Assembly: GCA_905182025.1 (NCBI GenBank) | Contig: CAJJAA010000027.1 | Span: forward strand, 50,302-114,301 | Direction of reading: 5' to 3' | DNA from: an uncultured OM182 clade bacterium | Lineage (GTDB): Bacteria > Pseudomonadota > Gammaproteobacteria > Pseudomonadales > Azotimanducaceae | Length of the DNA: 64,000 nt | Shown here: one piece after another, positions 1 through 64,000 of the stretch | How the letters are laid out: each line of letters opens with the position of its first letter | Position numbering within the stretch: the first letter of the stretch is position 1 | The notes under the pieces: model-generated | What the model saw: only the letters and a program-made list of their open reading frames with translations | What the model was told of the DNA's origin: nothing | Database searches by the model: none | Position numbers and translations under genes: made by a program

Positions 1-204
1 GTTGCCTAATACAGTTTGGCCAATGACGAGAATATTCACGCCTGCATCGAACAGTGCTTTCAATACAGGGATTACCGTACGACAGGTGGGGCAGTCTTCT
101 TTAACGAAGCACAACAGCGTCTGTTGTCCGCCATCGAAACTCACGTCGATACCTTTATCGTCGGCAAGGCTAAATGGCGCGAGTAATTGTGCGGATTCTG
201 GCAT
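1..204 (-). CDS. Thioredoxin-like/redoxin domain protein, partial (runs off window start)
   Basis: Reverse strand from ATG at 204 reads MPESAQLLAPFSLADDKGIDVSFDGGQQTLLCFVKEDCPTCRTVIPVLKALFDAGVNILVIGQTVLGN; CPTC redox motif; absent from ORF track because truncated. Confidence 0.75.
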   Translation of the reverse strand, partial: MPESAQLLAPFSLADDKGIDVSFDGGQQTLLCFVKEDCPTCRTVIPVLKALFDAGVNILVIGQTVLGN

Positions 205-564
205 GATCTCTCCGAGTGTCACATAACATTAGTGCTAACATGACGACGTTTAATTAAGCCTAAATATACCTATCTATGACGAGTTAGTCAGCCTAAAACA
301 TCCTGGTAGACCTGATTCGATCGATGCGTCGATCTCGGCTGTAATCGAAGGCTATCGCCAGACCCTGTTGGTAGCGCGATTGTCATCGCCGATGAGGTCA
401 AATTTGCCTGTTATCTTCGGTCGTTGAAACCCACTTGATCGATTGTCACCCTAGCGAATATAAGCAACGTTATTGTGGTCAACGACCGCAAGCGGAGTAC
501 GGAAGTGTTTACCTGATTTCATGCGCTTGATATGGTCAGTTTTCTTACAAGGTTAGTTTCTATC

Positions 565-2049
565 ATGACAAAATTTATCATCTCAATCGATCAGGGTACG
601 ACAAGCTCTCGCGCTGTATTGTTCTCGGAATCGGGCGAAATCGTCGGAACTTCTCAGCAAGAATTTACTCAACATTTTCCGAATGATGGTTGGGTTGAAC
701 ATGACCCCGAGGAAATATGGCAAACAACGGTTGAGTCCGTCAGTAACGTTTTGAAAGAAACGAATACAGCGGTCGGCTCGGTTGCCGCGATAGGTATTAC
801 CAATCAGCGAGAGACGACCTTGGTTTGGGACCGCAATAGCGGTGAAGTTGTCTACCGAGCGATTGTTTGGCAAGACCGTCGAACAGCCGACTATTGCGAG
901 AGCCTGCGTGAAGCCGGTTTTGAAGACGTCGTTAAGCAAAAAACAGGTTTGTTGCTTGATCCGTATTTCTCCGGAACCAAACTGCGCTGGATCCTAAACA
1001 ATGTGCCCGGCGTTAGAGATAGGGCAGAAAAGGGTGAGCTTGCATTTGGCACGGTCGATACTTTCCTGCTTTGGCGGTTGACCGAGGGTGCCTGCCATAA
1101 AACTGACGCGACCAACGCGTCAAGAACACTTCTGTTTAATATCCACACGCAACAGTGGGATGACGAATTACTACAAAAAATGGATATCCCGCGCTCTTTG
1201 CTGCCCGAAGTGCTGGATTCCAGCGCGGCGTTTGGTGACACTGCTGAGCACTTATTCGGCGCATCGATCCCTGTTGCTGGCATGGCGGGCGATCAACACT
1301 GCGCCCTTTTTGGCCAAGGCTGCTTTGATGCCGGTATGTTAAAGAGCACCTATGGCACGGGTTGCTTTGCGATATTGAATACGGGCGAGCAGGCATTGCA
1401 GTCAAACAATAAGCTGTTGACGACCGTTGCTTACAGACTCAATGGCAAAGTGACATACGCGCTAGAGGGAAGCATTTTCGTTGCCGGTGCTGCGGTACAA
1501 TGGTTGCGTGATAGTCTTAAGATTATTGACCACGCGGCCGAAACTCAAGCAATTGCCGAGGCGACGGAGGATTCAGCCGGTGTATATCTCGTGCCAGCAT
1601 TTACCGGGTTGGGTGCGCCCTACTGGGATGCTGACGCAAGAGGTGCACTGCTGGGGATGACGAGAGACTCCGGTGTGAACGAAATCGTTACGGCAACACT
1701 ACAATCCGTGTGTTACCAAACCAAGGATTTACTTGAGGCGATGAGTTCAGATGGCATCCAGACTAATGTACTGCGAGTCGATGGTGGCATGGTCGAAAAC
1801 GATTGGGTTATGCAGTACTTATCCGATACTTTGCAGATTGAAGTTGATCGCCCGGAGGTCATCGAAACGACCGCCTTAGGGGCTTGTTTCCTGGCTGGCT
1901 TGCAAGTCGGTATTTTCGAATCATTGGATGACCTTAAGGCGAAATGGCAGCTGCAGCGGAAGTTTTCGCCGCAACGTTCAGCCAACTTGATGGACAGCCG
2001 TTATAAAGGTTGGCAACAAGCGGTGAGTCGAGTTAGAACCAACGAGTGA
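565..2049 (+). CDS. glpK: Glycerol kinase
   Basis: [47 protein letters not shown] motifs; ORF 532..2049 with likely start at 565. Confidence 0.95.
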
Positions 2050-2114
2050 GTCGCGCTTTTTATCTGGATAATACTAATGCCTCGCATTGGACCTCAATGT
2101 CGTGACGGATAAGC

Positions 2115-2204
2115 TGCGACAATGAATGTACGACAATGAATGTACGACAATTAAAAAATGTACGACAACCAATGCACGACAACGAATGCACGACAACTAA
2201 AAGA
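2115..2204. repeat. Degenerate 14-nt tandem repeat (TGYACGACAAYNAA), about 6 units
   Basis: Units CGACAATGAA / TGTACGACAATGAA / TGTACGACAATTAAAAAA / TGTACGACAACCAA / TGCACGACAACGAA / TGCACGACAACTAAAAGA. Confidence 0.8.
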
Positions 2205-2245
2205 TGACCATAAACGTATGGCAACAACGATATGACAAATAAAGC

Positions 2246-3571
2246 ATGACAATTTCTTCACGGTTTACGCCAAATACGGCGATGGCAGTTGTTGTCGCGA
2301 ACATGATTGGTACCGGTGTGTTCACCAGCCTGGGTTATCAGCTGCTCGATATTCAATCGGTATTTCCGTTAATGCTGCTTTGGCTTGTCGGTGGGTTAGC
2401 CGCTCTTTGCGGTGCGCTGAGTTACGCCGAACTGTGTGCGAGACTGCCGCGTTCCGGCGGCGAATATCATTTTCTGCGCGAGACGTACCACCCAGCAGCG
2501 GGTTTCATTTCAGGTTGGGTTTCGGCGACCGTCGGTTTTGCCGCGCCGACAGCATTGGCTGCTATGACGTTTGCGGGTTACCTAAGCTCTGCTGTGTCAA
2601 GTGTGATTACCTTGCATGAAAAAGCATTGGCGGTTGGCTTGGTGCTTGTTTTGACACTCACCCATAGTTTTAGTCGAGAAACCAGCAGCCGGTTCCAAAC
2701 CATCTTCACGCTGATCAAGGTTGTGCTCATTGTGATTTTTTGTTGCGCTGTCTACTTCTCGGTAGACACTCCACAGAGCCTAAATTTTTTACCTGTTTCA
2801 GGTGATTGGGAACTGATTTCCGGCGGTGCATTTGCTGTTTCGTTGATCTACGTTAACTATGCTTATACGGGCTGGAACGCCGTTACCTATATCACCAATG
2901 AAATTGAAGAGCCGCAAAAAAATATCCCCAGAGTTATGTTGTTGGGAACTTTGTTGGTGATGGTTTTGTATCTTGTCCTCAATGCAATTTTTCTCTACGC
3001 GGCGCCGATGGCTGATATGGCGGGGCAGTTAGATATCGGCGTCATTGTCGCGCAGGCGAGCTTTGGGCCAAGTGGTGCAATGCTCATGGGTATAACATTG
3101 TCCCTGCTATTGATTTCGACGGTTAGCGCCATGGTGATGGCGGGTCCGCGAGTACTGCAAGTTGTGGGTGAGGATTTCCGTTTGTTCGAGTGGTTAGCAA
3201 CAACAAATGTTAAAGGTGTGCCGGCTCGTGCGATTAACATGCAGGCAGTTATTACGATCATTTTTATCGTCACTTCATCATTTGAATCAGTGCTAATTTT
3301 TTCCGGTTTTATTATGGGGTTCAATACGTTGATCGCCGTATTAGGTGTTTTTGTACTTAGATTTAGAAGCTCAGATGAAGAAAACAAAAAAGTGTCTTAT
3401 CTCACATGGGGTTATCCGGTAACGCCATTGATATACATTGGGATTATGCTTTGGACCTTGTTCTTCATCGTTAAGAACCGACCGGAAGAAGCCGCTGTGG
3501 GTTTGTTTGTGATTGCTTCGGGTCTAATTTTCTATTGGCTGAGTCGCTTCCTAGGTTCATACAAGCGCTGA
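2246..3571 (+). CDS. APC-superfamily amino acid permease
   Basis: Multi-TM protein with VVVANMIGTGVFTSLG and YAELCARLPRSGGEYHFLRE motifs. Confidence 0.88.
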   Translation: MTISSRFTPNTAMAVVVANMIGTGVFTSLGYQLLDIQSVFPLMLLWLVGGLAALCGALSYAELCARLPRSGGEYHFLRETYHPAAGFISGWVSATVGFAAPTALAAMTFAGYLSSAVSSVITLHEKALAVGLVLVLTLTHSFSRETSSRFQTIFTLIKVVLIVIFCCAVYFSVDTPQSLNFLPVSGDWELISGGAFAVSLIYVNYAYTGWNAVTYITNEIEEPQKNIPRVMLLGTLLVMVLYLVLNAIFLYAAPMADMAGQLDIGVIVAQASFGPSGAMLMGITLSLLLISTVSAMVMAGPRVLQVVGEDFRLFEWLATTNVKGVPARAINMQAVITIIFIVTSSFESVLIFSGFIMGFNTLIAVLGVFVLRFRSSDEENKKVSYLTWGYPVTPLIYIGIMLWTLFFIVKNRPEEAAVGLFVIASGLIFYWLSRFLGSYKR

Positions 3572-3598
3572 TAGCGTGATCGCAGCCTGGGTTTAATT

Positions 3599-4924
3599 TT
3601 GCAGAGTATATATATGAGATGTTTGTCCGCGGTTTTTCTGCTGCTTTTTTCTGTTGTGTCAATTGCAGAACTGAGCGATGTTGAAAAAAGACTCTCCGTC
3701 ATTGCCAAAGCCAGCAAAGAGGACAGCATTGCGTTACTTGAACGTGTTGTAAATATCAACAGTGGCACAATGAATCACGTCGGTGTTAAGCAGGTAGCGG
3801 ACGTCTTTGCGGCGGAATTTGAATTGCTTGGCTTTGAGACGAATTGGTATGACATGTCTGAGGTTGACCGAGCAGGCCACCTTTTCGCTGAGCGCGCGCC
3901 AATGCCGTCAGCATTAACGCCAAAGGGTCAATGCCTCCTGTTAATCGGCCATCTGGACACCGTGTTCGAAAAAGAGAGCCCCTTTCAGTCGTTCAAACGA
4001 GACGGTGATTTTGCCACTGGCCCTGGTGTAAATGACATGAAGGGCGGTGATGTTGTCATTATTCAAGCATTGAAAGCGCTAGCCTCTGAGGGGGTTCTGC
4101 AAGACTTACACATTATTGTGGCGCTGATCGGAGATGAAGAAAAATCAGGCAATCCAAAATCAATTAGCCGATACCATTTAGTTGAAGCCGCTAAGCGTTG
4201 CGATGTGGCTTTAGGTTTTGAAATCGCCACGGGTTTACAAGCGGCAACAATCGCTCGTCGGGGTTCCAGTGGATGGATGCTAGAGGTGTCTGGCAAACGC
4301 GCACATTCCTCCGGCATATTTAGTGAGTCTGTCGGTAGTGGGGCAATATTTGAGGCGGCCAGAATACTAAATGCATTCCATCAGCAACTCACCGGCCGCG
4401 AATATCTGACCTTTAATCCGGGCGTCATACTGGGTGGAACGAAGGTCAACTATGACCCTACGTTAAACAAAGGCGATGCCTTTGGTAAAACCAATGTCGT
4501 CGCGCAATCGGTGGTCGTTCATGGTGGCCTGAGAACTATCTCGAGTATGCAGGAAGCGGAAGCCAGAGCCTCCATGAAAGCCATTGCAGAGACGAATCAT
4601 CGTCCGGGTACAGAGGCCATCATTACCTTTTCTGACGGTTATCCATCAATGCCGCCGACGGAAGGTAACAAAGTGGTTCTATCGAAACTCAATCAGGTCA
4701 GCATTGATCTGGGTTATGGTCCCGTCGAAGCTTATGACCCGGGCAAACGGGGCGCGGCGGATGTGTCCTTTATTGCCGAATATGTTGATGCAATTGACGG
4801 TATTGGTGCTGAAGGCGCGGGTGCACATACGCCAGATGAGAATATTGATCTAGCGACACTGCCGATGTTGGTCGAACGTGCGTCGATTTTAATTTACCGG
4901 TTGGGCACACAAGAGGATTTATGA
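3599..4924 (+). CDS. M20-family metallopeptidase (glutamate carboxypeptidase-like), signal peptide
   Basis: GHLDTVFE, GVNDMKGG, DEEKSGNPKS motifs; hydrophobic N-terminus. Confidence 0.88.
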   Translation: MQSIYMRCLSAVFLLLFSVVSIAELSDVEKRLSVIAKASKEDSIALLERVVNINSGTMNHVGVKQVADVFAAEFELLGFETNWYDMSEVDRAGHLFAERAPMPSALTPKGQCLLLIGHLDTVFEKESPFQSFKRDGDFATGPGVNDMKGGDVVIIQALKALASEGVLQDLHIIVALIGDEEKSGNPKSISRYHLVEAAKRCDVALGFEIATGLQAATIARRGSSGWMLEVSGKRAHSSGIFSESVGSGAIFEAARILNAFHQQLTGREYLTFNPGVILGGTKVNYDPTLNKGDAFGKTNVVAQSVVVHGGLRTISSMQEAEARASMKAIAETNHRPGTEAIITFSDGYPSMPPTEGNKVVLSKLNQVSIDLGYGPVEAYDPGKRGAADVSFIAEYVDAIDGIGAEGAGAHTPDENIDLATLPMLVERASILIYRLGTQEDL

Positions 4925-4994
4925 GGCAAAAGCAGTTTCTTACAGTAACAACGGCAGCCGCGTCTTTGGGTAGGTCGACCCAGGGGTTTATTCG

Positions 4995-5588
4995 TTGGTA
5001 TTACTCGTGTCGCTAAACACGTTGCAATTGGACGAAGGGTTAATACGGCTTTTCGATAAACTCAGTGATCACCGCAGCGAAGTAATACGCATCGGCGAAA
5101 TTGCGTCGCGTCTATCTCAGTATGAGTCCGTGCCGCCTTTCTTGAGATCACTGCTTGTTGCGGATGGTACGGTGACAATGGCGTTGGAAGCATACTTTCT
5201 TGAGCAAATTGAAATTTGCACATTGCGCCAAGGCCAAGTAATTGCGCCACGAGATGTCTCAGCGCTCGACTTGAATAAAGGCGAGCAATGCCTGATAAGG
5301 GAGGTGCAGTTGTTGGGTGTCGAATCGTCTAAGTGTTATGTACACGCAGTGACGGTAATAAACCCTAGTCGCTTGTCACCGATTTTATTTGAGCAGTTGG
5401 TCGATGAAGAGGAAGGTATTGGTGCGATTCTAAGAAATGTCGCCAAAGGTAGTTTTCGTGAGGTTATCCATATTGGCACAGGAGGTTTAATGACCGACGC
5501 TGATATTCACAGGCGTTACCGCGTAAGTCTCAACTCGCTACCCGCTCTTTTGATAACTGAAGAGTTTGAGTTGTCATCTTATCGTTAA
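4995..5588 (+). CDS. Chorismate lyase-like / DUF98-type protein
   Basis: PPFLRSLLVADGTVTMALEAYFLEQIEI ... LIREVQLLG ... HRRYRVSLNSLPALLITEEF pattern of the chorismate pyruvate-lyase fold. Confidence 0.6.
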   Translation: MVLLVSLNTLQLDEGLIRLFDKLSDHRSEVIRIGEIASRLSQYESVPPFLRSLLVADGTVTMALEAYFLEQIEICTLRQGQVIAPRDVSALDLNKGEQCLIREVQLLGVESSKCYVHAVTVINPSRLSPILFEQLVDEEEGIGAILRNVAKGSFREVIHIGTGGLMTDADIHRRYRVSLNSLPALLITEEFELSSYR

Positions 5589-5719
5589 TAACGCTGTCAA
5601 ATTGTGGAGATCAAATATAAGCCTGCGATGTGTCTCGACTGAATGAATATTGGGTTATGTGCCATTTTAACTTAGACTGGCGATCCGATTTACATCCGAA
5701 GTTGTAGTTCAAGCAATCC

Positions 5720-7063
5720 ATGCTGTCCCGTCAATTAAACAAATTTAACCAAGTCATTAAGCCCAATGGAACCGTTTTCTTTGGCTGGTACATCGTGGGC
5801 GCGGCAGGCGGTATTCAAATGCTTTCTGGCTTGCTGTGGATGCAGTCCTATGGCGCTTATGTAGTACTTCTACAGGAAGAGTTTGGCTGGAGTAAAGCGC
5901 TGGTTGCTGGCGCGTTTGCGCTAACGAGAATAGAAAGTGGCATTTTAGGTCCTCTGCAGGGTTGGCTTGTTGATCGGTTTGGGCCAAGACCCATATTGCG
6001 AATTGGCATTACGATATTTGGTCTCGGTTTTATAGCCTTCAGTTATGTCGATTCAATACTGAGCTTTTATTTGACGTTTGCGCTGATTGCGATCGGATCT
6101 AGCTTGGGCGGTTTTGCGACCGTTATGGTCTCTTTGGTGAATTGGTTCAGCCAGCATAGGGCCAAAGCTATTTCGATTTCCCAGATGGGCTATTCCATCG
6201 GTGGGCTTTGCGTGCCCGCGGTGGTGATTTGCCTCGAAGCTTTTGGTTGGCGAACAACAGCGATGATGTCTGGCGTGCTCGTGCTGCTGGTGGGCTTGCC
6301 GCTAGTGCAGATTGTTCGACACCGGCCTTCAGAAACGGGGGACTGCGTCGATGGTATTGTCGCCGTGCCCGTTCAAGTGCCTGACGCGGTATCTGGCCAA
6401 TTACAGGACCCGACGGGGGACAAAACAGCCGTGTCTGTTATACCTTTGAATAACGATTTCACCGCGCGAGAAGCGATGAGAACGCATTCATTTTGGTTTA
6501 TTTCAATCGGACACGCCTGCGCATTATTAACGGTTTCCGCAATTATGGTTCATCTGGTACCACACCTGATTGAAGCAAAAGGCTACACATTGACTGAAGC
6601 AGGTGGTGTCGTTGCTTTGTTGACGGGTTTTCAGATGGTAGGCCAACTTTGCGGCGGATACCTGGGTGACAAAATGAACAAGCGGCTGGTTTGTATTGGT
6701 TGTATGTTCGCGCATACGGCTGGGTTGGTGTTGATTGCCTTTGCTGATAGTGCGGGCATTGTGTTTTTGTTTGCCATGCTACACGGCTTGGCTTGGGGCA
6801 TTAGAGGCCCTCTCATGGTGGCGTTGCGTGCGGATTATTTTGGTCCCAGTTCATTTGGTACAATCATGGGGTTTTCCTCTCTCATAGTCATGCTGGGCAT
6901 GTCCACCGGGCCTATTTTTGCCGGCTACATGGCAGACCTTCAGGGGAATTATGAGATGGGCTTTGTTTACCTGGCGATTGCGGCGTTCTTGGGCTCTTTT
7001 TGTTTTCTTGCTGCAACGCCACCGAGAAGCAAGCCAGAAAGAACACTCATTGTGGCAGCCTAA
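5720..7063 (+). CDS. MFS transporter (oxalate/formate antiporter-like, OFA type)
   Basis: 12-TM-like hydrophobic pattern, GPLQGWLVDRFGPRPIL motif. Confidence 0.85.
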   Translation: MLSRQLNKFNQVIKPNGTVFFGWYIVGAAGGIQMLSGLLWMQSYGAYVVLLQEEFGWSKALVAGAFALTRIESGILGPLQGWLVDRFGPRPILRIGITIFGLGFIAFSYVDSILSFYLTFALIAIGSSLGGFATVMVSLVNWFSQHRAKAISISQMGYSIGGLCVPAVVICLEAFGWRTTAMMSGVLVLLVGLPLVQIVRHRPSETGDCVDGIVAVPVQVPDAVSGQLQDPTGDKTAVSVIPLNNDFTAREAMRTHSFWFISIGHACALLTVSAIMVHLVPHLIEAKGYTLTEAGGVVALLTGFQMVGQLCGGYLGDKMNKRLVCIGCMFAHTAGLVLIAFADSAGIVFLFAMLHGLAWGIRGPLMVALRADYFGPSSFGTIMGFSSLIVMLGMSTGPIFAGYMADLQGNYEMGFVYLAIAAFLGSFCFLAATPPRSKPERTLIVAA

Positions 7064-7081
7064 TAACTAGCGGAGGATAGA

Positions 7082-7909
7082 TTGCGTTCATCATTGCAAG
7101 AGCTGATTTCGATTCTCGATATTGAGATGCTCGAAGAAAATTTGTATCGTGGAAGCCATCCGCTTGACAAAAAGGGCAGGCTCTATGGCGGTCAGATTAT
7201 GGCGCAAGCCGTGATTGCCGCAGGCCGAACGGTGCCCGATGATCGGCCGCCGCATTCTTTACACGGATATTTCTTACGCCCGGGTGATGCAAAGATACCC
7301 GTTGTTTTTTCAGTGGATCGAATTCGAGACGGTCGTTCTTTCACGACTCGCCGAATCGCCGCCATCCAACATGGCAAAGCCATTTTCAGTATGGATATCT
7401 CTTTCCAGGTGGTGGAAGCAGGTCTTAGTCATCAAAGTGTCATGCCAGATTTTGAGCCACCGGCGGAACATAGGATTACAGAGAATATGCTGAAGGACTC
7501 CTTTGTCACCTATATGATGGAGTACAAGCAGCGTCTAAAAGAAGCGCCCATGCCGGCAAAGCAGCATTGCTGGTTTCGTACTAACGGTGCCGTTGATGCG
7601 GCGCCGACGCAAGGTGATGATGCGCTCTTGCATGCAGCTTTACTCACCTATCAATCTGATGATGCGCTGCTGTCGACCGCTCGCCTGCCTCATCGGGGCA
7701 ATTTCAAACGCGAGAACATGCAAAGTGCCAGTCTCGATCATGCTATGTGGTTTCATCAGCAGGCTAGAGCAGACCAATGGATAATGTACGCGCTTGATGC
7801 GCCTGAATCGAGTGCAGGCAGAGGTTATAATCGTGGCTCTATGTTCACGGCAGACGGCACCTTAGTTGCCAGCACGATGCAAGAGTCCTTGATGCGACTG
7901 TTGCGATAA
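7082..7909 (+). CDS. tesB: Acyl-CoA thioesterase II (TTG start)
   Basis: YGGQIMAQAVIAAGRTVPDDRPPHSLHGYFLRPGD, SLDHAMWFHQ. Confidence 0.88.
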   Translation: MRSSLQELISILDIEMLEENLYRGSHPLDKKGRLYGGQIMAQAVIAAGRTVPDDRPPHSLHGYFLRPGDAKIPVVFSVDRIRDGRSFTTRRIAAIQHGKAIFSMDISFQVVEAGLSHQSVMPDFEPPAEHRITENMLKDSFVTYMMEYKQRLKEAPMPAKQHCWFRTNGAVDAAPTQGDDALLHAALLTYQSDDALLSTARLPHRGNFKRENMQSASLDHAMWFHQQARADQWIMYALDAPESSAGRGYNRGSMFTADGTLVASTMQESLMRLLR

Positions 7910-7988
7910 CGCAAGCAGATCGTCACACTGGGCAGCAGATGCAGTTCAACAAATAGTCGTGTAAAAAAACAAGGTAAGCGAAACGCAC

Positions 7989-8849
7989 ATGGAATCGGGA
8001 CAACAACAGGCAAAAGTTCAGCAAGGCTCCCGCTTTGGATCGCGATCGCGTCAATATTTGACAGCGATGGGAATTGATATTTGGCAAACCAGGGTGGCAA
8101 GATCGGTAAAAGACCCCGCGAGCCTTACTGAAGAATCTGCTGAGAATACCGAAACATTGCAAAAGGTTGCTGTTGCCGCTGCAACTTCTGGCCAGCCCAG
8201 TCGAACGAATGCGGCAAGCCTTGACCAGAAAAACTCGCGTGAATCGCTGTTGAAGCAAGTTTCTGCAAACGTTGAGCCCGAAACACCTTTATCCGATGTC
8301 GTTGAGCGTCAATTGCGGCAGGAACAGCCTGTGACGCAGCAAGCTTCGGCCAAGCTCGAATTCTTGTTGTACTTCATGAACTATGATTCGTTCACGATTG
8401 TATTCGCTCTGCCCTATGCGACGGCTGAACTGCCACCAACTTATAAAAATTTCCTTGAAGGGGTCAGCTTGTCGCTGGCCCGTGAGCGCGTTGCACCCTC
8501 TATTCGCCAGCTGCGTTGGCCTATCGTTAAGGCTTCTCATATTGATCAGTCAGAGCATGAGGCCAGGCAGATCGTTCGAGATTCCTTGCGTCAATCGCAA
8601 GGGCAATCACAGCGGCAATCTCAAGAACCGCCTGAAGGTCTAAGTCCTGTGCTCGTTTTCGGCGAGGAGGCTTGGCGATATCTTGTGACGGATTCCGAGA
8701 AAACTGTCTTTCACATAGGTGATACAGAGCAGGAGGCGAGTTGCCTTTTTCTGGCGCTGCCGACAATAGACGATATTTCACAAGACGTTGCATTAAAGCG
8801 GCAGCTTTGGCGTCAACTTTCGCCCGTGAGAGCAATCTTGTATGGCTAG
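7989..8849 (+). CDS. Uncharacterised protein in holD position; possible divergent DNA polymerase III psi-like protein
   Basis: YLTAMGIDIWQTR N-terminal motif and C-terminal LALPTIDDISQDVALKRQLWRQL; directly upstream of rimI as holD is in E. coli; Gln-rich central segment. Confidence 0.4.
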   Translation: MESGQQQAKVQQGSRFGSRSRQYLTAMGIDIWQTRVARSVKDPASLTEESAENTETLQKVAVAAATSGQPSRTNAASLDQKNSRESLLKQVSANVEPETPLSDVVERQLRQEQPVTQQASAKLEFLLYFMNYDSFTIVFALPYATAELPPTYKNFLEGVSLSLARERVAPSIRQLRWPIVKASHIDQSEHEARQIVRDSLRQSQGQSQRQSQEPPEGLSPVLVFGEEAWRYLVTDSEKTVFHIGDTEQEASCLFLALPTIDDISQDVALKRQLWRQLSPVRAILYG

Positions 8850-9315
8850 TCCGCAGTTGGAGTTCGAGCTAAGGGCGATGACCTTTGATGATCTTGACGA
8901 TGTGCTGATCAACGAAGGGTTAAGCTACTCTCATCCTTGGGCAAGGGGCATATTCGACGACTGTATTAAGTCGGGCTACGAATGCTTTGTGTTCATAGTT
9001 GATGCAAAGGTCGTCGGTCATAGCATTTTGTCAGTTGCGGCGGGAGAGGCACATCTGCTCAATGTATGTATTAACCCAGAGGTTCAAGGTAACGGTTTTG
9101 GCCGTCAACTGGTTCAGCATATTTTGAGTCGCGCTGTCGCCAGAGGCGCGTCCAAGGTGTTTCTTGAAGTAAGACCTTCGAACCTCATCGCATTCAAATT
9201 ATATGAAAGCTTGGGGTTTCAAGAAATAGGCTTACGGAAAGATTACTACCCCGCAGAAAATGGCAGGGAAGATGCTTTGGTGTTCTCATATCAAGTGCCT
9301 GACGCGTTCCCCTAG
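8842..9315 (+). CDS. rimI: Ribosomal protein S18-alanine N-acetyltransferase (GNAT)
   Basis: LLNVCINPEVQGNGFGRQLVQHIL, FLEVRPSNLIAFKLYESLGFQEIGLRKDYYPAENGREDALV. Confidence 0.9.
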   Translation: MASPQLEFELRAMTFDDLDDVLINEGLSYSHPWARGIFDDCIKSGYECFVFIVDAKVVGHSILSVAAGEAHLLNVCINPEVQGNGFGRQLVQHILSRAVARGASKVFLEVRPSNLIAFKLYESLGFQEIGLRKDYYPAENGREDALVFSYQVPDAFP

Positions 9316-9463
9316 CGACCTATTTTGCTAGATGAGTTTAGCAAGCGGTAAAATATAACCGCTGCTATATATTCTTAGGGGTGCGATCTAATGTGTATAA
9401 TAGCGCCCATTTTTTAGCCTGACGCCTTATTGATAGCCCGTCGAAAATTAGGAAGTACTCCCC

Positions 9464-11053
9464 TTGGTCGATACAAACAGCAGTGAAGAAATTAGTAGGC
9501 GAAGAACCTTCGCAATCATCTCTCACCCCGATGCCGGTAAAACGACAATCACTGAGAAGTTGCTACTATTGGGTAGGGCGATTCAGATGGCCGGCACCGT
9601 AAAATCGAAAAAGTCTGACCGTTATGCGACATCAGATTGGATGGAGATGGAAAAAGAGCGCGGCATTTCTGTCACGACTTCTGTCATGCAGTTTCCTTAC
9701 AGAGGCAAAATGGTCAACCTGCTCGATACACCCGGACACGAAGACTTCTCTGAAGACACCTACCGAACCTTAACCGCAGTTGATTCTGTGCTCATGGTCA
9801 TAGATGGCGCCAAAGGTGTTGAGCAACGAACAATTAAATTGATGGAGGTTTGTCGGCTTCGTGATACCCCTATCCTTACTTTTGTTAACAAGCTTGATAG
9901 AGAAGTGCGAGATCCAATTGATGTTCTGGACGAGGTTGAAGATGTCCTAAAAATTCAATGTGCACCTATGACTTGGCCGATCGGCATGAGTAATCGTTTC
10001 AAAGGTGTCTACCATCTATATGACGATCAGATTCATATATTTGAAGCGGGTAAAGGCGAAGTGTTGACCGAGCCTGAAATTATTGATGGTTTACTAAGTG
10101 AACAAGCCAAAGCTTTTCTAGGCTCAGATTATGACGATTATTTAGAAGAGATTGAACTAGTGAAAGGGGCAAGCCATCAGTTCGATTTACAAGCTTATCT
10201 CGACGGCAAGTTGACGCCAGTTTATTTTGGTACGGCGTTACGCAATTTTGGCGTCATGCAGATGCTCGACGGTTTTGTTGATATTGCACCTGAACCCTTG
10301 GATCGTGCAGCGAATGATCGCTCTGTGAGCGCGTCTGACGAAAACTTTTCAGGTTTTGTTTTTAAAATTCAGGCAAATATGGATCCCAAACATCGGGACC
10401 GCATTGCTTTTCTGCGGGTGTGTTCAGGACACTATGAGCAAGGCATGAAAATGCGGCATGTGCGCCTTGGTAAAGAGGTTAGGGTGAGTGACGCAGTTAC
10501 TTTTCTAGCCGGCGAAAGGTCTCAAGCAGAACGCGCTTGGTCCGGAGATATTATTGGATTGCACAATCACGGTACCATCCAAATTGGTGATACGTTTACA
10601 AGTGGTAATGACTTCCGGTTTCTTGGCATACCGCACTTTGCGCCTGAATTGTTTCGTCGTGTTCAGTTGAAGGATCCGCTAAAAAGTAAGCAGTTGCGAC
10701 AGGGTTTAACACAACTCTCTGAAGAGGGCGCAACGCAGTTGTTTATGCCGCTTATTAATAATGACTTGGTTCTAGGTGCTGTTGGTATCCTGCAGTTTGA
10801 TGTGGTGGTCTATCGACTTCGCGAAGAGTACAAAGTCGAATGTGCGTATCAATCTGTGAGTGTTTATACCGCACGCTGGATTGAATGCGACGACCCTAAG
10901 ATGCTGGCGGAGTTTAAACGAAAATCCGAATCCAATCTGGCGATTGATGGTTCTGGTCATCTGACTTATTTAGCACCTTCCCGTGTAAACCTTATGCTAA
11001 CGCAAGAGCGTTGGCCTGATATTCGATTTAGGTCGACAAGAGAAATTGAATAG
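9464..11053 (+). CDS. prfC: Peptide chain release factor 3 (TTG start)
   Basis: [67 protein letters not shown]. Confidence 0.96.
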
Positions 11054-11139
11054 CCGGCGGTCTTAAAATAAGTTTGATCGATACGCCAAGCGGCAATTTG
11101 GAATCGTTTGACTAGGGTAGGCTGTTCGGCGATATTAGA

Positions 11140-11204
11140 GCGCACGAGTTAAGCGCATTAACTAGGCTCACGAAATAAGCTCACGAACGAGACGCGCGAA
11201 CTAG
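11140..11204. repeat. Degenerate ~13-nt tandem repeat upstream of the nitrile hydratase operon
   Basis: GCGCACGAGTTAA / GCGCATTAACTAG / GCTCACGAAATAA / GCTCACGAACGAGA / CGCGCGAACTAG. Confidence 0.6.
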
Positions 11205-11231
11205 GGACACTATCAATCCAAGGACGTTTTA

Positions 11232-11939
11232 ATGGACGGTATTCATGATCTAGGTGGTAAACACGGTTACGGCAAGGTTGATCGGCAGGCCGGTGCGCCG
11301 ACATTTGCAGCGATTTGGGAAGCTAAAGTATTTGCCATAATGATGGCGACCGGTGCTGCAGGTGCGTGGAAAAACTCTGATCAATTTCGTCATTTTGTAG
11401 AAAAAATCGAACCTGCAGCTTATCTGTCCCATGGCTATTATGGTCGATGGCTGGGTGGCGCCGAAACCGCATTGGTTGAAGCGGGTTTGATCGAGTCCGA
11501 ACAGCTTAGCGCTCGCGTTGAACAATTGGGCGGAAGTGGCGGCGATCTTATTGCAGCTAGACCCCAACTGCGCGGCCAGTCAATCAATCGCGAAACGCCC
11601 AGCGTCAGCCGTGCCAGAACTGCACAACGTGATGTCGATGCGGGACTATTTTCTGTTGGCGATGCGGTACTCACCAGCAGTGAAGTAAAACCGGGTCATA
11701 CTCGATTGCCGGCTTATGCGCGGAATAAGGTTGGTGAGATTGTCACCATTCATGGTGGCTGGGTTTATCCTGACAGCAATGCGCATGGGCTCGGAGAGCA
11801 ACCGAAACAGCTTTATACCGTGAAGTTTGCATCCTCTGAATTGTGGGGTGAAACATCTCAATACGCAGAGGCCAACGTGTCTGTTTATCTAGACTTATTT
11901 GAGCCTTATCTCCAATCCGACTCCGTTAATGAGTGTTAG
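11232..11939 (+). CDS. nthB: Nitrile hydratase beta subunit
   Basis: MDGIHDLGGKHGYGKVDR N-terminus; C-terminal LYTVKFASSELWGE SH3-like domain. Confidence 0.93.
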   Translation: MDGIHDLGGKHGYGKVDRQAGAPTFAAIWEAKVFAIMMATGAAGAWKNSDQFRHFVEKIEPAAYLSHGYYGRWLGGAETALVEAGLIESEQLSARVEQLGGSGGDLIAARPQLRGQSINRETPSVSRARTAQRDVDAGLFSVGDAVLTSSEVKPGHTRLPAYARNKVGEIVTIHGGWVYPDSNAHGLGEQPKQLYTVKFASSELWGETSQYAEANVSVYLDLFEPYLQSDSVNEC

Positions 11940-11954
11940 CTTCAGAGGCCGAAT

Positions 11955-12596
11955 ATGAATGATGACCAGAAGCATCATGACCATGATCATGATCACGAAG
12001 AAAAATCGCCGCAGGCAATCCGAACCGAAGCGTTAGAGTCTTTGTTGATAGAAAAAGGGCTTCTCTCCGAGCATGCGGTTGACGATGTGATTGCCAATTA
12101 TGCGCAAAGAGTCGGGCCGATGAATGGTGCATTGCTTGTTGCGCGGGCTTGGACAGATGCTGAATTCAAGCAACGACTACTATCAAATGCGACGCAAGCA
12201 ATCGCCGAGTATGATTTTCAAGGCGGCCAGGTTGATCATTTGGTCGTCGTGGAAAATACGCCAGAGCGTCACAACGCGGTCGTCTGTACGCTCTGCTCCT
12301 GTTATCCCTGGGCTGTGCTAGGTTTGCCGCCGAAGTGGTACAAGGATCCCGCATATCGATCCAGAATCGTTCGAGAGCCGCGGGCTTTGTTAGCTGAAAT
12401 GGGGCTGCCGTTGGATAAAAAAATTGAGATTCGAGTTTGGGACTCTAGTGCGGAAGTTCGATATATGGTCTTGCCGATGAGACCAGCGCATACCGAGGGT
12501 ATGACACAAGACGAGCTTGCAGCTTTGGTTAGTCGTGATTCAATGATCGGTGTTGAAGTACTTGAGGCATCTTCTCGAGCAGGTCAGCCATCGTGA
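11955..12596 (+). CDS. nthA: Nitrile hydratase alpha subunit, cobalt type
   Basis: Metal-binding motif VVCTLCSCYPWAVLGLPPKWYKDPAYRSRIVREPR; CTLCSC is the Co-type form. Confidence 0.95.
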   Translation: MNDDQKHHDHDHDHEEKSPQAIRTEALESLLIEKGLLSEHAVDDVIANYAQRVGPMNGALLVARAWTDAEFKQRLLSNATQAIAEYDFQGGQVDHLVVVENTPERHNAVVCTLCSCYPWAVLGLPPKWYKDPAYRSRIVREPRALLAEMGLPLDKKIEIRVWDSSAEVRYMVLPMRPAHTEGMTQDELAALVSRDSMIGVEVLEASSRAGQPS

Positions 12597-12934
12597 CGGA
12601 CGAATTAGAGTCCATGTTGTTGGACGGGCGGGTTGAGCCGCCGAAAGCCAACGGCGAAGTCATCTTTGATGAGCCTTGGCAAAATCGAACCTTCGGCATG
12701 GCCAGGTCATTATGTGAAGCTGGGTACTATACGTGGGATGAGTTCCGGGCTTGCCTCATCCAACAAATAGAGTCTTGGCAAGCTGATCACTCGGAGCAAG
12801 AGCCTTACCAATACTTCGATCACTTTTTGGCAGCCTTAACAGATTTGATGGCGTTAAAGGGTTTGTGTGAAACCCGTGAACTTGACCAGCGCAGTCGAGC
12901 GTTTGCAGATCGACCGCACGGACACGATCACTGA
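12593..12934 (+). CDS. Nitrile hydratase accessory/activator protein
   Basis: Overlaps nthA stop; FDEPWQNRTFGMARSLCEAGYYTWDEFR resembles the beta-subunit N-domain; C-terminal HGHDH. Confidence 0.85.
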   Translation: MTDELESMLLDGRVEPPKANGEVIFDEPWQNRTFGMARSLCEAGYYTWDEFRACLIQQIESWQADHSEQEPYQYFDHFLAALTDLMALKGLCETRELDQRSRAFADRPHGHDH

Positions 12935-12975
12935 AACAATCAAGTAGCAGCGATACTGTCGCGTTGATGAGACTC

Positions 12976-13269
12976 TTACGCCTCTATGCCTTTTAAGATG
13001 GTAATGTTTGCCGCGCTGGCGTTATGCCGGTGTTTGGCTAAGGCTTGATATTCATCCGATGTGAACCAATCCAAAGCGGTTTCTTTTGACGGGAACTCAA
13101 TCAGCACGGTGCGTGTATAGGGCCAGCTACCTTCGAGCAGCTGAGGCTCTTCATCAACTGATAATAACTTGCCCTGGTACTTGATAAATATATCCATAAA
13201 GCCGCTTTCATATTTACCGTATTCTTCTCTATCCGCAATCTCTATCTGGGCGATGATGTAGTGACTCAT
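12976..13269 (-). CDS. DUF1330-family protein
   Basis: MSHYIIAQIEIADREEYGKYESGFMDIFIKYQGKLLSVDEEPQLLEG...RTVLIEFPSKETALDWFTSDEYQALAKHR. Confidence 0.85.
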   Translation of the reverse strand: MSHYIIAQIEIADREEYGKYESGFMDIFIKYQGKLLSVDEEPQLLEGSWPYTRTVLIEFPSKETALDWFTSDEYQALAKHRHNASAANITILKGIEA

Positions 13270-13402
13270 TGTATTAACTCCGTTTTCTTGCGGTTGTCGC
13301 TCAACCTATTTTTTTGTGTCGCTGTCGATTTTTTTGATCGAAGCGCCTGTCGCAGCGTGCGATAAATCAATCGTCTCGTATTGTTCTACTCCGGTTTTAC
13401 TT

Positions 13403-14455
13403 TTACGGAGTCATGACAACTTTAAGTACGTCTTGTTCGTGATTGTCAAAAATTTCATAACCTCTAACGCCTTCGCTAAGGCTCATTCTGTGAGTAATGA
13501 TTTCGGTGGGGTCGATGCGTCCCTGTTCAATCATCGGCAGCAGTTTAGGTATGTAATATTGTGGGTTAACGATACCTGACCGTAACGTAATATTTTTACC
13601 GGTCAACGTTGCCATAAAATCTATAGGGACTTCTTTGCCCATGAGTACGCCTATTACCGCTACGCGCCCGCCGTGTCTTACGACATCGATGGCTTGTTGT
13701 ACTGTTGCTGGATTACCGACTGCTTCAATTGAGCAATCAGCGCCTCGCCCGCCTGTCAGTTCACGGGCAACAGTTTGCAAATCCTCTTTGCTTGGATTCA
13801 GTGGTCGGCAGCCGCGCAATCGCGCTTTTTCCAATCTTCCATCATCAAGGTCAACCGCGATGACTGTTGCGGCGCCGCGCATTAATGCAGATAGCTGAGC
13901 GAATACACCGACAGGACCACAGCCTATGACGACAACGGTGTCACCGGGTGATACCTCTGCCATATCGGCGCCCATATAGCCTGTCGGTAGAATATCGGTA
14001 AGAAATAACGCCTGCTCGTCGGTGACATTTTCTGGGATTTTGAAAATATTGGTGTCCGCGAAGGGTACGCGTACGGCCTCCGCTTGGCCGCCTGGGTTCA
14101 ATTTGGAGCCAAACACGTTTGTTACAGGCCCGGTTGCAGTGTTGATTTCACAACCTGTGTAGAGATGATTGTCACAAAGCACACAACTACCACAACCAAT
14201 AGTGCATGAGACCAGAACGCGTTCGCCTTTCTTAAACCGTTTCACATCGTTGCCAACATCTTCTATGGTGCCGAGGAATTCGTGCCCTAAGGTGAACTCT
14301 TCGTTTCGGCTCGGGCCGTGATAGAGGTGTAAATCTGAGCCACAGATCGCTGTTTTCTCTATTTTGACAACCGCATCACTCGGACTTTGGATAGTGGGGT
14401 CGGGCACATCGGTATAGCTCAGGTTCTTGTGACCCTGATAGACAATGGCTTTCAT
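13403..14455 (-). CDS. Zinc-dependent alcohol dehydrogenase
   Basis: CGSDLHLYHG, GHEFLGTIEDVG, VVIGCGPVGVFAQLSALMRGA; start taken at MKAIVYQG. Confidence 0.88.
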   Translation of the reverse strand: MKAIVYQGHKNLSYTDVPDPTIQSPSDAVVKIEKTAICGSDLHLYHGPSRNEEFTLGHEFLGTIEDVGNDVKRFKKGERVLVSCTIGCGSCVLCDNHLYTGCEINTATGPVTNVFGSKLNPGGQAEAVRVPFADTNIFKIPENVTDEQALFLTDILPTGYMGADMAEVSPGDTVVVIGCGPVGVFAQLSALMRGAATVIAVDLDDGRLEKARLRGCRPLNPSKEDLQTVARELTGGRGADCSIEAVGNPATVQQAIDVVRHGGRVAVIGVLMGKEVPIDFMATLTGKNITLRSGIVNPQYYIPKLLPMIEQGRIDPTEIITHRMSLSEGVRGYEIFDNHEQDVLKVVMTP

Positions 14456-14572
14456 AGTCTCTCCTGTTAATTGCTTCACTGTTAATTATCATCGAGTTGA
14501 AGTCAATGGGCTATTCAAAACGCCGTTTAGTACACGCTCAATTGCCTTTAGATACAGTATGATGAGCCGATA

Positions 14573-15925
14573 TTGATCGAGTATGATTCAGTTGCTAGCA
14601 ATAACAATGAGGCAAGCTTCATGTCTGAAAATGAGAATTTAACGAACCGGCAGTTACAAGAAAAATATGCGATCGACGTTGATGTCGATCCATACTCTAT
14701 TCCACTGGACGCGTTAGACCCGTCACACCCGTCCTTGTTTGAATTCAATAAATTCGCCCCCTATTTTGATCGCCTAAGAGCTGAAGACCCGCTGCATTAC
14801 ACCCAAGATAGTATGTATGGCCCCTATTGGTCGGCAACAACATATAAAGACATCATGTATATCGACTCGCATCATGAGTTGTTTTCTTCTGACATTGATC
14901 AGGGTGGCATTCGTATGGGAGGCAGACCGACCGAATCTCCTTCGGCGGACTCGCCCTTTTATCTGCCGATGTTCATTATGCAGGACCCGCCGGTGCACGA
15001 CGATCAGCGCAAAGTTGTTGCGCCGTCTTTTACACCGAAACGCATCGCCGAACTGCGTCATCTTATCGTCGAACGTGCAGGTAAAATTTTAGACAATTTG
15101 CCGAGAAATGAAGAGTTCAATTGGGTAAAAGAAGTTTCCGTCGAGTTAACGGGACAAATGTTAGCAACGATATTTGATGTGCCGCAGGAGGATAGAAGTA
15201 AATTAATCTATTGGTCTGACACGGTAGAAAATTTAAGTAATCCTGATTTTTTTGAAACTGCCGATGAAGGCTTTGCTGAACTTTGGAAATGTTTCGAGTA
15301 TTTTGATGCTGTTTGGAAAGAGCGAGCGGCGCGGGCCGAGCCTGGCGACGATTTGATCTCTTCATTGGTGCATGGCGCCGCGACCAAAAACATGACCCCG
15401 AATGAATTTCTCGGCAATATGCTGCTGCTCATTGTTGGTGGCAATGATACGACAAGAAATTCAATAAGCGGTGGTGTGCTGGCGTTGAATCAACATCCTG
15501 ACCAGTATGCCAAGCTAATGGCGTCGCCGGCGCTTATCCCGAAGATGGTGCCAGAGATTATTCGTTGGCAGTCGCCTGTTGCACACATGTGTCGTACCGC
15601 AACGCAGGATGTAGAGATGCGTGGCAAGACAATTAAAAAGGGTGATAAGGTGGTGATGTGGTACATCTCTGGCAACAGAGACGCGACAGTTATTGATCGA
15701 GCAGATGAGTTTATTATTGATCGGCAGCACCCCCGCAGACATCTGTCATTTGGTTACGGCATTCACCGATGCGTGGGTAACCGATTGGGTGAAATGCAGC
15801 TTAATGTGCTCTGGGAGGAGATCGTGAAACGATTCCCCAAAATTGAAGTGGTTGGTGATCCCGTCTATTTAAAATCCCACTTTATCCATGGGATCCGCGA
15901 ACTGCCGGTTAAAATTCCCGGCTAG
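14573..15925 (+). CDS. Cytochrome P450, CYP153-like (possible start 14621)
   Basis: GGNDTTRNSISGGVLALNQHPDQYAKL I-helix; HLSFGYGIHRCVGNRLGEMQ heme-binding loop; EIIRWQSPVAHMCRTA. Confidence 0.88.
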   Translation: MIEYDSVASNNNEASFMSENENLTNRQLQEKYAIDVDVDPYSIPLDALDPSHPSLFEFNKFAPYFDRLRAEDPLHYTQDSMYGPYWSATTYKDIMYIDSHHELFSSDIDQGGIRMGGRPTESPSADSPFYLPMFIMQDPPVHDDQRKVVAPSFTPKRIAELRHLIVERAGKILDNLPRNEEFNWVKEVSVELTGQMLATIFDVPQEDRSKLIYWSDTVENLSNPDFFETADEGFAELWKCFEYFDAVWKERAARAEPGDDLISSLVHGAATKNMTPNEFLGNMLLLIVGGNDTTRNSISGGVLALNQHPDQYAKLMASPALIPKMVPEIIRWQSPVAHMCRTATQDVEMRGKTIKKGDKVVMWYISGNRDATVIDRADEFIIDRQHPRRHLSFGYGIHRCVGNRLGEMQLNVLWEEIVKRFPKIEVVGDPVYLKSHFIHGIRELPVKIPG

Positions 15926-17760
15926 ATCATATCGTCGTAAGGGTTTTCAACTTCGAGGCTAATTTTTTGACTGTGACCAGGGATTGAAATGCTGGTCTCA
16001 GTTAACTCGAGCTCTTCACCTTCAATGACCCCTAGGCCGAATTTATAAATGAGTTCGTTTTTGCCGGCAATCGTATCAACATCATATTGATGTGTACTTT
16101 CTGCGACCTTCTCATTGAGTTTTTGATGCTTTGTCATCGCGCTCTTGCCGTGTTTCTTTTCAAGCATTTGCGCGGTGACTGTCGGTGATAGAATTGACGC
16201 TGTTGCGTTATTTCCACCGAAGCCCTTTGAATTGATAAACACAGCATCCATTTTTGTTGGATCTATTTCTTTGTGTTGAAGCAAAAATTCCAGATTGCTG
16301 GCATGTACATCCTCTGCAATATGATCGACGGTTTTGATGCCGGGAATAATACCGTGCGCCCAGACACCAAGTGAAGTTGCAATCTGGTCACCGGCGGCGG
16401 TCGCCAGTGAGTGGCCAATATAGGCTTTAATCGCAGCGACGGGCCAATGGTCGATCTTAAATGTTTTGGCCAGTTCATTGATAATATGGGACTCTGTGAC
16501 TCGATTTTGCGGTGTACTTGTTCCATGAGCCTGAACGTAGGTGCGATTTCGTAGGGCCTCTTCTCCAAGTAACGATCGAACCATGCCCATGGATTTGCCC
16601 ATCGTCACATAGTTGCCGATTCCGGGTCCTGGAATGGACTTTTTGAATCCATCCGCATTGATAAACACATCGCCGACGGAGCCATAAATGTTCGCGCCTA
16701 ACTCTAATGCTAATTCATCATCAAACAGGATAACGAACTGCGAGGCTTCAGATAGTGTGAAACCACAGTTTTCAGAAAACGGCCGGCATGCGCGGGTGTT
16801 ATCCGTAGGGCCGACATGACCATCAAGTTTGTTTAAGGCGTCATCTTCGGCCAGAGCACCCATGGTGCGATAGCCTTCGATGACCTCAGGTGTGATTGGT
16901 GCTTCACTGGCGCCAACCATAACGGCGCGGAAGCGACCTGATCGTATGTCCTGAATACCTTGTCTTAGATTATAAAGGAACGTTGCGCAGGCGCCGACGT
17001 TTGCGCCCGTTGCACCAACGCTACCAAGCACATACGCATTGACAAAGTCGGCGGTCATCTCGGCTAAGCTGAGTGGACAGTTTTTCGAACTGACCCGTTT
17101 GCCGAGTAACGACGCCTGTAGCATGCCGCCTGCACCGTTGGTGTCTAGTTGGCCCATTGCACTGCTAGCGTAGACAGAGATTTGATCGCCGGGGACCTTC
17201 TGGCGAACAGTATCCCAGTCAATACCTAACGAATTTATTGCGTCTGAGGCGGCATAAACGGTGAGTTGAAGCCCCCTTGGATGATTTCTTGACTGGTACA
17301 AGGACCCAGGGTCAAAGCCGGTGGGTAATTGTCCCGCTGAATTGACTCTTGAAGCACGGTAGTCTGGGAATAATACATCCAGCGGCAAGCTTGATGTGAC
17401 GATCACACTAGAATCGTCCAGGTTGGTCACATGCCAGTCGGCGGGAATCTGTCCGGGCAGTTGACTCTTCTTGAGTTTGAATGAAAAACCATCGTTGTTT
17501 GATAACTGCGCTGTTTTATTTGTACGAATTGCGCTCGGGTCAAATAGATTTTTCTCAATCTGTCGAATGAGTGTCTGGGATAAAATCGCACCCTTGTCGA
17601 CGGTTGTCATATTCATCAGCGCCGCAAGAGACTGATAAGTGCTGTCAGCCTTATTGCTGTCCAGTTGGTCAATCACCATCCGCTTATAGGCGTGATGAGC
17701 GGAGCTGCGTCCGGCAGGGTTAATGCCGCCGAAACCGACAATGACGGGAAGGCGTGACAA
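15922..17760 (-). CDS. Long beta-ketoacyl synthase, FabY-like
   Basis: ~612 aa KAS with ATGANVGACATFLYNLRQ active-site Cys, VQAHGTSTPQNRVTES and KAYIGHSLATAAGDQ His motifs. Confidence 0.82.
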   Translation of the reverse strand: MSRLPVIVGFGGINPAGRSSAHHAYKRMVIDQLDSNKADSTYQSLAALMNMTTVDKGAILSQTLIRQIEKNLFDPSAIRTNKTAQLSNNDGFSFKLKKSQLPGQIPADWHVTNLDDSSVIVTSSLPLDVLFPDYRASRVNSAGQLPTGFDPGSLYQSRNHPRGLQLTVYAASDAINSLGIDWDTVRQKVPGDQISVYASSAMGQLDTNGAGGMLQASLLGKRVSSKNCPLSLAEMTADFVNAYVLGSVGATGANVGACATFLYNLRQGIQDIRSGRFRAVMVGASEAPITPEVIEGYRTMGALAEDDALNKLDGHVGPTDNTRACRPFSENCGFTLSEASQFVILFDDELALELGANIYGSVGDVFINADGFKKSIPGPGIGNYVTMGKSMGMVRSLLGEEALRNRTYVQAHGTSTPQNRVTESHIINELAKTFKIDHWPVAAIKAYIGHSLATAAGDQIATSLGVWAHGIIPGIKTVDHIAEDVHASNLEFLLQHKEIDPTKMDAVFINSKGFGGNNATASILSPTVTAQMLEKKHGKSAMTKHQKLNEKVAESTHQYDVDTIAGKNELIYKFGLGVIEGEELELTETSISIPGHSQKISLEVENPYDDMI

Positions 17761-17832
17761 GTATTAGACTCCTAGAGAAAGGTTATTGCGGTAATGCCCG
17801 TATTGTACGGGCTCGACGGTGACAAGTCACCG

Positions 17833-19008
17833 TTACACGAGTTCAATAGCGATGGCGGTAGCTTCACCGCCACCAATACAAAGTGCTGCGACACCTTTTT
17901 TTAAGTTCAGTCGTTTTAGTGCATACATCAATGTAACGATGATTCTAGAACCTGTCGAGCCGACGGGGTGACCTTGCGCGCAAGCGCCTCCAGAAATGTT
18001 CACCTTCTCTGGGTCCAGGCCAAGATCTTTGATCGCAGCCATCGTAACCATAGCGAAGGCTTCATTGATTTCAAACAGATCCACTTCGTCCGCACTCCAA
18101 CCTACTTTGTCTAACAGTTTTTCAATCGCGCCGATCGGTGCAATCGTGAACTCTGATGGATGGCGTGAGTTAGTCGTATGACCGAGTATTTTTGCCATGG
18201 GTGTCATGCCGTTTTTCGCAATGGCCTCTTCGCTGGCGATAACCAAAGCTGAAGCGCCATCTGAGATTGAGCTGGAGTTTGCAGCGGTAACGGTGCCGTC
18301 TGCTTTGAACGCGGGTTTAAGGCTTGGGATTTTATCGATTTTTGCTGCGCCGGGTTGCTCGTCATCTTCGACAACGGTCTCTCCAGCGCGTGATTTGATT
18401 GTTACTGAGACACTTTCTGCCTTCAGGTGACCGGCGTCGATGGCTTTTTGTGCGCGCTTTAACGAGCGGATCGCAAAGCCATCCATGTCTTCTCGCGTCA
18501 TTTGATATTGATCGGCCATGTCTTGCGCGAATGAGCCCATAAGTCTGCCTGTTTTGGCGTCTTCTAGGCCATCTAGGAACATAGAGTCTTTAACCTCGGT
18601 ATGTCCCATACGATATCCGGTTCTTGCTTTTGGCATTAGGTAGGGTGCATTGCTCATGCTTTCCATGCCACCGGCAACCATGATTTCATTGCTACCGGCT
18701 TTTATTAGGTCGTGCGCCATCATTGCGGCTTTCATGCCAGAGCCACAAAGTTTGTTGATTGTCGTTGCGCCGGATTCAACCGGTATGCCAGCTTCAATTG
18801 CAGCTTGCCGGGCAGGCCCTTGGCCCAAGCCTGCAGGCAGCACGCAACCCATGATAATTTCGTCAATTTTGTCCGCCGCAATGCCCGCTCTGGCGATGGC
18901 TTCACTTATCGCAATGGCACCGAGTTCGGGTGCAGTTTTTGTTTGTAATGCGCCCTGAAAACCGCCCATTGGCGTTCTCGCGCCGTCGGCGATATAAATG
19001 TTAGTCAT
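17833..19008 (-). CDS. Acetyl-CoA C-acetyltransferase (thiolase)
   Basis: INKLCGSGMKAAMMAHDLIKAG, GGMESMSNAPYL, NISGGACAQGHPVGSTGSRI. Confidence 0.93.
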   Translation of the reverse strand: MTNIYIADGARTPMGGFQGALQTKTAPELGAIAISEAIARAGIAADKIDEIIMGCVLPAGLGQGPARQAAIEAGIPVESGATTINKLCGSGMKAAMMAHDLIKAGSNEIMVAGGMESMSNAPYLMPKARTGYRMGHTEVKDSMFLDGLEDAKTGRLMGSFAQDMADQYQMTREDMDGFAIRSLKRAQKAIDAGHLKAESVSVTIKSRAGETVVEDDEQPGAAKIDKIPSLKPAFKADGTVTAANSSSISDGASALVIASEEAIAKNGMTPMAKILGHTTNSRHPSEFTIAPIGAIEKLLDKVGWSADEVDLFEINEAFAMVTMAAIKDLGLDPEKVNISGGACAQGHPVGSTGSRIIVTLMYALKRLNLKKGVAALCIGGGEATAIAIELV

Positions 19009-19033
19009 AGTAGTTCCTGCATCTGGTGTTGGG

Positions 19034-20185
19034 TTAGGCGAACTGTTGCGTCAGCATGCGCCATTCTCGACGTCGAATATTCAATTCCGATTCGAGGTGT
19101 TTTAGTTTTTCAGAAAGTTCAGTTTCGTCGAACTTTCGACGTAGTGATTGTTTCTTAACTTCGAGCCATTGTTGCCGGCAATCTGCCCATTCATTAATAA
19201 GTTCAACGAGCTGGTGATACTCCGAGTCAAGTAATGACAGCCATTTGTCTGTGTTGATTGAATTGAAACGAGATACCTTGTCTGTTGCATGTTTGAGTTG
19301 CATTAGAGCGAGGCTTTTTTCGATCTTCTCGGGTAGCACGACCTTCAAGTCCCAGGTCAGTTTGAACCATGCAAGTCCTGCAATTAGCCATTTCGTCGGG
19401 TCGAAATGATACCACCGAATACCGTTGCGATAGTCCCACTGAAAGGTGTGATGGTAGTTGTGGTAACCCTCGCCGTAGGTCAGCAGAGCTAAAACTGTGT
19501 TGTCTCTGGAGCTGGTTTTGTCTGAGTAAGTCTGCTTGCCCCAGAAGTGAGCCAGCGAGTTGATAAAAAAGGTCGTGTGATGGGAGATGACAAGTCTGGA
19601 GAATCCCACGAGCAGTAAGCCTGCCAGGAGATCGCCTGCCAAGGCGCCGATTCCAAGCGTCACAATCACGTTCATAGTGAAAGCCAGCAGCCAGTAATAA
19701 TCATGTTGCCATACAACAACCCAATCTTTCTCGAGATCCCTGACATTTTCAAAATCAGTATGAGATGCAGGGTAATCCCTTAGCATCCATCCAAGGTGTG
19801 CGAACCATAGGCCCCTGCCAGCAGAATAGGGGTCTTTGTCGTTATCGTCGGTATGTTGGTGATGGGTTCGGTGGTTGGAAGTCCAAACTTTAATCGAGTT
19901 TTGCAGTGCGAGTGCGCCGCCCAACGCAAACATAATTCTGACAATCGTGTGAGCACGGTAAGACTTATGCGACCAAAGTCTGTGGTATCCGGCGGTGATG
20001 GAGAGGCCATTCCAAAACAGGAACACAAAGAAAGCTACCCAAAGGGGTAATCCAAAGCCCCCTGTCACGATGCCGTACCAGGGTGTGGCGATGAGGCCGA
20101 CGAGGCTTGTGCCGATGAAAACCGCCGACACATCGTATCGTCTGCGTGCTGAACGGGCGTCATGTTTTGAATCATTTGTATGCAT
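19034..20185 (-). CDS. Acyl-CoA/fatty acid delta-9-type desaturase
   Basis: HRLWSHKSY, HRTHHQHTD, YGEGYHNYHHTFQWDYRNG histidine boxes. Confidence 0.92.
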   Translation of the reverse strand: MHTNDSKHDARSARRRYDVSAVFIGTSLVGLIATPWYGIVTGGFGLPLWVAFFVFLFWNGLSITAGYHRLWSHKSYRAHTIVRIMFALGGALALQNSIKVWTSNHRTHHQHTDDNDKDPYSAGRGLWFAHLGWMLRDYPASHTDFENVRDLEKDWVVVWQHDYYWLLAFTMNVIVTLGIGALAGDLLAGLLLVGFSRLVISHHTTFFINSLAHFWGKQTYSDKTSSRDNTVLALLTYGEGYHNYHHTFQWDYRNGIRWYHFDPTKWLIAGLAWFKLTWDLKVVLPEKIEKSLALMQLKHATDKVSRFNSINTDKWLSLLDSEYHQLVELINEWADCRQQWLEVKKQSLRRKFDETELSEKLKHLESELNIRRREWRMLTQQFA

Positions 20186-20381
20186 TGCCGAATCCTATTT
20201 TAGCCTCGGCAGGAAATCAATGGAGCGCGCTTATTTGCTGCGTTTTTTTGGCATCATTTTCAGTAAATCCTTGTGCTAAGCTGATGGACCGAAATTTTCA
20301 GTGGGATTTTTAGTGATATTGCTAATAAATACATACTGAATGATTTTAATCGCACAATCGACACAGCATTAGGAGATAGTT

Positions 20382-20864
20382 ATGACAACAAAAGCAGAAA
20401 CGGCATTAGAGCTGTTTAATTCCGTCATGGGCGAAGAAGAAGGTGTAGGCGAGTGGTTTGAAGTGGACCAGGACAGAATTAATCTGTTTGCTGACGCAAC
20501 ACTTGATCATCAGTTTATCCACATTGATCCGAAGAAATCCGCGGAGTTGTCCCCCTACAAGGTGACGATTGCGCATGGCTTTTTGACCTTGTCACTAATT
20601 GTTCATCTTGGTGCCACCATTGCTCCGAAAAAACCCGAGGCGCTTGAAGGCGTTTACATGGGGGTTAATTATGGCCTTGATAAAGTACGTTTCCCCGGTC
20701 CTGTGCCGGTCAACTCAAAAATTAGAGCGCGGCATCGTTTGATTGGTGCTGAGCTCAAAAATCCGAATACTTTGCAGTTAAAGCGTGAAGTGACTGTCGA
20801 GCTTGAAGGCGCTGATAAACCCGTATGTGTTGCTGAATCCTTGATGCGGTTGATGTACGGTTAA
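20382..20864 (+). CDS. MaoC-family hydratase
   Basis: INLFADATLDHQFIHID, IAHGFLTLSL, NYGLDKVRFPGPV. Confidence 0.9.
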   Translation: MTTKAETALELFNSVMGEEEGVGEWFEVDQDRINLFADATLDHQFIHIDPKKSAELSPYKVTIAHGFLTLSLIVHLGATIAPKKPEALEGVYMGVNYGLDKVRFPGPVPVNSKIRARHRLIGAELKNPNTLQLKREVTVELEGADKPVCVAESLMRLMYG

Positions 20865-21068
20865 TCGTCAACGAGAGCCAACCTGCGATGCGGCAGATTG
20901 GCTCTTGGATACTATCTTTTGGCACGCAAGCAAGGTCGCCCATACAATCAATAAATTTCATTCAGAATTGATGGGTCTGTTAGGTCTTTTTCAGCCTCAA
21001 GGCTGGTAGAATGGTGGGTAACAGAGATATATGTCTACCAACAGGCATTAAATGGAGTCCAGTAAACC

Positions 21069-22592
21069 ATGACCGTTGTAACGAAAGATGACCTGATTCA
21101 AAGTATTGCCGATTCCCTTCAGTATATTTCCTACTATCACCCGATAGATTTCATAACAGCATTGAATGAAGCCTATGAACGGGAAGAATCCCGTGCCGCC
21201 AAAGATGCGATGGCGCAAATACTTATTAATTCCAGAATGTGCGCGCAGGGCAATCGCCCGATTTGCCAGGACACCGGTATCGTAAACGTATTTCTGCAAG
21301 TCGGAATGGATGTTCGCTTCGAAACAGACATATCACTTGAAGATATGGTGAATGAAGGTGTCAGGCGAGCCTATTTGTTGCCTGATAATATCCTGCGTGC
21401 GTCTGTACTCGCCGATCCTGCCGGGAAACGCATTAACACCAAAGACAACACGCCCGCCGTCATATATACCGAGCTTGTGCCGGGCGACAAAATTGACGTG
21501 CACGTCGCTGCTAAAGGTGGTGGTTCTGAAGCTAAATCTAAACTTGTCATGTTGAACCCTGCTGACAGCATTGTTGACTGGGTAATCAAAACAGTACCGA
21601 CGATGGGTGCCGGTTGGTGCCCGCCGGGTATGTTAGGCATTGGTATTGGCGGCACAGCCGAGAAGGCTGTTTTAATGGCAAAGCGGTCATTGATGGATCC
21701 CATTGATATTCACGAACTACTTGCGCGTGGTCCATCGAATCGTGTTGAAGAGTTACGATTAGAAATATTCGATAAAGTGAACTCTCTCGGCATTGGTGCG
21801 CAAGGATTGGGAGGTTTGACTACGGTACTTGATGTGAAAGTGATGGATTATCCCACTCACGCGGCGAATCTGCCTGTTGCGATGATTCCGAATTGTGCAG
21901 CCACGCGTCATGCCCATTTTGTGTTGGACGGGTCGGGCCCAGCGGAACTTGAGGTTCCAAAACTCGAAGATTGGCCTGAAATTACCTGGGAAGCGGGACC
22001 CAGTTCTCGTCGAGTCAATTTAGATACAGTCACCAAAGAAGATGTGCTGCAATGGCAACCGGGTGAAACCCTGTTGTTGTCCGGCAAAATGTTGACCGGT
22101 AGAGATGCCGCCCATAAGAAAATTAGAGACTTGTTTGCAGAGGGTAAATCTTTGCCCGACGGCGTCGACCTAAACGGTAAATTTATTTACTACGTTGGCC
22201 CCGTCGATCCGGTAAGAGAAGAGGTTGTCGGACCTGCAGGGCCAACGACGGCGACGCGCATGGACGGCTTCACAGATATGATGCTCGAGAAAACCGGTCT
22301 GCTCGGCATGATCGGTAAGGCAGAACGTGGTCCCGTTGCAATCGAATCCATAAAAAACCACAAAGCGGTCTATCTAATGGCTGTCGGTGGCGCCGCTTTC
22401 CTCGTTTCGAAGGCAATACGTAAATCGAGGGTTGTTGCATTCGAAGAGCTTGGAATGGAGGCGATTCATGAATTTGAGGTGCAAGACATGCCAGTGACCG
22501 TGGCGGTTGATACGCAAGGGGAATCCGTTCATGTGTCGGGTCCCAAGTTGTGGCGTTCGAAAATCGGAAAATTACCAGTAGTAGAAATTTAA
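21069..22592 (+). CDS. Class I fumarate hydratase
   Basis: NRPICQDTGIVNVFLQVG, AAKGGGSEAKSKLVML, VGPAGPTTATRMDGFTD. Confidence 0.93.
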   Translation: MTVVTKDDLIQSIADSLQYISYYHPIDFITALNEAYEREESRAAKDAMAQILINSRMCAQGNRPICQDTGIVNVFLQVGMDVRFETDISLEDMVNEGVRRAYLLPDNILRASVLADPAGKRINTKDNTPAVIYTELVPGDKIDVHVAAKGGGSEAKSKLVMLNPADSIVDWVIKTVPTMGAGWCPPGMLGIGIGGTAEKAVLMAKRSLMDPIDIHELLARGPSNRVEELRLEIFDKVNSLGIGAQGLGGLTTVLDVKVMDYPTHAANLPVAMIPNCAATRHAHFVLDGSGPAELEVPKLEDWPEITWEAGPSSRRVNLDTVTKEDVLQWQPGETLLLSGKMLTGRDAAHKKIRDLFAEGKSLPDGVDLNGKFIYYVGPVDPVREEVVGPAGPTTATRMDGFTDMMLEKTGLLGMIGKAERGPVAIESIKNHKAVYLMAVGGAAFLVSKAIRKSRVVAFEELGMEAIHEFEVQDMPVTVAVDTQGESVHVSGPKLWRSKIGKLPVVEI

Positions 22593-22793
22593 ATCTATAA
22601 TATTCAAGCAGTTACAGATTGTTTCTGTTTCAGTTTCGTTGAATGAGAGCGGAACTTAAGGTACATTAGCGGCTTTTGATACAACGTTGGAAGATGGCCT
22701 GAATGAATTCAAGGTGTCATCGCTAGAATCAACCAGTTGGATCAACGTCATGAATTTTTTGGGCACTGCCCACGCTAACATTGGAACTTTAAT

Positions 22794-25700
22794 ATGGAGC
22801 AAGAAAAGGCTTCCGTTGATCAATTGTATCTTGCCGCAGAAACGCTCGCGCAGGATTTTTCACTGTTTCCGAGAAAAGAGACTGCAGCGGTCATTAAGGG
22901 TCTGCTGACCGAGCAGCAAATCGAGATTGAAGTTGAGCGACTGCGTGGAATGGATGTTGATGCCTATATCGCAGCGGCAGTCAGTCCAGCCGAGGAAGGT
23001 ACGAGGGCAGGTGCAAAGGAGATTATTCAGGCGCTGGACGTTCCGATCTTAAGTGAAATGCAGGATGGTCCATTTTACACTGCAGTCGTTGAAATGAACT
23101 TCAATGGTATCAAGCGTCAAGTTGGCTTAATCGCGCAGGATCGAGCATTTGCCTCAGGTGTTTGGGGCCCAGAGCATCACACCCATGCTGCAGATGCCGC
23201 CGGTGATTATGCGATTCGATCCTTGCCCATTATCTGTTTTATGGATACACCGGGCGCTGATGGTAACGAACTTGCTAACGCGAACAATCAGGCGCATTCA
23301 ATTTCACAGCTTATTGCAGAACTATGTAATGTTGATGTGCCAACGATTGGTATTGTTGCAGGTCAAGGCTATTCCGGTGGTGCGATACCATTAGCCGCAG
23401 GCAATTTGTTGCTTTCTCTTCGAACCGGCGTGTTCAACACGATTCATCCTAAGGGCCTCGCTAACTTGGTGCGTCGATATAATTTGTCTTGGCAAGAGTG
23501 TGCCCAATCGGTGGGTGTGTCGTCTTATGAGCTTTATAAGCAGGGTAATATTGACGGCATTATAGACTACGACCCTGGCGAGACTAACAATATCGCTAAT
23601 CTGCGGAACGCAATGGTGTCGGGTATATTGTCGATTGAAGAAAGTACGCGAGAATTTGTTAGTGATCATCCTGAAATACTTGATCACTATCAGCGCAATA
23701 TTAATCGCTATTTGCACCCCTCTGAATCTCTGTCAGCGGTTCACGCTAGCTCGAACCTGAAGTTGCGAACTTCCCCTACGCAATACCCGAATGTATTTGG
23801 TGTTGCCTATCGATATCTACGTTACTTAGGCCTAAGACGTCGAATCAAAAGTATAAACTTAAGTCAGTATGGTCGCTTAGCATCTGTTGAGCTGCCGGAA
23901 GGCGAGTTGTTTCAGCGCGTTCGTCGTGAACGTCGAACGGCCTTTCTCGATTGGTTACTCGACCCCGATAAAATTCTCTATGAGGATACACTGAACAAAG
24001 CGTGGAAGAACTACGTTGATAAGAAAGCCGTGGTCGGCGACGAGCGTGGTCGGTTTGCTCAGTTAATATTTGGTGAGCCAACAAAGAACTATGAGAATGC
24101 TAAACGTGATCTTTGTTTGCAATGCGGGTTACATCTTTATAACCGTTGGAAGGCAAGCTCAACAGCGAACCTAGAGGCGTTGATAGAACATATCGGCGAC
24201 CAGGATGCGAATGCCTATCTATTGAAAGTTTCTGATATTCGCGACGTCAAGGCGCTACTGCGCACTATGGTGTCGACAGATCTTGCGTTTGTTGTGAAGC
24301 TAAAGTCTCAATTCACCCACGAAGGCAAGAAACTTTTCGGCAAGGATTATATCAACGAAAAAGCGGAGGATTTTCTCGCCACTCAGCTAGCCTCGGAATT
24401 GAATCTTATAATCGAAGAAACGAGTCTCTACGACACGAGTGTCCTGTCCGACGAGACACTTTCTGATTATGCTCAACAACTTATTGCGCAGGGCGGTTAC
24501 GAAGAAAAGCCGTTGAAGCTCAATCGACGCTTACTCGAAGACACAATGTGGTCATACATCAGTCGAAAGACGGATGTCGAACAAGCAAAAACAGACCAGA
24601 ATCGAACTATTTTGGACGTTGTACTTGATGAAGATATTCGAGAGGATTTCGTTCAGGAATGTCAGAATTTAATCGTCTTCAGTCATGTTTACGACAATCT
24701 AATCGGCCAGTTGGCTGTCGTTGCTAAGCAGGCGCAGGACTCTCGAACACTATCTAAAGAGTTCATTGAAGAACTTGTGAATAAAGCTATCGGTGATATG
24801 AATGCAGATGAAGGCTTTAAAGACATTGGCGAAGAGGAAATTAAACGTCGATTTTCTGCATGGATTACTGGGCTGTCTAGTCACGCGGTCAGTGCGACAT
24901 TCTTAAAGTCTGTTGAAGAATGGATTCGTGTTGTTCACAAGGATAAATCCGACACGCTGTTTGTTGTCGTGAGTTTTTTCTTCGAGAAACTATTGCCCGA
25001 ATACTATGCGTCCCAGTCGGGCACGAAGCGCTACGAAGGAAAAGTTGAGCCCGTCAGGATTGGTCGTCGTAAAGATTTTTGGAATCGCCTCACCATTGCC
25101 TATCGAGATCAACTGTTCCATGAGATTTTGACGAAAGAAAAGCGTAGCGGTCGGACGACTTTTGAAACCCTGTTAGATAAGTATGTGTCTAACTTCCAAG
25201 AGTTGAATGGCGATCTAATGTCATCTAACCCCGTCGCTTTTCCGACATTCAGGCCGTCTATTGAATCCGCATTGAAGAACGGCGTGAGACCACACGGCCT
25301 TGTTACAGGTATTGGTGACTTTGATACGGGTACTGGCTGCTATAAGGTCGGTCTCGTTATGCCAAATGTTGCGTTCCAGGCTGGTAGTATCGACAGCTCT
25401 GACTGCGTTCGGTTTTGCAAGCTGCTGGTTGAATGTGCGATACAAAGACTTCCCGTTGTATGTTTTATTTCTTCCGGCGGTATGCAAACCAAAGAAGGCG
25501 CGGCAGCACTCTTTACGATGGCGGTTGTGAATGATCGGATTACTCGATTCGTTCGAGACAATGATCTGCCGATCATTATGTTTGGCTATGGTGACTGTAC
25601 CGGCGGTGCACAGGCAAGTTTTGTGACACACCCATTGGCACAAACTTATTATTTTACGGGTACGAAAATGCCTTTTGCTGGTCAAACGGTGATCGAGTCG

Positions 25701-27704
25701 AACCTACCATTTACCTGCTTAATGAGTAACTACCTTTCGGTCAAAGCCGGTGCGATGGCTGGCATGGTTAAACATCCGTTCTCCGAGGATCTAGATAACC
25801 AGTTGCAGAGTGTTGACCCAGCCTTACCTATGCCGACGGAAACGATTGAGCAGGTTGTCGAACGCATCATGTCTGGCTCATTGTCGCCGTCAGAGCCTGT
25901 CGTTAAAAACATCACGATGTCTGAAGCTGAACTTATTCGCCCGATAAAACGCACGCTAATTCATGCACGCGGTTGTACCGCGGTGAAGTTAGTTTCTAAA
26001 GCCAAAGAATTTGGCTACGAAGTTGTATTGGTTCAGTCAGATCCTGATATGGATTCTGTTCCTGCTGATATGGTTCGAGATGACCCCAAACACGCGCTTG
26101 TTTGTATAGGTGGTAATACTTCTGATGAGAGTTATTTGAATGCACTGAGTGTATTAAGTATCGCTGAAGCGCAGCAGGTCGACTCATTGCACCCGGGTAT
26201 TGGTTTTCTTTCTGAAGACCCGAATTTTGCCAAGATTGTTCGTCAGCGGAATTTAAATTTTATTGGTCCTAAAGTTGTCAGCATGGAAACAATGGGTAAT
26301 AAATCTAATGCGATTAGTACGACCATGAGCATTAATGTGCCGGTAGTTCCTGGTAGTCACGGTATTGTCGATACGCCCGAGCAGGCTGCGGAGATTTCGG
26401 AAAAAGTTGTTTACCCTGTGCTATTAAAAGCTGTCCACGGCGGCGGCGGTAAGGGTATTCAGGTCGTCAACAAACCCGAAGAAATTCACTCGTTGTTCCA
26501 CCGAGTCCGTGCCGAAGCCAAAGGTGCTTTCGGAAACGGTGATGTTTACATCGAAAAATTTGTTACCTCTCTGCGTCACATCGAGGCACAGATTCTTAGG
26601 GATACACATGGTAATTGTAAGGTGCTGGGTATTCGAGACTGTAGTGTGCAGCGGAATAACCAAAAGCTGATGGAAGAGTCAGGCTCAACAATGCTGCCTG
26701 AAGAGCTGAAACAGATGGTTTATGAATATGCCTATAAGATCGCCGATACGGTTGATTATATTGGTGCTGGAACTGTCGAGTTTATCTATGACGTGCCGAG
26801 TAATGCTATTTACTTTATGGAAATGAATACGCGCTTGCAGGTTGAGCATCCGGTAACGGAAGTTGTGACAGGCATCGATATAGTTCAAAAACAATTTGAA
26901 ATAGCGTCAGGTGCATCAATAGCCGATTTGGAGCCAAGCGAGACGGGTTATGGCTTGGAAGTTCGAGTTAATGCTGAGAAAACGGTGCTCGATTCAGAGG
27001 GCAATGTTTCCTTCACGCCAACGCCAGGTGAAATCACTGTCTGTGAATTGCCAGAGCAAGAGGGCTTCCAGCTGATCTCAATGGCAGGCGAAGGAAAGTT
27101 TGTTTCGCCCTTCTATGACAGTTTGATTATTCAAATCATTTGCCATGGAACCGACCGAAAAGATGCGACTGAAAAAATGTTTGCGTATCTTGAACGGGTC
27201 AAGATTCACGGTATTTGCACAAACATCAGTTTGATCAAACGTATCTTGAAAGATGATGAGTTCCAAAATGGCATTTATGACACCAGCTACCTTCCCAAGT
27301 TTTTAAGTCGCATCGACGTTAATGCGCTGATCGAGGAGGTTGAAGAAGCTTCTGGTATGGCCGGTGGTGCACTTGATATCGAAATGCTGAAGATTGAGGG
27401 CAGTGATGAGCTAAAGGTTCTTTCACCTTCAACAGGTGTTTTCTATCGGACCCCTTCACCTTCAGAGCCTGATTACGTGAATGTCGGCGATGTCATTTCT
27501 ACTGAAGATGTTATGTGTCAGCTAGAGGCGATGAAAATGTTTACGCCGATGAACTTGAGTACATTTTCGAGTTTAGATGGCGAGCTTTATCCGTCAGCTC
27601 AACAGTACAAGGTGACACGCATCAATCAGACCGGCGGCCAGCAGGTCAACGAGGGCGACCTGCTCTTTGTGATCAAGCCAATGCTGACTGCGACGTCAGC
27701 CTAG
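22794..27704 (+). CDS. Single-chain acyl-CoA carboxylase: CT-alpha-like, unassigned region, CT-beta-like, biotin carboxylase, biotinyl domain
   Basis: CT-alpha: DTPGADGNELANANNQAHSISQLI / GQGYSGGAIPLAAGN; CT-beta: ISSGGMQTKEGAAALF / GDCTGGAQASF; BC: LLKAVHGGGGKGIQVV / FMEMNTRLQVEHPVTEVVTGID; biotinyl LEAMKMF (Lys codon 27534). Confidence 0.9.
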   Translation: MEQEKASVDQLYLAAETLAQDFSLFPRKETAAVIKGLLTEQQIEIEVERLRGMDVDAYIAAAVSPAEEGTRAGAKEIIQALDVPILSEMQDGPFYTAVVEMNFNGIKRQVGLIAQDRAFASGVWGPEHHTHAADAAGDYAIRSLPIICFMDTPGADGNELANANNQAHSISQLIAELCNVDVPTIGIVAGQGYSGGAIPLAAGNLLLSLRTGVFNTIHPKGLANLVRRYNLSWQECAQSVGVSSYELYKQGNIDGIIDYDPGETNNIANLRNAMVSGILSIEESTREFVSDHPEILDHYQRNINRYLHPSESLSAVHASSNLKLRTSPTQYPNVFGVAYRYLRYLGLRRRIKSINLSQYGRLASVELPEGELFQRVRRERRTAFLDWLLDPDKILYEDTLNKAWKNYVDKKAVVGDERGRFAQLIFGEPTKNYENAKRDLCLQCGLHLYNRWKASSTANLEALIEHIGDQDANAYLLKVSDIRDVKALLRTMVSTDLAFVVKLKSQFTHEGKKLFGKDYINEKAEDFLATQLASELNLIIEETSLYDTSVLSDETLSDYAQQLIAQGGYEEKPLKLNRRLLEDTMWSYISRKTDVEQAKTDQNRTILDVVLDEDIREDFVQECQNLIVFSHVYDNLIGQLAVVAKQAQDSRTLSKEFIEELVNKAIGDMNADEGFKDIGEEEIKRRFSAWITGLSSHAVSATFLKSVEEWIRVVHKDKSDTLFVVVSFFFEKLLPEYYASQSGTKRYEGKVEPVRIGRRKDFWNRLTIAYRDQLFHEILTKEKRSGRTTFETLLDKYVSNFQELNGDLMSSNPVAFPTFRPSIESALKNGVRPHGLVTGIGDFDTGTGCYKVGLVMPNVAFQAGSIDSSDCVRFCKLLVECAIQRLPVVCFISSGGMQTKEGAAALFTMAVVNDRITRFVRDNDLPIIMFGYGDCTGGAQASFVTHPLAQTYYFTGTKMPFAGQTVIESNLPFTCLMSNYLSVKAGAMAGMVKHPFSEDLDNQLQSVDPALPMPTETIEQVVERIMSGSLSPSEPVVKNITMSEAELIRPIKRTLIHARGCTAVKLVSKAKEFGYEVVLVQSDPDMDSVPADMVRDDPKHALVCIGGNTSDESYLNALSVLSIAEAQQVDSLHPGIGFLSEDPNFAKIVRQRNLNFIGPKVVSMETMGNKSNAISTTMSINVPVVPGSHGIVDTPEQAAEISEKVVYPVLLKAVHGGGGKGIQVVNKPEEIHSLFHRVRAEAKGAFGNGDVYIEKFVTSLRHIEAQILRDTHGNCKVLGIRDCSVQRNNQKLMEESGSTMLPEELKQMVYEYAYKIADTVDYIGAGTVEFIYDVPSNAIYFMEMNTRLQVEHPVTEVVTGIDIVQKQFEIASGASIADLEPSETGYGLEVRVNAEKTVLDSEGNVSFTPTPGEITVCELPEQEGFQLISMAGEGKFVSPFYDSLIIQIICHGTDRKDATEKMFAYLERVKIHGICTNISLIKRILKDDEFQNGIYDTSYLPKFLSRIDVNALIEEVEEASGMAGGALDIEMLKIEGSDELKVLSPSTGVFYRTPSPSEPDYVNVGDVISTEDVMCQLEAMKMFTPMNLSTFSSLDGELYPSAQQYKVTRINQTGGQQVNEGDLLFVIKPMLTATSA

Positions 27705-27778
27705 CTCGAGCGATTTTCGTAATACGAAGTGCGGCATCGTCTATCCGTTTTTAATGCGTATAGGCGCTAGCCGGGCTT

Positions 27779-27817
27779 AATCGACCTGCTCAATTGACCT
27801 GCTTAATTGGCAGGTTT
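27779..27817. repeat. Degenerate 13-nt tandem repeat
   Basis: AATCGACCTGCTC / AATTGACCTGCTT / AATTGGCAGGTTT; includes hairpin ACCTGC-TTAATTG-GCAGGT. Confidence 0.55.
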
Positions 27818-27955
27818 AGTTGACACGAATGTTCGGTGACTTTCTGCTGCTGGGTGTGGACACCTTGGCTCGCTAAAGGGTGGCAAATGGTCAGACGGTA
27901 TCAGTTTGGCATCATTGCCTGTGGTGCCGTCAGTACCTGTTCAACCGGCGCTAAT

Positions 27956-28687
27956 TTAGCTAAACAGATCCATCATTCCTTTGGCTATGTACAGCAGTCC
28001 AATGGCCATAATTAGGTATCGGCCAATCAGTTTGAATTGGTGATCATCTATTCTCTCCACTATCGTTTTTCCGATAGCGTTACCGGCGATAGCAGCGATA
28101 ATGACGCCGGTGTAAACCCAAACCGGCAGCGTAATGCTGAGGGAGAAGAAATAGGCGTAGTAACTCAGTTTAATCATATGACCGAGTGTTTGGGTGATCG
28201 CTTTAGTGCCTAAAATTTCGTGTCGAGTCAAACTGCTTTTGACGTAGAAAACATCGAGTACCGGGCCGGAGGCTCCCGCGAGCATTTGTGCCAACGTCAC
28301 TACGATACCCGATAGAAACGCGATGCAGGTTCGCTGCATATCCAGATTGATGTTAGTCGGCAATGCCATTGCGAGAAAAGGAAAGCTGCCAATCACAATA
28401 AAGATAAGTGCCTTGTCAGGCACGAGTGTAAGCCAGATAAAGAGCAGAAGTACGATAAGACTGCCCAGGCCGTAGGGTATTAACACGGTCCATTTAATAT
28501 GCCGACGGTAGAGCCAAACACGGGAGCCATTAGAGAAACTTTGCGCTATGCCGTGCAGAACCATCGCTGCCGGCACGGATAGGAACAGGCTAAAAACACC
28601 CATCAGTATCATACCGCCGGCCATACTAAGGACCCCTGAGATAAGACTGGTAGCAAGTGTTGCTAAAAGTAGCAGTAAATAACTCAT
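27956..28687 (-). CDS. TauE/SafE-type permease
   Basis: Multi-TM; FLSGIVVTLAQMLAGASGPVLDVFYVKSSLTRHEILGTKAITQ. Confidence 0.85.
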   Translation of the reverse strand: MSYLLLLLATLATSLISGVLSMAGGMILMGVFSLFLSVPAAMVLHGIAQSFSNGSRVWLYRRHIKWTVLIPYGLGSLIVLLLFIWLTLVPDKALIFIVIGSFPFLAMALPTNINLDMQRTCIAFLSGIVVTLAQMLAGASGPVLDVFYVKSSLTRHEILGTKAITQTLGHMIKLSYYAYFFSLSITLPVWVYTGVIIAAIAGNAIGKTIVERIDDHQFKLIGRYLIMAIGLLYIAKGMMDLFS

Positions 28688-28785
28688 AGTGTGAATGCCC
28701 GAGCGCGTTTTAGCATAATATGAGATTCAACCTATGATAAAAGAGAATATGTAGAATAGAATGTATATCTTTGTGGAATGCTTTG

Positions 28786-29631
28786 ATGATTGAGAATCTG
28801 GAAACCCTGCTAGCGCTCTCTCGCACCGGCACAATGCTCGAGGCGAGTACGGAATTACGTGTTTCTCAGTCAGCTGTGAGCAAGCGAATTGCTGTCTTAG
28901 AAAAATACTATGCCCGCAAGCTTATTCAGAAGAAGGGGCGGCGGGTCGAGTTGACCCAGCATGGTCAGCAATTAGTCGATAAAATATCGCCGATTCTGTC
29001 GGAGCTTAGAGATCTGTTCGTTGATGATATGAATGCCAGCAAAGGTGAGCTCATTATCGGCGTGTCAGAAGCCATTCTTTCTTCTTGGGGTCCTAAAACC
29101 TTTATTCAGGTTCAAAGTGAGATGCCGGAAGCTCATTTCGTTTTCCATACTCACCGCACCCCGGTGGTGCTGGATAGAATACGTTCCGGTGAGTTTATGG
29201 CAGGGGTTTGTACGGGTTCAGATAATCACGATACTGATCTGCAGTCTGAGGTGCTGTTTCATGAGCCGATGGTTATCATTCCTTCAGCCCTTGAGAAGCT
29301 CAAATGGCCGCAGCAGGATAGTTTGGATGTGATCACGATTGAGGACTATTCGGGCGCCTGGCGCTCGTTTAAAGATGAAGCGGCTCGACTAAAGATCAGA
29401 AGGTCCGTGTCACTCGAATCCTTTTTCAGTGTCGCCCAAATGGCGATTGCCGGGTTTGGTCATGGCTTGGTGCCGATTGGCGTGGCTCAGACATTGAAGG
29501 TGCCTGATGATTGCCTGATTAATCTAAGTCAATCAGGCTTGAGTCGGCCTGTGCGCTTTGTTGCACGAAAGTCTACCTATTCACTGCCGATCGTAACCAA
29601 CTTCTACCAATCGTTAAGTCGAAAGCTTTAG
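28786..29631 (+). CDS. LysR-family transcriptional regulator
   Basis: N-terminal HTH MIENLETLLALSRTGTMLEASTELRVSQSAVSKRIAVLEK; divergent from the TauE/SafE gene. Confidence 0.9.
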   Translation: MIENLETLLALSRTGTMLEASTELRVSQSAVSKRIAVLEKYYARKLIQKKGRRVELTQHGQQLVDKISPILSELRDLFVDDMNASKGELIIGVSEAILSSWGPKTFIQVQSEMPEAHFVFHTHRTPVVLDRIRSGEFMAGVCTGSDNHDTDLQSEVLFHEPMVIIPSALEKLKWPQQDSLDVITIEDYSGAWRSFKDEAARLKIRRSVSLESFFSVAQMAIAGFGHGLVPIGVAQTLKVPDDCLINLSQSGLSRPVRFVARKSTYSLPIVTNFYQSLSRKL

Positions 29632-29686
29632 CCGATTTTGCATGGCCCCTTGCGCTAGCTTCTTTTTAAACCGATAAAAAGTAAGC

Positions 29687-31099
29687 CTAATAAGAGTAGG
29701 TGTTGCCGTCATTATTGGTCAGAGTAAGTCTGTTGATATCCGATGATTCGGTATGACCGATCCGCTTTGCATCGATTCCATAACTCTCGGCAATTGAAAT
29801 CAAATTATCGACTTGATCTTCGGGGACATAAAGCTCCATGCGGTGGCCCATATTATAAACCTTATACATTTCCTCCCAGCGGGTGCCGGATGCTTTTTGA
29901 ATCGCATCGAACAAAGGTGGCGTGGGAAATAAGTTATCTTTCACAAAATGCACATTGCGGCCAAACTTGACGCACTTTGTTTGCGCCCCACCTGAACAAT
30001 GAATGATGCCTTTTATATCCGAGCCAATTTCTTTCAATGCGGTTTGAATGACAGGTGCATAAGTGCGGGTTGGGCTCAGAATTGCTTCACCAACAGAGAG
30101 TGCCGAATTCGGCAGGGCATCTTCAAGTTTGTAAGGGCCACAATAAACGAGTTCCTTCGAGACATTGGGGTCGAAAGACTCTGGATAGTTTTCGGCATAG
30201 TAGTGGCTCAGCATATCGTGTCTTGCACTGGTTAGACCATTGCTGCCAATACCGCTGTTAGCATTGGATTCATAGGACGCTTGACCCGTTGACGAAAGCC
30301 CGACGATTGCCAGATTTGATGTGATTTCGTTCCGCACGACATCATCTTTCTTCATGATGGCGACAGCGCATGAGTCAACGACAACCGTACCCGTCAGATC
30401 GCCAACGTCTGCCGTTTCTCCGCCGCCAGAATAGATATTAATACCTAGGTCTCGTAGTTGTGCCATGAAGGACTCACTTCCTTCAATAAGTGCTGAGACA
30501 ACCTCACCCGGGCAATTAAGCGCGTTGCGATTAATGGTGTTTGAAATGAGTATGCGACCATTAATGCCGACGCACAGGAGATCATCCAGGTTCATAACAA
30601 TACTGTCTTGAGCAATGCCATGAAAAACTGAAGCATCACCCGTCTCTTTGTATTTCAAATAGGCGATGATAGATTTCGTGCCGCTGCCGTCCGCATGGAT
30701 GATGTTGCACTTCTCTGGATCACCGCCGAGGTAATCTTCCGTTATTTTGCAAAATGCACCAGGAATGCTGCCGGCGTCCAGACGATCGACCACGTTATGC
30801 ACTTCTGACTTGTCAGAACTAACTCCTCGAGCTTGATACCGACTGTTCGGAGAGCGATCTGAGGCGATGGCGACGGTGAATCCAGATCGATCCTTTGCTT
30901 CGATGACGCCGCGAAACTCGAGTTGCCTTAGCGCTTTTGCGACCGTATTGGCCGCAAGCCCGTTATCTTTGGCGAGATTGCGAATACTGGGCAGCTTTTC
31001 TGCCGGGGCTAATTCGCCCGTGTTAATTGAAAAATGGAGCTGGTCGATAATTTGCTGGAAAACAGGAATGGGTGACGTGTTATCGATAGCGAGTTTCAT
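29687..31099 (-). CDS. GntR-type winged-helix domain fused to PurM-like AIR synthetase domain
   Basis: N-terminus [76 protein letters not shown] (GntR wHTH); then [24 protein letters not shown]...[16 protein letters not shown]...[10 protein letters not shown]...[13 protein letters not shown]...[13 protein letters not shown]...[12 protein letters not shown] (PurM). Start at 31099 chosen over ORF-track 31276. Confidence 0.88.
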
Positions 31100-31129
31100 A
31101 ATGTCCGGTGGCCTGATGAATAGACTAAT

Positions 31130-31149
31130 TGTATTAATCTGATAATACA
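31130..31149. promoter_or_regulatory. Perfect inverted repeat TGTATTA-N6-TAATACA, candidate operator for the GntR-PurM protein
   Basis: TGTATTA ATCTGA TAATACA, 30 nt upstream of the ATG at 31099 (minus strand). Confidence 0.6.
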
Positions 31150-31390
31150 GATAAGCGGGGCACATGAACAGACCTAGCCGCCTCGAGTTTGCTTTCGAAC
31201 GCCTTTGTTGGCCGTCCTGTTTGTCTGACATCAAGCCACGTGGGCAATTTACTAGAAGGCGAGGTAGATACAGCAAATTATCTGAGCTGAATCGCGAATT
31301 ATTACGTGCGATCTTCTATAATGCCGCCTTTCAAATATCCGGCAATGCTTGGATACATTTAGGTTTTGGTTATATTGAGGTGTGCTTTGC

Positions 31391-32017
31391 ATGCGTGTTG
31401 CGATAGTTGATTATGATGCAGGCAATCTGCGAAGCGTTCAGCGAGCCTGCCAAGCGGTAGGGCTGGATGGATTCATTACGGCCTCGCCTGAGGAAGTGTT
31501 AGCGGCGGATAAAATCATCTTCCCCGGTGTTGGCTCTTCAGTAAGCGCAGTCGATACCCTGCACGATCGTGGTTTGTTTGATGTGTTGATCGAAGCTTTT
31601 CATAAAGGAACACCGCTGCTTGGCATCTGTTTGGGTAGCCAGATTGTGCTTGAACATACAGAAGAAGGTGACAAGGATTGTTTGGGTCTTATCGACGGTG
31701 TGGTTGAGCGTTTCGACTTTGCCGATCGCACCTATAAAGTGCCACATATCGGTTGGAACGAAATCAACATTGCTCAGCCTCATCCCTTACTGCGACAGGT
31801 CGAAGATGGTGATGAATTTTATTTTGTTCACTCCTATTTTACTCGTCCGACTCAGCAAGCCAATGTCGTTGCCACGACAGACTACAACATTAATTTCTGT
31901 TCGATTCTGGCAAAGGACAATTTGTTTGCGACTCAATTTCACCTCGAGAAAAGCGGTAGGAAAGGATTGAGCATACTTGCTGAATTTGCGTCATGGGAAG
32001 GAGGTTCAACATGCTGA
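31391..32017 (+). CDS. hisH: Imidazole glycerol phosphate synthase, glutaminase subunit HisH
   Basis: [58 protein letters not shown]. Confidence 0.92.
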
Positions 32018-32790
32018 GTAAACGTATTATTGCCTGTTTGGATGTCAGGAACGGCATGTTGGCGAAGAGTGTTAAGTTTGTTGATACGAAAGACATCGGT
32101 GACCCAGTAGAGAAAGCGCAAGAGTACTATGAAGATGGCTTAGATGAGTTGGTCTTTTATGACATCACCGCCTCCAGTGATGATCGCAACATCATGCTTG
32201 ATGTTGTTGAAGAGGTGGCGAAAAAAGTTTATATCCCATTTTCAGTGGGCGGTGGTGTTCGATCAGTTGAGGACGCGTCAAAACTATTATGGGCCGGTGC
32301 CGAGAAGATCAACGTCAATTCGGCTGCGGTAAAGCGGCCTGAACTAATTGCTGAGTGTGCCCACGCAATAGGTAATCAAAACGTCGTTCTGTCGATGGAT
32401 ATCCTGCGCCGAGAAGAGTGTCGTGAGTTTCCTAGCGGATATGAAGTCGTTATCAATGGTGGTCGCACCCCGATGGGTGTCGATGCTCTGGCCTGGGCCC
32501 TGCAAGGTGAATCATTAGGCGCAGGTGAACTCGTTGTTAACTCGATTGACGCAGACGGAACACGAGAGGGTTATGAAATTAAGCTGACGAGAATGATAGC
32601 TGAAGCGGTATCCATTCCTGTCATTGCTTCCGGCGGTGCAGGAAAGCCGGAACATTTGTATGAAGTCCTAACGGAGGGTAAAGCGGATGCTGCGCTCGTT
32701 GCCTCGATGGTGCACTATGGTGAGTATACCGTCAGTCAACTTAAGCAGTGGCTGCACGACAAGGGTGTAAAGGTTAGGCTGAAGTACTAG
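32011..32790 (+). CDS. hisF: Imidazole glycerol phosphate synthase, cyclase subunit HisF
   Basis: [60 protein letters not shown]. Confidence 0.92.
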
Positions 32791-32832
32791 TGGGATATTT
32801 AGCAGCGATCGATTTAAGTATGAGAGATCAAA

Positions 32833-33033
32833 ATGAGTGAGGAACGATTCGAATCGTTAGAAACCAAGATCGCTTTTCAGGAAGATCTGATTCAGAAATT
32901 AGACGATGCCTTGTTGGATCAACAGAAACAAATTCTTGACCTACGGATACAGCTGCGGCATGTCTCTAATCAGGTTAAAGATATGGAGAGTTTCACACCC
33001 GACTCTCCTGAACCACCGCCACCTCACTATTGA
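32833..33033 (+). CDS. slyX: SlyX family protein
   Basis: Short coiled coil ERFESLETKIAFQEDLIQKLDDALLDQQKQILDLRIQLRHVSNQV with C-terminal PPPPHY. Confidence 0.85.
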   Translation: MSEERFESLETKIAFQEDLIQKLDDALLDQQKQILDLRIQLRHVSNQVKDMESFTPDSPEPPPPHY

Positions 33034-33093
33034 TCCTGCATACTCAAAGCGCGGATCGACAATACTAATGTTTAGTTCCATTTGGAGATATTT

Positions 33094-34068
33094 ATGAAAG
33101 CTGTGCTTGTTGATCAGGAATCGAATTTATCCTGGGGTGAGGCCGATAGACCCCAAATTAATGCAGATGAAATTCTAGTGAAGGTCCATGCTACGGCGAT
33201 TAACCGTGCAGACTTGATGCAGCGTCGTGGCATGTACCCAGCACCGGCCGGTGCAAGTGAAATTATGGGTCTGGAGTGTGCCGGTGAAGTTGTTGAGATT
33301 GGCGAAAGTGTTTCAAGTTGGAATGTTGGCGACAAGATTTGCGCGTTGTTAGCCGGTGGTGGGTATGCGGAATATGTTGCAATCCCTGCCATTAACGCCA
33401 TGCCTATACCCTCTGGACTATCAATGAATGAGGCGGCAGCCTTGCCCGAAGTCTTTGCGACCGCTTGGCTAAATCTATTTATAGAAGCGGCGCTTGTGCC
33501 AGACGAGAAGGTTATCTTGCATGCGGGAGCAAGCGGTGTTGGTACGGCGGGCATTCAACTTTGTAAGGCATTTGGTAACCCCTGTTTTGTCACGGTTGGT
33601 AACGATGAAAAGTTGGCGGCGTGCATTCAACTTGGTGCGACAGCAGGGAGTAATAGGCATGAGGGTTCGTTTCTAGAAAAGGCAACAGCATTCGCAGACG
33701 GAACCGGTATTAATGTGATTCTGGACCCTGTCGGCGGCGCCTATTTGAATGAAAACTTGCAGCTTCTGTCTGTCGGTGGTCGGCTTGTTTTAATCGGCTT
33801 AATGGGTGGCAGCAAGGTCGAGATGGAATTGGCAATGCTAATGATGAAGCGAACAAGGATTATAGGTTCGACTTTGCGGGCACGATCACCGCTAGAAAAA
33901 GCCGTCGTTTTAGATCAATTAGTTGACAGGGTTTGGCCAAAGATAGCTTCAGGTGAAATCAAACCTATCGTCGATACCGTGCTACCGATTGCGTCTGTTG
34001 AAGATGCGCACGCACTTGTTGCCTCAGACAAAACAATAGGCAAAGTCATTTTGTCGGTAGACGTCTAA
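33094..34068 (+). CDS. NAD(P)H-quinone oxidoreductase (zinc-independent MDR, PIG3-like)
   Basis: ATAINRADLMQRRGMYPAPAGASEIMGLECAGEVVEIG; HAGASGVGTAGIQL. Confidence 0.9.
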   Translation: MKAVLVDQESNLSWGEADRPQINADEILVKVHATAINRADLMQRRGMYPAPAGASEIMGLECAGEVVEIGESVSSWNVGDKICALLAGGGYAEYVAIPAINAMPIPSGLSMNEAAALPEVFATAWLNLFIEAALVPDEKVILHAGASGVGTAGIQLCKAFGNPCFVTVGNDEKLAACIQLGATAGSNRHEGSFLEKATAFADGTGINVILDPVGGAYLNENLQLLSVGGRLVLIGLMGGSKVEMELAMLMMKRTRIIGSTLRARSPLEKAVVLDQLVDRVWPKIASGEIKPIVDTVLPIASVEDAHALVASDKTIGKVILSVDV

Positions 34069-34170
34069 GTCTGCGCTGATTTGCTTTGACCTAATTGAGC
34101 CTGCGAGAATGTATGGAACGTTCAGGTAGTGCTGATTGCGCTTTAAGATAGAAGCGAAGTACGCTGAGGT

Positions 34171-34389
34171 TTATTCGACCTCAGCTACATCTTCTGCTTG
34201 GAAGCCTTTGTCGGTTTCTGATAAATCATATTCGACTTGAGCACCTTGCTTTAATGTACGATAACCTTCGCCACGAATAGACCGAAAATGGACGAAAATA
34301 TCATCACCTGATTCTCTTTCGATGAACCCGAAACCCTTGGCGTCGTTGAACCACTTCACGGTCCCTGTCTGTCGCTCCGACATGGCCAA
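34171..34389 (-). CDS. Cold-shock domain protein
   Basis: [31 protein letters not shown]. Confidence 0.95.
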
Positions 34390-34637
34390 TACCCTCTTTT
34401 ATCTCTTATTATTATAAATGCTATTTATTGTTATAGCTTAGTCCTGATGATTTAACTCAGGAATAACTGATTAAGCAAAAATAGTAAGGTGGGCGCAAGG
34501 GTTAATATTGGAAAAAAGCCGTTAAGTTATAAAAATATGCGTATGAAAGGGCATTACCGCCTTCATAGTAAGTCAGGCTGATAGTCCGGCGAAGTACAAT
34601 AAACGAGAGTGATTTAAGCGCCGATTATCCCGGTCAA

Positions 34638-37406
34638 CTAAAGGTCTTCAATTTTTCGCTTTTGGTCGCGAAGTTGTGTAATTGCGGAGCCAAGCTCGAT
34701 GACCTTATCCTTCTCCTTTTGAACAACTTCGGCAGGTGCTTTAGCAACGAAGCCCGGGTTGTTGATCTTACCTTCAGCCCGTTGCTTATCCTTCTCTTTG
34801 CGATCAATTTCCTTATCGAGTCGCTGGATCTCAGCATCCTTATCAATTAGCCCACTCATTGGCACGAGGACTTGCATGTCGCCTACCAGCGAGGTGGCCG
34901 ATACGGGTGCCTGCGCGTCGGCTTCTAGCCAAGTAAGACTTTCCGGCTTAATGAGAAATTGTAGAAGTGACTCGTTGTGTTCAAGTCGCGACTTATCTAC
35001 TGCATTCCCATTTTGGAATAACACCGGGATCTGCTTGGCGAAAGAGATATCCATTTCGCCTCGAATATTACGGGTTGCGGTGACGACGGACTTTATCCAT
35101 GCCACCTCAGCCTCCACTTCCACGTCGATCAAAGACGTATCTTGTTCGGGGAAAGGCTGCAGCATAATCGTCGCTCCGCTGTCACGAACGCCGGCGGGTA
35201 TTTGCTGCCAAATTTCTTCTGTCATGAAGGGTAGGAACGGATGGGACAGTCGCAGTACTGTTTCCAGTGTTGTTAATAAAGTACGTCTTGTACCAAGTAG
35301 CGATTCAGCGCTTGAATCTTCGCTATTTAATATCGGTTTGCTTAACTCTAGGTACCAGTCACAAAATTGATCCCAAACGAACTCATATATCGCTTTTGCG
35401 GCCAGGTCATATCGATGAGTCTCCATCGCAAGATTGACTGCGCCGATGGTTCGCTGCAGTTCCGACGTGATCCAACGATCAACAACGTTGATATTGGCAT
35501 CCGCTGTCATGAAATTATCATCAACGTGCTCGAGCGTGTTCATAAACGCAAAATTAGACGCGTTCCAAAGCTTGTTGCAGAAATTTCGATAGCCGTCGAC
35601 GCGATTCATATCGAATCGAATTGTGCGGCTTCGAGTGGCAATCGAATAGAACGTGAATCTCAGAGCGTCGGTGCCATAGGCTGATATGCCGTCCGGAAAT
35701 TCCTTGCGAGTTGATTTTTCAATTTTCTTCGCCATCTTCGGCTGCAACATGTTCGCTGTGCGTTTTGCGACGAGCTCTTCAAGACCGATGCCGTCGATGA
35801 TGTCGAGTGGGTCAAGACCATTTCCCTTCGATTTAGACATCTTTTGGCCTTCGGCATCGGTAACCAAACCGGTGACATAGACCATTTTAAATGGAACCTC
35901 GTCCATGAACTTTAACGTCATCATGATCATTCGAGAGACCCAAAATGTAATGATGTCGTGTCCAGTCACCATGACGTCGGTAGAATGAAACGTTTCGAGG
36001 TCTTCGGTCTTGTCTGGCCAGCCGAGTGTAGAGAAGGTCCACAAAGCGGAAGAGAACCACGTGTCCAGCACATCCTCGTCCTGACGCAGTGCGTACTCGT
36101 CTGTCAGGTTGTGATTTTTCCGCACTTCTGCTTCGCTTCGACCGACGTAAACATTGCCTGCCTCGTCATACCAGGCAGGTATACGATGCCCCCACCATTG
36201 TTGTCTTGATATACACCAGTCTTGAATGTCGCGCATCCATGAGTAGTAGGTGTTTTCGTAATTCTTTGGAACAAACTCAATATCACCATTCTCTACCGCT
36301 GCAATTGCAGGTTCTGCCAGGGGCTTGGCTTTTACGAACCACTGGTCACTGAGATAGGGTTCAACCACAACGCCAGATTTCTCGCCCCGAGGCACCATCA
36401 TTTTATGGTCTTCGATTTTCTCTAGTAGGCCAAGCGCCTCTAAATCGGCAACGACCATCTTGCGTGCGTCGTAACGATCGAGTCCTTGGTACTTAAGTGG
36501 AACGGCATCATTGAGTGAAGCATCGTCATTTAAAATATTGATCAGTTCTAGATCGTTGCGACGACCGACATCATAGTCATTGAAATCATGTGCGGGTGTG
36601 ATCTTTACGCAACCTGTGCCAAATTCTTGATCGACATAATGATCGGCGATGACGGGAATTGTTCGATCCGTTAGTGGCAACGCAACACGCTTCCCAACTA
36701 AGGCTTTGTATCTTTCATCATCAGGGTGAACAGCAACCGCTGTGTCGCCCAGCATGGTTTCGGGTCGGGTCGTTGCGACCACAAGAAATTGTCCAGGGTT
36801 ATCAACCAGGGGGTATTTGAAGTGCCACAGGTGACCGTTTTCTTCCTCGGATTCAACCTCAAGGTCAGAGATGGATGTTTTTAATACCGGGTCCCAATTG
36901 ACTAAGCGCTTACCGCGATAAATCAGACCATCTTCATGTAGGCGCACGAAAACTTCTAGAACCGCTTTGGATAGACCTTCATCGAGGGTAAAGCGTTCAG
37001 TTTCCCAGTGTAACGACGCGCCTAAACGACGGAGTTGTTTTGAGATACTACCGCCGGATTCTTCTTTCCATTCCCAGGCTTTTTCAAGAAATGCTTCTCG
37101 ACCTAGATCGGACGGTTTGACACCCTGTGCTGCGAGTTTTTCTGTCACCAGCATTTGTGTGGAAATACCAGCGTGATCGGTGCCCATCTGCCACAAGGTT
37201 CTATCGCCTTTCATTCGGCGATAACGAATAAGTGAGTCGACGAGACTGTGTTGGAATGCATGTCCCATATGCAATGTCCCCGTCACGTTAGGCGGTGGAA
37301 TCGCAATCGAGAATGGTTGGCCATTGCCTGAAGGTGCAAAGTAATTAGCAGCTTCCCATTTTTCATACCAGGCTGTTTCAATATCCTGCGGTTGGTATTT
37401 GTTCAT
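34638..37406 (-). CDS. valS: Valyl-tRNA synthetase
   Basis: [15 protein letters not shown] and [14 protein letters not shown] signature motifs, C-terminal coiled coil. Confidence 0.97.
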
Positions 37407-37604
37407 ACTTTCTTCAATTTAACAGACTCAGCGGAAGCGGAATTATACACAGATTCTTGCCTCCCGTAGGCGAACCGGCAGTGTCATTTATCTCGGTGAT
37501 GCTGCAGGTGAACTTCATGTCTAGTTTCGCTAAACCGCTTTTTCGAGTGTTTGTTCTACAGCGGTTTTTTCAGCGAACTGTCGATTGTGTGTTGATGGCT
37601 TTTC

Positions 37605-38156
37605 TTATTCTTTCTTGGAATCGCCTTGACCGGTGTCAAGTTCGTCGAGAAGGGTGGTTAGTTCATCTTTAAGTCTGCGCACGATTTCTGTTGAATACTC
37701 TTCAACTAAAGCGTCCACCACCTGCGAAGCCTGTGCTTTTACCTTGGTCTTTTTGCCATCAATATCATGCGCCTGATATTGCGCGGAAAGTGGCCCAAGT
37801 GTTGCTGTTTCTGGTGTGCCGCCGAACAAGTCGGTAGGCCTGGGTACTGATTCACCGGGTCCGAGGCTGGGCTTTGGTTTCTTTGTTGTTACTTTTAATG
37901 GCAGGCTGGTGTTGAACACAATATTGTCGAGTAAAGGGACTTGAGACGGCGCTGAGACTTCGTTGCGATGCGTGCTGGAGGTTTGTTTGATTTCGTTTTG
38001 GTCAGTCGATTCAGGATCAACATGCCTATTGCCTTTGCCAGGCTCGGTTAAGGTGTCGGCATCATTGAGCGTCGTGTCCTGCCCAATCATACCTTGGTCA
38101 GTAGCGTTGGCAGAATTAGCGTCAGTGTCTTCAGTGTCTTTAGTGTTCATAGTCAT
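37605..38156 (-). CDS. Hypothetical acidic protein between holC and valS
   Basis: Intact ORF in conserved operon position; low-complexity Asp/Thr-rich N-terminus. Confidence 0.55.
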   Translation of the reverse strand: MTMNTKDTEDTDANSANATDQGMIGQDTTLNDADTLTEPGKGNRHVDPESTDQNEIKQTSSTHRNEVSAPSQVPLLDNIVFNTSLPLKVTTKKPKPSLGPGESVPRPTDLFGGTPETATLGPLSAQYQAHDIDGKKTKVKAQASQVVDALVEEYSTEIVRRLKDELTTLLDELDTGQGDSKKE

Positions 38157-38220
38157 CTATGTTGATTGTTTATATGTCTGAATTTACTTTTAGTACCTAA
38201 TATCGCGTTTATGTGATGCC

Positions 38221-38655
38221 CTACTTTGATTTCATGGCGTGATAGGCAAGTGGGTAACCCCGATCTTTGTAAAATTTATAATTGATTCTGGCGGCGTCTC
38301 GCTTTGTGTCATCCAAGGGCACAACTTCGGCGACCCGCGAGAAGCGACTAAAGAAATCAGGGACTACACCCGATAGGTTAACGAGAATATCCTGATGACC
38401 CGGTTCGGCTTGGTGCGAGATCTTCACGGCAAGTCCATCGTCGGCATATTCTGCCTCGTTAGCGCAATGTGCATGAGGGATGAAGCGATCTTCTCGAAAA
38501 GCCCAGAGTAAACTGTCCAATTCCTGAGACTGTTCAACATTCTCGGTGTGAATATGAATTTTATGCCCGAGATGAAAAATTTTGTCGATAAGTCGACAGG
38601 TGAACTGCAGTGCCGGTTCATCGCTTTCAATCTGATAAAAATCAATCTTAGTCAT
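38221..38655 (-). CDS. holC: DNA polymerase III chi subunit
   Basis: KIDFYQIESDEPALQFTCRLIDKIFHLGHKIHIH...LDSLLWAFREDRFIPHAHC; between pepA and valS. Confidence 0.92.
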   Translation of the reverse strand: MTKIDFYQIESDEPALQFTCRLIDKIFHLGHKIHIHTENVEQSQELDSLLWAFREDRFIPHAHCANEAEYADDGLAVKISHQAEPGHQDILVNLSGVVPDFFSRFSRVAEVVPLDDTKRDAARINYKFYKDRGYPLAYHAMKSK

Positions 38656-38727
38656 CTATTTCTCAATTAGAGTCGCTCTGTCTCCGAGCGACTCCTCAAC
38701 TAGGCTTTGAGTGCTTTGCAACAGCGT

Positions 38728-40230
38728 CTACTTCGACTCAGCAACTCGATCCATCAGATATTGAACTAATAATCCAACGGGACGACCAGTCGACCCTTTG
38801 GTTGTTGTGCCGCCTTTAAATGCGCTACCCGCTATGTCCAAGTGAGCCCAACGGTACTTTTTTGTAAATCTTGAAAGAAAGCAGGCGGCGGTGATAGACC
38901 CAGCTTGTGGCCCGCCAATATTCGCCATATCGGCGAATGCGCTGTTAATCTGCGGTTGATACTCATCCCACAAAGGCATACGCCAGACTCGGTCGAGGCT
39001 GTCTTCACCTGCTTCGGTAATGTCTTGCGCAAGCTTGTCATCGTTCGCATACAAAGCAGACGCATGTGAACCCAGGGCAACGACGCAAGCGCCTGTCAGC
39101 GTTGCGACATCGATCACAGTTTCGGGGTCAAATTTATCAACATAGGTCAATGCATCACACAGAACCAGTCTGCCTTCCGCATCCGTATTCAATACTTCAA
39201 TCGTCTGCCCGGACATACTGGTGACAATATCGCCGGGACGCGTGGCTCGATCTGAAGGCATATTCTCAGCGGCGGCTATGACAGCGATAATATTTATGGG
39301 CAGATTTTGCTCCGCTACCGTTTTCATCGCCCCCATCACGCTGGCTGCACCGCACATATCATAAATCATGTCGTACATAGTGCCTGCCGACTTAAGACTG
39401 ATGCCGCCGGTGTCAAAAGTGATACCTTTGCCGACGAGTACGTGTGGCTTAGCCTTGGCTTTGCCGCCCTTATGCTGAATAACAATCAGTTTTGATGGTT
39501 CCGCGCTGCCGTGACCAACAGACAGTAGTGAGCCCATGCCGAGCTTTTGCATTTCTTTTTCGTCGAGAACCTTGCAGGTTAAACTTTTATAAGCCTTGGC
39601 AAGCTTCTTTGATTCGTCCGCCAGGTAGGTGGGTGTGCAGATGTTGCCAGGCAAATTACCTAAATCTTTGGCGAAGCTAATGCCCATTCCTATTGCACTG
39701 CCGTCCGCCAGCGCCGCTTTCGCAGCCGCATTCGATTTTTTGTCGGCAACGTAGACATCAACACTCTGCAGTGCATTGTCTGACGCCGGTGGTTTACCCT
39801 TTAGACGGGTGAGGCTGTAGTTGCCCGAAGTAAATGCTTCTGCCAGTCGCCGAGTTTTCCAGGCTAGGTCATTTTTACCCGCGCCTGTTTCAGTGAGGCA
39901 ACACAATGCACTTATTGCAGAGGATTTTTTTAGCGTCGCAACCGCGGCCTTTAACATTTGAAGGTAACGGGCGCCGGTGGCCCCGTTGATGTCGCCGCAG
40001 CCAACCAACATGACTCTTGGCGCGTTGATTCCGGGCACATCATGAAGCATTAGCGTTTGGCCGGCTTTACCGCTAATGTCGCCACGGCCGATCACTTTCT
40101 TCAAATAACCTTTGCTGGCTTTATCAAAGAGCTTGGCGGTGTCGCTTAATTTGTTATTTTCATAGATACCGACCAGAACACATTGGGTACGTGTTTTTGC
40201 AGGATTTCCAGAACTTGTGCTGAATTGCAT
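38728..40230 (-). CDS. pepA: Leucyl aminopeptidase (M17)
   Basis: VGKGITFDTGGISLK, NTDAEGRLVLCDALTY. Confidence 0.96.
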   Translation of the reverse strand: MQFSTSSGNPAKTRTQCVLVGIYENNKLSDTAKLFDKASKGYLKKVIGRGDISGKAGQTLMLHDVPGINAPRVMLVGCGDINGATGARYLQMLKAAVATLKKSSAISALCCLTETGAGKNDLAWKTRRLAEAFTSGNYSLTRLKGKPPASDNALQSVDVYVADKKSNAAAKAALADGSAIGMGISFAKDLGNLPGNICTPTYLADESKKLAKAYKSLTCKVLDEKEMQKLGMGSLLSVGHGSAEPSKLIVIQHKGGKAKAKPHVLVGKGITFDTGGISLKSAGTMYDMIYDMCGAASVMGAMKTVAEQNLPINIIAVIAAAENMPSDRATRPGDIVTSMSGQTIEVLNTDAEGRLVLCDALTYVDKFDPETVIDVATLTGACVVALGSHASALYANDDKLAQDITEAGEDSLDRVWRMPLWDEYQPQINSAFADMANIGGPQAGSITAACFLSRFTKKYRWAHLDIAGSAFKGGTTTKGSTGRPVGLLVQYLMDRVAESK

Positions 40231-40323
40231 GCAAACTCCTAAAGACTTTGGGTTGAGTGAAGGGATAATATAACGCTTCTGGCCGTTAGGGTCACATCAC
40301 TGTAAAAAAAGCGATAATTTTCT

Positions 40324-41433
40324 TTGATTCTGTATCGATATTTGGCAAAAGAAGTTTTCTCAAGCATGTTGGCAATCACGCTGGTTGTCCTCGTTATTTC
40401 GATGGGTTGGCGATTTAGTGGTTATCTGGATCAGGCCGCTGAAGGCACGTTAACCGAAGATATTCTTTTTTTGATCATGGCCTATCGACTGCCCGGTTTT
40501 CTTGAGTTGATACTCCCCATCAGTTTCTTCCTATCGATTATGTTGACCTATGGTCGCATGCACGCCGATAGTGAAATGGTCGTCTTGGAGTCGACAGGTA
40601 TGAGCCCGCGTCGGCTGGTGATGATGACGATGGGACTCGCCTTGATTGTGATGCTGCTGACAGCAATGTTTAGCCTTTGGTTGAAACCAGCGGGCGAGGC
40701 TGAAGTCGAAATGCTTTTTGCCGATCAACGTAACCTGACAGAGTTCGATATGCTTGCGCCGGGTCGCTTTCAAAATCTCCGGTCAGGCAAACGCGTGACC
40801 TATGCCGAAGACATTGAAGATCAAGGCACAATGCGCGGTGTTTTCATCAATGAGACGGAAGGTAGTGACACGCGTTTTGACGTAACCAAGAGTGTGACCG
40901 TCAAGGCGCAAAGTGGCGAAACACTGATTGATAGTGGCGGTAATCGATTCCTCGTTCTGAAAAATGGTACGCGAGTCACCGGCCGACCCGGTAAACTCGA
41001 CTTTCAAACCATCGAATATGAGGAGTATGGTCAACTCATCCAAAAGGAGCAGGCCGAGCAGAGGCGGCGCAAACGCACTGCGATTTCAACGAGCACGTTG
41101 TTGGACGAACCAACCTTAAGAAACGTATCTGAGTTCCATTGGCGTATTTCGATTGTACTTGCCGTACCGCTGATTGGCTTAATGGCGATTCCCTTAAGTA
41201 AGGTCAATGCAAGGCAAGGGCGCTTGTCCCGCTTGGTCCCAGGCATGCTTTTGTGCTTTCTTTATATTGTTGGCTTGTCTGCTGCCAGATCAGCTTTGGA
41301 GAGGGGACAGACGCCTGAATCGGCAGGGTTGTGGTGGGTTCACGGCATCGCTATTTGTATCGTTGTAGGGCTTTACTACCTTGATGATCTAGGCGAATGG
41401 CTCGCTCGGTTGAGACGGAGTCCGAGATCATGA
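40324..41433 (+). CDS. lptF: LPS export permease LptF (TTG start)
   Basis: MILYRYLAKEVFSSMLAITLVVLVI; divergent from pepA and followed by lptG. Confidence 0.92.
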   Translation: MILYRYLAKEVFSSMLAITLVVLVISMGWRFSGYLDQAAEGTLTEDILFLIMAYRLPGFLELILPISFFLSIMLTYGRMHADSEMVVLESTGMSPRRLVMMTMGLALIVMLLTAMFSLWLKPAGEAEVEMLFADQRNLTEFDMLAPGRFQNLRSGKRVTYAEDIEDQGTMRGVFINETEGSDTRFDVTKSVTVKAQSGETLIDSGGNRFLVLKNGTRVTGRPGKLDFQTIEYEEYGQLIQKEQAEQRRRKRTAISTSTLLDEPTLRNVSEFHWRISIVLAVPLIGLMAIPLSKVNARQGRLSRLVPGMLLCFLYIVGLSAARSALERGQTPESAGLWWVHGIAICIVVGLYYLDDLGEWLARLRRSPRS

Positions 41434-42509
41434 AGCAAATTAATTATTATATTATCTCGACAATAGCCGCGACCATGGGACTCGCCATCGTAGGCTTGGT
41501 TGGTATCCTGAGTGTCTTCAGTCTGTTAGATCAAATTGAAGATCTTCGCAATAACTACACCATCTTTGCGGCGATGTTATTCGTACTCTACAGCGTTCCG
41601 TCGATTTTTTGTGACGTCATTCCCTATGCCGCACTCATTGGATGTTTGGCCGGGCTGGGCATGATGGCAAGTAGCAGTGAGTTGATTGTGATGCGTGCAG
41701 CGGGCATTTCAACCTGGGCAATCTGTTGGAATGCGATGAAGCCTGCCTTGTTATTGGTTGTTGTTAGTCTTTATTTGGGTGAGTACATTTTGCCAAGTAT
41801 CGAGAAGTCTGCTCGAGTCGCCCGAGAACAAGCCATGTCGACTGACGGGAAAATGTCGACTGAGTTTGGCTTTTGGTATCGCGAAGCGACTGTCTATATG
41901 CATTTTGGTGAAGTGACTCAAACTGGCGTGATTAATGGCGTCAGTCACTATTTCTACGACGAGAACAATGATCTTACTCGGAGCCTCTTTGCAGAACGGG
42001 CGGTGTTTCATGATGTGCGACAAACAGAGCAATACTGGTTACTTGAGGACGTATCGGTAACGCATATTGGTGATGATGGGGTCCAGGTGTCGAAATTTGC
42101 CAGCCAACGCTGGGAAACTGATTTAACGCCGGAGCTCATAAGTTCGGAGGTTTTAGTCAAGCCCGAGAAGATGTCGATCGCGGAACTCAATGTGAAGATT
42201 GATTACATGCAGGAACAAGGTTTGAATAGCGGTAAATTTGAGTTGGGGTTTTGGCGCAAAGTACTGCAACCCCTTGCAACCATAGCGTTAGTTTTTGTGG
42301 CGATCTCCTTTGTCTTCGGTCCTTTAAGAGAAGCGACAATGGGTATGCGTGTCATCAGCGGTTTGGTGATTGGCATTATGTTTAAGTTTTTTCAGGATCT
42401 GTTATCACCGGCAAGTTTGGTTTTCGGTTTCGAACCAATTATAGCCATACTCTTGCCGATAGTGGTTTGCGCTGTGGCGGGTTATATCCTGCTGCGGCGT
42501 GCAGGCTAG
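41430..42509 (+). CDS. lptG: LPS export permease LptG
   Basis: NYYIISTIAATMGLAIVGLVGI...ELGFWRKVLQPLATIALVFVAISFVFGPLR. Confidence 0.92.
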   Translation: MKQINYYIISTIAATMGLAIVGLVGILSVFSLLDQIEDLRNNYTIFAAMLFVLYSVPSIFCDVIPYAALIGCLAGLGMMASSSELIVMRAAGISTWAICWNAMKPALLLVVVSLYLGEYILPSIEKSARVAREQAMSTDGKMSTEFGFWYREATVYMHFGEVTQTGVINGVSHYFYDENNDLTRSLFAERAVFHDVRQTEQYWLLEDVSVTHIGDDGVQVSKFASQRWETDLTPELISSEVLVKPEKMSIAELNVKIDYMQEQGLNSGKFELGFWRKVLQPLATIALVFVAISFVFGPLREATMGMRVISGLVIGIMFKFFQDLLSPASLVFGFEPIIAILLPIVVCAVAGYILLRRAG

Positions 42510-42555
42510 CGATGCCGGGTTGCAACTTACTGTGATTTTACAAGTGGGCTCAATG

Positions 42556-43005
42556 TTACGGCTGGATTTCTGACTCATATGGTTTGGAACCAAGGTAAAC
42601 CACGCGCGTTCGCGCCCATCGGTCATGTAATGCTAGCCGTTTTGGGTCAACCAAGATCCATAGCAGTCCCGGTAGCACAAGCGTCAACGTTGCCATCACA
42701 AAATGTAATGTACCTTTGGCGATATCGACCATCTCGCCGTTTTCGTCAACCAGACGAATCTTCCACACCTGCATGCCAAGGCTTTGGCCTTTCATGCGCC
42801 AGAAGTAGATATAAAATAAGTAAATCTCAACGTATAGCGTCAATTGCAGGGGCAATCCGACCACCGCTTCACCTTCGTTAAAACCGGCAACAAAGACGCC
42901 CACGGTTAGCATCCATAATGCAACGATCAGGAAACCATCGTAGAGGATGGCGGCGAAACGTCGAATGAGACTAGCATTTGGGTATTGATTAGACACAGTA
43001 GGCAT
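42556..43005 (-). CDS. RDD family membrane protein
   Basis: ASLIRRFAAILYDGFLIVALWML...GQSLGMQVWKIRLVDENG...LHDRWARTRVV. Confidence 0.9.
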   Translation of the reverse strand: MPTVSNQYPNASLIRRFAAILYDGFLIVALWMLTVGVFVAGFNEGEAVVGLPLQLTLYVEIYLFYIYFWRMKGQSLGMQVWKIRLVDENGEMVDIAKGTLHFVMATLTLVLPGLLWILVDPKRLALHDRWARTRVVYLGSKPYESEIQP

Positions 43006-43091
43006 ACATCGTTTTCAGAGGCGGACATGATAGCAGAATTCGCCGGCGGGATTTATCTTAGGTTGGCAATAGTGGTTCAGCGCAACCCAAT

Positions 43092-43868
43092 CTACCGTAT
43101 TTGTTGACGAGGTGGATTTGGGTAGCGAGCGAGCATGATTCGAATCATCTGTTTGTCGGATGCGTTTAACTTTGAAATATGCCTATACTTTTTAAAAAAC
43201 CTGAGACGATCACTGCGGCTGAGGTGCAGTCTTGCCTGTTCGTCCAAATTCGCGAGATCTTTTATTCTTCTGTAATCAAAAAATGGCCAATTGAAACGCC
43301 GTCCAAAGGGACAGTCGATCAGCGCAATTGTCGGTTCGGTTTCTTCGATAACGAGGATGTTGCGCCATTGGAAGTCGTTGTGACAAAAGTTTGTTTGATG
43401 CAGTTGACGCGCAATGAGCGCAACTTTGTCGATGATTTTGTGACGCCACGTCTGGTCCTTGAAAGCGGTAGCGTTTTCAGCGATCCACTGTAAGTCGTGA
43501 CTGTTGTCGACATTTTCGGTAATAAGAATACCGCGCTGGGTTCTGCCATTTTTTCGTTCGATACCGTGCGCGACCAAGTTGCCACATCGGATACCAAGGG
43601 CTTCGAACCGTTTAATGTTGCGTATTTCGACTTCACATCTTGAGTAACCAAACCAGGCGCTTATGCCGGTAGCCTGAAAATATTGTTTGACGAAGAATAT
43701 ACCGTGATCGGTTACGACTTTATGGACATGACTTTGCCGACCCACAGAAATCATTTCACCGTCGGAGTCTGCTGCAGCCTTAAAGCTGCAGTATAATTTG
43801 ATGATGGGGTGGTCTTGCCAGGCAGGTTCAATGTTCCAGCTGGCAGGAGTTGAAGTCTGTTTAGGCAC
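43092..43868 (-). CDS. Lipopolysaccharide kinase (InaA/Kdo kinase-like)
   Basis: FCHNDFQWRNILVIEETEPTIALIDCPFGR kinase catalytic/metal motifs. Confidence 0.8.
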   Translation of the reverse strand: MPKQTSTPASWNIEPAWQDHPIIKLYCSFKAAADSDGEMISVGRQSHVHKVVTDHGIFFVKQYFQATGISAWFGYSRCEVEIRNIKRFEALGIRCGNLVAHGIERKNGRTQRGILITENVDNSHDLQWIAENATAFKDQTWRHKIIDKVALIARQLHQTNFCHNDFQWRNILVIEETEPTIALIDCPFGRRFNWPFFDYRRIKDLANLDEQARLHLSRSDRLRFFKKYRHISKLNASDKQMIRIMLARYPNPPRQQIR

Positions 43869-43987
43869 GTGTTGAGTATCAAAATAGCTAAAAAAGTGCA
43901 GTGATTGTCCTTTAAACTGCCCTTTTTTGCTAACTATTCTTTTTCAACTATTTCTAAATCCACATTCAAAACTGAATTAGGCTAAGA

Positions 43988-44485
43988 CTATTTGTTACCT
44001 CGAGCGATCAGGAAATCGATGCTGATACGGCCTGGACCCATGACGAGCAGAGGTATGAACATAACGATATAAATCAGTGGCAACTTATAATTCCCCTTGC
44101 CCTCATCGGAAATTGCGTAGCCGCTTAACATGTCGCTGACGCTGGACCAACCTTCTGGTGGAATGTGAACCGCAATTGCAGCAACAATTGTCAGCACGAT
44201 AAGAGAAAGTGACGCGTAGCGCGTCCCCAATCCAATCAATAGCGCGATGGCACCGAGTATTTCGAACCAGGTTGCGAGAAACCAACTGATGTCAGGATCG
44301 ATAATGCTAAAAGGAAATGGGAACTTATCTTGTATATGTTGGAACCAATTTGTGCCGTTAAATTTCGTGCTGCCTGCTTCCCAGTATTCCCACGCCAGTA
44401 ACAACCTTAATACCAGCGGTCCGACGTCGGTGAACTGACTGACTGTCTGGCGAAACCGCGTATCCCATTTCATCATGAAGTTCAT
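43988..44485 (-). CDS. DoxX family protein
   Basis: LVLRLLLAWEYWEAGSTKFNG...FEILGAIALLIGLGTRYASL. Confidence 0.85.
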   Translation of the reverse strand: MNFMMKWDTRFRQTVSQFTDVGPLVLRLLLAWEYWEAGSTKFNGTNWFQHIQDKFPFPFSIIDPDISWFLATWFEILGAIALLIGLGTRYASLSLIVLTIVAAIAVHIPPEGWSSVSDMLSGYAISDEGKGNYKLPLIYIVMFIPLLVMGPGRISIDFLIARGNK

Positions 44486-44914
44486 AAATGATCCTATTGT
44501 TTAGATTCTTGTTAGCTTTGTGTTTTCAATATGACCGAGTCACAAAGCTGATTATTCCCCAGAGTCCTATTCTGGCCTATTTTCGATTCAAGGGAAAATT
44601 TCCAATGTTGCTAACAGGCTAAAGCTTGTTTGATCTGTATAGAGTGCCTTCAATGAAAGTCTTTGCGCTACGCCAAGTGTTGCTAATAAATTGCTCGCGA
44701 TGACAGGTGTGAAAGGGCTTAACAACATAGCCGGCTTCTCGATTGCATTGCACGCCTGCCATAAAGTGTCTTTTGAAAAGAAGAGAGTCCAAAACAAAAA
44801 AAATCGGGTAGTTACCTATCCGGGGTTTTGTAGCGGCTTATCCGAAAAGGGTTGGCTACCTTTGGGGGAATGCAGGAGGTCAGGCTATCGCGTTTGCCAG
44901 AGACATTATGTCGC

Positions 44915-45050
44915 TTAGGTCGTAGTTTAGGTCGTAGTTAAGATGGTAGTTAAGTTAGTTAAGTTCATAGTTAAGATCATAGTTCGGGACATTGATCAGA
45001 TTGTTGGTAACGCAGTTGTGAACCTTGCTGTGAACCTTGTTGTGAACATA
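44915..45050. repeat. Two neighbouring degenerate 12-nt tandem repeat tracts
   Basis: 44915-44982: TTAGGTCGTAG/TTTAGGTCGTAG/TTAAGATGGTAG/TTAAGTTAG/TTAAGTTCATAG/TTAAGATCATAG; 45015-45050: GTTGTGAACCTT/GCTGTGAACCTT/GTTGTGAACATA. Confidence 0.8.
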
Positions 45051-45193
45051 TGGTGAAGATCGGTGTAAGAGTTTCTGTTCATAGTGACGAGTCGATTCTC
45101 GTGTTCTATTTTGTGTGCTTTGCGCAGTTTGTAATAAGCGCGTAGAAGTTTACATCGCTTAATCGCTGTAAAAAAGCAGTCAGAGGCCCCGCC

Positions 45194-45616
45194 TCAACGA
45201 GACTTGATTAACAGGCTTTGCCTGCCTTCAGCAAGTAACAGGTCTTCCTCATCGTGTATCTCGAATCGCCATACCTGCGCATCAGTACCTAATTGCACCG
45301 GCCTTGCCATTGCCGTAATCGTGCCTTCGGTCGTATTGTTAAACTGGCTGATATTGATTTCGGTTGTTTTCGTGCTATGCGTTTGAGTGTTGATGCAAGC
45401 TTCTGCGGCGATCGCAACAAGCGTGTTTGCTGTCATCAGTAGGGTGGCTTCACGCAGATTCTGTTGCTCAGGATCTGCGTCATTCGCCATCGATAGCGTC
45501 GCGACAAGAAAGTCTTCGCCAATATGTGCAATTTTGAACCCCAAGCCCTGTTGAACGCTGCCCTTTAATTTACTGTTCAATTCCCTAACGGTGCACTGAT
45601 TTTTCCATATCGCCAT
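45194..45616 (-). CDS. Hotdog-fold thioesterase-like protein
   Basis: LGFKIAHIGEDFLVATLSMANDA...TANTLVAIAAEACINTQ. Confidence 0.65.
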   Translation of the reverse strand: MAIWKNQCTVRELNSKLKGSVQQGLGFKIAHIGEDFLVATLSMANDADPEQQNLREATLLMTANTLVAIAAEACINTQTHSTKTTEINISQFNNTTEGTITAMARPVQLGTDAQVWRFEIHDEEDLLLAEGRQSLLIKSR

Positions 45617-45702
45617 AGGTCTTCAACTTATATTACAAATTAATAATCAGTTGCGGATCTAACCTCAGCCCTGCGTTCGAATCAAGTTATCGTTTTACTG
45701 TT

Positions 45703-46839
45703 ATGAAGAATTTCACGCCGCAGGCAATGATCCTTTCACTTTTCGGTGCATTGTTCTCTGTTATGATCATGTTTGTATTAGGCGGTGGATACCTACTGAA
45801 AATGTCTTTTAAAAAATTGTTAAAACTTGGCATCTCGATGATCCTTGTAACAAGTTCAATCGCGCAGGCTGCAGCGGTGGAAATTGATGCAAAGGAATTC
45901 AACGCTTGGCTGTTAGAACTTCAAGATGAAGCGGCGACTCGTGGATTTAGTCCGTCGACGCTTGCTGCGTTGTCAAACATAGAGCCTGATCCTCGGGTGC
46001 TCGGATTTGATCGTAAGCAACCGGAGTTCGTTCAAACGTTTGAGCAGTATCTTGGAAAACGGGTGACCACTTATCGAATCAACAAAGGCCGTGAATATTA
46101 TCAAACAAACAAAGCCCTGCTCGAGCGCATAGCCGCCGAATATGGTGTTGATGCGCAATATCTTGTCGCCTTTTGGGGATTAGAGTCTAATTTTGGCACC
46201 TACCAAGGTAAGTATTCCATCATTAGGTCCTTAGCCACACTTGCCTATGACCCCAGACGTTCGACATTCTTTCGTAAGGAGTTATTCAAAGCCTTGCAGA
46301 TTCTCGATGAGGGACATATTTCAGCGCAGGATTTTGTTGGTGGTTGGGCTGGAGCGATGGGTCAAAACCAGTTTATGCCCTCCAGCTTTTTGAATTACGC
46401 ACAAGATTACGACGGTGATGGACGCAAAAATATTTGGCAGAGCAACGAAGACGTTTGGGCATCTATCGCCAATTACTTGAGCAAGAATAGGTGGAACGAG
46501 GGGCGCACCTGGGGAGCCAAGGTACTGCTGCCGAATACGGATGTTGATTTTGTGAGTTTGAAACGGACTAAGCCACCTTCTGGCTGCAGGGCGTTTCGCT
46601 ATCACACCAAAGAGATGACTCACGAGCAGTGGGGTGCTTTGGGCGTAAAGGTGCCCGCCAATTCAGATTTGCCAGATCCAATAGCGATGGTGATTCCTGA
46701 AGAGGGCGAGAAGAATGCCTATCTGGTTGGGCCGAACTTCTCTAGAATTTTGGCCTATAACTGCGCCAATAAATATGCTGTATCGGTGGGTCTACTGGCT
46801 GACGAAATCATTGCAGATACTGAAGCTGAAGGACAATAA
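45703..46839 (+). CDS. Lytic murein transglycosylase (MltB family)
   Basis: YLVAFWGLESNFGTYQGKYSIIRSLATLAYDPRRS...GGWAGAMGQNQFMPSSFLNYAQDYDGDGRKNIW. Confidence 0.94.
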   Translation: MKNFTPQAMILSLFGALFSVMIMFVLGGGYLLKMSFKKLLKLGISMILVTSSIAQAAAVEIDAKEFNAWLLELQDEAATRGFSPSTLAALSNIEPDPRVLGFDRKQPEFVQTFEQYLGKRVTTYRINKGREYYQTNKALLERIAAEYGVDAQYLVAFWGLESNFGTYQGKYSIIRSLATLAYDPRRSTFFRKELFKALQILDEGHISAQDFVGGWAGAMGQNQFMPSSFLNYAQDYDGDGRKNIWQSNEDVWASIANYLSKNRWNEGRTWGAKVLLPNTDVDFVSLKRTKPPSGCRAFRYHTKEMTHEQWGALGVKVPANSDLPDPIAMVIPEEGEKNAYLVGPNFSRILAYNCANKYAVSVGLLADEIIADTEAEGQ

Positions 46840-47247
46840 TTAGCTTTTATTATCGACCATGAAGCTGGCGTCGGTTTCTGCAACAACTTGATCATTGTCT
46901 ATGCGGGTCATGATCCCCTTCATCTGTACCAGGCGACCTCGTTGCTTGGTGCAGTGTCCCTCGAGTCGCACGGCTGTGCCGGTTGGGAGAGTATCTTTGT
47001 AGCGGATTTCACACTTGGCTGTGTAAGCGCGAATACCCTTTAGAAAAATCCAGTTTGCCATCACGTCATCAAGTGCAGCAAAGACGATGCCGCCGTGAGT
47101 GACTTCATCGTAACCGCAGTGAATATCTAAAGGCGTAAACTCTGACCGGCAGATGTCGCCGTCTAAACGGAACTCAAGTTTTAGCCCGATTGGATTTCCA
47201 GGGCCGCACACGAAACAGCGGTTCGCATCGGTTCGCATTTCACTCAT
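46840..47247 (-). CDS. PaaI-like hotdog thioesterase
   Basis: RCFVCGPGNPIGLKLEF...HGGIVFAALDDVMANW. Confidence 0.85.
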   Translation of the reverse strand: MSEMRTDANRCFVCGPGNPIGLKLEFRLDGDICRSEFTPLDIHCGYDEVTHGGIVFAALDDVMANWIFLKGIRAYTAKCEIRYKDTLPTGTAVRLEGHCTKQRGRLVQMKGIMTRIDNDQVVAETDASFMVDNKS

Positions 47248-47336
47248 ATCAACTGTGCCTCGTATCTGTGCTGCTCATCTGCAAAGCAAACTTAAGCGTC
47301 GGTTCGCGTTTAGGGTGAAGCCGCCGAGTCTAGATC

Positions 47337-48179
47337 CTACGACGAGAGTTTGAAGGCGCGACCAACGAAGCTATTAGTGATCATGTCCCAAATAGAGCTG
47401 AAGTAAAGTTCTTCAGGGATGTTGTGCTTAATCTCATCATGCAATCGTGGTAGTTCTGACCAATGTAGCCCCTGCTTGTAGTGATGGGCGGTGTGATAGC
47501 CCAAGTTACCAGTGAGGGTATTGAAAACGACATTGGTATTGTTGTACGACGCCTTAAAGTGATCCTGGGTCTCGTCAAGGCCGGCGTGATGATCATAGGT
47601 TGCCCAAGCTGTCATTAATAAACCTGTCATCATAGGGAAGACAAAAAGCATCATGCCCTGTAGTGGCTGATACCAAGTAAGTGCGCCGACAATCGAAAAG
47701 GCTAAAATGGTGTAGATGACATGCGTGCGGTAATGTTTGGGATAGCGTTTACCAACCTGGTAGCCGCGATAGTAAGCAGTAAGTGCTACGTTTAGCGTGT
47801 ATTCGAGCTCCCCCATCGTTGAACCGTCAGCTCGCTTCCATCGACTTTCGTCGACGCTTTGATCCAAGTAATGATGATGATGGCCGAATACATGGTGAAG
47901 TAGCCAGAGATTTGTCGTGACCCCGGTATGAAATGCATAGGCGAGTTCGAGCAACCTATTCCAAGGCGTCTTATTGAATGTTTTAGTATGTTGATGATGG
48001 TGATTCCAGGCACAGATGCAGCCTTTGGGAATGATCATCGCCACAAAATAAATGAACAGGACCCAAAAATTTTCAACTGTAAAATACAGGAAAAAGTCGA
48101 GCGCTGTTAAGGATAGGATAAAAAAAAGTGGGACACGGTCCGCTGTATTTCTAAGCACTGTATACAAGTCTGCTGTCAT
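47337..48179 (-). CDS. Membrane fatty acid desaturase/hydroxylase family protein
   Basis: His boxes WNHHHQH, HHVFGHHHHY, GYHTAHHYKQGLHW with TM segments. Confidence 0.85.
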   Translation of the reverse strand: MTADLYTVLRNTADRVPLFFILSLTALDFFLYFTVENFWVLFIYFVAMIIPKGCICAWNHHHQHTKTFNKTPWNRLLELAYAFHTGVTTNLWLLHHVFGHHHHYLDQSVDESRWKRADGSTMGELEYTLNVALTAYYRGYQVGKRYPKHYRTHVIYTILAFSIVGALTWYQPLQGMMLFVFPMMTGLLMTAWATYDHHAGLDETQDHFKASYNNTNVVFNTLTGNLGYHTAHHYKQGLHWSELPRLHDEIKHNIPEELYFSSIWDMITNSFVGRAFKLSS

Positions 48180-48423
48180 TGATTTTTAAGTTTAGCACAC
48201 TGAATTTTTGACTAATTTTACATTAGTGTGCGTAGGTCTAGCGGCATGGTATAAGGCTCTTAGGGAAAAGTAAACCGGACATTATTTGTTGGTATTAAGT
48301 ATCTATATAGTGTCACGAGCGTCACATGTCGGCTTATTCAGGCTGTCTTTGTGTGAGATTGTCATTTTTTTTAACGAGCGTTTACGATGGACCAACAGAT
48401 AGGGTATCAATTGGGTATGACTA

Positions 48424-48600
48424 GTGACGGAAGATAAGATAATTGAACTTGATAAGGCGCGTGCGCCCCATGACGTTGCTCGCAAGGAAGCGAAAGTCGA
48501 CAAGATTAAAAAAGCCTTTAAAGCCGCTAGAGCTGCTGTGCCATCTGCATCGGCGCAGACGCTAAAGAACCGCAAGCGGCGCAACAAGAAAAAGAAATAA
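48424..48600 (+). CDS. Small basic protein (58 aa, GTG start)
   Basis: VTEDKIIELDKARAPHDVARKEAKVDKIKKAFKAARAAVPSASAQTLKNRKRRNKKKK*; below ORF-track size cutoff. Confidence 0.5.
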   Translation: MTEDKIIELDKARAPHDVARKEAKVDKIKKAFKAARAAVPSASAQTLKNRKRRNKKKK

Positions 48601-48624
48601 ACCGGCGATGGCGGTTGCGCGCCT

Positions 48625-49389
48625 TCAGGCGGTGTCGTCCAAGCAATTTTGAATGGCGTCACGGGTGAGATTTGATAACTCACCGATATCGTGTTCATCC
48701 ATACCTGACGTCTCGATTGGTGGCAGGATCTCAAGCCTTGCATTGCCCGGTGCGAGGTCTGTTGTGTCAGAAGGTAATATCTTGTTGGTGCCATGGATAA
48801 CGACAGGCAAAATGGGTAAACCTAATTCCACCGCAAGTCTAAATGCGCCCTTTTTGAAAGGCATCAGGCTGCCAGAGCGCGATCGTGTTCCCTCGGGGAA
48901 AAACAGCACACTCATGCCATTGATAATACGCGCTCTTGCCAAATTGATGGTCCCTAACGCTGCGTTGGTGTTACTTCGATCTACAATGATGTGTCCCATT
49001 GCCTCGCAGGCAACGCCGAGGATGGGAACTGAGCGCAATTCTTTCTTCATCACCCATTTAAAGTTTGTTGGCAAATAGCCGTAGATGACATAAATGTCGA
49101 CCAAGCTCTGGTGGTTGGCCGCTATGATGTAAGAGGTTTGGGGATCTAAGTTGTGTAAGCCTTCGACCTTCACGGTCACGAGTGAAACGGCGATGTTGAG
49201 TCTGGCCCATAAAGGACCGAATACTCTAGATGATAAGTCGGGCATGCCGAGTAACGACAAGAGGGTGATTAAGGAGCCGATTACAAATGTCGTAAAAACC
49301 AAAAAGGGAATGACAAAGAGCCACTTGTAGGCGATGAATGCAAACGTGAACAAGGAGTCGTCACGTTTGCTGAAGCTAGAAAGATCCAC
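48625..49389 (-). CDS. plsC: 1-acyl-sn-glycerol-3-phosphate acyltransferase (PlsC-like)
   Basis: AANHQSLVDIYVIYG, FFPEGTRSRSGSLMPFKKGAFRLA. Confidence 0.93.
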   Translation of the reverse strand: MDLSSFSKRDDSLFTFAFIAYKWLFVIPFLVFTTFVIGSLITLLSLLGMPDLSSRVFGPLWARLNIAVSLVTVKVEGLHNLDPQTSYIIAANHQSLVDIYVIYGYLPTNFKWVMKKELRSVPILGVACEAMGHIIVDRSNTNAALGTINLARARIINGMSVLFFPEGTRSRSGSLMPFKKGAFRLAVELGLPILPVVIHGTNKILPSDTTDLAPGNARLEILPPIETSGMDEHDIGELSNLTRDAIQNCLDDTA

Positions 49390-49427
49390 GATTATCCTTA
49401 TCTCTGCCGTTGTTGGGCCTATTAGCC

Positions 49428-50288
49428 CTAAAAGGGCTGGTCACCTGCGACGGTGGTGCGGAGCATTTCTCGGCGATGTCCTTGGTAGTCCGACGTTGCG
49501 CAATGTTGCGTGCAACGATTATCCCAAACGGTCAGCGAATCTTTCTGCCAGCGCACTCGGCAGGTATTCGACGGGTTAGTTGCCAACGCATTGAGGTAGT
49601 TGAGTAAAGGCTGGCTTTCTTGCTCGGTCATATCCTTGAATCGAATGGTGTAAACCGGGTTTATCCACAGTGCTTTTTTGCCTGTTTGTGGATGCGTTCT
49701 GATAACAGGGTGTTCCATTGCCTCAGGCTCTTGCGAGTCGTTGATGATTGTCATGTTCTCTTGTGTGTCTTTCAGGGTTGCCTTTGGACCATAGGATCTC
49801 ACCGCGCTATGGATTGCAGTGAGGCCTTCCAGCATCTTTTGCATGCCCGGTGAAAGCGAGTCATAGGCTTTGTAGAGGTTGCAATAAAGTGTGTCACCAC
49901 CGACCTGCGGAACATCAACGGCGTACAATAGCGTTCTGCTAGGGGGCTGCGCCTGGAAGGTGAAATCGGTATGCCAACCTGAACCAAAAGTAAGCGCTGA
50001 CTTCTCGTTAGGCTCTTTAATAACGGGGACTACGTCGGGATGGGTTGATAATCCGCCAAGATACGGGGTGACGCCGACGCCGCCCATTTTTTCTGTTATT
50101 TCAAGCAGACTGGTCGGATCAAGGTGCTGATCTCGAAAGCACAGCACCAGGTGCTCCAGAAAAGCATCCTCAATGATTGCTGTGCTCTCATTGTCGAGTG
50201 GTTTACTGAGATCAATCCCGGTTACCTCTGCGCCGAGTGAGCCGGCGATAGGTGTGATAGTGATGCTAGACACAATGTTAGTCCCCAT
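49428..50288 (-). CDS. TauD/TfdA-type Fe(II)/2-oxoglutarate dioxygenase
   Basis: ITPIAGSLGAEVTGIDLSKPL, WHTDFTFQAQPPSRTLLYAVDVP, VWDNRCTQHCATSDY. Confidence 0.9.
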   Translation of the reverse strand: MGTNIVSSITITPIAGSLGAEVTGIDLSKPLDNESTAIIEDAFLEHLVLCFRDQHLDPTSLLEITEKMGGVGVTPYLGGLSTHPDVVPVIKEPNEKSALTFGSGWHTDFTFQAQPPSRTLLYAVDVPQVGGDTLYCNLYKAYDSLSPGMQKMLEGLTAIHSAVRSYGPKATLKDTQENMTIINDSQEPEAMEHPVIRTHPQTGKKALWINPVYTIRFKDMTEQESQPLLNYLNALATNPSNTCRVRWQKDSLTVWDNRCTQHCATSDYQGHRREMLRTTVAGDQPF

Positions 50289-50423
50289 GGTGATTGACGC
50301 CCATATTAAGTCAAAGGATAGCGGTGAGTACAGTTTAGTAGGCAGTCCGGCATGTGGATGGTCGCGATCACGTGAAAGCGGATTAAGAGAGCTTCAATAG
50401 TTGGCGATTTGTTATGTCGTAAA

Positions 50424-50455
50424 TTATGTAGTTAACTACGTAGATAGCTACATAA
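50424..50455. promoter_or_regulatory. Nested palindrome array (TTATGTAG...CTACATAA), candidate operator between tauD-like and MarR-GNAT genes
   Basis: TTATGTAGTTAACTACGTAGATAGCTACATAA; outer 8-bp arms perfect; GTAGTTAACTAC and CTACGTAG perfect palindromes inside. Confidence 0.6.
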
Positions 50456-50590
50456 ATGGCGATTGAATTTATTATGCGAGTTCGCACAATGCCAATCACT
50501 TTTCCGCCGATAGTTCGGGCTTTGTCTTATAGCAACGGTCGGTCACTCACTTTTGCGAAAAAATGGCGCATAGAAAAGAGGAGCTAACGG

Positions 50591-51541
50591 ATGGATCTGA
50601 TTCGAGAACTGGGCGCTCTGAGCTTGGCTAGCAGGCTCAAGCGTTTGTCCGATTTGCTCATGCAGGATGGCATTCGAATTTATAAATCGACCGGCTCTGA
50701 ATTCCAGCCGAAATGGTTCCCTGTTTACTATCATCTTGCGGAAAAAGGTCCTTCGTCCGTCATGTCATTAACGACGAGTCTCGGCATTAGTCATCCGTCG
50801 ATCAATCAGATCGTCAATGAAATGATTAAGGCGGGTTTTGTTGCAGCCTACAAAGACACCAAAGACAAGCGTAAGCGTGTGCTTGCATTAACTCAGCAAG
50901 GTAAACAAGCGAGACAATCACTAGAAAAAATCTGGCAGCCGATCCGCGGCGCCCTTGATGAGGTTATTGAGGAGGCTGGAGTGGACCTGCTCGGCTATTT
51001 GGATATTGTTGAGGCGGTATTGAAAAAGAAATCCTTCGTTGAACGGTTCGAGCAGCGTTACAACATTGGTCTGCCGGGTGTCACCTTAAGCGCTTATCAA
51101 GGTAAGTATGCTGCAGCATTCAAATCAATTAACGAAGCATGGATAACCGAGCACTTTGAGATCGAAGCATCCGACCGATTAGCGCTAGATGATCCTGAGG
51201 GCTACATCATCAATCGTGGCGGTGAAATTCTGTTTGCGATCGATGATGAAACATCGCAGGTGTTGGGTACCTGCGCGTTAATCAAAACCGATCAAGGCCA
51301 GTTCGAGTTGGCAAAAATGGGCGTGACAAAATCTGCTCAAGGTCGCGGCATTGGTAAATTGTTGGCGCTGGCTGTTGTTGAAAAAGCCAAGAAAATGGGT
51401 GCGCAACGGATTCATTTGGAATCGAATGCTCGGTTAGCGCCGGCGATGGGGCTCTACCGATCAATTGGATTTGTTCGGCAACCGTTTCCTGTCGCATCTG
51501 ATTACAGTCGCGCAGATGTCTACATGGAAATGTCTTTATAG
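50591..51541 (+). CDS. MarR-type HTH fused to GNAT acetyltransferase
   Basis: N-term SVMSLTTSLGISHPSINQIVNEMIKAGFVAAYKDTKDKRKRVLALTQQGK; C-term KMGVTKSAQGRGIGKLLALAVVEKAKKMGAQRIHLESNARLAPAMGLYRSIGF. Confidence 0.92.
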   Translation: MDLIRELGALSLASRLKRLSDLLMQDGIRIYKSTGSEFQPKWFPVYYHLAEKGPSSVMSLTTSLGISHPSINQIVNEMIKAGFVAAYKDTKDKRKRVLALTQQGKQARQSLEKIWQPIRGALDEVIEEAGVDLLGYLDIVEAVLKKKSFVERFEQRYNIGLPGVTLSAYQGKYAAAFKSINEAWITEHFEIEASDRLALDDPEGYIINRGGEILFAIDDETSQVLGTCALIKTDQGQFELAKMGVTKSAQGRGIGKLLALAVVEKAKKMGAQRIHLESNARLAPAMGLYRSIGFVRQPFPVASDYSRADVYMEMSL

Positions 51542-51774
51542 GTCTTCCTATAATTTGCACTCAATCTAATCTCGCAATCCGGTTTTCCGTCTGCTTCTGC
51601 GACCCTAGCTTCGTTACTATCTGTCAACACACATTGGCTATGTGAGGTTAACGAAATTTAAATACGTGTGCTAAATCACTAGAAATCTGATAAAAATTGC
51701 TGATAGAATTTTGAATCCCGCTTAAAGGGTAATCTAAGTCCTAACGTCAATTCTGGATTGATCGAAAGGGGTCT

Positions 51775-53235
51775 ATGAGCGAACCAGTACAGTATCGTCG
51801 CGAACAAGTTCGGCAGGGCAAAGTGCCCGTTTCCACTAAAGTCTTCCAAGGTTTTGGCGGTCTTGTTAACAGCCATAAAGATTTCGCCTTTAATACCTTT
51901 CTGTTGCTGTACTACTCTCAAATTATGGGCCTTTCCGCCTCGCTAGTTTCGCTGGCCATCGCTATCTCGCTCGTTGTCGATGCAGTATCAGATCCGTTGG
52001 TCGGTTCGCTGTCAGATAACTTTCAGTCAAAGTTAGGTAGAAGGCACCCGTTCATGTTGGCTGCTGCATTACCTTTTGGATTAACCTTGTACCTACTATT
52101 TGATCCGCCAGCAGGTTTGAGTGATCCCATGCTGCTCGGTTGGCTGTTGTTGTTTACTATTTCCTGTCGACTTGCTTTCACTTTTTTCATCGTACCTTGG
52201 AATGCAATTGCTGCAGAGTTCTCTAACGATTATATTGAGCGAACTTCAATTATTACCTTTCGATACCTCGTCGGTTGGGTTGGTGGTATTGCCTTCTTCC
52301 TATTTACATGGGAATACCTGTTTCCAAATACCGAACAATACCCGGCGGGACAGTTGAATGGTGACTACTATCCGCGTTTCGGTATGGTGGTTGGGGGTTT
52401 AGTTACTCTGTGGGCGCTGGTTTCTAGCTTAGGCACACGAAAAGAGATCCCGTTTCTTTTACAGCCTGTAGATTCGGTGCCTCGCTTCAGTCTGCAAAAT
52501 GCCTTTGATGAAGTTGTGCTTGCGCTGAGAAATGCGAATTTTCGGCGTCTGTTCATTCTGTTTCTGTTGTTCTCAGGTATTGGTGGTGTCGGTGGTGTGT
52601 TCGATATCTATATGAACACCTACTTTTGGGCGTTTACCTCTACAGAACTCAAATGGTTTGCACTCGCAGGTTTAGGCGCGATGGCAGCATTTATTACAGT
52701 GCCGTTGCTGCAAATAAAATTCGACAAAAATATCATGCTGCAAGTGTGTCTTAGTATGGTGATGGTGAGTGCTATCGGTAAGGTCTGTTTGCGATTTTGG
52801 GACGTGTTACCTGACAACGGCGACGTGCTATTGCTGCAACTGCTGGTGTTTCAAGCGACGGTTCAAGCGTATCTACTCACGATTTGCGGCATCATGGTTG
52901 GTAGTCTGGTTGCGGACCTGCTGGATGAACAAGAGTTGGAAACGGGTCGTCGACAGGAAGGCGTGTTTGCGTCGGGCTTGAGTTTTTCCGCCAAGGCGAC
53001 CAGCAGTATTGGCATTGTGATTGGTGGCCTTATTCTTGATTTTGTTGTGAGCCTGCCAAAACAAGCAGTCCCTGGTTCTATAGATCAAGACACGCTATTT
53101 CGGTTAGCGTTCAGCGATGGTGTTGCGGTGCCTCTACTGTTTTTTATACCTATCTTTCTAATGTCGCGAATCACAATGAGTCGCGCCAGACTCGCAGAGG
53201 TCCAAAGCGCATTGATTGCACGCAGAGGAGAGTAA
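51775..53235 (+). CDS. MFS transporter, GPH (glycoside-pentoside-hexuronide)-like
   Basis: VVDAVSDPLVGSLSDNFQSKLGRRHPFMLAAALPFG motif. Confidence 0.88.
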   Translation: MSEPVQYRREQVRQGKVPVSTKVFQGFGGLVNSHKDFAFNTFLLLYYSQIMGLSASLVSLAIAISLVVDAVSDPLVGSLSDNFQSKLGRRHPFMLAAALPFGLTLYLLFDPPAGLSDPMLLGWLLLFTISCRLAFTFFIVPWNAIAAEFSNDYIERTSIITFRYLVGWVGGIAFFLFTWEYLFPNTEQYPAGQLNGDYYPRFGMVVGGLVTLWALVSSLGTRKEIPFLLQPVDSVPRFSLQNAFDEVVLALRNANFRRLFILFLLFSGIGGVGGVFDIYMNTYFWAFTSTELKWFALAGLGAMAAFITVPLLQIKFDKNIMLQVCLSMVMVSAIGKVCLRFWDVLPDNGDVLLLQLLVFQATVQAYLLTICGIMVGSLVADLLDEQELETGRRQEGVFASGLSFSAKATSSIGIVIGGLILDFVVSLPKQAVPGSIDQDTLFRLAFSDGVAVPLLFFIPIFLMSRITMSRARLAEVQSALIARRGE

Positions 53236-53561
53236 GGGCAGTTGCAGTGAGTCTTTTGTCGTATCGGATACTTGTCAGTCACTTGCCAACGACAGGTGGA
53301 AATCCCACTGCAATCGTGTCCTGTGATAGTTTTCATAATTTCCAAAAGTCGTGTCATCCTTGCCAAAGGATTAGCCAACACTGACCTTGTTGTTATGCCC
53401 CGAGAAAAACCAATTCATCACAATGCTGGTTTCCTTATGGTTGCCACTTTGTGATTTTTAGGCCTGGCCAGTCATAGCTAGCGGCGCTGGTTAGTGAGGC
53501 GGCGAGTATCAAAAATGTAACGAGCAAGGGTCTGTTAATTTTCATGACGCAGGCGCTCAAA

Positions 53562-53597
53562 GCAAAAACGTTGCTGAGAAAATTCTTCAGCAACGTT
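53562..53597 (-). terminator. Rho-independent terminator after the minus-strand MaoC gene
   Basis: Minus strand AACGTTGCTGA-AGAATTTTC-TCAGCAACGTT followed by TTTGC; 11-bp perfect stem. Confidence 0.7.
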
Positions 53598-53655
53598 GCT
53601 TTGGCGTTCCCAGAGCATTCCCGGGATATTCCCAGAACATTTCCTGCAAAACGGA

Positions 53656-54132
53656 TCAGAAGACGAGCCGGCCTAGGCTCTCGGCGACGCAGCAAGGCTT
53701 TTCTTGCCCTTCGATTTCAACGACGAGCTCATTCATTGTCTCAATCATTGCGCCTTTGATTTCGACACGCTTGAGTGTGCCTGTGGTGCGAATTTTTGAG
53801 CCAGCCGGAACAGGTGATGGAAAACGCACTTTATCGAAGCCATAGTTAATAGTCAGCTTCTGGCCTTCTAGTGCAGTTTGCTTGTTGGATGCATCTGCCA
53901 CACGGGGCAAGTGACCCATAATCGACAAGGTCAATTGACCATGGGCGATAGGTGCACCGAAGGGACCAGCGTTAGCTTTCTCGACGTCGATATGAATCCA
54001 CTGCTGGTCTAGTGTCACATCAGCAAAATCATTGATGCGTTCCTGGGTAATTTCGAACCATTCGGTCTGTGACGTTTGCTCGCCGATTCGGCCGGTGAGA
54101 ATTTCGAAAGCATTTTGAAGTTCGTTAGACAT
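53656..54132 (-). CDS. MaoC-family hydratase (paralogue of 20382..20864)
   Basis: MSNELQNAFEILTGRIGEQ...INDFADVTLDQQWIHIDVEKA...IAHGQLTLSI...INYGFDKVRFPSPV; start trimmed from ORF-track 54651. Confidence 0.9.
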   Translation of the reverse strand: MSNELQNAFEILTGRIGEQTSQTEWFEITQERINDFADVTLDQQWIHIDVEKANAGPFGAPIAHGQLTLSIMGHLPRVADASNKQTALEGQKLTINYGFDKVRFPSPVPAGSKIRTTGTLKRVEIKGAMIETMNELVVEIEGQEKPCCVAESLGRLVF

Positions 54133-54323
54133 AGTGGCTCCTGATAGTTTAGCCAATCGTGCGATCGACTGTTGAGTTGATGGTTTGGTGAGGATTATTC
54201 GCCAATCTGCGCTTAAGTGGAAGCCGCATAGATTTGCTGAATTGAAGCGAAATAGCTTCGTCGAACTATTTCCCGAGAAAATCTGGCGCAGTTGGACAAG
54301 TTTGCCTATACTTCGCGCTCTGT

Positions 54324-54395
54324 CCACCCATAGCTCGGCTGGATAGAGTTCAGTGGCCCGCACGCGGACTTTGAACCTTGGTTCGAAGAGAACCA
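54324..54395 (+). pseudogene. Degenerate tRNA-like sequence
   Basis: CCACCCATAGCTCGGCTGGATAGAG closely matches the 5' half of the tRNA-Arg at 54423; retains GGTTCGAA but no clean cloverleaf. Confidence 0.5.
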
Positions 54396-54422
54396 CTAAA
54401 GCAAGTAATATCGAAAATCTAT

Positions 54423-54499
54423 CCGCCCATAGCTCAGCTGGATAGAGCACCAGGCTTCGAACCTGGGTGTCGGGAGTTCGAATCTCTCTGGGCGGACCA
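54423..54499 (+). tRNA. tRNA-Arg (anticodon TCG)
   Basis: CCGCCCA/TGGGCGG acceptor stem, D arm GCTCAGCTGGATAGAGC, anticodon arm CCAGG-CTTCGAA-CCTGG, T arm GGGAG-TTCGAAT-CTCTC, encoded CCA. Confidence 0.92.
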
Positions 54500-54520
54500 C
54501 TTTCTCTGTGCTCACTGCAC

Positions 54521-54584
54521 AACCTCGTAATAACATGTATAAAGCAATCCGTTGGATTGAGTGTCGGGAAGCTAGCCGCCCGCG
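54521..54584. repeat. Flanking repeat copy A (pairs with 57715-57778)
   Basis: AACCTCGTAATAACATGTATAAAGCAATCCGTTGGATTGAGTGTCGGGAAGCTAGCCGCCCGCG. Confidence 0.75.
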
Positions 54585-54605
54585 TACGAATCTCTCTGGC
54601 GGTAC

Positions 54606-54643
54606 GTTCGGGACACGTTGTTCGGGACACGTTGTTCGGGACG
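54606..54643. repeat. 14-nt tandem repeat GTTCGGGACACGTT, about 2.7 copies
   Basis: GTTCGGGACACGTT GTTCGGGACACGTT GTTCGGGACG. Confidence 0.85.
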
Positions 54644-54764
54644 CCAAGCATAGGATGGGGCGGGTTTCAGTAAGGCTGCGCTGGGCGATAAAATTGGGGC
54701 TTACTGAAATGTCGAATCAGATGCTAGTATCCTGTTTTAAATAACTGTTAGGCGTTAGATTCGA

Positions 54765-55304
54765 ATGCGAAGTCTCTGGATCAAAATCCATCTCTATGTT
54801 GCTGCTTTTTTTCTCCCGATGCTATTGGCGACGGCTGTTTCCGGTGGTCTTTATCTTCTCGGCATAAAAGGTTCCACTGAGTCGACCTCGGTTCCCTTAT
54901 CTGTCACAAAGGTGATGTCCGCTGACTCGAAAACGCTGGAAAGTGATGTTCGCGAACTGTTGAATGCCAATGGAATAGATCACAATTTTGAGTACGTAAA
55001 AGTTTCCGGTGGCACGTTCATCACCCGACCAACGTCTTCTGATTATTATCAGATTAGAACCCGCGATGATGCGTTAGAGGTAACCTTCAATCAGCCGGAT
55101 GTCATTAAGACACTGATCGAGCTTCATAAAGGACACGGACCTTTATTCTTCAAAGACCTGCAGAAGCTCATGGCCGTTGGTCTATTGATTGTTCTACTGA
55201 GCGGGTTCTGGCTTGGCACATCGTCACGAGCGCTGCGCGTGCCGACACTTCTCACGAGTATTGCGGGATTGTTGGTGTTTCTAGCGCTGGGTTTTATGAT
55301 TTGA
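54765..55304 (+). CDS. PepSY-associated TM helix domain protein
   Basis: LWIKIHLYVAAFFLPMLLATAVSGGLYLLG...LIELHKGHGPLFFKDLQKLMAVGLLIVLLSGFWLG; adjacent to TonB receptor. Confidence 0.75.
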   Translation: MRSLWIKIHLYVAAFFLPMLLATAVSGGLYLLGIKGSTESTSVPLSVTKVMSADSKTLESDVRELLNANGIDHNFEYVKVSGGTFITRPTSSDYYQIRTRDDALEVTFNQPDVIKTLIELHKGHGPLFFKDLQKLMAVGLLIVLLSGFWLGTSSRALRVPTLLTSIAGLLVFLALGFMI

Positions 55305-55337
55305 TCGATTTAATGAGAATTATTCTTATTAGATATT

Positions 55338-55355
55338 GATAATGATTCTCATTTC
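55338..55355. promoter_or_regulatory. Fur box upstream of TonB-dependent receptor
   Basis: GATAATGATTCTCATTTC close to GATAATGATAATCATTATC; second similar AT-rich element AATGAGAATTATTCTTATT at 55312-55330. Confidence 0.75.
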
Positions 55356-55395
55356 GGTTAACTTGCTGGCTTACAATTTAATTGAGGCCAATAAA

Positions 55396-57625
55396 GTGAA
55401 ATCTGTAATAGTCCTACTTACCCTAATCCTGCTTAGCCACGTGGCACATGGCAACGAAGTACCTTTCATCGAGGAAATCACCATTGTCGGTCAGAATACC
55501 GACAACCACCAAATTAGCGGCGCTGCGCAATACATTGGTGAAAAGCAATTGCAGGAGCAATCCTACTCGGATATTCAGAGGATCTTGCGCCAGTCGCCGG
55601 GCGTCTCAGTCCAGATAGAAGACGGCTATGGCCTGCGGCCCAACATCAGCATACGCGGCGTTGCGACAGAAAGAAGCGGGCGCATAACCCTGCTGGAAGA
55701 TAATGTGTTGATCGCACCAGCACCTTATTCGGCACCATCTGCCTATTACTTTCCAACCGCCGGCCGCATGCAGGCTATCGAGATCTTGAAAGGTCCGTCT
55801 GCGATTACGCAGGGTCCGTATACCATTGGTGGGGCGATGAATATGATTTCGACGTCAATACCAACAGATCGAGGAGGATCTTTGAATGCCGAAGCTGGTG
55901 AGGATGGGACCTATCGGGTTCACGCAACTTACGGTGGCACGAATGATAGTGGGTTTGGTTTTATGGTCGAAACTCACCAATGGCAGTCGGATGGCTTTCA
56001 GAGCATCGATCGCAGCAACTCTGATACAGGTCTTGATGTTGAAGACTATACTGCAAAATTTGGTTACTCGAATGACCGACACAGTATCGAACTCAAACTC
56101 CAATACGCGGATCAGGATTCAAATCAGAGTTATCTTGGTTTGACCGACGGTGACTTCGGTAATGATGCTTTTCGTCGTTACGGCTTGTCAGCGCTCGACA
56201 ATATTGACGACTAAACACGAGCAACAAGTTCTAAGATATCGTTTCGACATCTCTGACTCCCTGTCAGTTTCCGCAACAGCCTACAACAATACGCACGAAA
56301 GGGACTGGTTCAAGACTGAAGGAATCGATTTTGACGGCAGTGCTGACGCAGAATCGTTTTCAAAAACCAGTTGGTCAAAGGTTGTTTCAGCGATCAATAC
56401 CAATGCTAGTCTATCCGGTTTTAGTCCAACGGAACTGCAGGGAATCGTAGCAGGTGATGACACGGCGATCGGTAGTGTCCAGGTTCGATCAAACGCTAGA
56501 GAGTACTATTCACGCGGCGTTCAGTTCGGGTTGGACTGGCAGTTTGCTGGCGATAATTTATCCCATGATATTCAAGTCGGCCTTCGACTCCACGAAGACG
56601 AGGAAGACCGGTTGCAGCGTAACAGCACTTACCATCAGGAAAACGGCTCTTTAGTGCTTGATGACCTAGGTTTGCTGGGTAATGCTGGAAACAGGGTTCA
56701 GGAAGCCGAAGCCCTCGCGTTTCATATTCAAGACAACATTGCGTTTGGCAACTGGGTGCTCACACCGGGTTTACGTTACGAAGATATCAAGCAGAAGCGT
56801 ACTCGATGGGAAACTCGAAATGGTCGGACGGCAGATCCTTCATCGCGTGATGATTCGAACCTTCGTAGCACTCGCAACAATGACACTCAAGTGTGGCTGC
56901 CTGGTTTTGGCGCACGCTACAGCCTGTCTGATACCACCACATTGATCGCGGGCGTCCATAAAGGGTTTTCGGCTCCCAGCAATTCTCCTGATGTCGATGA
57001 AGAAGAAGCAATAAACTACGAGTTAGGTGTCCGCTACAACAGCGACCGGATTTCCACGGAAGCGATCTACTTTCTAAGTGATTACGATAACTTGTTAGGC
57101 GAGTGCACAGCGTCATCTGGCACAGATTGTACCATTGGCGATGCGTTTAACGGCGATGCTGCAACGGTCCAGGGGCTTGAACTTATGTTCACGACAGATC
57201 TAAACCGAAGCGGTGGATACAGTATCCCTGTCGTATTTAACTATACATATATCGATAGCCAGTTTGACTCTGATATCGCGGATACTGGCTATTTTGGCGA
57301 TGTATCTGATGGGGATCCTATCCCTTACATTCCTGAGCATCAGTTTAATCTGAGCGTTGGATTCCTTAAAAACAAGTGGTCTAGTTTTATGAATGTCAAT
57401 TACGTCGATGAAGTTTGTGTCAGGGCATCTTGCGGTCAGTTCGAGATAACCGATAGCTCGCTTACCGTCGACATCAGTGCGCATTACGCGCTATCTGACA
57501 ACTTGGACATCTACGGCAAAGTCGAAAATGTCACCGGTGAAGAAGACATAATGGGTCGTCAGCCTTATGGTGCTCGACCCAACAAAGATACAACAGCGTC
57601 ACTTGGCGTCCGACTGGCTTTTTAA
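55396..57625 (+). pseudogene. TonB-dependent receptor (FecA-like) interrupted by a +1 frameshift near 56200
   Basis: N-part 55336..56214 (plug RQSPGVSVQIEDGYGLRPNISIRGV) and C-part 56150..57625 (barrel ending ARPNKDTTASLGVRLAF) join as ...LSALDNID(T)KHEQQVLRYRF if one base is removed. Confidence 0.8.
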
Positions 57626-57714
57626 GCATTTAGTGCGAGCGTAAAGTCGTCTCTCGATTAGCGAAACCATTGACAATGGGATGAGTGAAGACGACTTTGC
57701 CTTGCATGCGGCAT

Positions 57715-57778
57715 AACCTCGTATCAATCCATGTATAAAGCCAATCCGGTCGGTGAGTGTCGAAGCTAGCCGCCCGCG
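57715..57778. repeat. Flanking repeat copy B (pairs with 54521-54584)
   Basis: AACCTCGTATCAATCCATGTATAAAGCCAATCCGGTCGGTGAGTGTCGAAGCTAGCCGCCCGCG. Confidence 0.75.
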
Positions 57779-57948
57779 CATTCGGACATTGATAAGCCTA
57801 TCGTGAGCGTCTCGTAAATCGTTGAGATTGTGTGGATTGCGGACATCCATGATAAGCCTAATCGCTGACTCTCTAAATAGCCAACCTCTCACCCACCCGT
57901 AAGAACCCAGCGCTATAGCGTTGCGTGCAAGTCATCTAAACTGCTCGC

Positions 57949-58872
57949 ATGACCTATCCCAGAGCACATCTGATTGATCCCGACGGTGGTATCTACCATG
58001 TTTGTTCGCGCTGCGTTCGACGTGCTTGGTTGTGTGGCACCGATAAGGAAACAGGGTTTAACTTCGATCATCGACGGCAATGGTTGGAGGATCGTATCTT
58101 GACACTGTCAGACATCTTCGCCGTAGAGCTCTTCGGCTATGCGGTGATGTCTAACCACTATCATCTAGTTCTACAGATCGATGCAGGCGTGGTGCAAAGT
58201 TGGAGCGATGAAGTGGTTGTTGATAAGTGGCTGTTGCTTTGTCCCAAACAGTTTGTCGGTGGCGTGTCATTGACGCAGCAAACTGTCCATCGAAACTCGT
58301 TGCTACAAAACAAGGAAAGGCTATTGGTTTTTCGTGAACGACTCAGTTCACTCTCCTGGTTCATGCGTATGATCAATGAACCTTTAGCGCGCACAGCCAA
58401 TCAAGAAGACCACTGTAAAGGCAGGTTTTGGGAGGGACGATTTAAGTCACAGCGGCTGCTGGATGAAGACGGGTTGCTGGCATGCATGGTCTATGTTGAT
58501 CTCAACCCCGTCAGAGCAGGGATGGTGGAGGATGTGATAGATGCCGAGCATACATCCGTCGCGCGTCGTCTAAAAGCCAATCCATCTGAAGAACAATTGA
58601 TGACGGCTATACAAAGTACAACTGTGCTGCCGTTCGACTATCGTATCCATGACTATATAGCTCTGGCAAGAACGACCGCGTCAGCTCAGCGTGCGAACCG
58701 ATTCAGTGGCAGACTCCGTGTGGTAGATGCACCTGATACAAGGCTGTCTTGGCTGGAAGCGATCATGCCGGTTCCTGGACGATGGCAACGCGCCATCGGC
58801 ACGGTCCAAAACATGAAAGATTATGCGAAGGGGATTGGACAATGTTGGGTGAAGACCTACTCGCGATGTTAA
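57949..58872 (+). mobile_element. REP-associated tyrosine transposase (RAYT/IS200-like TnpA_REP)
   Basis: GIYHVCSRCVRRAWLCG...LFGYAVMSNHYHLVLQID (HUH) ...GRFWEGRFKSQRLLDEDGLLACMVYVDLNPVRAGM. Confidence 0.88.
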
Positions 58873-58977
58873 CTTCCAATCGTTTGCTATCTTCTAACAT
58901 GGCGCATAGCCGTCGATCGGCTTAGAAAATGGTCTGGAAATTCAATTTTAAAAATGTCTATGTACCTCCAATCATGA

Positions 58978-59213
58978 ATTGCAGTTAACTCGCTGCTAAA
59001 ACTTCTCACGTATTAATCTTGTGCAGTATTTTGTAGGCATACAACCCAGCGCGATGTAGGTTATGGCGTTATGATGGCTGTCCTAAACTTCTGGCTTTCT
59101 AAACTTCGATTGCAGTTAACTCGCTGCTAAAACTTCTCACGTATTAATCTTGTGCAGTATTTTGTCGGCATACAACCCAGCGCGATGTCGGTTCTGGCGT
59201 TATGATGGCTGTC
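58978..59213. repeat. 105-nt direct repeat, two copies (58978-59082 and 59109-59213)
   Basis: ATTGCAGTTAACTCGCTGCTAAAACTTCTCACGTATTAATCTTGTGCAGTATTTTGT[A/C]GGCATACAACCCAGCGCGATGT[A/C]GGTT[A/C]TGGCGTTATGATGGCTGTC; three A/C differences. Confidence 0.95.
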
Positions 59214-59392
59214 GCTAAACTTCGCTAGTCCTAAACTTCGTTCTTCGTCGTTTTGCTGTCTTAAACTTCGTTTTCTGGCGGTATTCTATAGCACTTTTAT
59301 TCGCTAAAGTGTTGCGAAAGTAATCGGCTTTAGCTGAAAATCGCTATCCGATTTCGATCCTAATTTTAATCTCAATCATTCGGAGTAAGTGA

Positions 59393-60575
59393 ATGAGCAC
59401 ACAAGCCTTTATCAGGTCTAAAAGTATTGGATCTCACGCACGTGCTGGCGGGTCCTTATTGCACTTACCAACTCGCCCTGCTGGGTGCTGAAGTCATTAA
59501 AGTTGAGTCACCCAGAGGCGATATGACTCGCCCGTGGGGTGGCGATGAAGAACAAATTGCGATGGGCTTGGGCACAGGTTTTGTGGCTCAAAATGCGGGC
59601 AAGCGCAGTGTCGTGATTGATATCACGACTGAGCGAGGTGCATTGTTAGTCAGTGAACTAGCTAAACAGGCTGATATCTTTGTAGAGAATTATCGGCCTG
59701 GCACCATGCAGGATCATGGTCTTGATTATGATTCTCTTGCGGCAGATAACCCTGAGTTAATTTACCTGTCAATTTCGGCCTTTGGCCAAAATGGTCCAAT
59801 GGGACATCGTCCGGGTTTCGATGATGTGATTCAGGCGACGTCTGGCTTTATGTCGATTAATGAGCGCGGCGATGGTCCGATAAGAACCGGTGGTCCTGTG
59901 CTTGATTACGCAACGGGCATGCATTCGACATCCGCTGTGCTCGCGGCTGTTTTACTTCGCCAGCAAACGGGCCAAGGGCAACGCATCGATATTGCGATGC
60001 AGGATGTCACCATGCTGCTGATGAATCGCCACACCAGTATTGCCGCGACAACGGGTGTCGCTGTGCCTCCCGGTGCTAATCGTGATGGGCCGATGTTGGG
60101 GCGTTATCGGGCCAAAGACGGCTACGTCATGCTGGCCGGTTATAGGGCAAGTCATCAGCGCGGCATTCTTAAAGCGATTGGTTTGATGGAGTTTGCGTCG
60201 TTCAGTACGGCGCAATTAATGGCTCAAATGCCACAGATTGAAGCAAAAGTAGAAGAAGTCCTTCAGCAAAAAACTGTCGCCCAATGGGACGTTATATTTA
60301 GTGATAGCGGCGTTGTTGCCGGCGGCGTGAAAGACTTGGTTGAAGTATTCGAAACAGGTCAGCCCGAAGCGAGAGGGCTCACAACCAAAGTAGAAAGTGC
60401 CTACGGCGAACATCAGGTCACGTCAGCGGGATATCGAATCAACGATGTGACGTTCGAGCCGGGTACGCATGTGCCCGTATTGGGTGAGCACACCAATGAA
60501 GTGTTAACCGCGCTAGGTTATTCAGAGAGTGACATAGCAAGTTTGGTGGATCAGCAAGTTATTGCGACCAAGTAG
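59393..60575 (+). CDS. CaiB/BaiF-type CoA-transferase with apparent 5' frameshift (open frame 59427..60575)
   Basis: LDLTHVLAGPYCTYQLALLGAEVIKVESPRGDMTRPWG; ATG at 59393 with GGAG RBS would read MSTQALSGLKVLDLTHVL if one T in the TTT at 59408-59410 is removed. Confidence 0.85.
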
Positions 60576-61996
60576 TGGAGATTCTAGGACTCTCGGGCAC
60601 CGCCATTGCAAAGCGCATAAAAAATGGCGAAGTTAGTGCGGTCGATGTGATGGAGCAGGCGCTGAATCAGGCCGATAAAGTTCAGGCGCATCTCAATCCC
60701 TTCGTTACCATTACCCGCGAGGCCGCCCTCGCACAAGCGAAGCAGGCAGATGAGCTGCTTAAAAGAACGCGGCCCGAAACATTGCCAGCATTTTTTGGTG
60801 TGCCTTTTACCGTTAAAGATCTATTGGATACGCAGGGCGTGCAGACGACCTATGGGTCACGTTCGCTCGAACACAACATCCCTGACAGTGATGTCGTCGC
60901 GGTAGCAAGAATGCGAGCTGCAGGTGCAATTTTGCTCGGCAAGACAACAACGCCTGAGTTCGCCAGCAAAGTCACCACTGACGCTGTGCTCACCGGCATC
61001 ACGAGAAACCCTTGGGCACCCTCATTGTCCTGCGGCGGTAGCAGCGGAGGCGACGGCGTTGCTGTTGCGACCGGCACTGTTCCCTTTGGGGTGAGTACTG
61101 ATGGTGGCGGCTCGTCCCGCATTCCAGCATCGGCCTGTGGCGTGTTGGGCATGAAGGTGACCATCGGCGCGATACCGCACGAAAGTTGGCCGTTTCATTT
61201 TGGTAACAACAGTTCCATTTCTATGAACTGTCGACACCCGGAAGACCTTGTGACGCTATTCAATACCATGTCCGGTGCACATCACCTTGATCCTTGGTCG
61301 CGCCGAGAGATTAAGACAATGAGCCCGCTTGTTGATCCTGCGCGAGCAGTGCAAGGTAAACGGGCGCTCTTCATCCCAGCATTGGGAGGGAATATCGCCG
61401 ATGCGCAATACCAAGCGATAGTCGAAAAAGGCTTAGCGAAGCTTGGCGATTTGGGTTTGGATATTGATGTCGCATTGGATGACCCGACGGAATTTCAGCC
61501 AGGTATTGCGACTCAAATGATGACCAGCAATCTTGCTGCCAGGGTTCGGCAAATGCCAGTTGAAGCACAACAGCTTCTGGGACCTGTTCTGCAAAGTTTA
61601 CTGGAAGAAGAAACGTTCAAATCCGACGGTGTCCGATTGCAATCAGATGCCATCGATCGATCACGCACCTACGACCGTTTGGAGCGGGTATTAAGTCAGT
61701 ATGATTTTGTACTCACGCCCACATTAACGGCGCCGCCACCCCTTGCTGATCCCAACGGCGATCAACGTGTCACGATCAACGGCAACAAAGAGCGTGTTAA
61801 CAAATGGTGGACGCACCTTTGCATTGCTAATTTAACCGGGCATCCGGCGATATCTATTCCCTGCGGTATAGATACCAATGACTTGCCCGTTGGATTGCAC
61901 GCAATTGGTGGTTGGGATCGAGACAGCGATCTAGTGTCATTAGCCTTTGCAAGTATTGCATGTTTTGACTGGACCGAAAGACGACCAGTTTATTAA
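60575..61996 (+). CDS. Amidase signature family protein (GTG start)
   Basis: GVPFTVKDLLDTQGVQTTYGSR, LSCGGSSGGDGVAVATGTVPFGVSTDGGGSSRIPASACG. Confidence 0.95.
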   Translation: MEILGLSGTAIAKRIKNGEVSAVDVMEQALNQADKVQAHLNPFVTITREAALAQAKQADELLKRTRPETLPAFFGVPFTVKDLLDTQGVQTTYGSRSLEHNIPDSDVVAVARMRAAGAILLGKTTTPEFASKVTTDAVLTGITRNPWAPSLSCGGSSGGDGVAVATGTVPFGVSTDGGGSSRIPASACGVLGMKVTIGAIPHESWPFHFGNNSSISMNCRHPEDLVTLFNTMSGAHHLDPWSRREIKTMSPLVDPARAVQGKRALFIPALGGNIADAQYQAIVEKGLAKLGDLGLDIDVALDDPTEFQPGIATQMMTSNLAARVRQMPVEAQQLLGPVLQSLLEEETFKSDGVRLQSDAIDRSRTYDRLERVLSQYDFVLTPTLTAPPPLADPNGDQRVTINGNKERVNKWWTHLCIANLTGHPAISIPCGIDTNDLPVGLHAIGGWDRDSDLVSLAFASIACFDWTERRPVY

Positions 61997-62173
61997 TATC
62001 GTTAAACATCAACCGCTCAAGGTTAGTTAAGAACATACAAGTAAGTCACTGATGGGCAGCTTTGTGTTCCTGCGATGCTTCGACTACTTCGATTGAAGCG
62101 GGTATGATTTTATTTAAGTAAAAGATAGTCGCGCGCAGGGTGTGAATCAATTTTTCATTTAGGAGAAAGCTAG

Positions 62174-63466
62174 ATGATATCAAAACGCCAATTTGTTCAA
62201 GGCACTCTGCTGGCGACGTTGCTACCCCTGAAGTTCCAACTGCTGGCCGAGGAAGGTTCTATGCAAAGTTCTGTACAAAGCTCTTTACAAAGCTCTTTAC
62301 AAAGTGCCATGCAAAGTAGAATTGCTGAAATTATCAGCGAGTATGCCGCGCAGGGTATTCATCGCACCGGTACTGATGTTGATAACCAGAGTGCTGACTG
62401 GCTGATGCGCAGGATCGAGATGCTCGATGTCGCGGCCACTGACACCGCGTTTGAGTTTGAACGGTTGCAGCCTATTACGACCGAATTGTCCTTAGCCGGC
62501 TCCGCCATCGCAGGCGTGCCACTTTACGACTGCCGCTACACGGATGCGAACGGCATAGCCGGCAGTATTGGTGAACTCGGCAGTCATGCTGATATCGGCG
62601 TTATCATGGCTTTGCCGTTTGACTCCGCGCCGAACGTTCGCCGTCTGCATGCCGCGAGAAAAGAAGGCCGTCATAAAGCAATTGTTGTCGTCACGGACAG
62701 CCGCTTGCCTGAAGAAGGTGTGGCCTTGCTCAATGCCGAGGACTTCACTTCGCCTTTTGGACCACCGGTGTTGCAGGTGGCAAACAAGCATTGGGCAGAT
62801 ATCCAAGCTGCAATGAAGTCGGGTACCCAAGCCAGCTTTGTACTTCATTGTGAATATGTCAAAGCAACTGCAAGAAATGTCGAGGCCAAAATTGAAGGAA
62901 GCAATCCCGAGCTTGCCCCGATCGTTGTGATGACGCCTCGCAGTGGTTGGTGGGTCAATGCTTCAGAGCGCGGCGGTGGCATCGCCTGTTTTCTAGAGAT
63001 CATGCGCGCGGTTAAATCCTCGCTGCCAAAAAGAGATGTCATCTTCACTGCAAATACCGGTCATGAGTTAGGCCATACTGGCCTGGACCTGTTCCTTCAC
63101 GACAATCCAACGCTGATAAAAGATGCGCACATATGGATGCATCTGGGTGCTAATTTTGCTGCGAAGCTGGGTGCGCAGGTCAGGCTTCAGTATTCTGATG
63201 ACAAGGCTGTTGCCAGCCTTGACCCTTGGCTCAAACAAAATGGTTTGGCGCCAGCGGCCGTCACACCGATTGGGCAGCGCCCCTTAGGCGAGGCACGTAA
63301 CGTCTACGATGGTCAGGGTAGGTTTGTTTCTATCCTCGGAGGCAATGGGTTGTTTCACCATCCAGCAGACCGGTGGCCGGATGCTGTAGATCTAGAGGTC
63401 ACTGGCAAATGGGTAAACGCTTTTACGCAATTGGCGGTCGCTGCGGCAGGCAACACAAACTTATAA
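62174..63466 (+). CDS. Exported M28-like peptidase-family protein
   Basis: N-terminal SKRQFVQGTLLATLLPL (Tat-like signal), QSS repeat, ANTGHELGHTGLDLFLHDNP. Confidence 0.55.
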   Translation: MISKRQFVQGTLLATLLPLKFQLLAEEGSMQSSVQSSLQSSLQSAMQSRIAEIISEYAAQGIHRTGTDVDNQSADWLMRRIEMLDVAATDTAFEFERLQPITTELSLAGSAIAGVPLYDCRYTDANGIAGSIGELGSHADIGVIMALPFDSAPNVRRLHAARKEGRHKAIVVVTDSRLPEEGVALLNAEDFTSPFGPPVLQVANKHWADIQAAMKSGTQASFVLHCEYVKATARNVEAKIEGSNPELAPIVVMTPRSGWWVNASERGGGIACFLEIMRAVKSSLPKRDVIFTANTGHELGHTGLDLFLHDNPTLIKDAHIWMHLGANFAAKLGAQVRLQYSDDKAVASLDPWLKQNGLAPAAVTPIGQRPLGEARNVYDGQGRFVSILGGNGLFHHPADRWPDAVDLEVTGKWVNAFTQLAVAAAGNTNL

Positions 63467-63577
63467 AGCGGCGCAGCAATACCTCGATAGATCAACGACT
63501 CATCGACTAACTGCTAGCGTAATTGCGCCGCTAAGTCGTGATACCATTGGGTCGAAGTATAATTTTTTGAGACAGCC

Positions 63578-64000
63578 ATGCCTTTTACGGGTGCCGATCA
63601 TGTAGTGATATTGGTTCGAGATATAGATCAAGCCATACACACTTGGCAGAACCAATTTGGTTTGCCACTGAGTCACAGAGCAGATCTGCCGGAGGTAGGC
63701 ATTCGCCAGGCGTTCTTTCTGCTCGAAGACAATACGTTTCTTGAGTTGATTGCGCCAATGGGGGAGCAGTCGCCGATTGAAAAGGTACTTGAATCACGTG
63801 GTGAGGGCGTTCACACCCTCGCACTCAAAGTTGATGATCTGGATGCCACCGTCGAAAAGCTCGAATCACAGGGTGTTCAGTTGATGGGGGTTGGCACACC
63901 GCAGGTTTTCATACATCCGAAATCGGCAAATGGGGTGCGCGTGCAATTATGGCCATCGACACGCCCACATCATTGGAAAGATAAGCCGAGTGAAGGTAGC
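63578..64000 (+). CDS. VOC/glyoxalase superfamily protein (methylmalonyl-CoA epimerase-like), partial
   Basis: ATG at 63578 reads MPFTGADHVVILVRDIDQAIHTWQNQFGLPLSHRADLPEVGIRQAFFLLEDNTFLELIAPMGEQSPIEKVLESRGEGVHTLALKVDDLDATVEKLESQGVQLMG; open to window end. Confidence 0.85.
   Translation, partial: MPFTGADHVVILVRDIDQAIHTWQNQFGLPLSHRADLPEVGIRQAFFLLEDNTFLELIAPMGEQSPIEKVLESRGEGVHTLALKVDDLDATVEKLESQGVQLMGVGTPQVFIHPKSANGVRVQLWPSTRPHHWKDKPSEGS

Follow-up and report, generated by a model that had tools for sequence, protein, structure and literature searches.

Acetyl-CoA carboxylase is essential, serves as a drug target and starts fatty acid synthesis. A long gene from an uncultured OM182 clade bacterium, which appears to encode all the parts of such a carboxylase in one chain and in an uncommon order, raises the question of what its product does and whether it stands in for the usual subunits. 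The gene lies in the window, the 64,000-nucleotide stretch of DNA analysed here, and forms a single intact frame of 1636 codons that opens with ATG (Table 1). A Pfam scan places ACCA at residues 143-262, three biotin carboxylase (BC) domains at 1051-1501 and Biotin_lipoyl at 1542-1586, to which the NCBIfam scan adds accD. When the E. coli subunits AccA, AccD, AccC and AccB are aligned with HHalign to an alignment of the relatives of the window protein, they fall on residues 108-263, 857-996, 1051-1505 and 1541-1628, respectively. These placements show that the original prediction was right about the order, in which a carboxyltransferase (CT) alpha half is followed by the CT-beta half, the BC domain and the biotinyl domain (A-D-C-B). 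The LEAMKM motif that it assigned to the biotinyl domain is borne out by EAMKM, which contains Lys1581 (27534-27536), and an AccB-type FYRTPSP segment is found in the same domain. Full-length relatives with an identical domain order occur in about 20 other genomes, most of the relatives being known from assembled metagenomes.

Table 1. Features of the accS locus, numbered by position in the window
Feature	Position	Strand	Basis
accS, single-chain acetyl-CoA carboxylase, order A-D-C-B	22794..27704	+	1636 aa ORF; full-length 9kkm AccADCB match
CT-alpha (AccA-like) domain, residues 108-263	23115..23582	+	Pfam ACCA 1e-21; HHalign E. coli AccA E 1e-14
Central all-helical region, residues 264-790	23583..25163	+	AlphaFold2 model
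Long-form insert, residues 469-594	24198..24575	+	Gap in 9kkm alignment
CT-beta (AccD-like) domain, residues 790-992	25161..25769	+	TIGR00515 3.7e-15; HHalign E. coli AccD
Biotin carboxylase domain, residues 1051-1505	25944..27308	+	Domain scans; HHalign
Biotinyl (BCCP) domain, residues 1541-1628	27414..27677	+	HHalign E. coli AccB E 1.2e-14, 37% identity
FabY-like beta-ketoacyl synthase	15922..17760	-	PDB 4cw4 E 2.6e-192, full length; in 14 accS loci
LysR-type regulator, likely ATG 28789	28771..29631	+	Pfam HTH_1, LysR_substrate

A phmmer search of PDB sequences gives one outstanding match, the 1517-aa "Acetyl-CoA carboxylase multifunctional enzyme AccADCB" (9kkm/9w4a), whose alignment to 9kkm covers window residues 7-468 and 595-1630 (491.8 + 1273.4 bits). 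Foldseek, queried with a model of the N-terminal 1040 residues only (mean pLDDT 70), likewise has 9kkm as its top match (E 4.8e-65, TMq 0.72, 43% identity) and describes it as the Shewanella oneidensis acetyl-CoA carboxyltransferase holoenzyme dimer (release date 2025-11-19). The S. oneidensis protein was solved by cryo-EM, and it is judged, by its organism, its name and its size (PMC11602165 gives about 170 kDa), to be the product of accS, the gene of a single-chain acetyl-CoA carboxylase described in 2024 (Xu et al., PMC11602165). S. oneidensis without the accS activator has low AccS and grows more slowly, and this is cured by accS or by E. coli accA, accD and accBC together (PMC11602165). 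The match to S. oneidensis AccS places the window protein in a described family, so that the novelty claimed for its architecture does not hold: the order had a name and an assigned function, and its genetics and regulator (PMC11602165) as well as a cryo-EM structure (9kkm) are known. The term acyl-CoA carboxylase can be made more specific, acetyl-CoA carboxylase being the likely function. The window protein is thus very probably a single-chain acetyl-CoA carboxylase of the AccS family, in its long form, with a housekeeping role and predicted activity, and its substrate, activity and dimeric state would be those of the Shewanella enzyme, from which they are taken by analogy.

Catalytic motifs are conserved across the relatives in the CT-alpha half (DTPGA, GxGYSGGA), the CT-beta half (SSGGMQTKEG, GDCTGGAQAS), the BC domain (GNK, KAVxGGGGKG, EMNTRLQVEHPVTE) and the biotinyl domain (EAMKM), and the BC lysines, EMNTRxQVEHPVTE and the CT glycine pairs are all conserved as well. 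This conservation supports ordinary biotin-carboxylase chemistry and makes a working acetyl-CoA carboxylase, which would produce malonyl-CoA for fatty acid synthesis, the best reading of the sequence. With ATP and bicarbonate, the BC domain would carboxylate the biotin attached to Lys1581 in the C-terminal biotinyl domain. The biotinyl domain would then swing to an active site that the AccA-like half and the AccD-like half build together, and there acetyl-CoA would receive the carboxyl group and become malonyl-CoA. The AccD zinc ribbon was looked for in the window protein and is missing, a single CxxC (441) being present versus two in E. coli AccD. The BC part carries HARGCTA where E. coli AccC reads ANRGEIA; the motif stands in 31 of 31 AccS sequences and is, on sequence grounds, a useful signature of AccS.

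Between the CT halves, residues 264-790 yield only chance-level Pfam matches and no known domain, and the AlphaFold2 model (mean pLDDT 70) shows them as helical. We infer a scaffold role for this region: as in S. oneidensis, it would keep the CT halves and the BC part together within a dimer. Its length differs between family members owing to an insert at window residues 469-594, which measures 100-126 residues in long forms and 6-9 in short forms. Besides the window protein, 18 relatives, some represented by partial sequences, have the long form; the short form is found in Psychromonas, Pseudomaricurvus, an Alteromonadaceae MAG, a Desulfuromonadales MAG and others; 9kkm likewise lacks the stretch. 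In a tree built from the region common to both forms (29 rows, root arbitrary), two changes between long and short are needed. Setting the long form against the solved Shewanella structure offers a comparison for the role of the central region.

The gene sits, as originally predicted, downstream of a class I fumarase in a lipid-rich neighbourhood. The fumarase gene (21069-22592) is directly upstream and co-directional, followed further upstream by a MaoC dehydratase and then, on the minus strand, by a desaturase, a thiolase and the FabY-like synthase; with the exception of the desaturase these genes stand beside accS in 11-14 related loci. The structure matched by the synthase is presumably that of P. 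aeruginosa FabY. In P. aeruginosa FabY starts fatty acid synthesis (PMC12323585). No divergent LysR gene of the AccR type adjoins accS in the window, where the upstream neighbour is the co-directional fumarase. A LysR gene is present downstream and co-directional, as it is in 14 related loci (33-129 bp gap in seven), and its product is a candidate regulator of accS. Its identification with Shewanella AccR is unsupported by position, AccR being divergent and upstream, and it may correspond to a second LysR gene, co-directional near accS in many organisms, to which no role was assigned by Xu et al. (PMC11602165). A TauE/SafE-type permease gene (27956-28687, minus strand) between accS and the LysR gene occurs in some relatives and is absent in others, and therefore looks like an insertion into the accS-LysR pair. 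The minus-strand gene at 29687-31276 encodes a protein in which a GntR-type DNA-binding domain is joined to a PurM/AIR-synthase-like one, an unusual case of an enzyme-like domain on a regulator, and is found together with the adjoining hisH/hisF-like pair (31382-32790) in about 12 related loci.

The window genome (3.1 Mb, 54 contigs) has no accA or accD beyond weak matches to AccS and to PCC/MCC-type CTs, although at 87% completeness this absence alone is weak evidence. Among the 28 genomes examined, namely the window genome and 27 carriers, canonical accA and accD are missing in 25; both are present in two Desulfuromonadales genomes and in Pseudomaricurvus, where AccS cannot be the sole acetyl-CoA carboxylase. 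AccS stands in place of canonical accA/accD with exceptions among the other carriers (G021, G022, G027 and G176). The Desulfuromonadales genome G021 (locus L026) contains several accS-like stretches beside canonical accA/accD, which suggests a separate role there. At the level of the class, AccS is found in 5 of 276 genomes; canonical accA is absent in four of these five carriers and present in 264 of the 271 non-carriers (Fisher p 7e-6 when the window genome is counted, 1.4e-4 when it is left out). Seven non-carriers likewise have no accA above the cut-off, three of them being genomes of 0.3-0.4 Mb. Within the family of the window genome, canonical accA above the cut-off is found in none of 61 sampled genomes, two of which are single-contig assemblies, and 55 have a weak fused-type accA match, which nearly always falls within a long open frame, mostly one of about 1500-1700 aa. 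The remaining six have no accA match at all, and four of them keep accB; either assembly gaps or a different enzyme may be responsible. In four Psychromonas genomes no Carboxyl_trans gene is found apart from accS, which leaves accS as the only candidate acetyl-CoA carboxylase there. In the family of the window genome, AccS appears to be the housekeeping enzyme that stands in for AccA and AccD.

The BC and biotinyl subunits have had a different fate. Intact and adjacent accB (149 bits) and accC genes are found in the window genome (C22, L049:8492-10377, minus strand) in the order aroQ-accB-accC-prmA-dusB, which we take to be the usual gammaproteobacterial arrangement. AccS may therefore not supply all of the BC activity in this organism. 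accB is present in 40 of the 61 family genomes, with no match in the other 21, and in 9 of the 27 examined carriers, including the three that have canonical accA/accD. It looks as if AccA and AccD were replaced first and AccBC was kept as a relic or for another CT. Possible users of AccB-AccC are the products of two orphan PCC-type CT genes at C36 and C40 (L052:3039-4595, minus strand, and L053:2941-4542, plus strand), neither of which has an adjoining BC gene. Besides AccS, the window genome encodes two CTs of about 520 aa, an LCC-type single-chain carboxylase and an MCC pair, and any of these enzymes might make malonyl-CoA too. The LCC-type protein (C35, L051:2715-6140, minus strand) has 1141 aa in the order BC-BCCP-CT and is distinct from AccS, so that two differently built single-chain carboxylases are encoded in one genome.

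There is a small but real chance that long-form proteins make up an AccS subtype of their own, in which the insert and the downstream LysR give different control and AccB-AccC feed carboxybiotin to AccS or to the orphan CTs. If true, acetyl-CoA carboxylase would have settled into a stable half-replaced state throughout a bacterial family. A hybrid, in which the CT halves of AccS use carboxybiotin from the retained AccB-AccC in addition to that from their own BC and biotinyl domains, would account for accBC being kept, and it is consistent with the intact accB-accC pair between aroQ and prmA and with the presence of accB in 40 family genomes when canonical accA is missing in all 61. It is nonetheless unlikely, since the fused BC and biotinyl domains retain their catalytic motifs, the 21 family genomes with no accB match imply that AccB is not needed in general, and the orphan CT genes at C36 and C40 provide AccB-AccC with possible alternative partners.

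It is more improbable still that AccS is a catabolic or secondary carboxylase of propionyl-CoA or longer acyl-CoAs, with housekeeping malonyl-CoA coming from elsewhere. The CT-alpha half is nearer to AccA than to the PCC/MCC CT (ACCA 77.9 versus Carboxyl_trans 50.4 bits), and although other carboxyltransferases in the window genome could meet the housekeeping need, canonical accA is found in 0 of 61 family genomes. Similarly, the coexistence of AccS with canonical accA/accD in the Desulfuromonadales and Pseudomaricurvus carriers has to be set against the Psychromonas genomes, which have no other CT gene, and against the Shewanella genetics (PMC11602165). An assembly chimera or a decaying, functionless fusion can be dismissed: the window genome is incomplete and in 54 contigs, but the same full-length frame recurs in numerous independent assemblies, including two that consist of a single contig, and the relatives in about 20 other genomes speak against both a frame artefact and a chimera, as do uninterrupted frames and invariant catalytic motifs against decay.

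With AccS read as a housekeeping acetyl-CoA carboxylase, a mostly uncultured gammaproteobacterial family has apparently dropped AccA and AccD in favour of a single-chain enzyme. With accB persisting in many of its members, the family offers a natural example of the piecemeal replacement of an essential complex. The contrast in domain order that had been drawn with E. coli acetyl-CoA carboxylase, PCC/MCC and the eukaryotic enzyme was correct. Every subunit of the E. coli enzyme (AccA, AccD, AccC, AccB) is homologous to a domain of the window protein, but there they are four separate chains, with the zinc ribbon in AccD and ANRGEIA in AccC. The eukaryotic enzyme likewise combines BC, BCCP and CT with a large helical non-catalytic region in one chain; however, its order is BC-BCCP-central-CT with CT-beta before CT-alpha, whereas the window protein runs CT-alpha, helical region, CT-beta, BC, BCCP, and assignment to the eukaryotic type is therefore rejected. 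The LCC type (Tran 2015, cited in PMC6491548) is also a single-chain bacterial biotin-dependent carboxylase, but it has the order BC-BCCP-CT and a PCC-like CT, unlike the window protein, and is rejected on the same grounds. The closest known system is S. oneidensis AccS (PMC11602165; 9kkm, 9w4a), which shares the four domains, their order and the single chain with the window protein, is homologous to it over nearly the full length and has the same catalytic motifs in the matched parts. What is new in comparison is a longer version, with about 125 extra central residues, that seems to replace the usual carboxyltransferase subunits across a bacterial family. The divergent LysR activator AccR adjoins accS upstream in Shewanella and in some other genera, which is not a property of the enzyme, whereas the window locus has a different LysR gene downstream and co-directional, and the window genome differs further from the S. 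oneidensis system in retaining accBC.

Follow-up and report, generated by a model that had tools for sequence, protein, structure and literature searches.

A GntR-type winged helix joined to a Bacteroidetes-type AIR synthetase (PurM): a candidate enzyme that regulates its own gene

Control of purine synthesis is usually described in terms of separate repressors or riboswitches. PutA and BirA each carry a DNA-binding domain in the same chain as the enzyme. Both repress transcription of genes in the pathway in which they act as enzymes, the proline dehydrogenase PutA acting on the put operon and the biotin ligase BirA on the bio operon (PMC6978683). Within the GntR family, YtrA-Sa acts as a repressor of its own operon, using a site that covers the transcription start (PMC6746942). 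We analysed a window of 64,000 nucleotides (the whole stretch of DNA considered here) from an uncultured OM182 clade bacterium, in which one gene encodes a GntR winged helix followed by PurM (AIR synthetase). The proposed likeness of this fusion to PutA and BirA is that a metabolic enzyme acts as a repressor in its own pathway; it differs from them in its GntR helix-turn-helix (HTH), in belonging to de novo purine synthesis and in having apparently a single target, its own gene. With YtrA-type and MocR regulators it shares the N-terminal GntR winged helix and a palindromic operator, which is putative here, whereas its effector part is a PurM enzyme and not FCD, UTRA, YtrA helices or an aminotransferase fold. 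The putative operator, 22 bp long, is a simple inverted repeat, in contrast to the direct or mixed repeats often found for MocR proteins (PMC5320631). No description of a GntR-PurM protein was found in the open-licence literature.

The gene starts with ATG and continues for 470 codons in a single unbroken frame (Table 1). A sequence-only reading had placed an N-terminal GntR HTH in front of a complete PurM-like domain, and the domain search agreed on both counts. The GntR model PF00392 matched residues 15-76 with an E value of 3.4e-13 (49.5 bits, cut-off 27), and AIRS and AIRS_C matched residues 128-247 (2.1e-7) and 333-458 (1.5e-8), both over the gathering cut-off. According to Pfam, AIRS and AIRS_C alone make up the part C-terminal to the HTH, with none of the FCD, UTRA, YtrA or aminotransferase domains, in line with the earlier proposal of an effector outside the standard GntR types. 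If the fusion is a regulator, AIRS/AIRS_C would be a new type of GntR effector, and the family would gain an effector domain. Residues 85-466 aligned with nearly the whole chain of PDB 3MDO, a putative PurM of Parabacteroides (E=7e-142), thus spanning the full enzyme length, and the match to PDB 3KIZ had an E value of 3e-132. The three PurM motifs quoted in the sequence-only reading were all present and were invariant or nearly so among the homologues. The fusion scored 94 bits on the NCBIfam purM model TIGR00878, below the equivalog cut-off of 236.35, because it is a member of a divergent, Bacteroidetes-type clade. The assignment to the Bacteroidetes type, not the E. coli type, was borne out by the 3MDO match. 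Identity to 3MDO and 3KIZ was 52-55% across the enzyme domain in the fold comparison, with the same motifs, but those PurMs have no DNA-binding domain. With canonical PurM (TIGR00878, E. coli) the fusion shares the fold, the DGxGTK, GGETA, SNG and PTR motifs and the genome slot; it differs in falling under the family cut-off, in extra inserts, in the change of His190 to Gly and in the N-terminal HTH.

An AlphaFold2 model of the fusion, built with 44 homologues, had a mean pLDDT of 85.7 and contained two ordered domains. At the joint between them (residues 80-85) pLDDT fell below 50, and the linker length was not constant among homologues. The HTH was modelled with helices at residues 13-26, 39-45 and 50-62 and wing strands at 66-69/73-76. 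The top Foldseek matches of the model were 3MDO and 3KIZ (TM 0.95-0.97 by target, 0.96 for 3MDO), followed by AIR synthetases from many organisms.

Table 1. Features of the fusion locus, in window coordinates
Feature	Position	Strand	Remarks
GntR-PurM fusion gene	29687..31099	-	470 aa + stop
GntR-type winged HTH domain, residues 1-78	30866..31099	-	Pfam PF00392 match 15-76 = 30872-31057
Short variable linker, residues about 77-86	30842..30871	-	Low pLDDT; length differs among homologues
Complete Bacteroidetes-type PurM (AIR synthetase) domain, residues 87-470	29690..30841	-	3MDO match, Foldseek, kept active-site residues
Putative operator CTGTATTATCAGATTAATACAA, read on the - strand	31129..31150	-	29 bp upstream of ATG; family consensus CTGTATYA-N6-TRATACAG
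Candidate -10 element TATTAT (inferred) in the left operator half	31142..31147	-	Position pattern across loci
hisH, divergent neighbour	31391..32017	+	TIGR01855, 1.2e-60; synteny only, not thought a target
hisF, divergent neighbour	31996..32790	+	TIGR00735, 1.3e-101; synteny only

Species-representative genomes were scanned with one HTH peptide as the query and the best 80 loci were retained, which together with the window gave 81 homologous loci; these counts are not an estimate of frequency. An N-terminal extension was present in 65 of the 81, in the same order and at the same start position, and was absent from 16. Homologues beginning after the HTH, which would have spoken against the fusion, occurred only in clades that also lack the operator (see below). 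The fusion architecture recurred in about 60 species-level genomes from independent assemblies. The fused loci were mostly from Gammaproteobacteria (Pseudomonadales-related metagenome-assembled genomes [MAGs]), with 5 Myxococcota, 1 Planctomycetota and 1 Acidobacteria-labelled record. Among close pairs of functional fusions where it was measurable, dN/dS of the HTH was 0.02-0.13, and the enzyme part gave similar values. Purifying selection on the HTH is strong, and the domain is maintained. Since the same architecture recurs in independent assemblies and the HTH is constrained, an assembly artefact joining two frames was ruled out, as was an HTH decaying by drift.

A palindrome, CTGTATYA-N6-TRATACAG, was found at 13 or more of its 16 specified positions upstream of 62 of the 65 fused genes, 0-82 bp from the start codon, and upstream of none of the 16 unfused homologues. 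Its arms were almost invariant across phyla, while the N6 spacer varied freely. Elsewhere in the same loci no copy at 14/16 or better occurred in 1,257,155 flank positions. When the left half-site was read in the coding direction, it contained TATNAT, a 5/6 match to the -10 hexamer TATAAT, in 29 of 43 thinned loci. The last T of TATNAT was kept in 34 of the 43, and the matching base at the mirror position in 15, as expected if a -10 element were overlaid on the palindrome. An excess of -35-like sequence 17-18 bp upstream of the hexamer was weak, and a strict sigma-70 scan of the window found no promoter. No Rfam match to an RNA element was found upstream of the fusion gene.

We consider it likely that the protein is a bifunctional autogenous regulator, being both AIR synthetase and transcription factor of its own gene, which would repress purM in a manner that is likely ligand gated. 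GntR proteins need a dimer. The active form of PurM is a homodimer (PMC5919458), which would supply it. In the proposed mechanism, the fusion would catalyze FGAM + ATP -> AIR + ADP + Pi, and the enzyme-domain homodimer, as in other PurMs, would hold two N-terminal winged helices. The paired HTHs would bind the inverted repeat directly, as we infer from the sequence comparisons, and the operator would lie on the likely -10/start region, such that binding would exclude RNA polymerase and repress purM. Occupancy of the enzyme domain by FGAM and/or ATP would probably free the operator. Gating by these ligands is the natural hypothesis because the domain fused to the HTH is the one that binds them, and their choice is guessed from the chemistry of the enzyme. 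An idle enzyme would thereby turn its own synthesis off, and substrate build-up would turn it on. It is very probable that, in this bacterium and its relatives, the fusion enzyme exerts direct control over its own production; an apparently essential pathway enzyme here seems to signal its load to the promoter of its own gene.

The position of the operator bears on the sign of this control. An HTH that stimulates purM from the same operator when FGAM is high would be compatible with the variable distance to ATG, from 0 to 82 bp, and with the activation reported for some MocR-type GntR regulators (PMC5320631). Such an activator is nevertheless unlikely, since the operator lies over the -10-like hexamer and abuts the start codon in Myxococcota, an arrangement that suits a steric block. 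Steric repression is therefore favoured over activation, and it is from the position of the site that repression is predicted.

The sequence-only reading had left it open whether the PurM part was an enzyme or a ligand-binding remnant, and the genome content narrowed this toward the enzyme. The second, canonical purM-purN that it had proposed to look for was not found: no other PurM was detected in the genome, which is 87% complete, and purN and purL were both present. It is unlikely, judging from the relatives, that a canonical purM was simply missed. In a fixed set of 118 relatives, Bacteroidetes-type PurM was present in 23 (21 fused and 2 unfused) and canonical PurM, defined by a score over the TIGR00878 cut-off, in 90, with zero overlap between the two groups. 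Canonical PurM was also absent from 47 of the 50 fusion genomes that were reached via their loci. Three genomes, G348 (locus L056), G350 (L058) and G351 (L059), contained both the fusion and a canonical PurM. All three are MAGs, two of them Myxococcota, and MAG contamination or a transitional state is possible. As the only PurM found, and mutually exclusive with canonical PurM, the fusion occupies the slot of a working enzyme. We compared it with the residues that PMC3261824 and PMC5919458 assign to the active site of E. coli PurM. Asp65, Asp94 and His247 were kept, as were the DGxGTK and GGETA motifs; Thr249 was replaced by Ser and His190 by Gly, and Arg259 had no aligned partner. The unfused members of the clade showed the same deviations, which are therefore traits of the clade and not decay after fusion.

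The most likely conclusion from these comparisons is that the fusion protein is the AIR synthetase of this bacterium, not a remnant; AIR synthesis by this PurM clade is deduced from family, genome content and exclusivity. The PurM part could instead be an FGAM/ATP sensor that is no longer an enzyme, comparable to the aminotransferase fold found in most MocR regulators, with AIR made by another enzyme. The score far under the canonical purM cut-off and the unmatched His190 and Arg259 would fit such a sensor. Against it are the lack of another PurM in the bacterium's own genome and in 47/50 fusion genomes, the strict mutual exclusion with canonical PurM, the retention of purL and purN, and the kept D65, D94, H247 and DGxGTK/GGETA together with the like deviations of unfused members, and we regard it as very unlikely. 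A working AIR synthetase with a fused HTH would be a trigger enzyme; the catalysis and DNA binding that this description calls for are predicted here from the sequence, from the genome slot that the gene fills and from its covariation with the operator.

The earlier idea that this protein may directly control transcription gained a putative target, its own promoter, and the site was found almost nowhere else. In the bacterium's own genome, no site other than 31129-31150 came within one mismatch of the consensus, and a looser core had its single exact match there as well. The 50 fusion genomes (about 185 Mb) contained 27 exact copies, every one of them at the promoter of the fusion gene, and the same was true of all 7 in the 118 relatives. 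Extra one-mismatch sites numbered 11 in the 50 fusion genomes versus 11 in 95-97 non-fusion genomes; of five that were inspected, four were inside ORFs and none was recognised beside a purine gene. A regulon beyond the gene itself was sought and none was found, the one-mismatch sites being about as common in non-fusion genomes and mostly intragenic where inspected. The candidate operator therefore appears to be essentially unique in each genome, with the purM promoter as its predicted single target. With a single protein and a single DNA site in each genome, the system would be a minimal natural feedback circuit that could be moved into a laboratory strain.

No purine gene neighbourhood surrounded the fusion loci, the neighbours being hisHF, a LysR regulator, a carboxylase and others. 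The hisH gene was next to the fusion gene in many loci but not all. This frequent divergent neighbour, and the production of the purine intermediate AICAR by HisF (PMC5919458), would suit a wider purine regulator that also controls hisHF or other pur genes. We hold this reading to be highly unlikely, since no exact second operator was found in any fusion genome searched, the inspected one-mismatch sites were mostly (4/5) within ORFs with none recognised beside a purine gene, and the site remains with purM even where, in other phyla, the neighbours differ.

The presence of the operator followed that of the HTH. In a tree of PurM sequences rooted on 3MDO/3KIZ, a Pseudomonadales clade (loci L065, L067-L071, L074 and L079) without HTH and without operator was nested among fused sequences. 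Unfused Verrucomicrobiota, also without the operator, sat among fused Myxococcota and the Planctomycetote. Two OM182 clade relatives in which the HTH has decayed (L063 and L066, described below) had no operator either, and serve with these unfused groups as natural controls. A single fused clade was rejected (AU p=0.011), which implies more than one loss, or gain, of the HTH, with the operator accompanying it. Seven unfused loci had the same hisH neighbourhood as the fused loci. The case for the fused HTH as the predicted reader of the operator is made most strongly by this covariation, and natural lineages that lack both make the link testable. The least probable reading is that the operator is owned instead by a GntR protein standing alone, or by some other regulator, which acts in trans while the fused HTH is otherwise employed or structural. 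Binding by the fused HTH is itself a prediction, and the genome holds another weak GntR match; yet from one lineage to the next the operator comes and goes with an intact fused HTH, and a trans regulator of such a single-target site would have to vanish each time with that HTH.

The tree also bears on the lateral origin suggested earlier for the PurM part. The strict alternation of PurM types within one family points to xenologous replacement, so that a patchy replacement of canonical PurM is supported. The Bacteroidetes PurM were a distant outgroup. The nearest non-gammaproteobacterial relatives were Myxococcota, Verrucomicrobiota and a Planctomycetote. On balance, we lean toward viewing the fusion as a new GntR class, and as a de novo purine enzyme that is the first to be described with an operator-binding domain of its own. 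It would form a closed single-gene feedback loop in which the catalytic occupancy of AIR synthetase sets transcription of its gene, conserved in several phyla and never lost without the operator.

Several loci showed further variation. In the Planctomycetote (L060, 5937-5958), an altered yet perfect palindrome, CTGTACCC-N6-GGGTACAG, was present at the same place, and it is possible that operator and HTH changed together. Two OM182 clade loci had an 80-residue N-terminal extension (L063, 10001-10240; L066, 2915-3154) with no GntR match, intact AIRS domains and no operator. The extension was mildly constrained (dN/dS 0.15) and may have taken another role. At 22794-27704 (+) of the window, a 1636-aa chain contains carboxyltransferase domains followed by biotin carboxylase and a biotin-carrier domain; by these predicted domains it is a one-chain acyl-CoA carboxylase of the order CT-BC-BCCP, and relatives of it were near the purM gene in 39 loci. 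At locus L156, 4313-5919 (G000 contig C13, about 60312-61918), a ribose-phosphate pyrophosphokinase-like gene comes after purN with hardly any gap, a purN-prs pair in place of the purM-purN pair of E. coli.
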